Assembly (NCBI GenBank): GCA_904397205.1
Contig: CAJFOO010000036.1
Location: 1 to 33,697 of the forward strand
DNA: 33,697 nucleotides
Source of the DNA: an uncultured Clostridia bacterium
Lineage (GTDB): Bacteria > Bacillota > Clostridia > Oscillospirales > Acutalibacteraceae
Direction of reading: 5' to 3'
The position numbers and the translations under genes are program-made. Positions within the stretch are counted from its first letter, which is position 1, and every line of letters begins with the position of its first letter. Below the pieces are notes generated by a model. The model was not told the DNA's origin and searched no databases. It saw nothing but the letters and a program-made list of their open reading frames with translations. Of this stretch, positions 1 through 33,697 are shown in pieces.

Positions 1-62
1 GCCGCAATGGGAATCCAGATTTTCTTTTTATTTACCGGTTTCTTTTCCTGTTGTTCTTCCAT
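1..62 (-). CDS. N-terminus of a CDS truncated by the window edge; charged cytosolic start followed by probable membrane segment (MEEQQEKKPVNKKKIWIPIAA...)
   Basis: Minus-strand ATG at 62 preceded by GGAGG-CAGTT; open to window edge. Confidence 0.6.
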   Translation of the reverse strand, partial: MEEQQEKKPVNKKKIWIPIA

Positions 63-148
63 AACTGCCTCCTTCCAACGTCACACGATCAGTATACCGG
101 GAGTTCCCGGCGAAATTTGTCCCTTCCGCACGCGGCGCCGTTTGTCCG

Positions 149-1087
149 TCAGGGAAGGATCCACGTCCCGGTCTCCCCAGACAGCGCCTGCTTGGCTTTG
201 CCCAGCGAGGTAATCACGGCTTTTCCTTGGGGGTTGGCCTTCACAAAAGATAAACACGCTTCGACTTTGGGAAGCATACTGCCGGGGGCAAAATGCCCCT
301 GGGCAATGTATTCCTGTGCTGCGGCGGCGGTCATCCGGGGGATCTCCTGCTGGTTTGGCTGGCGGTAATGGATGCATACCCGATCCACCGCCGTCAAAAT
401 AACCAGAAACTGCGCCCCAATCGCCTGCGCCAGGCAAGCGCTGGACTGATCCTTATCGACCACGGCGGCCACCCCCTGGTATCCCTGGGGGGTTTCGACG
501 ACCGGGATTCCCCCGCCGCCCACGGTAATCACCACATCGCCGTGCTCGAGAAGATGCTGTACCGCGGGCAGTTCTACGATGCGCTGGGGCTGCGGGGACG
601 GGACAACCCGGCGGTATCCCCGGCCGGCATCCTCCATAAAGGCAAAGCCGCGTTCCTGCTGCCGCAGGGCTTCCTGCCGGGAATAAAACCGTCCTATCGG
701 CTTGGACGGCCGGGCAAAAGCGGGATCCTGCGGATCCACCACCACCTGGGTGATCAGGCTGACTACCTCCCGATGGATCCCGTGCCGGCGCATCTCCTGC
801 CGGATGGCCTGCTGCAAATGATAGCCGATATATCCCTGGGACATGGCCCCGCACTCCGGGAACGGCATGGGCGGGATACTTTCCTCCTGCGCGGAAGCAA
901 TGTCCATGGCCTGGTGGATCATCCATACCTGGGGTCCGTTGCCATGGCCTATCGTCACATCATAGCCGTCCTGCATCAGCCCCACAATGGTTTTTGCCGT
1001 CTCTTTCACGGATTCCCGCTGGCTTTCGGGCGTGCTTCCCAGCGCGTTCCCTCCTAAAGCCAGTACAATCCTTTTTGCCAATGCCAT
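149..1087 (-). CDS. arcC: Carbamate kinase
   Basis: MALAKRIVLALGGNALG..., GHGNGPQVW, VVTVGGGGIPV-like (VVITVGGGGIPVVE), VDKDQSSACLA motifs of amino-acid kinase/carbamate kinase family. Confidence 0.95.
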   Translation of the reverse strand: MALAKRIVLALGGNALGSTPESQRESVKETAKTIVGLMQDGYDVTIGHGNGPQVWMIHQAMDIASAQEESIPPMPFPECGAMSQGYIGYHLQQAIRQEMRRHGIHREVVSLITQVVVDPQDPAFARPSKPIGRFYSRQEALRQQERGFAFMEDAGRGYRRVVPSPQPQRIVELPAVQHLLEHGDVVITVGGGGIPVVETPQGYQGVAAVVDKDQSSACLAQAIGAQFLVILTAVDRVCIHYRQPNQQEIPRMTAAAAQEYIAQGHFAPGSMLPKVEACLSFVKANPQGKAVITSLGKAKQALSGETGTWILP

Positions 1088-1167
1088 CCCTCCGATTCCT
1101 CTTTTCCCTGTCCGCCCGCGGGCGGGCAAGAAAACCGCCTATTGCTTTCTTCGTCCATCATACCATA

Positions 1168-1204
1168 GAAAGGGGGGCTTTTACAAGAAAAAGCCCCCAA
1201 GGTT
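1168..1204 (-). terminator. Rho-independent terminator (downstream of HAD gene)
   Basis: GGGGGCTTTTT-CTTGT-AAAAGCCCCCC hairpin; T-rich on both sides. Confidence 0.7.
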
Positions 1205-1213
1205 TTATTTCTT

Positions 1214-1870
1214 TTAAAAAATATCCTGTAGCTGGGTAACGGCGTCGATCCGGCAGGAAGCATCCAGCAGTTCCTCCTGCCTGCCGTACCCATACCGGCA
1301 TCCGACCGAAAACAGCCCATGTACGCGGGCGACTTCCATATCGTGGCGGCGGTCGCCAATCACCGCAAACGGGCCGGGATGTCTCTGCGCCAGGATGGGA
1401 AAAATCTTCTCTTTGGGCTGGAACTGGTACGCACCCGCCGCATAAAAACCATCGAAGAACCGATCCAGCCCGAACGCCTCCCGGTGCGCCTGCAAGTACG
1501 ACGGATGACAGTTGCTCAGCACCACCATATGGTACCCTTTCCCCTGCAAATCGGCAAGCGTTTCCTCCGTCCCCGGATACAAACAGCCTTCCCCCCGCCG
1601 CAGGGCGTCGTTTTCCCACTCGCCGATCATCCGGCCGTACTTCTGCGCCTGCTCCGGCGGCAAATCCGGCCGGAATTCCCGCCACATTTCTTCGGCGGTG
1701 CATCCCAGCCACCGGTTGATTTCCGCATCATCCCAGCCGCGTGCAGGGGCGATGCCGTCCGCCACCATCTGGGCATACATATGCCGGAAAGCCGGTGCAT
1801 ACAGCCTGCCGCTGTCATGGAGAGTGCCGTCGTAGTCGAAAATCAACGTGGAAACCGGCTGCCTATCCAT
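1214..1870 (-). CDS. HAD-superfamily hydrolase (phosphatase), last gene of the riboflavin operon
   Basis: Motifs FDYDGTL, VVLSNC, K, VIGDRRHDM; starts 1 nt after the ribH stop (TAA-G-ATG). Confidence 0.9.
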   Translation of the reverse strand: MDRQPVSTLIFDYDGTLHDSGRLYAPAFRHMYAQMVADGIAPARGWDDAEINRWLGCTAEEMWREFRPDLPPEQAQKYGRMIGEWENDALRRGEGCLYPGTEETLADLQGKGYHMVVLSNCHPSYLQAHREAFGLDRFFDGFYAAGAYQFQPKEKIFPILAQRHPGPFAVIGDRRHDMEVARVHGLFSVGCRYGYGRQEELLDASCRIDAVTQLQDIF

Positions 1871-1871
1871 C

Positions 1872-2333
1872 TTACAGCTGGCGGAGCAGGTTAGCCATCT
1901 CAATGGCCGTTACTGCTGCGTCGAAGCCCTTGTTCCCGGCCTTTGTCCCGGCACGCTCCACGGCCTGCTCGATGCTGTCGGTAGTCAGCACGCCGAAAAT
2001 GACGGGCACGTCGCTTTTGAGGGATACGGCTGCCACCCCTTTGGATACTTCCGCGCACACATAATCAAAATGCGGGGTGGAGCCGCGGATCACCGCGCCC
2101 AGGCAGATCACCGCGTCGTACTTTTTGCTCTGCGCCATTCTCTGTGCCGCCAGCGGCAGCTCAAACGCGCCGGGCGTCCAGGCTAGGTCGATGTCCTCGG
2201 GGCGCACGCCATGCCGCTGCAAGCCGTCTTCCGCGCCGCCAATCAGTTTGGAGACGATAAACTCATTGAACCGGGATGCGACAATCCCGATTTTCAGCCC
2301 CTGCGCAATCAGATTTCCTTGAATAATATTCAT
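1872..2333 (-). CDS. ribH: 6,7-dimethyl-8-ribityllumazine synthase
   Basis: [62 protein letters not shown]. Confidence 0.97.
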
Positions 2334-2364
2334 GATAGATTCCTCCCTGAAATTGAGATCCTAC

Positions 2365-3600
2365 TTAATCTTTACCGCAATGCCCGCAGGAACATCCCGA
2401 AGGGAACTCCAGCAGGTGATCCATTTTTTGCTGTTTCGTGCGAAGGTAAAACTCGTTTTCTTTGTGGCTGGGCATCTGGATGGGCACCCGCTCCACAATT
2501 TCCAGACCATATCCTTCCAGCCCCTTCATCTTTTTGGGATTGTTGGTCATCAGGCGCAGCTTTTTAGCCCCCAGGTCTTTGAGGATCTGCGCGCCGATCC
2601 CATAGTCGCGCAGATCCGCCGGGAATCCCAGCTGCAGATTGGCTTCGACCGTATCCAGCCCGGTATCCTGAAGCGCATACGCCTTGAGCTTATTGATCAG
2701 CCCGATCCCGCGGCCCTCCTGCCGCATATACACCAGGATCCCGCGGCCTTCTTTGGCGATTTGCTGCATGGCGGCCGCATACTGTTCCCCGCAGTCGCAG
2801 CGCAGGGAGCCCAATGCATCGCCGGTGAGACATTCGGAATGCACCCGGGTCAGAATCGGCGTATCGGGATCCACTTCGCCCATCACGAGAGCCACATGAT
2901 GCTCGCCGCTGACCCGGTTCTCGTAGCCGTAAATGGTAAATTGCCCGTATTTTGTCGGCATATCAGCGCAGGCCACCCGCTCGATTAACGACTCCTTCTG
3001 GCGGCGGTACGCGATGAGCTGGGCAATGGTGATGAATTTGATCCCGTGCTTCCGGCTGAATTCCTGCAGCTGCGGGGTACGCATCATCTGGCCGTCATCG
3101 TCCATGATTTCGCAGCACAGGCCGCATTCCTTGAGTCCCGCCAAACGGCACAAATCCACAGTCGCCTCGGTATGTCCGGTGCGCACCAGTACGCCGCCGT
3201 CCTTCGCTTCCAGCGGGAACATATGTCCCGGCCGGCGGAAATCCTCCGGCTTTGCCCCGTCCTCCACAGCCTTGCGGGCGGTCAGGCCCCGCTCGTAGGC
3301 GGAAATCCCCGTGGTGGTATCCACATGGTCAATCGATACCGTAAACGCCGTGGCGTGGTTGTCCGTATTGGTTTCCACCATCTGGGACAGGCCCAGCTTC
3401 CGGGTCATCTCCCGGCTCATCGGCATACAGATCAGCCCTTTGGCATGGGTTGCCATAAAGTTTACATTTTCCGTGGTGGCGAATTCCGCCGCGCAAATCA
3501 GGTCGCCTTCATTTTCCCGGTCTTCGTCGTCCGTCACCAGGAGCAGCTTCCCCTGCCGCAGATCGTCCAGAGCTTCTTCTATGGTATGATATTGAAACAT
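2365..3600 (-). CDS. ribBA: Bifunctional 3,4-dihydroxy-2-butanone-4-phosphate synthase / GTP cyclohydrolase II
   Basis: [21 protein letters not shown] (RibB); [29 protein letters not shown] (RibA). Confidence 0.97.
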
Positions 3601-3616
3601 AGGCTCATCCTTTCTA

Positions 3617-4270
3617 TTAATTAAATCCATGCTCCCGCAAAAAAGCCTCTGTCAGTGAGGAGGGAGCGGGCACGGATGCTGCGGGTCCACGCAGCAATTT
3701 TTCCACATACTTGCCAATCATATCGCATTCCAGGTTTACCGGCGCACCTTCCCGCTCGCGCAGCAGGGTGGTTTCTTCCCCGGTGTGGGGGATCACCGAA
3801 ACCTGAAACGCATCCGCTGAAACCGCCGCCACCGTCAGGCTGATGCCGTCGATCGCAATGGAACCCTTTTCTACCACATACCGCAGGACAGGTTCCTCTG
3901 CCGCCACCGTGACCCATACGGCGTTGTCCTCCCGGCGCAGCCCGGTGATCGTCCCTACGCCGTCGATATGCCCGCTGACAATATGCCCTCCCAGCCGGCT
4001 GTCGAGCCGCAGGGCGCGTTCCAGATTCACCGGGCTGCCCGGATGCAGCATCCCCAGCTTGCTGCGGCGCAGGGTTTCGGCCATCACGTCGGCGGTAAAA
4101 CTGCGGGAATCCAGATGGGTGACCGTCAGGCATACCCCGCTGGTACAAATGCTGTCGCCGATTTTCGTCTGCTCCAGTACCTTCGCGGCCTCCACCACCA
4201 GCCGGGAAGATTTTTCCCCGGGGATCACCTGCTGTACCACGCCGATTTCTTCTACAATTCCCGTAAACAA
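3617..4270 (-). CDS. ribE: Riboflavin synthase alpha chain (TTG start)
   Basis: [17 protein letters not shown], duplicated lumazine-binding domain ([37 protein letters not shown]). Confidence 0.95.
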
Positions 4271-4272
4271 GG

Positions 4273-5373
4273 CTATCCCTCCCCACGCGGCACCACGTCT
4301 GCCACAATTTTGATATCCTCCCCGATGGGCTGCGCCCGCATATGCCGCAGACGGCAGGCATCCGCCAAATGGAAAAAGCCCTTCCCTTCGACCGGGGTTT
4401 TGGCATCCTTCCCCCCGAGGATCTTTGGTGCAATGTAGGCAATCACCCGGTGGACAATCCCCTGCTCCAGCGCGGAGGCATGGATCTCCCCGCCGCCTTC
4501 CAGCAGGAGGCTGTCGATCTCCCGTGCGCCAAGCTGCTTCATCAAGTCCTGCAAATCCACCCGGCCGCCGCGCTCCCTGCAAAGCAGCACCCTGGCCCCT
4601 TTTTGCCGCAGGGCCTCCTGTTTTTCGGGCGCGGCATCCGGCAATGCGGCAAACCAGGTGGGGGCTTTATCTAAATCCTGCAATACCCGCGCGGAAAGCG
4701 GGGTGCGCAGATGGCTGTCCACCACGATCCGTACCGGGGAAACCCCGCCCTCTTTGCGGCAGGTCAGACGGGGATCGTCCTGAAGTACCGTCCCCACCCC
4801 CACAAGGATCCCTTTGAGGGCGTGACGCAGCTCCTGCACATCTGCGCGGGATGCTTCCCCGGTAATCCACTGGGATTCCCCGGAAACCGCCGCAATTTTC
4901 CCGTCCAGGCTCATGGCCGTTTTGAGAACTACAAAGGGGGTTTTGTGCGTGATATAATGGAAAAAGATCGGATTGAGCGCACGGCATTCGTCCTCCAGCA
5001 CCCCGCAGGTGACGGAGATTCCCGCATCGCGCAGCTTTTGTACCCCCGCGCCTGCCACAGCCGGGTTGGGATCCAGGCAGCCCACGACGACCCGCGCTAC
5101 GCCTTCCCGGATGAGAAGATCCGCACAGGGCGGGGTCCTCCCCTGATGGGAACATGGTTCCAGCGTCACATAGGCGGTAGCTCCCCGCACGGGTTCTGCC
5201 GCAGACCGCACAGCATATACCTCCGCGTGGGGCCCGCCGGCTTTCTGATGCCATCCTTCCCCAATGACGCGGCCATCCTTTACCAGCACCGCACCCACCA
5301 AGGGATTGGGGCTGACAAACCCCCGGCCCTTCTCCGCCAAAGCCAGGGCCCGGCGCATATAAGTTTCGTCCAT
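4273..5373 (-). CDS. ribD: Bifunctional diaminohydroxyphosphoribosylaminopyrimidine deaminase / 5-amino-6-(5-phosphoribosylamino)uracil reductase
   Basis: MDETYMRRALALAEKGRGFVSPNPLVGAV, HAEVYA, TLEPCSHQGRTPPC, LLLEGGGEIHASAL. Confidence 0.97.
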   Translation of the reverse strand: MDETYMRRALALAEKGRGFVSPNPLVGAVLVKDGRVIGEGWHQKAGGPHAEVYAVRSAAEPVRGATAYVTLEPCSHQGRTPPCADLLIREGVARVVVGCLDPNPAVAGAGVQKLRDAGISVTCGVLEDECRALNPIFFHYITHKTPFVVLKTAMSLDGKIAAVSGESQWITGEASRADVQELRHALKGILVGVGTVLQDDPRLTCRKEGGVSPVRIVVDSHLRTPLSARVLQDLDKAPTWFAALPDAAPEKQEALRQKGARVLLCRERGGRVDLQDLMKQLGAREIDSLLLEGGGEIHASALEQGIVHRVIAYIAPKILGGKDAKTPVEGKGFFHLADACRLRHMRAQPIGEDIKIVADVVPRGEG

Positions 5374-5391
5374 CCGATCACCTCCAAAAAC

Positions 5392-5424
5392 AAAAAACCT
5401 GAAGCCCATTCCGGCGCTTCAGGG
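5392..5424 (-). terminator. Rho-independent terminator in the rib leader (FMN riboswitch expression platform)
   Basis: CCTGAAGC-GCCGGAATGG-GCTTCAGG-TTTTTTGTTTTT between riboswitch and ribD. Confidence 0.9.
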
Positions 5425-5467
5425 TAAGATACACATTCCGGGAGTTAGGAAAACCCTCCCCCTTGTT

Positions 5468-5588
5468 CTTCTTTCATCCAGACTGTGACTGTCGGCTTCG
5501 GGTTCACACCGAATCATGCCTTGCGGCTCGTGGGCTCAAGGGGATCCCCTTATACCACCGGTAGGGACTTGCACCCTGCCCTGAAGAA
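5468..5588 (-). promoter_or_regulatory. FMN riboswitch (RFN element)
   Basis: CTTCAGGGCAGGGTGCAAGTCCCTACCGGTGGTA...GAGCCCACGAGC...GATTCGGTGTGAACCCGAAGCCGACAGTCACAGTCTGGATGAAAGAAG matches the conserved RFN core. Confidence 0.97.
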
Positions 5589-5605
5589 ACTTTTATATGG
5601 TTTCT

Positions 5606-5634
5606 ATTAAACCATCTTTGCGGAAAAATGTCAA
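5606..5634 (-). promoter_or_regulatory. Sigma-A type promoter for the rib operon
   Basis: TTGACA-N17-TTTAAT just upstream of the FMN riboswitch. Confidence 0.8.
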
Positions 5635-5821
5635 GCCCGCGCCTTCAGCACATCCCTTGCTTGCCTGCCGCCAAGCGTGGTACAATGGATACAGAAAGGA
5701 AAAACCGCGGGCGCACTGCCTAAAACTTCCGCCCGGCTGAGCGGCTGGAAGCCGCAGGCGCGATCTGGGTGTGGGCCTTGCCCGCCAATATCCATAGAAA
5801 ACACGAAAGGAAGGGATCGCC

Positions 5822-6292
5822 ATGCGCCGGAGCGACCGGGAGGTGACCGATCTGCAAACAATCAAGGAAATTATCAGGGCCTGCGATTGCTGCCGCCTCG
5901 GGCTTTGCGACGCCGGGAAGGCATACATCGTCCCCTTGAATTTCGGGTATACCGAACAGGGCGGCAAGCACACCTTCTATTTCCACAGCGCCAAGGAAGG
6001 AAGAAAAATCACCCTGCTCTCCCAAAACCCCTGCGTGGGGTTTGAACTGGATACCGGATACCAGCTGATAGAAAGCGCGCAGGCGTGCGGATATTCGGCG
6101 CGGTTCCAAAGCATCATCGGTACGGGCACCGTGACCATGCTGCACACCCCCAAAGAAAAACGCGCGGCTCTGCAAGAAATTATGATGCGCCACACCGGCA
6201 AAGAAGACTGGCAATTCCCTGAAGATATGCTGGAAGCCGTATGCGTGTTCCGGCTGGACGTGGAAGAGCTTTCCTGCAAGGAGCACCGCTAG
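5822..6292 (+). CDS. Pyridoxamine 5'-phosphate oxidase family / NimA-like flavoprotein
   Basis: EIIRACDCCRLGLCDAGKAYIVPLNFGY, TFYFHSAKEGRKI, VGFELDTGY; RBS GGAAGGGA. Confidence 0.88.
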   Translation: MRRSDREVTDLQTIKEIIRACDCCRLGLCDAGKAYIVPLNFGYTEQGGKHTFYFHSAKEGRKITLLSQNPCVGFELDTGYQLIESAQACGYSARFQSIIGTGTVTMLHTPKEKRAALQEIMMRHTGKEDWQFPEDMLEAVCVFRLDVEELSCKEHR

Positions 6293-6867
6293 CTCCGATC
6301 TCTGGCACACACGCAAAGGGCATACCCTTCCAGCTTCCATGACCACCAGAACCGGCATCCCTTCGCCGCCTGCTCCGGCAGTTCCCGCAGCCCGGCGCCA
6401 AAATACTTGCCCAGGGCTTCCCGTTTGGTCCACAGCCGGTAAAATTCCCGCGGTGTGTCCGGGGCCTGCCGATAGGCTTCCTGATCCTCCGGCAGAAAAT
6501 ACCGCCGCGCAATGGCGTCAAACCGCACCGCCTGGAATCGCTGCACATCGATCCCCACCGGCGCGTCATGCACGGCACACACACACCATTGTCCCGAGTG
6601 GCTGATATTCCAATGGATTTCCGGGCGGTTCACAAAAAACGGCTTGCCCTGCCCGGCCCGGCTGATCCGCAGACGCAGGGGATCTGCCCCAAATTCCTTC
6701 CAGGCCGCGTATCTTGCCAAAAGTTCCCCGGCAAGGCTGGCATCCCGTTTTCCGGAGGCAAGACGGCTATACCGTGCCCTATCCGTATACGGCAGCCATC
6801 GGGCAAGCTCGGCTTCCGAAAACAGGCGGTCCAGCCGCACCGCAAATACTTTCGGTTCCAATTCCAT
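6289..6867 (-). CDS. 4'-phosphopantetheinyl transferase superfamily protein (Sfp-type); longer start at 6927 possible
   Basis: GKPFF..., IHWNISHSGQWCVCAV, PVGIDVQ, FYRLWTKREALGKYFGAGL. Confidence 0.92.
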   Translation of the reverse strand: MELEPKVFAVRLDRLFSEAELARWLPYTDRARYSRLASGKRDASLAGELLARYAAWKEFGADPLRLRISRAGQGKPFFVNRPEIHWNISHSGQWCVCAVHDAPVGIDVQRFQAVRFDAIARRYFLPEDQEAYRQAPDTPREFYRLWTKREALGKYFGAGLRELPEQAAKGCRFWWSWKLEGYALCVCARDRS

Positions 6868-6949
6868 CCCTCCTGCCCGGTATTCTTCCTCATTGTAAAA
6901 CCTGTACGGGTAAATGTAAAGAGACAAGCAAGAAATTCCGGAAGCGTTG

Positions 6950-6978
6950 TTGAAATTTTGCTCTTTTTGTAGTATGAT
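6950..6978 (+). promoter_or_regulatory. Sigma-A type promoter upstream of ptsI
   Basis: TTGAAA-N17-TATGAT. Confidence 0.7.
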
Positions 6979-7085
6979 GGTAAAAAAGCGGTTTCTTTTT
7001 TCGTTATCTTTGCTGAATCTCTCCGTTAATTGCTGCAGAAGGCTTTCCCTTCTGCCCTACCTAAAGGATTGAGGCTTTTATCCCT

Positions 7086-8744
7086 ATGATTACATTAAAA
7101 GGAAAAGGCGTGGTATCCGGCACGGCGATCGGCCGCCTGTTTTTTTACCGCCGGACACATGCCGCTGTCAAAAAACACCTCATCGCCAACCCCGAGCAGG
7201 AAACAGCCCGTTTCTGGGAAGCCCAGAAGCGGGCAGTCGACCAGCTTCAGGAGCTGTATGACAATGCCCTGCCCACTGTGGGGCAAGCCAGCGCCATGAT
7301 TTTCCACATCCACCAGATGATGCTCGAGGATCTGGATTTTACCGACGCGGTCATCCGCATTGTCCAGGAAGAACGCATGAATGTGGAATACGCCGTGTCG
7401 AAAACCGCCGCCCAGCTTGCCTCCATGTTCACCGCCATGGACGACCCTTATATGCAGGAACGTGCTGCCGATGTGCGGGATGTTTCCCAGCGGATCCTGC
7501 AAATCCTCATGAATACCCAGAATAAAATCCAGCTTCCCGAAGAACCGGTGATCCTCGCGGCCAAGGATCTCATCCCCAGCGAAACCGTACAGCTCGATCC
7601 CAAAAAAGTCCTGGCGTTCGTCACCAGCGAGGGTTCTGCCAATTCCCATACCGCTATCCTGGCGCGCAACATGGATATCCCGGCCATCGTCGGTGCAGGC
7701 CCCCATCTGCAAAAAGGGTTTCACGGGGCTTCCACGGCAGTGGACGGCTTTACCGGGGAAGTCTTTTTGTATCCCGACACCGGTACAATCCGCCGTATCC
7801 AGCAAAAGCAGGACGAATATGAAGCCCACCGGCGCGCCCTGCAGGAGCATGTGGGAAAGCCCAATGTCACCCTCGACGGGCAGACAATCCAAATCCTGGC
7901 AAACATTAACGGCAACGCCAACCTTCATTCCGTCCTGGAAAACGACGCCGAAGGGATTGGCCTGTTCCGCAGCGAGTCCATTTTTCTGGAACGCGACGCC
8001 TTCCCCACCGAAGAGGAACAGTATCAGCTTTACCGCTCCGTTGTGGAGGCGATGGAAGGCCGTCCCGTGGTGATCCGCACCATGGATATCGGCGCGGATA
8101 AAACCCCCGACTATTTCCACCTTCCCAAAGAGGAAAACCCTGCGCTGGGATACCGCGCCATCCGCATCTGCCTGGACAGGACCGATATCTTCAAAACCCA
8201 GCTGCGCGCGATCTGCCGGGCTGCCGCTTTAGGGCATGTATCTTTGCTGCTGCCCATGGTTTCCTCCGTGTGGGAGGTGCAGGCCGCAAGGAAAATTGTC
8301 CGGGAGGTTGTGGAAGAACTGGAGCGGGAAAACATCCCCCATGCGGCGGACGTCCAACTGGGAGTCATGATTGAAACCCCGGCTGCCGCCCTGATCAGCG
8401 ACCGGCTGGCCGAATACGCGGATTTCTTTAGTATTGGCACAAACGACCTTACCCAATACCTGCTGGCCATCGACCGGCAAAACCATCGGATCGAACCGTA
8501 TTACAATCCGCACCATCCTGCCGTGCTGCGCGCGATCTGGATGGTGGTGCAAAACGCCCGCAAACACGGCGTCAAAGTGGGCATCTGCGGGGAACTGGCC
8601 GGGGATCTGGCTATGACGGCCACGTTTCTCGCCATGGGGATTGATTCCCTGTCCGTGGCGCCGCCCCTGATTCTGCCGCTGCGCAGCCAGGTACGCCAAA
8701 CCGACGTGGGCAAGCTCCGTGAGGATATCCTTTCGGCTCTGTAA
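7086..8744 (+). CDS. ptsI: Phosphoenolpyruvate-protein phosphotransferase (PTS enzyme I)
   Basis: GSANSHTAILARNMDIPAIVG active-site His; GIGLFRSESIFLER; VGICGELAGD. Confidence 0.97.
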   Translation: MITLKGKGVVSGTAIGRLFFYRRTHAAVKKHLIANPEQETARFWEAQKRAVDQLQELYDNALPTVGQASAMIFHIHQMMLEDLDFTDAVIRIVQEERMNVEYAVSKTAAQLASMFTAMDDPYMQERAADVRDVSQRILQILMNTQNKIQLPEEPVILAAKDLIPSETVQLDPKKVLAFVTSEGSANSHTAILARNMDIPAIVGAGPHLQKGFHGASTAVDGFTGEVFLYPDTGTIRRIQQKQDEYEAHRRALQEHVGKPNVTLDGQTIQILANINGNANLHSVLENDAEGIGLFRSESIFLERDAFPTEEEQYQLYRSVVEAMEGRPVVIRTMDIGADKTPDYFHLPKEENPALGYRAIRICLDRTDIFKTQLRAICRAAALGHVSLLLPMVSSVWEVQAARKIVREVVEELERENIPHAADVQLGVMIETPAAALISDRLAEYADFFSIGTNDLTQYLLAIDRQNHRIEPYYNPHHPAVLRAIWMVVQNARKHGVKVGICGELAGDLAMTATFLAMGIDSLSVAPPLILPLRSQVRQTDVGKLREDILSAL

Positions 8745-8857
8745 ACACCAAGCGGGGGATTTCGAGCAAAACCCCCTCCCCCTTTCTGCTATACTGAGAA
8801 AAACAGGCGCGGCCATGCCCCCTGGCATACCGCCCTGCAAAGAAAGGAGGGAAAGCT

Positions 8858-9340
8858 ATCAAGCGCCTTTTCTTATCGGCAGCGGGCGGGCTGTGGATGC
8901 TGCTGCTGATTGTCTGCCTGGCCGCCTGTTCGCCGTCTGCCGTGCAGGAAAAAACCCCTGCATCGTACCAAGTCAGCGGGATGGCGGCCGCCGTGCCTTC
9001 TGTGACGCAGGTTGTCGGCTCCGGGGCCGGGGTAATCGAAGAATCTACAGAGCAAACCACGGCCGATCTGCAGCAGATTGTTTCGTTTACATATTCCTAT
9101 GGGCAGGCGGACGACCCGGTTTCCTGCCTCTCTGCGTACTGCGGGGAGCTGGCCGGTTCATACGGCTTTACGGTACAAACCCCGCTCGATGCGGAACATC
9201 CAGACCAGGATACGGTTTTGACTTTCCCTGCGGAAAATGGGCAGACTATCGTTATGACGTTGCGGGTAACCGGAACCAATGGATACCAGGTGCATATGCA
9301 AGGAATCCTGCCGGCAGATACTTCCGCCTCCTCGCAATGA
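8858..9340 (+). CDS. Small secreted lipoprotein of unknown function; proposed non-canonical ATC start (first ATG is at 8897)
   Basis: AAAGGAGGG-AAAGCT-ATC AAG CGC; (I)KRLFLSAAGGLWMLLLIVCLAAC lipobox LAAC. Confidence 0.65.
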   Translation: MKRLFLSAAGGLWMLLLIVCLAACSPSAVQEKTPASYQVSGMAAAVPSVTQVVGSGAGVIEESTEQTTADLQQIVSFTYSYGQADDPVSCLSAYCGELAGSYGFTVQTPLDAEHPDQDTVLTFPAENGQTIVMTLRVTGTNGYQVHMQGILPADTSASSQ

Positions 9341-9345
9341 GCCGC

Positions 9346-9389
9346 CCCCCTTCGTCTAAATGGGCAAAAGGGGGGATTTTTTTTGTAAT
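9346..9389 (+). terminator. Rho-independent terminator
   Basis: CCCCCCTT...AAAGGGGGGATTTTTTTT. Confidence 0.8.
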
Positions 9390-9434
9390 TTTCAAAGAAA
9401 ATCGACGATTTCGGCGTTCTTAACAAGAAGTGAC

Positions 9435-9464
9435 TTGACTTTTCTATAGGAAACATTTTACAAT
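9435..9464 (+). promoter_or_regulatory. Sigma-A type promoter upstream of the flippase gene
   Basis: TTGACT-N18-TACAAT. Confidence 0.6.
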
Positions 9465-9497
9465 GAATAAGTTATAGGGAAATGGAAGGGAAGGAAG

Positions 9498-10910
9498 GTG
9501 ATCCGTCTGAATAAATATACGCGTCTGGCAAAAGACACGATGATTTTTGCGATCGGCACCTTCAGCTCCAAAATCCTGGTCTTCGTCATGATGCCCGTGG
9601 TAACCCGCGCGCTGTCGACCGGCAATTACGGTATCGTAGACTTGATCGTGCAAACCTCCAACCTCCTGCTCCCGCTGGTGACCATCGGCATCACCAATTC
9701 GATTATCCGCTTTGGCTTGGACAAGAGCTACCGGAAATCCGACGTATTTACTACCGGCGTGCTGGCCGTTATCGTAGGGTTCCTGCTGCTGCTTTGCTTC
9801 TCGCCGCTGCTGCGCATGATCCAATCGGTCGGGAATTACCTGCTGCTTTTGCTGATCTATGTGCTGATGTCGAGTTTCCGCTCGCTTTGCAGCAATTATG
9901 TGCGTTCCAAAAGCTACGTCAAACTGTATGCGGTGGACGGCTTCTTGAATACACTCATGAACTGTTCCCTCACCCTGCTGTTCCTGCTGGGGTTCCACTG
10001 GGATATTACCGGCTATCTGCTGGCCATTATCCTGCCGGATTTCCTTTCGATCTGTTTCCTGGTCTTTTCTGGCGACCTGCTCAAGGATATCCGGCTGCGC
10101 GGCCTGAACCTGGGCACCTCCTTTGAAATGATCCGCTATGCCGTCCCCATGATCCCCACCAATGTATTCTGGTGGGTGGTAGCTACGTCCGACCGGTATA
10201 TCATCGCATTTATGCTGGGAGAAGCTGCCAACGGCCTGTACGCGGCGTCACAGAAGGTACCGACCATCCTGATGCTGGTCTCCACCATTTTCATGGACGC
10301 CTGGCAGGTGAGTGCTGTTAAGGAACACAAACAAAAGGACCGCGCGCAGTTTTTCAGCAAAATATTCAATGCGTTCCAGGGTATTATGTTCCTTGTTTCG
10401 GCCCTTCTCATCCCGTTTTCCAAGGTGCTTACCACCATCCTGGTCGGGCCGGATTTTTATTCCTCGTGGCAGTATATCCCGTTTTTAGTCCTGGCAATCG
10501 CCTTCTGCTGCCTGGTCAATTTTACCGGCAGTATCTACATGGTCGAGAAAAAGAGCGTGGCTACCCTTGTGACTACCATTTTGGGCGCGGTATCCAATGT
10601 GGTGTTAAACTTTATCCTTATCCCGATTTTCGGCGCGCAGGGGGCCGCAATCGCCACCTTTATCAGTTATTTCCTGGTGTTTGTCGTCCGCCTGATCCAT
10701 ACCCGCCGCTGGATCCATATCCGTATCAATACCCTGGCTTTTATCCTCAACACCGTCCTGTTGATTGTACAAGCCGCATTGATGTGTATGGAAGTGCATC
10801 TGTGGATCCTCTATGAAGTATTAATTGTCCTGCTGATTATCTGGCTGAACCTGTCGGCTATTGCACAAAGCGTACAAAAAATCATCAGCCGCAAAAAAAG
10901 GAGGGCATAA
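9498..10910 (+). CDS. Oligosaccharide flippase / polysaccharide biosynthesis protein (MOP superfamily, Wzx-like)
   Basis: Multi-TM protein with KDTMIFAIGTFSSKILVFVMMPVVTRALSTGNYG N-terminal signature; GTG or alternative CTG start. Confidence 0.88.
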   Translation: MIRLNKYTRLAKDTMIFAIGTFSSKILVFVMMPVVTRALSTGNYGIVDLIVQTSNLLLPLVTIGITNSIIRFGLDKSYRKSDVFTTGVLAVIVGFLLLLCFSPLLRMIQSVGNYLLLLLIYVLMSSFRSLCSNYVRSKSYVKLYAVDGFLNTLMNCSLTLLFLLGFHWDITGYLLAIILPDFLSICFLVFSGDLLKDIRLRGLNLGTSFEMIRYAVPMIPTNVFWWVVATSDRYIIAFMLGEAANGLYAASQKVPTILMLVSTIFMDAWQVSAVKEHKQKDRAQFFSKIFNAFQGIMFLVSALLIPFSKVLTTILVGPDFYSSWQYIPFLVLAIAFCCLVNFTGSIYMVEKKSVATLVTTILGAVSNVVLNFILIPIFGAQGAAIATFISYFLVFVVRLIHTRRWIHIRINTLAFILNTVLLIVQAALMCMEVHLWILYEVLIVLLIIWLNLSAIAQSVQKIISRKKRRA

Positions 10911-10916
10911 ATCACC

Positions 10917-11486
10917 ATGGAATGGATCCAATCCTTGGATGAGAGCCTTGCCTTTGCCTTGCAGACCCTGCGCAATCCTGTTTTGGATATCCTCGCGCGC
11001 ATTTTCACTTTTCTGGGGGAAGAAGGCATCCTGTTCGGCATTGCCGCCATCCCGTTGTGCATTACCAAGCGTTACCGCCGCTATGGCATCATGATGCTGA
11101 TTGCTTTGGCCGTCAGCTCGGTATTGGGTTTCTTTGTCCTCAAGCCGCTCATTGCCCGCCCCCGGCCCTGTGTATTGTTCCCCGAGATCCCGCTGGCTAC
11201 CCCCTCCGCTCCCGGTGGGTTTTCCTTCCCCTCCGGCCATACGCTGATGGCGTTTACCGGGGCAGCTTCCCTATGGCTGGCCAACTGGCGGTTTGGGGTT
11301 CCCGCAGCGGTATTTGCCTGCCTGGTCGCATTCTCCCGGCTGTATTTGTTCGCGCACTTCCTCACCGATATTATCGCCGGCATTGCCTTTGGTATTGCCG
11401 TTTCTATGCTGGTCTATTTGGCATATACCCTCATCGCTTTCCGCTTGGAAAACCGGGATCACCTGTATGTAAAAAAACGGTACTAG
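10917..11486 (+). CDS. PAP2-superfamily phosphatase (undecaprenyl-PP/phosphatidic acid phosphatase type)
   Basis: KPLIARPRPC, FSFPSGHTLMAF, SRLYLFAHFLTDIIAG. Confidence 0.93.
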   Translation: MEWIQSLDESLAFALQTLRNPVLDILARIFTFLGEEGILFGIAAIPLCITKRYRRYGIMMLIALAVSSVLGFFVLKPLIARPRPCVLFPEIPLATPSAPGGFSFPSGHTLMAFTGAASLWLANWRFGVPAAVFACLVAFSRLYLFAHFLTDIIAGIAFGIAVSMLVYLAYTLIAFRLENRDHLYVKKRY

Positions 11487-11505
11487 CAATCCGGCTGCAA
11501 AAGCG

Positions 11506-11537
11506 CTCCCCTGTCCTTCTTGACAGGGGACATTTTT
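11506..11537 (+). terminator. Rho-independent terminator
   Basis: CCCCTGTC-CTTCTT-GACAGGGG-ACATTTTT. Confidence 0.85.
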
Positions 11538-11587
11538 ATGCAAAATAAATGCCGGCAGCCAAAATGCCACAAATTTTGGAGAAACCG

Positions 11588-11616
11588 TTGCCAAATGGAA
11601 AAAAGCAAAGTATAAT
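11588..11616 (+). promoter_or_regulatory. Sigma-A type promoter of the THF riboswitch/folT transcript
   Basis: TTGCCA-N17-TATAAT. Confidence 0.8.
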
Positions 11617-11655
11617 AAAAGCTGTGGCAAAATATCTGCCCGCACAAAGAAGAAA

Positions 11656-11755
11656 AGCAGAGTAGGATCCTGTGCGTTAAGTGCCGTTTGAACGGGGAGT
11701 TGTCAGGCGGACGAAAAGGAATCTTGCGGTACAGGATCCGCATCCCGCTGCTGCA
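11656..11755 (+). promoter_or_regulatory. Tetrahydrofolate (THF) riboswitch, folT leader
   Basis: GCAGAGTAGGATCCTGTGCGTTAAGTGCC...AACGGGGAGTTGTC...GACGAAAAGGAATCTTGCGGTACAGGATCCGCATCCCGCTGCTGC; perfect GATCCTGT/ACAGGATC stem and conserved GUGCGUUAAGUG. Confidence 0.92.
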
Positions 11756-11842
11756 TATAGGAGAATCCTGCAACTGTTTTCCTCCTCCTCTATGTGGCGC
11801 ACAACAGGTGGCGACAACAAGAGTGAGGAGGTATTTTTATCT

Positions 11843-12505
11843 ATGGAACACAAGCAAACTTCTCCCGAACCTGTCCCGCAAACTGCCCCACGGCCCAAAG
11901 CGTCGGGCTATTTGTTCCCCTGGACTCCCGCCTATTGGCGGGCAGCCGCCGTGCAGGGGAAGGATTTGAAAGTCATGGTCGCGGTATCCATGATGGTGGC
12001 CATGTCAGTGGTGCTCACCTGCGTCAGCGATATCCAAATCCCTCTGGGCAACAATCTGCGCATCCGGTTTGACTTCCTGGCCAACGCGGTAGCCGGCATG
12101 ATCGGCGGGCCGATTGTTTCCCTGGGCTATGGGCTCGTGGCGGATCTTGTAGCATATTTTATCCATCCCTTCGGCGCATACTTCCCAGGGTATACGCTGT
12201 CCTCTATGCTGGGAGCCTTCGTTTACGCCCTGTTCTTTTACCGCAGCCGGATTACGATTGTGCGGGTAGCTTTGTGCAAGCTGTCCGTCAATCTGTTCAT
12301 CAACGTACTGCTGGGCTCTGTGTGGAGTGCCGTCCAGTTCAGTAAAGGCTATTGGTACTATCTGGGAAACAGTATAATCAAAAACAGTATTATGCTCCCG
12401 ATCGAAATTGCTCTGCTGGTCTTGGTGCTGGGGCTTCTTGTCCCCATCATCAGCCGCTTTGGCCTGATTCCCAAACCATCCAAAAAAATCATCCCAATTT
12501 GGTAA
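11843..12505 (+). CDS. folT: Folate-family ECF transporter S component
   Basis: Multi-TM ECF-S type (LRIRFDFLANAVAGMIGGPIVSLGYGLVADLVAYFIHPFGAYFPGYTLS), located behind a THF riboswitch. Confidence 0.93.
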   Translation: MEHKQTSPEPVPQTAPRPKASGYLFPWTPAYWRAAAVQGKDLKVMVAVSMMVAMSVVLTCVSDIQIPLGNNLRIRFDFLANAVAGMIGGPIVSLGYGLVADLVAYFIHPFGAYFPGYTLSSMLGAFVYALFFYRSRITIVRVALCKLSVNLFINVLLGSVWSAVQFSKGYWYYLGNSIIKNSIMLPIEIALLVLVLGLLVPIISRFGLIPKPSKKIIPIW

Positions 12506-12594
12506 TCCTGTCCTGCCGCCTGCTTTTGTGCTTTCTCCTTCCCCCTTCCCGATTTTGGGCAGGGGTTTTTTTATCCAAGAGCTTGCCAATAAAA

Positions 12595-12632
12595 AAAGCC
12601 TGCTGGAGACATTCTCCACAGGCTTTCTTTTT
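12595..12632. terminator. Bidirectional terminator between convergent folT and the antiporter operon
   Basis: AAAGCCTG-C-TGGAGA-CAT-TCTCCA-CAGGCTTT flanked by A/T tracts. Confidence 0.9.
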
Positions 12633-12638
12633 AGGATA

Positions 12639-14633
12639 TTACATTCGGGTAATCGCCCAAACGATAATGAATATCAAAGCACTGATGATACCCAGGCCAA
12701 ACAACAGCAGGCTGAATGCGATACTGTTGGGAATCATCCTTCGTTTCTTGGGCTGGGAATAAGTGGCAAAATCGGGATCCAGCGGCGGGGAGAAGCGTTC
12801 TTTCCTATCATAGAACAGCACCCGCTGCGCCCCTGCTATCGTTACATCCACCACAGAAGCCACCGTGCGTGCGGCAAATGCTCCAATAAACGGGAACACT
12901 TGCAGCAAAGCAGGACGGTACACCTTCTCTTCAATGTTCAGCCACTTCGGCCAAGCATTGAGGTATACGCTGCGGCCTTCGGCATTCTTCTGGATCAGGC
13001 ACATGCGCACAATCAGGAAGTATAAGATAATGCCGATCGAAATCGACGCGACAGCACCTTTGAGGTTCGTCCAAGAGAAATAGGCCACCGCATGCGCGGG
13101 ATCATGTCCATGCAGGAACGACTGCGATACTCCGGCAATTTCGTCCATCGTAAATCCCGGGATAATCCCCAGGACCGGCAAGACAGCCGCCGGGATAATC
13201 AGGCACGCGGCCGTCATCCAATTCATATACTTTTTCTTGGCGTCGTACTTGGCCTGCAGTGTGGGATCGGTATTCTTTTCCACAAAAACTGCTATAAACA
13301 GTTTAATCATATAAGCACAGGTCAAGCCGCCCGCAAAGGTAAACAGCGCCTCGATGATCTTGAACAGCACCGCCTCGCCTGTTAAGGTGGGGAACATCGC
13401 GATATATTCCACAATGCTTTCGTGCAGCAGGGTCTTGCTGACATAGCCGCTCCAAGCCGGCACACCCATCACCGTGAGCGCGCCCATGGCAAAGATCACC
13501 GCAAACAGCGGTTTTTTGCGGCCAAACCCGCGGATTTTGTTCAAATCAAAGTTGCCCAGGTTCATAAAGATAACGCCCGCGCACATGAACAGTACCAGCT
13601 TGACCAGGGAGTGGTTCACAATGTGCAGGACGGTACCATGCACTGCCAAGGCATTGTGTTCGCCTAAAACCCCCTGCATCCCTACGCCAACCAGGATGAA
13701 CCCGATCTGCGACATGGACGAATACGCCAGTGTGCGCTTGAGGTTGTTGGAAAGCACCCCAAGCATACCGCCGGTGAGCATCCCCAATATACCCAGAATC
13801 AGGACAACCATGCCCCAGTTGTAATCGTGCAGGAAAACATTCGCGCTGATCACCAGCACCCCGAAAATGCCGCCCTTCGACAGCATACCGGACAGCAATG
13901 CCGTGGCAGGTGCAGGCGCTGCAAGATATGTCTCCGGCAGCCAGGTGTGCAGCGGGTACATGCTCGCTTTGGATCCAAAACCAACCAGGATAAGCAGGCC
14001 GGCAACAAACAACGTCGCATAGCTTGCGCCGCTATTGGCCGCGGCATCCAGCAGCTGATCCATCTCCAGTGTGCCGAGGTTTACCTGCAGCATGAAAATG
14101 CCCATCAGCGTAGCCAAACCGCCGAACACCGCATATCCCAGGTAGCCATTGGATGCATAAATGGCCTTTGGGTTTTCCTCCTGGATGACCATCACATACG
14201 ACGCAAAAGACATGATTTCGAAGAAAATAAATGTCGTATACAGGTTCGATGACAGGAATACCCCCATGGTTGCTGCGAGCGTCCATTGCATGAACATATA
14301 ATACCGGTTGCGGTTGCGCGCGCCGGTGGAGAAATATTCCCTCGACTGCACCGTCGTCATAAACCACAGGAAAGAACAGAGGACCGCCATAACCATGCGG
14401 AACCCGTCCGCCTCAAAATGCAGGCCAAACCCGGCAAACCAATTCCAGAAAAATTCCCCGGAGGTAAAGCACAGCCCTACCGCCATGAAAAACTCCGCAG
14501 CCGTTGCGGCAATGGCAAAATAATCCCTTGCGGTCTTGCTTTTTCTCCCTATCAAATAGCCGGCAAATCCCGACACAAAGGGGAAAAACACCAGGATTAG
14601 CAGCAATACATTCGTGCTTTCCAGAAGAACCAC
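12639..14633 (-). CDS. Proton-conducting antiporter-type membrane subunit 4 (NuoL/HyfB-like, with C-terminal extension)
   Basis: FIFFEIMSFASYVMV (TM5 Glu), GFGSKASMYPLHTWLPETYLAAPAPATALLSG (TM7 Lys), complex I ND5/MrpA-D family pattern. Confidence 0.93.
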   Translation of the reverse strand: MVLLESTNVLLLILVFFPFVSGFAGYLIGRKSKTARDYFAIAATAAEFFMAVGLCFTSGEFFWNWFAGFGLHFEADGFRMVMAVLCSFLWFMTTVQSREYFSTGARNRNRYYMFMQWTLAATMGVFLSSNLYTTFIFFEIMSFASYVMVIQEENPKAIYASNGYLGYAVFGGLATLMGIFMLQVNLGTLEMDQLLDAAANSGASYATLFVAGLLILVGFGSKASMYPLHTWLPETYLAAPAPATALLSGMLSKGGIFGVLVISANVFLHDYNWGMVVLILGILGMLTGGMLGVLSNNLKRTLAYSSMSQIGFILVGVGMQGVLGEHNALAVHGTVLHIVNHSLVKLVLFMCAGVIFMNLGNFDLNKIRGFGRKKPLFAVIFAMGALTVMGVPAWSGYVSKTLLHESIVEYIAMFPTLTGEAVLFKIIEALFTFAGGLTCAYMIKLFIAVFVEKNTDPTLQAKYDAKKKYMNWMTAACLIIPAAVLPVLGIIPGFTMDEIAGVSQSFLHGHDPAHAVAYFSWTNLKGAVASISIGIILYFLIVRMCLIQKNAEGRSVYLNAWPKWLNIEEKVYRPALLQVFPFIGAFAARTVASVVDVTIAGAQRVLFYDRKERFSPPLDPDFATYSQPKKRRMIPNSIAFSLLLFGLGIISALIFIIVWAITRM

Positions 14634-14654
14634 CTCCTCACAATCAATCCCAAT

Positions 14655-16130
14655 TTAGAATACCCCCGCTGCAATCGAACCGAATACGTCAAAAATGGGG
14701 GATGGATAGACGCCAATCCCAATCGATACCGCCGCCAGGCCAATCAGCGGCAGGGTCATCAGCAGGTTGGGATCCTTTACATCCTTGTTGAGCGTTTTGA
14801 TATCCAGCTCCTTGCGCGGGAAATACGCCTTGATCAGGATGCTGCCCAGATACAGCGTCGTGAGCAGAGTGGAAATGATTAACGCCCCGATTCCCACATA
14901 CGCCAGAGGGTTCCCGCTTTCCACCGCGGCCGTAGCAATGTTCCATTTGCTGCCAAAGCCCATCAGCGGCGGGATACCCATCAGCCCCAGGGAAGTGATG
15001 GTAAAGCAGACCATGGTGATCGGCATCGAATAGCCGAACCCCTCAATCTGATCTACATATTCGCGGCCCGTCTTATAAATAATCGCGCCCGCTACGAAGA
15101 ACAGGGTGATCTTCAGCACCGAGTGGAACAGCATATGGGTTAAGCCGCCCACCATGCCCGCCGGCGACATCAGCATCAGGCTGAACAGCATATACGACAG
15201 GTTACTCACCGTAGAATATGCCAGCCGCCGTTTCAAGTGGGTACTGCGCAGCGCCATAGCCGATCCAAACACAATCGTGATAATGGTTGCCACCATAGCT
15301 ACCGTCTGCGCCCAGGATCCCCGCAGGAAATCCATGCCAAAGTTATAATATGTCACACGAGTAACGGCAAAGATACCCGCATTGACTACCGCCACCGCAT
15401 GCAGCAGCGCCGAAACCGGGGTGGGCGCAACGCCTGCACTGGGCAGCCAGGAATAAAACGGGAAAATGGAAGCCTTGACGCCAAAGCCGAAGAATGCCAG
15501 GATGAAGCCGACCAATACCAGGTGTTCCATCCCGCTGACCTTGGACATATCCAGGATACCGCCGTAGACAAAATCCAGCGATACCCCGTAATACAGCAGC
15601 AGCATGATGGCGATAAACCCAAACGACGCGCCGCCAATCGAGAACATCACATATTTTTTGCCGGCCGAGCAGGCCTTGGCGTCCATGGCATGCATCACCA
15701 GCGGCAGCGTTGCCACGGTGAGCAGCTCGTAAAACAGGTACATGGTGAGCAGGTTCGCCGAAAACGCAATCCCCATCACCACGCCGAACGACATGGTAAA
15801 GAAAGAGAAAAATTTGTTTTCTTTCCCCTCATGCTTCATGTACTCAAAGGAATAGAAGGTAGACACAGCCCATAGGATGGAAACTATCATGCCGAATACG
15901 GTGGATAACCCATCAACCCGAAAGGAAATACTGAGGGTATCCGTAAAACGGATCAGCGTAAACTCCTGATGGGGTACTGCAAAGATAAAGATGATTGACA
16001 AAATCATGTTGGCCACTACAATGCTGGCAACATAGATCTGCCGGGCCATCCGCTCTTTAAAATTGGCAATCAGCAATCCAATGCCGCCCACGATGGGCAG
16101 CAGGACCGGGATACACAGCAGAAAAGACAT
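14655..16130 (-). CDS. Proton-conducting antiporter-type membrane subunit 3 (NuoM/MrpD-like)
   Basis: MYLFYELLTVATLPLV, FGFGVKASIFPFYSWLPSAGVAPTPVSALLHAV. Confidence 0.93.
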   Translation of the reverse strand: MSFLLCIPVLLPIVGGIGLLIANFKERMARQIYVASIVVANMILSIIFIFAVPHQEFTLIRFTDTLSISFRVDGLSTVFGMIVSILWAVSTFYSFEYMKHEGKENKFFSFFTMSFGVVMGIAFSANLLTMYLFYELLTVATLPLVMHAMDAKACSAGKKYVMFSIGGASFGFIAIMLLLYYGVSLDFVYGGILDMSKVSGMEHLVLVGFILAFFGFGVKASIFPFYSWLPSAGVAPTPVSALLHAVAVVNAGIFAVTRVTYYNFGMDFLRGSWAQTVAMVATIITIVFGSAMALRSTHLKRRLAYSTVSNLSYMLFSLMLMSPAGMVGGLTHMLFHSVLKITLFFVAGAIIYKTGREYVDQIEGFGYSMPITMVCFTITSLGLMGIPPLMGFGSKWNIATAAVESGNPLAYVGIGALIISTLLTTLYLGSILIKAYFPRKELDIKTLNKDVKDPNLLMTLPLIGLAAVSIGIGVYPSPIFDVFGSIAAGVF

Positions 16131-16169
16131 TAGAATGGTTTCCCCCCTCGTTTCAGAGTTTGGTTTTGA

Positions 16170-17639
16170 TTACAAAATCGCGCTGGAAATACTATCAATC
16201 GCCGCCGTAAGCCCATTGGGGAACATTCCCAGGCCTACGACAAACACCGTCATGATAATCAAAGGAACCGTCATCCATGGGCGGGGCTCCTTTTTTTCCA
16301 ATTTGGAATAGTCAAACCCTTCGCCTGGGAAGAAAGCATCCCGGACCAGGGGGAGCAGATACCCTGCCGTGAGCAGTGCGCTCACCAGAAGGACTGCCGC
16401 CCCTACATAGCCTAACGCCCCAAATTCCGGCGTAATGGCGCCTGTTGCCAGGAACCATTTGCTGAAAAACCCGCTGGTCGGCGGAATCCCCACCAGCGAC
16501 AGGGACGACAGCGTAAAGCACCACATGACAATCGGCATTTGCTTGCCTATTCCGCGCAGCTCGTGCGCATACGTCTTGTGGGTCATGAAAATGATGGACC
16601 CCACACTCAGGAACAGGATATTCTTGGCCACCGCGTGGAACACCACCTGCAGCAGCGCGCCCATCAGCCCTTCCGGCGTAAACAGGAACAGGCCGAACAG
16701 CACATAGGAAACCTGGCTGACGGTAGAATATGCCATCCGTTTTTTCAGCAGCTTTTCCTTATACGCCAGCATGGACCCCATAAATACCGTAGCAATCGCC
16801 AGGATCAGCAGCGTGTACTGCACCCAGGTGCCGCGCAGGAAATCCGGGCCTACGATGTAGTAGCTCACGCGGATTATCGCCAGCACGCCGCCTTTGGTAA
16901 TGATGCCGGAGAGCACAGCCGAAGCCGGCGCCGGCGCCACCGGGTGGGCTGTGGGAAGCCACGCGTGCAGGGGAAGCATACCCGCTTTACACCCAAACCC
17001 GAGCATCATCAGGAAGTATACCACCAAAATGGTGTTTTCATGGCCTGCCACCAGGCCCATGTCCAGCACACCGCCGGGTGTAAAGGTAATGCCCGTGCTG
17101 TAGCGCGAGAGGAAAAAGAATCCAAACAAGCCCATGCCCGCGCCAAATGTCGAGTACCCAAGGTACTTCAGGCCGGCCATAATGGCTTCCCGGGTGCGCG
17201 AATGGATAACCAACGGAACCGTGATAAGGGTCATCATTTCGTAGAGCATGTACAAAGTCATTAAGTTCCCCGAATAGGACAACCCAATCAGGATACCCAA
17301 CGTCATGGTATAAAACCCGCAGAACCGCTCTTCCGCACCCTCATGCTGGATATATTCAAAGGCATAAAATGCCACCAACGCCCACACGGAAGCGATTAGG
17401 CAGGAGAAAAAGCGTGCCATTCCGTCCATATAGAATGTGATGGACAGATTTTCCGTGATGGTCCACACCGATACCCCAACATCCGGCAAAAATGCCAAAC
17501 CATAGACCAAAAGTGCGTTGACGACCACCACAACGGACACATACACCCGCCGGATTTTCCGGTCACGCAGACGGAATACCGGGATACCCGCCAGCAGGGG
17601 GAATAAGATTGGGATTAATAACAGGACACCCACCGTCAA
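16170..17639 (-). CDS. Proton-conducting antiporter-type membrane subunit 2 (MrpD/NuoM-like)
   Basis: LYMLYEMMTLITVPLV, GFGCKAGMLPLHAWLPTAHPVAPAPASAVLSG. Confidence 0.93.
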   Translation of the reverse strand: MTVGVLLLIPILFPLLAGIPVFRLRDRKIRRVYVSVVVVVNALLVYGLAFLPDVGVSVWTITENLSITFYMDGMARFFSCLIASVWALVAFYAFEYIQHEGAEERFCGFYTMTLGILIGLSYSGNLMTLYMLYEMMTLITVPLVIHSRTREAIMAGLKYLGYSTFGAGMGLFGFFFLSRYSTGITFTPGGVLDMGLVAGHENTILVVYFLMMLGFGCKAGMLPLHAWLPTAHPVAPAPASAVLSGIITKGGVLAIIRVSYYIVGPDFLRGTWVQYTLLILAIATVFMGSMLAYKEKLLKKRMAYSTVSQVSYVLFGLFLFTPEGLMGALLQVVFHAVAKNILFLSVGSIIFMTHKTYAHELRGIGKQMPIVMWCFTLSSLSLVGIPPTSGFFSKWFLATGAITPEFGALGYVGAAVLLVSALLTAGYLLPLVRDAFFPGEGFDYSKLEKKEPRPWMTVPLIIMTVFVVGLGMFPNGLTAAIDSISSAIL

Positions 17640-17679
17640 ACCACCTCACTATTTTTCAATTCACAATTTTTGAAACCGA

Positions 17680-19284
17680 TCATAACAGGTGGAGCCCTGT
17701 CCGAATCATATCCATAATCGGTCCAAACGCAACACCCAAAGCCACATTACAGGCAAGGAAGACCACCATGGATACCACAAAGCTGACCGTCAGACGCGGG
17801 GCTTCGTGCGCTTCTTCCAAAACAGCCGCTTCCCCAGCCACTAATTCTGCAGCCGGTTCTCCATGCGCCTCCTGTGCGGCATGGCCTTCCTGGGAAGCCC
17901 CATGGGCGTCGCCGTGAGAAGGTTCTTGACTTTTCTTTGGCGTCCAAAGATTCACTATCATAGGTAAATAATACAAGGCATTGAGCACGGTACTCACTGC
18001 CAAAGCAGCCAGCACCACTCCCAGCCGGAACCAGTCGCTGCCCAGCGCGGCTTCCGAGAAGTAGAGCTTTGGTGCAAAACCTGCCAGCAGGGGGATGCCA
18101 ATCATCGAAAGGCCCCCTACGGTAAAGCCGATACCGGCCAGCTTGTTTTTCAGCCCGGAACCCTTGAGGGCTTTCATATCATATTGGTGTCCCGCGGTTT
18201 CCACCAAAGCGCCCGCCGAGCAGAACAGCATTGGCTTGGTAAATGCATGGGCCAGCAGGTGCAGGATTGCAGCCGCCATGCCAATCTCGGAATTGAGGCC
18301 AATCCCCATGAAGATATAGCCAATCTGCGAAACCGAAGAATAGGCGACCATCCGCTTGATGTGCCGTTCCTTCAGGGCCTTGACCGATCCGACAATCATT
18401 CCCGCAATGCCGAACACCAGTAAAAAGTCGCTGATATGCAGCTCCTGCAAAAGTTCCGGCGTAAACACGCGGTAAATAATCTTAATCAACAGAATAATAT
18501 ATGCCTTGAGCACCAACCCCGACAAAATGGAACTGGCCGAAGTGGTTGCAGAACCGTGCGCTCCCGGCAGCCAGGAATGGAAGGGGAACAGGGCGCTCTT
18601 GACTGCGGTGGACAGGGCCATCATGCCAATGGTGACTGTCAGCGGCACGGCATATTTTCCAGTGGCGGCCAGAGCCAGGATAGACTCCTGGAGATCCTCC
18701 ATGAGCAGATGGCCGGTGATACCATACAGCATGGCCATACCGAACAGGAACAGTCCCGAACCCAGCAGGCTCATGATCAGATACCGGATAGTAGCCACCG
18801 TGGTTTCGCCGGACTCCTTTACCATAACAATGGCGCATGCAGCAATGGTATTGATTTCAATAAACACATACCCGGTGAACAAGTCGTTGGTATAAATCAT
18901 CGAAATCATGGAGCACAGCAGCAGGTTGGTCATCAGGAAATACAGATACTGCTTCTGCGGACGGATATCCTTATATAAGGTATCCACACCGCCCAGGTTG
19001 CACAGCGCCATTACTAAGCAGAAGCACGACGCCAGCAGCGCCTCCAGCGGACCGCCCCGCAGTTCATTGCCGAACGGGGCTGGAAAATGCCCCATCGTAT
19101 AGACAAAATTTTCATTCGTAATCAGCAGCTCTACCAGCAGGGCGATATTCATTCCCAGAGAACCCAGGATGACAAGCATATTGAGCTTTTGCGCCAGCCA
19201 GCCTTTGCGTACAAACGGCGTGACGATGCCTCCTATCAGGCAAAGCATGATGCTGAAAAACGGGAAGTTATAAACAAATGGCAT
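17680..19284 (-). CDS. Proton-conducting antiporter-type membrane subunit 1 (NuoN/MrpD-like) with His/Glu/Ala-rich loop
   Basis: GYVFIEINTIAACAIVMVKE, STAVKSALFPFHSWLPGAHGSATTSASSILSG; insertion SQEPSHGDAHGASQEGHAAQEAHGEPAAELVAGEAAVLEEAHE. Confidence 0.93.
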   Translation of the reverse strand: MPFVYNFPFFSIMLCLIGGIVTPFVRKGWLAQKLNMLVILGSLGMNIALLVELLITNENFVYTMGHFPAPFGNELRGGPLEALLASCFCLVMALCNLGGVDTLYKDIRPQKQYLYFLMTNLLLCSMISMIYTNDLFTGYVFIEINTIAACAIVMVKESGETTVATIRYLIMSLLGSGLFLFGMAMLYGITGHLLMEDLQESILALAATGKYAVPLTVTIGMMALSTAVKSALFPFHSWLPGAHGSATTSASSILSGLVLKAYIILLIKIIYRVFTPELLQELHISDFLLVFGIAGMIVGSVKALKERHIKRMVAYSSVSQIGYIFMGIGLNSEIGMAAAILHLLAHAFTKPMLFCSAGALVETAGHQYDMKALKGSGLKNKLAGIGFTVGGLSMIGIPLLAGFAPKLYFSEAALGSDWFRLGVVLAALAVSTVLNALYYLPMIVNLWTPKKSQEPSHGDAHGASQEGHAAQEAHGEPAAELVAGEAAVLEEAHEAPRLTVSFVVSMVVFLACNVALGVAFGPIMDMIRTGLHLL

Positions 19285-19673
19285 CAGGTCTTAACCTCCT
19301 TCTTCACCAGAAGAAGGATTTCATCCAAATTCACGGTATGATATTTTTTATACAGCCGCTGCACCAAGGCAAGAGAAACTGCAGTAACGCTGACGGATAC
19401 TACAATGCCAGTGAGCATCAGGCCAGTAGGAAGGGGGTTAATGTATGTTTCTGTGTTGGCGGGGATGCTGGGGTCGCCCATAATGGGGGCCATCCGCCCG
19501 AATACATACCCACGGGACGCCACGAAGAGATAGATGGCCGTATCCATAATGTTCAGACCGATAATCTTTTTGACCAGGTTTTTATGCAGCAACAGTCCCA
19601 TAAATCCAATCACAAAGAGAATTATCGCGGCAATCTCATAATAATGCTGGGTGATAAATTGCAGAAAACTCAT
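19284..19673 (-). CDS. mrpC: Na+/H+ antiporter subunit C (MrpC/MnhC, NuoK-like)
   Basis: LHKNLVKKIIGLNIMDTAIYLFVAS; LMLTGIVVSVSVTAVSLALVQRLYKKYHT. Confidence 0.92.
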   Translation of the reverse strand: MSFLQFITQHYYEIAAIILFVIGFMGLLLHKNLVKKIIGLNIMDTAIYLFVASRGYVFGRMAPIMGDPSIPANTETYINPLPTGLMLTGIVVSVSVTAVSLALVQRLYKKYHTVNLDEILLLVKKEVKT

Positions 19674-20657
19674 CTATATCTCCCCTCTCGTATACAAAGA
19701 ATAGAAGCCATACATGGTACAGGCAACAATCATACCCACACAGACGTTCAGCGGAAGGATAAACCCGCCGCTCAGGATAGCACCAGGCGTGCCTAGCGGC
19801 ATCAGGGAAGGGATGTGGTTTGCACCAGTATAGAACGAATAGATCTTCATGCAAGCGTAAGCCAGCAGCGCACCGCTCGTCACGCCGGTGAACAATTTAA
19901 AATTAAAGAACCGCTTCACGCTTTCCGGCCCGTACGCCGTGGCGTACAGGATTAACCCGCCGCCCATCATGGCTCCGCCGGAAAACCCGCCGCCGGGAGA
20001 AATATGGCCGTTGAGCACCACATAAATACCAAACAGCAAAATAATCGGGATTAAAATCAGCGATACGCACTTCATCACGATATTGGGGCTTTCGCGGGAG
20101 AAGCGGGCTTCTGCCGCAAGCTGCCGGCTTTCTTCACTGACATCCCCTTTGCCGCCTCCTTTACCGCCTCCATTGCCGCCATCCTTCTTGAGCAGGATCA
20201 GCACGCTCATGACAGCGGTAAACAGCACGCTGGATTCACCCAGGGTATCGAATGCACGGTAGTCCAAAATGATGCCGGCTACCAGGTTGGTTGCACCGGT
20301 ATCCTCAAGGCCATCCTCAATGTATTTTTGAGTCACCTCATTGTTGGTTGGCACATCCACCTCGCCAAACGGAGGCATCTGGCTGCAAACAAACAGGAGC
20401 AGGCTCACCAGAATGATCCCGATCCCCACGCAGGCCACGATATAAAACCGCCGGAACCCGCGCAGCCGCCGGATAGTTTCCCCGGTCTCGCCTACTGTAG
20501 GCTGCACATCGGTGTTTTTACGGGATTCCCACACCTCGGGATGGATTTCCTGCTGGGTATCCCGCTGTACCTCTTCCCCGTTTACCCAGGCAGAAAGTCT
20601 GCCCCAAAGGGAATGGGATTCTTTAGAATGGTTTTGATTCTGATTTTGTCTATTCAT
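19674..20657 (-). CDS. Fused MbhE-MrpB (MnhB-domain) subunit with ~80-aa hydrophilic N-terminal extension
   Basis: TNLVAGIILDYRAFDTLGESSVLFTAVMSVLIL (MbhE/MrpA C-terminus) then Gly-rich linker then GIYVVLNGHISPGGGFSGGAMMGGG (MrpB). Confidence 0.92.
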   Translation of the reverse strand: MNRQNQNQNHSKESHSLWGRLSAWVNGEEVQRDTQQEIHPEVWESRKNTDVQPTVGETGETIRRLRGFRRFYIVACVGIGIILVSLLLFVCSQMPPFGEVDVPTNNEVTQKYIEDGLEDTGATNLVAGIILDYRAFDTLGESSVLFTAVMSVLILLKKDGGNGGGKGGGKGDVSEESRQLAAEARFSRESPNIVMKCVSLILIPIILLFGIYVVLNGHISPGGGFSGGAMMGGGLILYATAYGPESVKRFFNFKLFTGVTSGALLAYACMKIYSFYTGANHIPSLMPLGTPGAILSGGFILPLNVCVGMIVACTMYGFYSLYTRGEI

Positions 20658-20940
20658 CCTTCTTCCCCTTTGCCGAGCGCTTTTTCAAGAGATGCTTGCG
20701 GTCTGTTTTCAAAGCGTCTATTTTTTTCAATGTCAGCACCAACAGCACGGTGGTAACCCCGGCCCCAACAGCCGCTTCCGTACCGGCCAAATCGGGCGCT
20801 TCCAAAATAATCCATATCAGCGACATGATTAAACTGTACGACATGAATATCAGCACAGTTGCCAGCAGATTTTTCGTTATGGTGGAGGTGATTGCACAGG
20901 CAATCAAAAACCCCAGCAGAATCATCTCAAGCGCCATCAT
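20650..20940 (-). CDS. MbhD-like / DUF4040 subunit (split MrpA C-terminal piece)
   Basis: ITKNLLATVLIFMSYSLIMSLIWIILEAPDLAGTEAAVGAGVTTVLLVLTLKK. Confidence 0.9.
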   Translation of the reverse strand: MMALEMILLGFLIACAITSTITKNLLATVLIFMSYSLIMSLIWIILEAPDLAGTEAAVGAGVTTVLLVLTLKKIDALKTDRKHLLKKRSAKGKKDE

Positions 20941-21262
20941 CGTTTATCACCTCCGCCTCAAGCTCGTCGGCGTCTTCCGGTTCCTGCGAACAAATTTCCG
21001 CACTGGCCAGCAGATGGCTGCAAAGCGGGCTGGCCGCCCAGAAAAAGCCGAGTATCAGGATGATTTTCAGTGTGGCAAATGTAAACCCGGTCAAAATCAT
21101 CGCGCCGATTAAACAAAGCAACAGCCCCATGGTGTCGCTCTGCGCGGCGATGTGCATCCGGTTGAGCACATACCGGAACCGGAATACCCCAAATGCCGCC
21201 ACGGCAAAGATAAACAACCCCACAACGATAAATACCGCTGCAATAATAAACCGCACCATCAT
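20927..21262 (-). CDS. mrpG: Monovalent cation/H+ antiporter subunit G
   Basis: FAVAAFGVFRFRYVLNRMHIAAQSDTMGLLLCLIGAMI. Confidence 0.93.
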   Translation of the reverse strand: MMVRFIIAAVFIVVGLFIFAVAAFGVFRFRYVLNRMHIAAQSDTMGLLLCLIGAMILTGFTFATLKIILILGFFWAASPLCSHLLASAEICSQEPEDADELEAEVINDDGA

Positions 21263-21621
21263 TCTTTTGACGCCTCCTCCTCATGACTGCGATTCTCCCG
21301 TAAAACGGCCCCTTCGCGATCAAGTCTCGACTTATGGTCGATCCGGTGACGGGTAATGATAATCTTAGAGAGAACCGCTACCGCTAAAAAGCTGAGCATG
21401 GAGTAAATGAGACCTACGTCCACCAAAAACTCCTCTCCTAAAAATACGGCCAAGAGACACACAAATACATTGGTCTTAGTGCCAATCATATTCGCGGCCA
21501 CAATCCGGTCGGTATAGCGGGGGCCCATCACCGCCCGCACCAGGCACGCACAGATGATAATGGCCAGCGCAATCATACAGCAAATCAAAAAGATGCTGGA
21601 ATATTCCGTTTTTGGGAACAT
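21259..21621 (-). CDS. mrpF: Monovalent cation/H+ antiporter subunit F
   Basis: LVRAVMGPRYTDRIVAANMIGTKTNVFVCLLAVFLGEEFLVDVGLIYSMLSFLAVAVLSK. Confidence 0.93.
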   Translation of the reverse strand: MFPKTEYSSIFLICCMIALAIIICACLVRAVMGPRYTDRIVAANMIGTKTNVFVCLLAVFLGEEFLVDVGLIYSMLSFLAVAVLSKIIITRHRIDHKSRLDREGAVLRENRSHEEEASKE

Positions 21622-22115
21622 TACTTTTCTCCCTCCTTGTTGCCGGATGCCGCCTTTTCGATTTTCTCCAGGCGCTGCACAAAGCAGGAATCTTCAATGC
21701 CGTCGGTCATGCTTTTATCCAGAGCATGTACGCACAAGATATCGTCGTCCACCGAGACGGTAATCGTCCCCGGCGTAATCGTGATAGAATTGGCCAAAAT
21801 GGTTTTTGCCGCCTCGCCTTTGAGCTTGGTGCGGAAATATACCAGCTCCGGCTCGATTTTGCTTTTGGGGTTGAGGACAATCTTGATGACCGAATAGTTG
21901 GCCTTGACGATTTCCCACAGCACCACCAGCGCATAGTGCAGCAGCCGGCCAAAATTGCGCAGGATTTTCAAATCCTTGCGGGGATGGTACCCCATCACCT
22001 TCCAGATAAACAGGGAAAGGGCCCCCGCAATCACCAGGCCGAACAGGGCGATTTCCAGCGTAAGCTTTCCGTTAAAGACAACCCAAATCCAGAATAAACA
22101 AACAAAAAACAGCAT
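21621..22115 (-). CDS. mrpE: Na+/H+ antiporter subunit E
   Basis: KANYSVIKIVLNPKSKIEPELVYFRTKLKGEAAKTILANSITITPGTITVSVDDDILCVHALDKS. Confidence 0.93.
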   Translation of the reverse strand: MLFFVCLFWIWVVFNGKLTLEIALFGLVIAGALSLFIWKVMGYHPRKDLKILRNFGRLLHYALVVLWEIVKANYSVIKIVLNPKSKIEPELVYFRTKLKGEAAKTILANSITITPGTITVSVDDDILCVHALDKSMTDGIEDSCFVQRLEKIEKAASGNKEGEK

Positions 22116-22181
22116 GTTTCCTCTTTTCCTTTCCAGGGATATCCCATCCGGGCTATTCCTTACAGTAAATTCCAACTCCGC

Positions 22182-22370
22182 TTAATGGGCCCCGGGCACA
22201 GCGGCAGCATTCCCTGCGGCAACGTGCTGCTGCACCGAAGCGCCGTGTCCTGCGTCCTCTTCCCCATGGGAAGCGCCTTCCCCGCCAATGTTGGCGGAAA
22301 CTAAAAACAGGATCCCGACAATCGCTCCCAAGGCCACCACGACGCTGCAAGCATTGATGAGCTTCCTCAT
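22182..22370 (-). CDS. 62-aa single-TM peptide with His-rich C-terminal tail, first gene of the antiporter operon
   Basis: MRKLINACSVVVALGAIVGILFLVSANIGGEGASHGEEDAGHGASVQQHVAAGNAAAVPGAH; RBS GGGGGAGGATGCATC-ATG. Confidence 0.75.
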   Translation of the reverse strand: MRKLINACSVVVALGAIVGILFLVSANIGGEGASHGEEDAGHGASVQQHVAAGNAAAVPGAH

Positions 22371-22525
22371 GATGCATCCTCCCCCTATAGCAAGTCCATA
22401 AAATGAGAAGCCGCCATTTATCCGCGGCAGGCTGGGCCCGGTTTTGTCCCGATAGGGAACAGCTGCCGGGAACTCCCGGCGCGCGTGGCTGATTTCTCAA
22501 TTCCATGGGTAAAAATGTAAAAAAC

Positions 22526-22562
22526 CAGTGGAGCCGTGCCTAAAAAGTGAATGACTCCACTA
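22526..22562 (-). terminator. Terminator-like hairpin inside the antiporter operon leader (possible attenuator)
   Basis: AGTGGAG-N21-CTCCACT-GG-TTTTTT-ACATTTTT on the minus strand, downstream of a strong promoter. Confidence 0.6.
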
Positions 22563-22584
22563 GTAAAAAATGTATGTTTTTCCT

Positions 22585-22613
22585 ATTATGCCAGATTGTT
22601 CATAAAATGTCAA
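22585..22613 (-). promoter_or_regulatory. Sigma-A type promoter for the antiporter operon
   Basis: TTGACA-N17-CATAAT. Confidence 0.8.
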
Positions 22614-22788
22614 TACTATTTTCACTTTTTATCTATTATTTTACTTCCTTTTTCAATATTTTTGACTTTTTGAAGATTCCATTACCATTTTTCTGGAAAA
22701 ACAGGGCAAATTCTTTTCGTTTTTTCTCCATTTTTCCCTAAAAAAGTTAGACACATTTGGCCAAAGACAGCAAAACCCTCTAAAAATC

Positions 22789-22817
22789 TTGCAAATAAAT
22801 CAAGAGCATGGTATAAT
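22789..22817 (+). promoter_or_regulatory. Sigma-A type promoter of the CNNM/HlyC gene
   Basis: TTGCAA-N17-TATAAT. Confidence 0.75.
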
Positions 22818-22927
22818 CATTATATATCAGGATTTTGTAATTTCATATTTCCTGAGATTTTTCGCCCTTTTTTGACTAGACAAAATCCCAAAATAAAAAT
22901 TCTTTTACGGAGTGATGGATTCTTCCT

Positions 22928-24181
22928 ATGGACAGTACGCCGCTTATCTTTGTGATAGCTATTTTAATTGCCCTGTCGGCTTTCTTTTCTGCCTCTGAAA
23001 CCGCGTTTTCCAGCATGAACCGCATCCGCATGAAAAACAAGGCGGCTGAGGGCCATAAAAGGGCTAAACTCGTTTTAAAAATCAGTGAAAATTACGACAC
23101 CCTCCTCTCCACAATTCTTGTGGGGAACAATATCGTCAACATTGCCAGTTCATCCATCGCTACGGTGGTCTTCACCAGCTTTATGGGGGATATCGGCGTC
23201 ACGATTTCCACTATCGTCATGACGGTCGTCGTGCTGATTTTCGGCGAAATCTCCCCTAAAAGCATCGCCAAGGATAAAGCCGAGAGCATTGCTATCCTGC
23301 TGGCCCCGCCACTGCAGGTATGCATCTGGATTCTTACTCCTGTCAACTGGATCTTTAAGCTGTGGAAAATGCTGCTGACCAAAATCTTCAAGCTCCACCG
23401 CAACGACACCTTTACCGAAGAAGAACTCATCACCATTGTAGACGAGGTGCAGAGCGACGGCGGTATTGATCAGCACGAAGGCGCGCTGATCCGCTCCGCC
23501 ATCGAGTTCAACGACGTGGATGTGGAAGATATCCTCATCCCCCGCGTGGACGTCATTGCCATAGAAAAAAACACACCTATGCAGCAAATCCTCGATACCT
23601 TCCGGGAACAAGGCTTCTCCCGGATGCCGGTATATGACGGCGACATTGATCGCATTATCGGCCTTATCCACGAAAAGGATTTCAACCGCCTGTTTTCCAC
23701 CGGCGCCAAGGATATTTCTTCCATTATCAAAACCGCTACCATTGTAGCCAAAGGGATGAAAATCTCCAAGCTGCTGCGCCTGCTTCAATATAATAAGACC
23801 CATATGGCTGTAGTAGTGGATGAATTCGGCGGTACGGCGGGCATCGTCACGCTGGAGGACATCCTCGAAGAACTGGTCGGTGAAATCTGGGACGAATATG
23901 ACGAGGTAGTCGAAGAAATTGTACAAAACCCCGACGGTACCTATTTAGTAGCGTGCAACGCCAGCCTGGAAAAATTCAAAGAAAAATTCGGCCTGGAAAA
24001 AGAATACGACAGCTCTACTGTCAGCGGCTGGGTAATGGAAGAGTTAGGCAAAGTGCCCGAAATCGGGGATACCTTCTCCTATGGGAACCTTTCGGTTGTC
24101 GTGACCAAGGCGGAATTCCGGCGGGCCATCGAAATCCAAATTACCGTTTCGGATCCGGAAGATTCCCCGCAAACAACATAA
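22928..24181 (+). CDS. Hemolysin C/CNNM-family transporter (DUF21 + CBS pair + CorC/HlyC domain)
   Basis: SAFFSASETAFSSMNRIRMKNKA; MLIPRVDV-like ILIPRVDVIAIE; DEFGGTAGIVTLEDILEELVGEIWDEYD. Confidence 0.95.
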   Translation: MDSTPLIFVIAILIALSAFFSASETAFSSMNRIRMKNKAAEGHKRAKLVLKISENYDTLLSTILVGNNIVNIASSSIATVVFTSFMGDIGVTISTIVMTVVVLIFGEISPKSIAKDKAESIAILLAPPLQVCIWILTPVNWIFKLWKMLLTKIFKLHRNDTFTEEELITIVDEVQSDGGIDQHEGALIRSAIEFNDVDVEDILIPRVDVIAIEKNTPMQQILDTFREQGFSRMPVYDGDIDRIIGLIHEKDFNRLFSTGAKDISSIIKTATIVAKGMKISKLLRLLQYNKTHMAVVVDEFGGTAGIVTLEDILEELVGEIWDEYDEVVEEIVQNPDGTYLVACNASLEKFKEKFGLEKEYDSSTVSGWVMEELGKVPEIGDTFSYGNLSVVVTKAEFRRAIEIQITVSDPEDSPQTT

Positions 24182-24224
24182 AAAAAGCCCCCTTTCCTTT
24201 CTATCGGAGAGGGGGTCCTTTTTT
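24181..24224 (+). terminator. Rho-independent terminator between convergent genes
   Basis: AAAAAAGCCCCCTTTCC...GGAGAGGGGGTCCTTTTTT. Confidence 0.75.
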
Positions 24225-24244
24225 CGCCATAAGTGGATTGCCTA

Positions 24245-25075
24245 TCAATCGTATTCTTTTTCGTAGTGGATAATCTGGCCGTTTTGGGCATTGATTTTGT
24301 AATCATACTCCAGATAACCGGAACGGAAGCTCACTTCATAGATAGTAGTACCGTATTCCGATTCCAAGCTCACTTCCATACCCACGGCATTGGAAGCGCT
24401 GATCCCTGCATGGCTGAGGGCTTTCTGCTTGGCTTCATCCGAAGAGATCAAGCCGCTCGGGGTAGGTGCGGCAGCCCCGTTGTAGTTTTCCACATCGTAG
24501 TCAAACTCCACGATGGAGCCGTTCGACGCGTCAATTTTATAGTCATACTCGTTATAGTTGGCATAAAACTCTACATCATACACCTGGCGGCCGTTTTCAT
24601 AGTCCAGATGGACGCTGATAAACGTCACATTCGAAGCGCTCAATCCCGCGTGCTTGAGGGCGGCTGCTTTGGCCTGTTCAGCAGTGATGGCTGCTGTGGC
24701 AGTAGCGCCGCCGTTATTCGCGGTAGTTTGCCCGGTTACCGCATTGGTGGCATTATTATTGGTCGACGGTGTGGTAACCGAAGGCGTATTGGCCTGCGGC
24801 GTGGCCGAAGTGGTGGTTTGCGCCCCCGCCTGAGAAGCGGAATCGGTGGAAGCGGAGGCCGCGGAAGAGGCGGAGGACGCAGCAGAATTATCTGCGGCAG
24901 CCTGGCCGCTGGACTGCGAGCCTCCCTGCAATTCGTTGAGCTGATCCTGCATTTGCTGCACCTGGTTTTGCAGGGCTGCATTCTGGTTGGCGGCATCGTT
25001 GCAGCCCGACAAGGCAAAAACGCCAGCCGCACATCCGCAGGCTAAGAGCGCCAGTATAATTCTTCTCTTGAGCAT
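24245..25075 (-). CDS. Double PepSY-domain lipoprotein
   Basis: Lipobox ALSGC; coiled-coil (NAALQNQVQQMQDQLNEL), Ser/Thr/Ala linker, two PepSY repeats (ITAEQAKAAALKHAG...; ISSDEAKQKALSHAG...). Confidence 0.9.
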   Translation of the reverse strand: MLKRRIILALLACGCAAGVFALSGCNDAANQNAALQNQVQQMQDQLNELQGGSQSSGQAAADNSAASSASSAASASTDSASQAGAQTTTSATPQANTPSVTTPSTNNNATNAVTGQTTANNGGATATAAITAEQAKAAALKHAGLSASNVTFISVHLDYENGRQVYDVEFYANYNEYDYKIDASNGSIVEFDYDVENYNGAAAPTPSGLISSDEAKQKALSHAGISASNAVGMEVSLESEYGTTIYEVSFRSGYLEYDYKINAQNGQIIHYEKEYD

Positions 25076-25358
25076 GGTATCGCTTCTCCTCTCAAAATCA
25101 TATTTACAAAAAAGTCTATTCTCAAAAACCTTTTACAGAATAAAGAAATCTGAATGCATATCTTTTATTATACAATTATTATACAAATTTTATGAACGAA
25201 AATCAAGCCGGTTTTCTGATTTGTTTTGCATATTACAGGGAAAATAGGAAAAAAGTCTACAAAAAGCCCCTGTTTTTTCCATCTTATCCGTGCTATAATA
25301 GAACCAGCCAACAATACGGTTGAACGGTTTGGTATAAAAACGAGGAGGGACGCCTATC

Positions 25359-26861
25359 ATGTCGTCTTATTTTGAAGCCGGACAGGATTCCATTACTTTT
25401 TTGTTCCCCGGACAGGAAGAAAATAACCAGACAATCCGCTATGCAGATCTTGGATGGTCTCCGGAACAAATCCGGTATCATGTTGCATTCCCCAGCTTTT
25501 CCCAAGCAGACTTTATCCTTTTGGCCGATCTGATCTGCTACGGTGACGACGGCCTGCCTCTGGCAGTCCTGCTGACCGGATTCCCTCTGGAGGAGGACGC
25601 TGTCGTACGGCAAATCGGCGATCTGTACGGCAACAGCCTCAAGCGGCTGACGGGCCAGCGTCCGGTAATTTTTCTTCTGACCGGCCAAACCTGCAAAGCC
25701 GTCTACAGCCTTCTGGGGGATGTCCAGCCGGCCGACCGGCCCCTCTCCAAGCAGGAGCTGGAAGACCTCGTCTCCAACTACGCTTTGCAGGAGGTTGTCA
25801 CCTTCCAGTTTCTGCAGCAGGACAAGCTGGCCGCCCAGAGTTTTTTCCGCCAGGAAACAGAGGAAAAGGAAACCAAGGAAAAAATCCAAACTGCCATTGC
25901 GGATACCCTCGCCCGTGCCCAGAAAATCGGCTATAAAAAATATCTGCGCCACTATGTCTATTCCTCGAAGGAAGACGGGCAAAAACTGCCCAAACAGCTT
26001 CTGCTGCTCTCCGCCCTTGGCCCGCAGGAATACCATAACCTGTGCCAGCAAGACTGTATTGCCGTAGCCAAAACCCTCAACGCCCGCAGTCTGGAACAAA
26101 TCCGCGACGCCTATACGGCCCGCGATCTGACCGGCCGGTCCCTGCAGGATCCTCTGCGCAAACGGCTGCTGCACTGGGCTTTTTGGTATTACGGCTGGAA
26201 CCTGGACGCCGACATTTTAATCAACCAGCAGATCCCCTGCTATCTGGATGAAAAGCTGTTTTTAGCTGCCGACTATGTGCTGCGGGATACCGACGGCAAT
26301 CCGTTGCTGGTCATCCTGTTTGATTCCCTCCATCTGGACGAGGACCGTCAGTTTGTCGCCGCTGAATTTTACGCGCGCAGCTTCAAGCACGCTACCGGCT
26401 GCTGGCCTCTGGTCCTGATCCACGGGGACGCAGGACCCCGCCTGAAAATGGGGGCCCTGACAGGCGGGTTCGAACGCGTCAGCCAAATCCTGCCCAAACG
26501 GTTCCTGCGCGCGCGGATCCGGCAGATTACCGTGATGGAACACATTGTATGGTCCCGTCTGCTGGAACGTACCGGAGAAATTTCCCCCGCTGATCCCCAG
26601 CGGCAAATCGAGGAAATCACCGCGCAAATCCTGCAAGCCTACAAAGATAACTTTGCCAGCTCCCGCTTTCTGGAAGAACAATACCAAGCCGTGGGCTCCA
26701 AGACGGATCTGCCCGAAGAGGAATTCTGGAAAACCCTGCTCGGCACCGCACAATACGAAAAGCAACGGCAACAGGATATGCAGCTGCTGCGCGCGATCTC
26801 CGCAGACAAACGGATGGCACTCAAAGCGCAGCGCAGCAAAGACGAATCTTCCGTTACATAA
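25359..26861 (+). CDS. Orphan protein with two tandem degenerate HsdR N-terminal-like (PD-(D/E)XK fold) domains
   Basis: Internal repeat: GW...ADLICYGDDGLPLAVLLTGFPLEEDAVVRQIGDLYGNSLKRLTGQRPVIFLLTG and GW...ADYVLRDTDGNPLLVILFDSLHLDEDRQFVAAEFYARSFKHATGCWPLVLIHG. Confidence 0.6.
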   Translation: MSSYFEAGQDSITFLFPGQEENNQTIRYADLGWSPEQIRYHVAFPSFSQADFILLADLICYGDDGLPLAVLLTGFPLEEDAVVRQIGDLYGNSLKRLTGQRPVIFLLTGQTCKAVYSLLGDVQPADRPLSKQELEDLVSNYALQEVVTFQFLQQDKLAAQSFFRQETEEKETKEKIQTAIADTLARAQKIGYKKYLRHYVYSSKEDGQKLPKQLLLLSALGPQEYHNLCQQDCIAVAKTLNARSLEQIRDAYTARDLTGRSLQDPLRKRLLHWAFWYYGWNLDADILINQQIPCYLDEKLFLAADYVLRDTDGNPLLVILFDSLHLDEDRQFVAAEFYARSFKHATGCWPLVLIHGDAGPRLKMGALTGGFERVSQILPKRFLRARIRQITVMEHIVWSRLLERTGEISPADPQRQIEEITAQILQAYKDNFASSRFLEEQYQAVGSKTDLPEEEFWKTLLGTAQYEKQRQQDMQLLRAISADKRMALKAQRSKDESSVT

Positions 26862-26863
26862 TC

Positions 26864-26898
26864 CCCTCCCCTACCGCAAGGCAGGGGATTTTTTATTC
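26864..26898 (+). terminator. Rho-independent terminator
   Basis: ATCCCCT...AGGGGATTTTTTA. Confidence 0.75.
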
Positions 26899-27345
26899 CT
26901 GCTCCTGCGGAAATAAGGACAGGTACTCGGCATACCCCTGTGCGGCCAACTCCTCTTTGGGGATGAACCGCAGCGAAGCGCTGTTGATGCAGTACCGCAG
27001 CCCGCCGCGTTCCGGCGGCCCATCCTCGAACACATGCCCCAGATGGGCGTCCCCAATTTTGCTGCGTACCTCGGTGCGCAGCATACCGTGGGAGGCGTCT
27101 TCTTTTTCTTCCAGGCGGTTGGGTGAAATCGGCCGGGAAAAACTCGGCCATCCGCAGCCCGATTCAAATTTATCCTGGGACGAAAACAACGGTTCCCCGG
27201 TCGTGATATCCACATAAATCCCTTCCCGGAATTCCTTCCAATAGGGATTCTGGAACGGCGGTTCCGTATCGTTTTCCTGTGTCACGCGGTATTGCAGCGG
27301 CGTGAGTATGCGGCGCAGTTCTTCGGCGCTGGGACGTTGATACAA
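26893..27345 (-). CDS. msrB: Peptide-methionine (R)-S-oxide reductase (likely TTG start)
   Basis: [89 protein letters not shown]. Confidence 0.95.
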
Positions 27346-27486
27346 TTCCCCTCTCCCCCTTTCGGCGTTAAGCCGCCTTGACAAAAGAAGGGTAACCCGC
27401 CCCTCTAGAAAAGGCAAGCCACCCCCCTTTACTTACACATGTGCAAGCGCAAAACGGACGACGGAAAACATCCGATCTGTGCGCAA

Positions 27487-28686
27487 TTAATCGTCGTATT
27501 CTCTCTCGGCTTTGATAATGGCGCCTGTCTGGGCATTGATTTCGTAATCATACTCCATCCAGCCTCTACGGAAGCTAATCTCATAGATAGCCATGCCATA
27601 CTCATAGTCAAGTCCAACTTCCATACGGGACACGCTGGATGCGCTCAGGCCGGCATTGCTCAGGGCAATCTGCTTTGCGCGATCCTGGCTGATCAGGCCG
27701 CTTGGCGTGCTGACCTGGCCGCCGCTGTAGTTTTCAATGTCAAAGTCGTACGAAATAATCGTACCCGTAGCGGCGTCAATTTCGTAGTCATACTCATTGT
27801 AGTTGGAGTAGAATTCTACATCGTATACCCGACGGCCATTTTCGTAGTCCAGATGCGCACGGACAAACGAAACGCTCGAAGCGTTTACCTTCGCATGGTT
27901 CAGGGCAATGGTCTTGGCCTGTTCGGCAGTGATGCCGGTCGTTGTGCCGGTATTGCCCCAGTTATTGTTGCCGCCGGTGTTTCCCCAGTTGTTGTTCCAG
28001 CCGCCGTTATCGCCTACGGAAACGTAGTCCTGGCTGATAACAGAGACGGAACGGCAGGATTCACCGCCCTGCTGTACGCCGGGCTGTACGTCAAAGCGGA
28101 TGGAAGCATGGGTGCCGCCGACTTCTGCCGTAACGTATGTGGTGCCTGCGCTCAGGCCGGTCACACGGTAGGTATCCTGGGTCACCTGCTGCACGCTGGC
28201 GATGCCGCTGCGGGAAGAGGTTACCTTCACATCATTCTGGCTGATGTTGGCGCCCTCTACGGTGATGCGGACGTCATAGATATCGCCGGGGGACATTGCA
28301 TAGCTGCGGGTGTCGGTTTTGAGCAGGCGGGTGTCGTAGCTGCTTTCATTGGCCTGGCGGAAAGAAGCCACAAGGGTATTGTTGCTCGAAACGTTGCTGA
28401 AGGTGTAGGAGCTTACCGCCCCAACGCTGGTGCCGTTGACGATAACTTCGTTAATCGCATATCCGGCGTCCGGGGTAATGTTGATGGTTTGGCTGCCGCC
28501 CGGGGCAACCGAGATGGTCCCGTTGGGCGAGATGCTGCCGCCGGAAGCCGCGCCAGCAACAATCACATACGAGCCTACGGAGGTTACCGCAGAAACAGAA
28601 GGCGCCGCGGCTACCGCAGTCGTGATGGAACTTGCCAAAACCATGGCTGCAAAAATGGCAACTGCTTTTGTCTTCATTCTTTTCAT
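27487..28686 (-). CDS. Secreted double PepSY-domain protein with N-terminal divergent InlB B-repeat-like and Big-like domains
   Basis: Signal peptide; GGSISPNGTISVAPGGSQTINITPDAGYAINEVIVNGTSVG; GLSAGTTYVTAEVGG; W/N-rich linker; two PepSY repeats. Confidence 0.88.
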   Translation of the reverse strand: MKRMKTKAVAIFAAMVLASSITTAVAAAPSVSAVTSVGSYVIVAGAASGGSISPNGTISVAPGGSQTINITPDAGYAINEVIVNGTSVGAVSSYTFSNVSSNNTLVASFRQANESSYDTRLLKTDTRSYAMSPGDIYDVRITVEGANISQNDVKVTSSRSGIASVQQVTQDTYRVTGLSAGTTYVTAEVGGTHASIRFDVQPGVQQGGESCRSVSVISQDYVSVGDNGGWNNNWGNTGGNNNWGNTGTTTGITAEQAKTIALNHAKVNASSVSFVRAHLDYENGRRVYDVEFYSNYNEYDYEIDAATGTIISYDFDIENYSGGQVSTPSGLISQDRAKQIALSNAGLSASSVSRMEVGLDYEYGMAIYEISFRRGWMEYDYEINAQTGAIIKAEREYDD

Positions 28687-28823
28687 GTGTTCAATTACAA
28701 CTCCTTAAAAACTTCAAAACATAGAAAATCATCTTCTGGTTCGTTACGCAATTCTGGTTCGTCTACAAGCTATAGCCTATGAGGGTGAGATAAGAATTGT
28801 CTTCCTCTTCTCATCCTATGCAC

Positions 28824-28852
28824 ATATTACCATAAATTCCATACTTTTGCAA
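28824..28852 (-). promoter_or_regulatory. Sigma-A type promoter of the secreted PepSY gene
   Basis: TTGCAA-N17-TAATAT. Confidence 0.7.
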
Positions 28853-28888
28853 TAGGGAAAACGAAAAAATTTCGATTTTTTTTACGCG

Positions 28889-28910
28889 GATTTTACATAG
28901 ATTTTACATA
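28889..28910. repeat. Perfect tandem duplication of GATTTTACATA
   Basis: GATTTTACATAGATTTTACATA overlapping the msrA stop codon. Confidence 0.9.
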
Positions 28911-29431
28911 ACTTCCGGGGAACCCCCCCAATTTTTTGCTTTTTGGAAAGTTTCAAAGGAAATATGACAATATCCCGCCGGGTTTTTCCACAGGTATTTC
29001 TGGTGGTATTCTTCCGCGGGGAAATAGTTTTGCAGCGGGGCGCATTCCACCTGCACGGGTTTGCCAGGATACCGCTCCTGCAACGCTCGCAGCGACGCTT
29101 CGATTTCTTCTTTTTCAGCATTGCCGGTATAATAGATCCCCGTGCGGTACTGCGGGCCGGCGTCACCCCCCTGCCGGTTGAGGGACGTGGGATCGATGGC
29201 TTCATAATACGCATCCAGCAGCGACGCAAGCGATATCTCTCCCGGATCGTACGTTACCCGCACGGTTTCCGCATAGCCGGTATCGCCCCGGCACACCTGC
29301 TCGTAAGTGGGGGGCGGCGTATGCCCGTTGGCATAGCCCACCTCGGTCTGCTTCACGCCCCGCAGCAGGGACATATAATATTCCAGGCCCCAAAAACAGC
29401 CGCCCGCCAGATAAATTTCCTTGTATGCCAT
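28904..29431 (-). CDS. msrA: Peptide-methionine (S)-S-oxide reductase
   Basis: LAGGCFWGLEYYMSLLRGVKQTEVGYANG; GDTGYAETVRVTYDP; QYRTGIYY. Confidence 0.97.
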   Translation of the reverse strand: MAYKEIYLAGGCFWGLEYYMSLLRGVKQTEVGYANGHTPPPTYEQVCRGDTGYAETVRVTYDPGEISLASLLDAYYEAIDPTSLNRQGGDAGPQYRTGIYYTGNAEKEEIEASLRALQERYPGKPVQVECAPLQNYFPAEEYHQKYLWKNPAGYCHISFETFQKAKNWGGSPEVM

Positions 29432-29434
29432 CCG

Positions 29435-31210
29435 TCACGCCTCTCCTTCCAGCTTGGGAGGATGTAGCAGGGCCTCTGCTTCTTCTCCCGTGAGCGTATC
29501 CTTTTCCAGCAGGGCCTTTGCCACCGCTTCCACCTGCTGCGCGTGCGCCTGGATAAATTCCACGGTTTCCTTCCACAGTTCCTGCGAAAGCGCCTGGCAG
29601 CGTTCCATCATTTTTTTCTGCCCGGCCAGGCCAAATTCGCGGTAATCCAGCAAGCCGGCCTCTTCCGAGAACATCGCGATCTGCTGGATCACCTCCGTCG
29701 CTGCCCGCACATCCTCAGCAGCGCCGGTAGTCACCTGGGCTTCCTTGCCGCCGCAAAGCCAATACTCGGCTGCGCGGCCTGCGTACAGTACCATCACCCG
29801 GCTGCGCAGATCCTCCAGCTTGGGAAGCATCTTATCGGAGGGCGGCGCACTCATGGTCACCCCGCCCGCACCCGACGTGGTGGGCAGCACGGTGACGCGC
29901 CGCAAGGCATGGTCGGTCAGATAGGCCGTAGCCACCGTATGCCCCGCCTCATGATAGCACACCACGGTGTGTTCGGTCTGGTTGCGGTTGCCGATGCCTT
30001 TCTTAATATGTCCCTTGAGCAGCATCTGCATACTGGCCTGCTCAATGTGCTCCAGGGTGATTTCCGGGGCTTTTTGGATGAGCGCCTGCATAGCCGCCTC
30101 ATTGAGCAGCACCTCCAGCGCCGCGCCCGAAAAGCCCACGGTATCCTTGGCCAGCTCGGCAAAATCCACCTGCGGCGAAATCTTCTTGCCCCGCGCGTGC
30201 AGGCGCAAAATCTGTTCCCTGGCCTGGCAGTCGGGCAGGGTGAGTACAAACTGCTTGTCAAACCGGCCGGGACGCACCAGGGCCGGATCCAGATCCTCGG
30301 CCCGGTTGGTGGCTCCAATCACCAGCACCCCGTCGCTGTCCTCAAAGCCGTCGATGGCCGAAAGCAGCGCATTGAGGCTTTGGGTATATTCCCGTCCTGC
30401 GCCGTCAGTACTGCCGTCACGCTTGGCGCCGATGGCGTCGAGTTCGTCGATGAACACCACCGACGGCGCATGTTCTTTGGCTTCCTTAAACAGCTTGCGC
30501 ACCCGGCTTGCCCCCAGACCCGCATACATTTCAATAAATTCCGACGCGTTCACCGAATAAAAACTGACCCCGGTTTCCCCGGCCAGCGCACGGGCAAACA
30601 GCGTTTTGCCGTTGCCGGGTTCCCCTTCGAGCAACACGCCCTTGGTGATGTGCGCGCCCAGTTCCTGGCAGAGCTTGGGATTTTTAATGGTTTCCGCAAT
30701 GACCTTCATATCCTCTTTGATTTCATCCAGGCCGGCCACGTCGTCAAAGGTGGTATCGGGCCGGGTAGCGGCCTCCACCGAAAAGCCCCGCCCCGGCAAA
30801 AACCGCAGGAGCAATACGGCAAAAAACAGGAACGGCAGATATGTCAGAAAAATAGACAGCAAGCTGTTCCAGAAAGTCGAGGTGGGTTTTTCCTCAAACT
30901 CAACCCCGGCCAGCAGCATCCGCTCCTTAAAGCCTTCGACCTTGGGGTTGTCGGTCACATATTCCGTCTCGTCGTCCACCCGGTAGAACGGCAGCTTGGG
31001 ATCCCCGGCGGTGTATTCCACCCGTTCCACCTGTCCCTGCTCGACCAGGCTGGAAAATTCCTGATAGGTCACCTCTTCCGGCTCCGGCCGGTTCAGCACG
31101 ATAGGCAGCACTATTGCCAGCACAATGGCTGCTGCTGCCGCCGGGATCCCAGCGAAAAGCAGCGGCTTCCAGAATTTCTTTTTATCTCTTGGTTTTTTGG
31201 ATGGCTCCAT
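29435..31210 (-). CDS. FtsH-like membrane AAA+ metalloprotease (divergent)
   Basis: DDVAGLDEIKEDM, Walker A GEPGNGKT, VVFIDELDAIGAKRDG, GATNRAEDLDPALVRPGRFD, zinc site HEAGH, TTGAAEDVRAAT. Confidence 0.95.
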   Translation of the reverse strand: MEPSKKPRDKKKFWKPLLFAGIPAAAAAIVLAIVLPIVLNRPEPEEVTYQEFSSLVEQGQVERVEYTAGDPKLPFYRVDDETEYVTDNPKVEGFKERMLLAGVEFEEKPTSTFWNSLLSIFLTYLPFLFFAVLLLRFLPGRGFSVEAATRPDTTFDDVAGLDEIKEDMKVIAETIKNPKLCQELGAHITKGVLLEGEPGNGKTLFARALAGETGVSFYSVNASEFIEMYAGLGASRVRKLFKEAKEHAPSVVFIDELDAIGAKRDGSTDGAGREYTQSLNALLSAIDGFEDSDGVLVIGATNRAEDLDPALVRPGRFDKQFVLTLPDCQAREQILRLHARGKKISPQVDFAELAKDTVGFSGAALEVLLNEAAMQALIQKAPEITLEHIEQASMQMLLKGHIKKGIGNRNQTEHTVVCYHEAGHTVATAYLTDHALRRVTVLPTTSGAGGVTMSAPPSDKMLPKLEDLRSRVMVLYAGRAAEYWLCGGKEAQVTTGAAEDVRAATEVIQQIAMFSEEAGLLDYREFGLAGQKKMMERCQALSQELWKETVEFIQAHAQQVEAVAKALLEKDTLTGEEAEALLHPPKLEGEA

Positions 31211-31269
31211 GCCGATGTTTCAGCCCCTTTTCTTAATTAGATCCTTTTTATTTTTTGTCATGTACACGC

Positions 31270-31318
31270 ACGGCGCCCCCGCTTGGGAGTCCCTTGCAGG
31301 AAAAGGCAGGCGCCGTTT
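31270..31318 (-). other. Stem-loop at the predicted 5' end of the FtsH-like/msrA transcript
   Basis: ACGGCGCC...GGCGCCGT perfect 8-bp arms just downstream of an extended -10 TGATATAAT. Confidence 0.5.
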
Positions 31319-31380
31319 CTGGTTATTATATCACAAATCGCCCAAATCTTACAACCGTCCGGTTTTCTCCCCGCCAAACA

Positions 31381-31414
31381 GAAGCAGGGGACGGGAAATC
31401 CCGCCCCCTGCTTC
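31381..31414 (-). terminator. Strong hairpin downstream of the small membrane protein gene (weak U-tract)
   Basis: GAAGCAGGGG-ACGGGAAATCCCG-CCCCTGCTTC. Confidence 0.5.
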
Positions 31415-31422
31415 CTGGATGA

Positions 31423-31614
31423 TTAATCCATATCCGCCGTTACGCCCGCTTTCTTGAGCTCTTTGAGATGCTTAAGCTGCTTGACGATCCGCCGGCGGGT
31501 ATAGTGCCGGTACACCGCGTGCAAAATCAGCAGCAGCACCCCGGCAATTTTGATGTAATGCCAAATTTGATAATCCGACGGGTGAGCGTATAACGTACGA
31601 AACTTCATCGGCAT
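31423..31614 (-). CDS. Small single-TM protein of unknown function with basic cytosolic tail
   Basis: MPMKFRTLYAHPSDYQIWHYIKIAGVLLLILHAVYRHYTRRRIVKQLKHLKELKKAGVTADMD; RBS GGAGGAATACGCG-ATG. Confidence 0.65.
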   Translation of the reverse strand: MPMKFRTLYAHPSDYQIWHYIKIAGVLLLILHAVYRHYTRRRIVKQLKHLKELKKAGVTADMD

Positions 31615-31772
31615 CGCGTATTCCTCCTTCGGTTGCGTATCCATTCTCCGCAGGCCCCGCGGCGCGCGGCCGGCAAAGGTATTGTTCCTTTTTGGGATAC
31701 AAAATATCCCGGCGGGGACTTCTTTTCAGGCCGCCGTGCCGCCAACGCGGATCCGCTGGTTTTCTCAAAAGT

Positions 31773-31801
31773 ATCATATCACAAATTCCCGGGAATGTAA
31801 A
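31773..31801 (-). promoter_or_regulatory. Promoter with a 12-bp palindrome in the spacer
   Basis: TTTACA-N17-TATGAT with ATTCCCGGGAAT between the elements. Confidence 0.6.
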
Positions 31802-31868
31802 ATAAAAAACAAAAACTTCCTTTGTTTGGGAAACCCGCGCTTCCTTTTTTGAAATATTTGCCCAAAGA

Positions 31869-31898
31869 TTGACGCGCACTACGGAAATATGGTATGCT
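31869..31898 (+). promoter_or_regulatory. Sigma-A type promoter of the nuoE-like operon
   Basis: TTGACG-N18-TATGCT. Confidence 0.6.
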
Positions 31899-31950
31899 AA
31901 AAGCCATATATCCCGCGTCTGAGGATGCGCCAAGAAAGGGAGCGTTGCGC

Positions 31951-32442
31951 ATGACCGAAACCAAATCCGAGCTCACCCCCGAGCTTTTGCAGCACATCGA
32001 AGCGATTATCACCAAATACCGGTACGACCAAAGCCGCCTGCTGGAGATCCTGCTGGAAATCCAGCAGGCCGTGCCGCTGCATTACCTTCCCCGCCCGGCA
32101 GCTTACGCCGTAGCCGAACGCCTGCACCTGCCCCCCACCCAGGTATTCGACGTCATTTCCTTTTTTTCCGCGCTGCACGAGTCCCCCCGCGCCAAATATC
32201 CCATCCAGGTCTGCTCCAGCATCGCCTGCCAGATAAGCCATGGCGGCGGCCTGCTCCCCATGCTCCAGGAGATCCTCGGCATAGAGCCCGGCCGTGCCAC
32301 TTACGACGGCCGCTTCTGTCTGGAAGAAGTCCCCTGCTTCGGCGCATGCGACCGCGCCCCGGCCATCCGCATCCACCAGACCGTCTACGGTCCCATCACC
32401 CGCCGCGAACAGGTGGAAGAAATCCTGCGCGGCCTCGAATAA
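31951..32442 (+). CDS. NuoE/HydC-like thioredoxin-fold [2Fe-2S] NAD(P)H-oxidoreductase subunit
   Basis: C-x4-C (CSSIAC) and C-x3-C (CFGAC) ligands, AERLHLPPTQVFDVISFFSALH. Confidence 0.93.
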   Translation: MTETKSELTPELLQHIEAIITKYRYDQSRLLEILLEIQQAVPLHYLPRPAAYAVAERLHLPPTQVFDVISFFSALHESPRAKYPIQVCSSIACQISHGGGLLPMLQEILGIEPGRATYDGRFCLEEVPCFGACDRAPAIRIHQTVYGPITRREQVEEILRGLE

Positions 32443-32454
32443 GGAGGGAGCCCC

Positions 32455-33697
32455 ATGCCACAACATACCGTCCGTTTCATCACCCGGAATTTCGGCCGCT
32501 ACGATACGGGTTCTCTGGCATCGTACGAATCCATCGGCGGGTTTTCCGCCCTGAAAAAAGCCGTCTGCCTCCCCCGCGAGGACATCGTCGAAATCATCAG
32601 CCAGGCGCACGTCAAGGGACGGGGCGGGGCCGGCTACGATATGGGCCGCAAGTGGCGGCAGGCGCGCGAGGTGCCCGGCCCGGACAAGGTCATTGTCTGC
32701 AACGCCGACGAGGGCGAACCCGGCACCTTCAAAGACCGCGCCCTGCTCGAAAACGATCCCTTCCTGGTGGTGGAGGCCATGATCCTGGCCGGCTACACCA
32801 TGGAGGCCGAAAACGGCTACATCTACCTGCGCGAAGAATATTCCCATCTGCGCCCCCTCCTGCTGCACGCCATCTCCCAGGTACAGCAAAAGGGGTACCT
32901 CGGGGAGAATATCCTGGGCAAAGGCTTCTCCTACCATCTGCACCTGTATTCCGGTGCAGGCGCATATGTATGCGGCGAAGGCACCGCCCTGGTCGAATCC
33001 ATGGCCGGAAAGGGCGGGCGGCCCCGTCTCAAGCCCCCGTTTATCAAGCAGTGCGGCCTGTTCGGACGCCCCACCTGTCTGAACAACGTCGAAAGCCTGT
33101 GCCTGGCTCCCCATCTGCTGTGCGACGAGGAAAAACGCTACCAGACCTGGGGCACCGGGAATTCTGTCGGCTCCAAGCTCATCAGCGTCTCGGGCAACGT
33201 GCGATCCCCCGGCGTGTTTGAAATCCCGTTCGGCGTGACCTTACGGGAGATTATCTACGATCTGGCCGGCGGCGTGCCGGAGGACCGTTCCATCCGGCTG
33301 ATCCAGCTCGGCGGGGCGTCCGGCCGGATTGCCGGACCGGCCATCCTCGATACTCCCTATACCTACGAGGATTTGGAAAAAGCCGGGGTAGGGGTCGGCT
33401 CAGGCGCTGTCCTGGTCGTGGATGAGCGCACCTCCGTCCTGGATTTTCTGCGCATCACCCAGCGATTTTTCTCACACGAAAGCTGCGGGCAGTGTACCCC
33501 CTGCCGGGAAGGCAACAGCCATATGCAGATTTTACTTGAAACGGTGGCGCGCGGGGAGCACAGCGACACCACCCTCGACACCATGGACCGGCTGTGTATG
33601 ATCATGCAGAACGCTTCGCTGTGCGGATTGGGCGAAACCGCACAGAATGCCTTTGTCTCGGCACGGGAATGGTTCCCGGAAGTCTTTGCCCCCGCCC
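32455..33697 (+). CDS. NuoF/HydB-like flavoprotein subunit (FMN/NADH/[4Fe-4S]), truncated by window end
   Basis: My translation: KGRGGAGYDMGRKW, CNADEGEPGTFKDR, YVCGEGTALVESMAGKGGRPRLKPP, SCGQCTPCREGN; no stop before window end, so missing from the ORF track. Confidence 0.93.
   Translation, partial: MPQHTVRFITRNFGRYDTGSLASYESIGGFSALKKAVCLPREDIVEIISQAHVKGRGGAGYDMGRKWRQAREVPGPDKVIVCNADEGEPGTFKDRALLENDPFLVVEAMILAGYTMEAENGYIYLREEYSHLRPLLLHAISQVQQKGYLGENILGKGFSYHLHLYSGAGAYVCGEGTALVESMAGKGGRPRLKPPFIKQCGLFGRPTCLNNVESLCLAPHLLCDEEKRYQTWGTGNSVGSKLISVSGNVRSPGVFEIPFGVTLREIIYDLAGGVPEDRSIRLIQLGGASGRIAGPAILDTPYTYEDLEKAGVGVGSGAVLVVDERTSVLDFLRITQRFFSHESCGQCTPCREGNSHMQILLETVARGEHSDTTLDTMDRLCMIMQNASLCGLGETAQNAFVSAREWFPEVFAPA

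Follow-up and report, generated by a model that had tools for sequence, protein, structure and literature searches.

The Clostridia operon described here on balance probably encodes a stand-alone Mrp-type antiporter, a single complex with four proton channels that would exchange a monovalent cation against H+ without redox chemistry. It lies on the minus strand (positions 22370-12639) of the window, the whole 33,697-nucleotide stretch analysed, which belongs to contig CAJFOO010000036.1 of an uncultured gut-type anaerobe of the Acutalibacteraceae (assembly GCA_904397205.1). Three observations make a stand-alone multi-channel antiporter the best reading: the absence of NuoH, the lack of hydrogenase and complex-I genes around 48 of the 49 four-subunit loci, and the four intact sets of channel residues.

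All open reading frames of the operon are on the minus strand, with intergenic gaps of -14 to +63 nt, and all their Pfam assignments were above the curated cut-offs, with the exception of the first one, a 62-aa single-TM peptide with a His-rich tail (22182..22370), which had none. It is followed by mrpE (21621..22115; MNHE, PF01899, 2.8e-33), mrpF (21259..21621; MrpF_PhaF, PF04066), mrpG (20927..21262; PhaG_MnhG, PF03334, 3.9e-19), mbhD, equivalent to the beginning of the C-terminal domain of MrpA (20650..20940; PF13244, 5.7e-20; MBH subunit D, 6cfw_D), an mbhE-mrpB fusion (19674..20657; MbhE and MnhB, PF20501 and PF04039), the NuoK-like mrpC (19284..19673; Oxidored_q2, PF00420; MBS/MBH/Mrp alignments) and the genes of four antiporter-like subunits, A (534 aa; 17680..19284), B (489 aa; 16170..17639), C (491 aa; 14655..16130) and D (664 aa; 12639..14633). 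All four match PF00361, B and C also PF00662; each scores 179-182 bits against the Proton_antipo_M cut-off of 21.5 bits, and they are the only such genes in the 1.43-Mb genome (80% complete). Judging from relatives of ~155 aa and from the sequence, the likely start of mrpE is the ATG at 22115, not the TTG at 22175, where its reading frame begins. The gene content and transcription order proposed in an earlier note, made from the sequence alone, agree with these assignments, as does the MbhA-H order, separate MbhD included.

The operon is preceded by a predicted TG-extended promoter (TTGACA-17-CATAAT; 22585..22613, minus strand) that has 11 of 12 consensus matches and is aligned and conserved in five congeners. 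The leader downstream of it is not, nor is its hairpin at ~22565-22525, and a Na+ or Li+ riboswitch in this leader was rejected, as Rfam gave no match. At the 3' end, a hairpin (folding z = -3.5) with a T-tract on the minus strand and an A-run on the opposite side forms a predicted intrinsic terminator (12590..12635, minus strand). Since the convergent ECF S-component gene that faces it ends at 12505, this structure fits a shared terminator, as already claimed from the letters. The 62-aa peptide has relatives in congeners; it had no Pfam match and no counterpart upstream of mrpE in the other genera compared, and it was rejected as a general eighth subunit, although in Peptoclostridium a 47-aa hypothetical ORF is annotated before mrpE.

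The four-subunit architecture is an established variant and not a chance arrangement, since it recurs in every one of the five congeners (in two of them D is partly cut off by contig ends), in two other families of the same order and, as a complete A-B-C-D set, in 49 loci. Among relatives, the number of antiporter-like subunits varies from three to five, the latter in one MAG. The three-subunit relatives (Clostridium, Peptoclostridium, Syntrophomonadaceae) have a single subunit each of the A, middle and D kinds. Named and apparently cultured hosts of the family include Hungatella hathewayi, Butyricicoccus pullicaecorum, Clostridium homopropionicum and Peptoclostridium acidaminophilum. We found no description of an operon with the order E-F-G-d-eb-c-A-B-C-D, or of an rnf-mrp operon, in the open-access literature, to which our search was confined.

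The residues expected in proton channels are strongly conserved in the four large subunits. In all of them, GluTM5, LysTM7 and LysTM12 are essentially invariant across the 49 operons, apart from a single Arg at TM12 of C and, at TM5 of D, a single gap in the alignment. LysTM8 is present in A, B and D of this operon, and only C has an Asn (Asn250) at this position, where 37 of 49 orthologues have Lys and 12 have lost it. Thus, the TM5 Glu and TM7 Lys motifs reported in the earlier note for all four proteins are present, with the correction that TM8 of C lacks its Lys, and its proposal of four plausible ion half-channels is supported by four intact residue sets under selection. With regard to subunit types, A is on the MrpD/MbhH/NuoN side, as indicated by its best PDB matches (MbsH and MbhH) and by the tree, and carries a His-rich insertion before the last TM. 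D is MrpA-N/NuoL-like, its best full-length fold matches being MrpA and then NuoL; its AlphaFold2 model (pLDDT 88) has a lateral helix (residues 567-606) and a C-terminal TM (638-663). This lateral helix is equally short in four-subunit and three-subunit operons (40 vs 43 residues) and does not grow with the array, so its length was rejected as a measure of array size. B and C, 41% identical, form two well-supported sister clades in the tree and are both of the gamma type, and neither has been lost from the 49 operons whose four genes are intact. According to the tree, they derive from a single duplication of a middle subunit, of which Clostridium and Peptoclostridium have one copy, and four-subunit arrays arose at least twice. 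The earlier suggestion that a single MbhH/MrpD had been replaced by four paralogues therefore holds for A, which corresponds to MbhH/MrpD, and not for D, of MrpA-N/NuoL type, or for B and C, which are insertions. By these comparisons, the locus is best seen as an Mrp-type array, with an MrpD-like A and an MrpA-N-like D, into which two middle subunits were inserted.

The cation path encoded by this operon family is, by the alignments, non-canonical. Of the residues that define the canonical Mrp path, those of MrpA-C are present: the coupling Glu706 as MbhD Glu55 (invariant, 48/48) and the exit residues Asp792 and Glu796 (D792/E796) as Asp137 and Glu141 of MbhE-MrpB (49/49 each). MrpF Asp35 and MrpC His37 and His40 are absent. 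The position of Asp35 in A. flavithermus MrpF is occupied here by Asn44, and by Asn in 44 of 44 four-subunit orthologues as well as in Rnf-linked forms. In MrpC, His37 and His40 are replaced by Thr and Tyr (Thr/Ser and Tyr/Phe across the family), the Tyr being Tyr48, where Mrp and MBH have a His (Tyr/Phe in 49/49 operons); Asp44 is kept as in MBH (MBH Asp37), with Asp in 48 of 49 four-subunit operons. Because MrpF Asp35 has been described as invariant in Mrp and the His ligands of MrpC are lost, the family could differ in its cation, in its affinity or even in whether it transports a cation. The idea of reading the coupling ion from the c subunit of the ATP synthase was rejected, since the genus has a V/A-type K subunit that allows no assignment; the F-type c subunits of relatives, with two carboxylates or Gln/Glu-Thr, are presumably of the Na+ type.

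NuoH (PF00146) was found neither in the genome carrying the operon nor in seven operon-bearing genomes of the same order, control genomes being positive. Among 42 additional genomes that carry operon relatives, it was present in only 3. Its absence from the 80%-complete assembly led us to reject the idea that a complex I or hydrogenase is hidden in another part of this genome. The flanks of 48 of the 49 four-subunit loci are likewise devoid of hydrogenase and complex-I genes. These eight genomes and 48 flanks support the earlier claim that no NuoH, NuoB/D/I or NiFe hydrogenase subunit follows the operon. NuoE and NuoF are encoded 9.5 kb away from it, on the opposite strand.

We propose that one membrane complex of the Mrp/MBH superfamily swaps H+ for Na+ or K+ without redox chemistry. 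MrpE, MrpF, MrpG, MbhD, MbhE-B and MrpC would build the cation path, A would adjoin MrpC as MrpD does, D would cap the far end by its lateral helix, as MrpA-N/NuoL, and B and C would be proton-conducting units between them. If each antiporter-like subunit moved about one proton per cycle, the H+:cation ratio would probably be higher (~4:1) than that of canonical Mrp (~2:1). Such an exchanger might allow a weakly energised anaerobe to hold a steep Na+ gradient or, working in reverse, might gear a Na+ gradient to a proton gradient. The single linear complex, its direction, ion and ratio are what we infer from the sequences. A published model, in which two units move 2 H+ per Na+, is extendable to more units (PMC7419157). 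However, in the model of Li et al. (cited in PMC9568556), MrpD moves sodium and not protons, which counts against this reading.

Rnf might be a redox partner. Among 40 loci from other classes, 12, which belong to several families, have rnfCDGEAB-mrpEFG-mbhD-mbhE-mrpB-mrpC-A-B-D-apbE running in one direction. Five Syntrophomonadaceae/Clostridium-type loci also show the Rnf link, two loci combine rnfCDGEAB with two antiporter-like subunits and no Mrp small subunit, and in another a four-subunit version is preceded by RnfC, RnfD and RnfE. All this, together with the Rnf present in the operon's own genome, would fit an ion-pumping arm docked on an Rnf encoded elsewhere, whose ferredoxin-to-NAD+ electrons would drive the four channels in a complex-I-like manner. 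We nevertheless consider this quite unlikely. No rnfCDGEAB occurs directly upstream around this locus, Rnf is near the four-subunit operon in only 2 of the 49 loci of the clade, where it is divergent, and the middle subunit of the Rnf-linked sister form is of another subtype (beta) than B and C. Genome-wide co-occurrence was rejected as proof of coupling, Rnf showing no enrichment in genomes with the family (38/42) as compared with same-order genomes where the family was not found (26/32). In fact, the four of the 42 genomes with no Rnf in their assembly all carry the four-subunit operon, so that Rnf is probably not obligatory. A redox module fused to the operon in relatives, which the earlier note had named as evidence against its reading, thus exists in the Rnf-linked sister lineage and not in the operon's own clade; of the two functions that it had offered, the multi-channel antiporter is the best reading, and a redox partner, Rnf, is seen only in relatives.

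Other interpretations concern the number of working channels and the ion. The two extra subunits might be structural or regulatory, leaving the ratio at ~2 H+ per cation. The loss of the TM8 Lys of C in 12 of 49 operons and the D lateral helix that is not lengthened, both of which may point against four channels, would agree with this, as would the unproven stoichiometry of Mrp itself (PMC9568556); we regard it as unlikely, since TM5 Glu, TM7 Lys and TM12 Lys, needless for a structural filler, are essentially invariant in B and C. Still more improbable is that the four large subunits are alternatives forming different two-unit complexes (e.g., A+D and B+C) on one small-subunit module. A single promoter, common small subunits, the sister relationship of B and C and the known two-unit form of Mrp could accommodate it, but B and C, as middle-type subunits, have neither a lateral helix nor an MrpD-type partner role, and the three-unit relatives keep one subunit of each kind. 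Finally, the rebuilt cation path could mean that an ion other than Na+ is exchanged (K+, Ca2+ or another), which we consider doubtful. The clade-wide replacement of MrpF Asp35 by Asn, shared with Rnf-linked forms, and of MrpC His40 by Tyr/Phe might suggest so, and one Mrp has been reported to move Ca2+ (PMC5703873); against this, the MbhD coupling Glu and the MbhE exit Asp/Glu are invariant, and MrpC retains the Asp at the MBH Asp37 site.

A stand-alone four-channel antiporter would bear on a question open for both Mrp and complex I, namely whether the number of antiporter-like subunits sets the protons moved per cycle. The redox-free exchangers of this family, which have three, four or five such subunits and some of which occur in apparently cultured hosts, form a natural series in which the ratio could be measured against subunit count without redox chemistry. 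By thermodynamics only, at -60 mV and in the absence of a pH difference, a Na+ gradient of ~10-fold would be sustained by 2:1 exchange and one of ~1000-fold by 4:1 exchange, hinting at how gut Clostridia that lack complex I could maintain large Na+ gradients when the membrane potential is low. We can envisage, tentatively, a family of anaerobe exchangers that shifts its gear ratio by gaining or losing channel subunits (3, 4 or 5, beside the two already known), the H+:cation ratio equalling the subunit number, and a sister array that, physically coupled to Rnf, would be a redox-driven pump distinct from both classical Rnf and complex I. The 17-gene Rnf-Mrp cluster of these sister lineages, an apparently undescribed link between two of the main energy-coupling modules of anaerobes, is a separate lead.

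Compared with known systems, the operon shares with Mrp groups 1/2 (CPA3; Bacillus, Anoxybacillus, Dietzia) homologues of MrpB, C, E, F and G in one cluster, an MrpD-like and an MrpA-N-like subunit, the coupling and exit carboxylates and the lack of a redox part. It differs from them in the MrpA split into separate genes (D, MbhD, MbhE), the fusion of MbhE to MrpB, the gene order, the substituted MrpF and MrpC residues and the two extra middle subunits, which bring the antiporter-like subunits from exactly two to four. More than two antiporter-like genes had been noticed before in group 3 (irregular) Mrp clusters, with two mrpD in cyanobacteria (PMC5703873) and two extra NuoM/NuoL-like genes in Ca. 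Nitrospira alkalitolerans (PMC7784846); these reports are without the Clostridia operon, its invariant residues, its duplication history and its Rnf-linked sisters. MBH and MBS (6cfw, 6u8y), the closest solved relatives of A and MrpC, share the MbhA-H order, the separate MbhD and MbhE and the Asp in MrpC, but have one and two antiporter-like subunits, respectively (6u8y chains H and X), and the NuoH-like, hydrogenase or FeS subunits missing here. Rhizobial green complex I, Nitrospira 2M complex I and Manganitrophaceae complex_I_3 (PMC9040806) also have four or five pumping subunits, and the B/C clade takes in the leading antiporter-like subunit of an Ensifer operon for complex I (probably the green one); unlike the operon, they are full complexes I with redox modules. 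As for the Rnf complex, it is co-directional with the three-subunit sister form in the 12 loci and non-adjacent here and in nearly all four-subunit loci.

The operon of the window is a real system. Its eleven close-packed ORFs (22370 to 12639, minus strand) have intergenic gaps of -14 to +63 nt and come in the order 62-aa peptide, mrpE, mrpF, mrpG, mbhD, an mbhE-mrpB fusion, mrpC and the antiporter-like genes A (534 aa), B (489 aa), C (491 aa) and D (664 aa). The latter four, all on the minus strand and identified by family match, are the sole Proton_antipo_M members in the genome. The promoter (TTGACA-17-CATAAT, 22613-22585, minus) is kept in five congeners, and a strong hairpin with a T-tract beyond D faces a convergent ECF S-component gene. 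This gene, preceded by a THF riboswitch (11656-11752, plus), is probably for folate. Another terminator-like hairpin with a T-tract (22525-22565, minus) follows the promoter in the operon leader, ahead of the first gene; none was seen in the congeners. Subunit A (17680-19284, minus) has a His/Asp/Glu-rich insertion ahead of its last transmembrane helix, and the 62-aa peptide (22182-22370, minus) ends in a His-rich tail; both features are mostly restricted to this genus and may serve metal or pH sensing. Elsewhere in the window, an FMN riboswitch (5462-5592, minus) adjoins a riboflavin biosynthesis cluster.

The same gene order was present in 5/5 congeners (contig ends cut two of them within D) and, beyond the window's family, in two others of the order; it was not found in 19 other sampled genera of the window's family. 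We scanned the genomes of 84,980 species and took the best 80 loci. Among the loci examined, 49 had the complete A-B-C-D set (a count including the window and the same-order loci), with mostly Lachnospiraceae, Oscillospiraceae and other Clostridia as hosts. The fused mbhE-mrpB marker was found in only ~3% of the sampled genomes of the class, so that its occurrence there is sporadic. Three-subunit versions occurred in Clostridium species, on the Peptoclostridium acidaminophilum megaplasmid, in Syntrophomonadaceae and in other Bacillota. That of a Treponema MAG (L084; A, B, D) was nested inside Clostridia clades and is probably a transferred copy that has lost C. A Defluviitaleaceae MAG had five antiporter-like genes in a row (A, A, A, B, D; L043:3991-12052), their motifs intact where checked, and the end of a four-subunit version in an archaeal Methanosarcinales genome (L097) adjoined a convergent A-type ATP synthase operon. 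The F-type ATP synthase c subunits of several operon-carrying genomes (L117, L119, L120, L121, L122) had two carboxylates or Gln plus Glu-Thr, motifs that look Na+-binding.

We placed the four subunits in trees with MrpA, MrpD, MbhH, MbsH, NuoL/M/N, HyfB/D/F and the subunits encoded in an Ensifer complex I operon as references, using quick searches without bootstrap in which some references were long branches. A fell on the MrpD/MbhH/NuoN side and D formed a separate clade near MrpA-N/HyfB/NuoL/NuoM. The AlphaFold2 model of D (pLDDT 88) had a lateral helix (residues 567-606) and a C-terminal anchor helix, and its best full-length fold matches were MrpA, then NuoL. B and C were sister clades (SH-aLRT 98-100), the products of one duplication of a middle subunit of which Clostridium and Peptoclostridium have a single copy. 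Addition of loci from other classes resolved two older middle types: beta, the one in Rnf-linked operons, and gamma, to which B and C belong, as does the first antiporter-like subunit in the Ensifer complex I operon. Arrays of the type A-gamma-beta-D (L153, L158, L159, L160) are a second four-subunit form, of independent origin. At three other loci (L142, L143, L144), a lone middle-type gene without Mrp subunits followed NuoF/HydA/FdhA-type genes at a distance of a few kb.

Across the alignment of 49 operons, GluTM5, LysTM7 and LysTM12 of the proton channel were present in 49/49 for each of A, B, C and D, counting one Arg at TM12 of C and one alignment gap in D. LysTM8 was invariant in A, B and D and replaced by Asn in C of 12/49, including the window. 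A cation path has been proposed for Mrp (PMC7419157). Of its residues, the coupling Glu of MbhD (48/48) and the exit carboxylates of MbhE, Asp and Glu (49/49), were kept, but MrpF Asp35 was Asn in 44/44 four-subunit and 12/12 Rnf-linked forms, and MrpC had Thr/Ser/Ala for His37 and Tyr/Phe for His40, while retaining Asp at the position of MBH Asp37. The proton paths are therefore strictly selected and the cation path has changed in a family-specific way.

NuoH, which anchors complex I as well as group 4 hydrogenases, was not found in the window genome or in seven same-order operon carriers, and control genomes gave matches; the window assembly is 80% complete, which makes its own absences weak if taken alone, and 6/8 of the genomes searched are at least 90% complete. 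Hydrogenase or complex I genes were likewise not found in the flanks of the 49 four-subunit loci, with one exception, a NuoE-type 2Fe-2S gene with a NuoF-like gene behind it at the edge of the window (31894-33697, plus), 9.5 kb from the operon and on the opposite strand. This pair is likely part of a soluble NADH-linked enzyme, either a hydrogenase or a formate dehydrogenase.

Rnf was present in 8/8 of the same genomes. Around the four-subunit operons it was divergent at two related loci, and one had apbE downstream. The sister form, with a middle subunit of the beta type, shows the opposite pattern. Five of its loci in the first survey had Rnf directly upstream (Pfam-confirmed in L109). We also retrieved 40 loci from the phylum's other classes; 12 of them, from several families (L135-L139, L141, L145-L148, L150, L151), had a co-directional 17-gene cluster, rnfCDGEAB-mrpEFG-mbhD-mbhE-mrpB-mrpC-A-B-D-apbE, although, since the 40 were picked by their Rnf-linked-type middle subunit, this is not a family-wide frequency. 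In L101:4732-13638 and L140:3077-12687, rnfCDGEAB was followed by two antiporter-like subunits only, without Mrp small subunits, a layout otherwise hard to explain that suggests direct Rnf-antiporter coupling. The RnfB of L101 has just 98 aa. At the genome level, Rnf was no commoner with the operon (38/42 genomes) than in genomes of the same order in which the operon was not found (26/32), and none was seen in four assemblies with the four-subunit operon, for which completeness is not given.

In the model of Steiner and Sazanov, every antiporter-like subunit transfers one H+ for each Na+, so that a two-unit array exchanges 2 H+/Na+ and more units are possible (PMC7419157); other authors regard the Mrp stoichiometry as unproven and contest the assignment of the sodium-carrying subunit (PMC9568556). 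Applied to the window complex, this model would predict the exchange of ~4 H+ per cation; that A-B-C-D form a single array is inferred, as are direction, ion and ratio. On thermodynamic grounds, a higher ratio would sustain a steeper Na+ gradient at small membrane potential, a plausible gain for fermenters; the complex could alternatively run in reverse. The array reading calls for caution because the lateral helix of D does not grow with array size (40 residues in the window and 43 in a relative with three subunits).

Extra antiporter genes are known from irregular Mrp clusters (group 3) of cyanobacteria (PMC5703873) and Ca. Nitrospira alkalitolerans (PMC7784846), and some forms of complex I have four or five pumping subunits (PMC9040806). 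Searching open-access papers only, we found neither the stand-alone four-subunit family and its signature residues nor the rnf-mrp operon described, and the 17-gene Rnf-Mrp operon is apparently undescribed. Unlike MBH, the window operon has no NuoH and is therefore not an MBH. The complex would work like Mrp, yet the operon differs from canonical Mrp of group 1 or 2 in both gene structure and cation-path residues.
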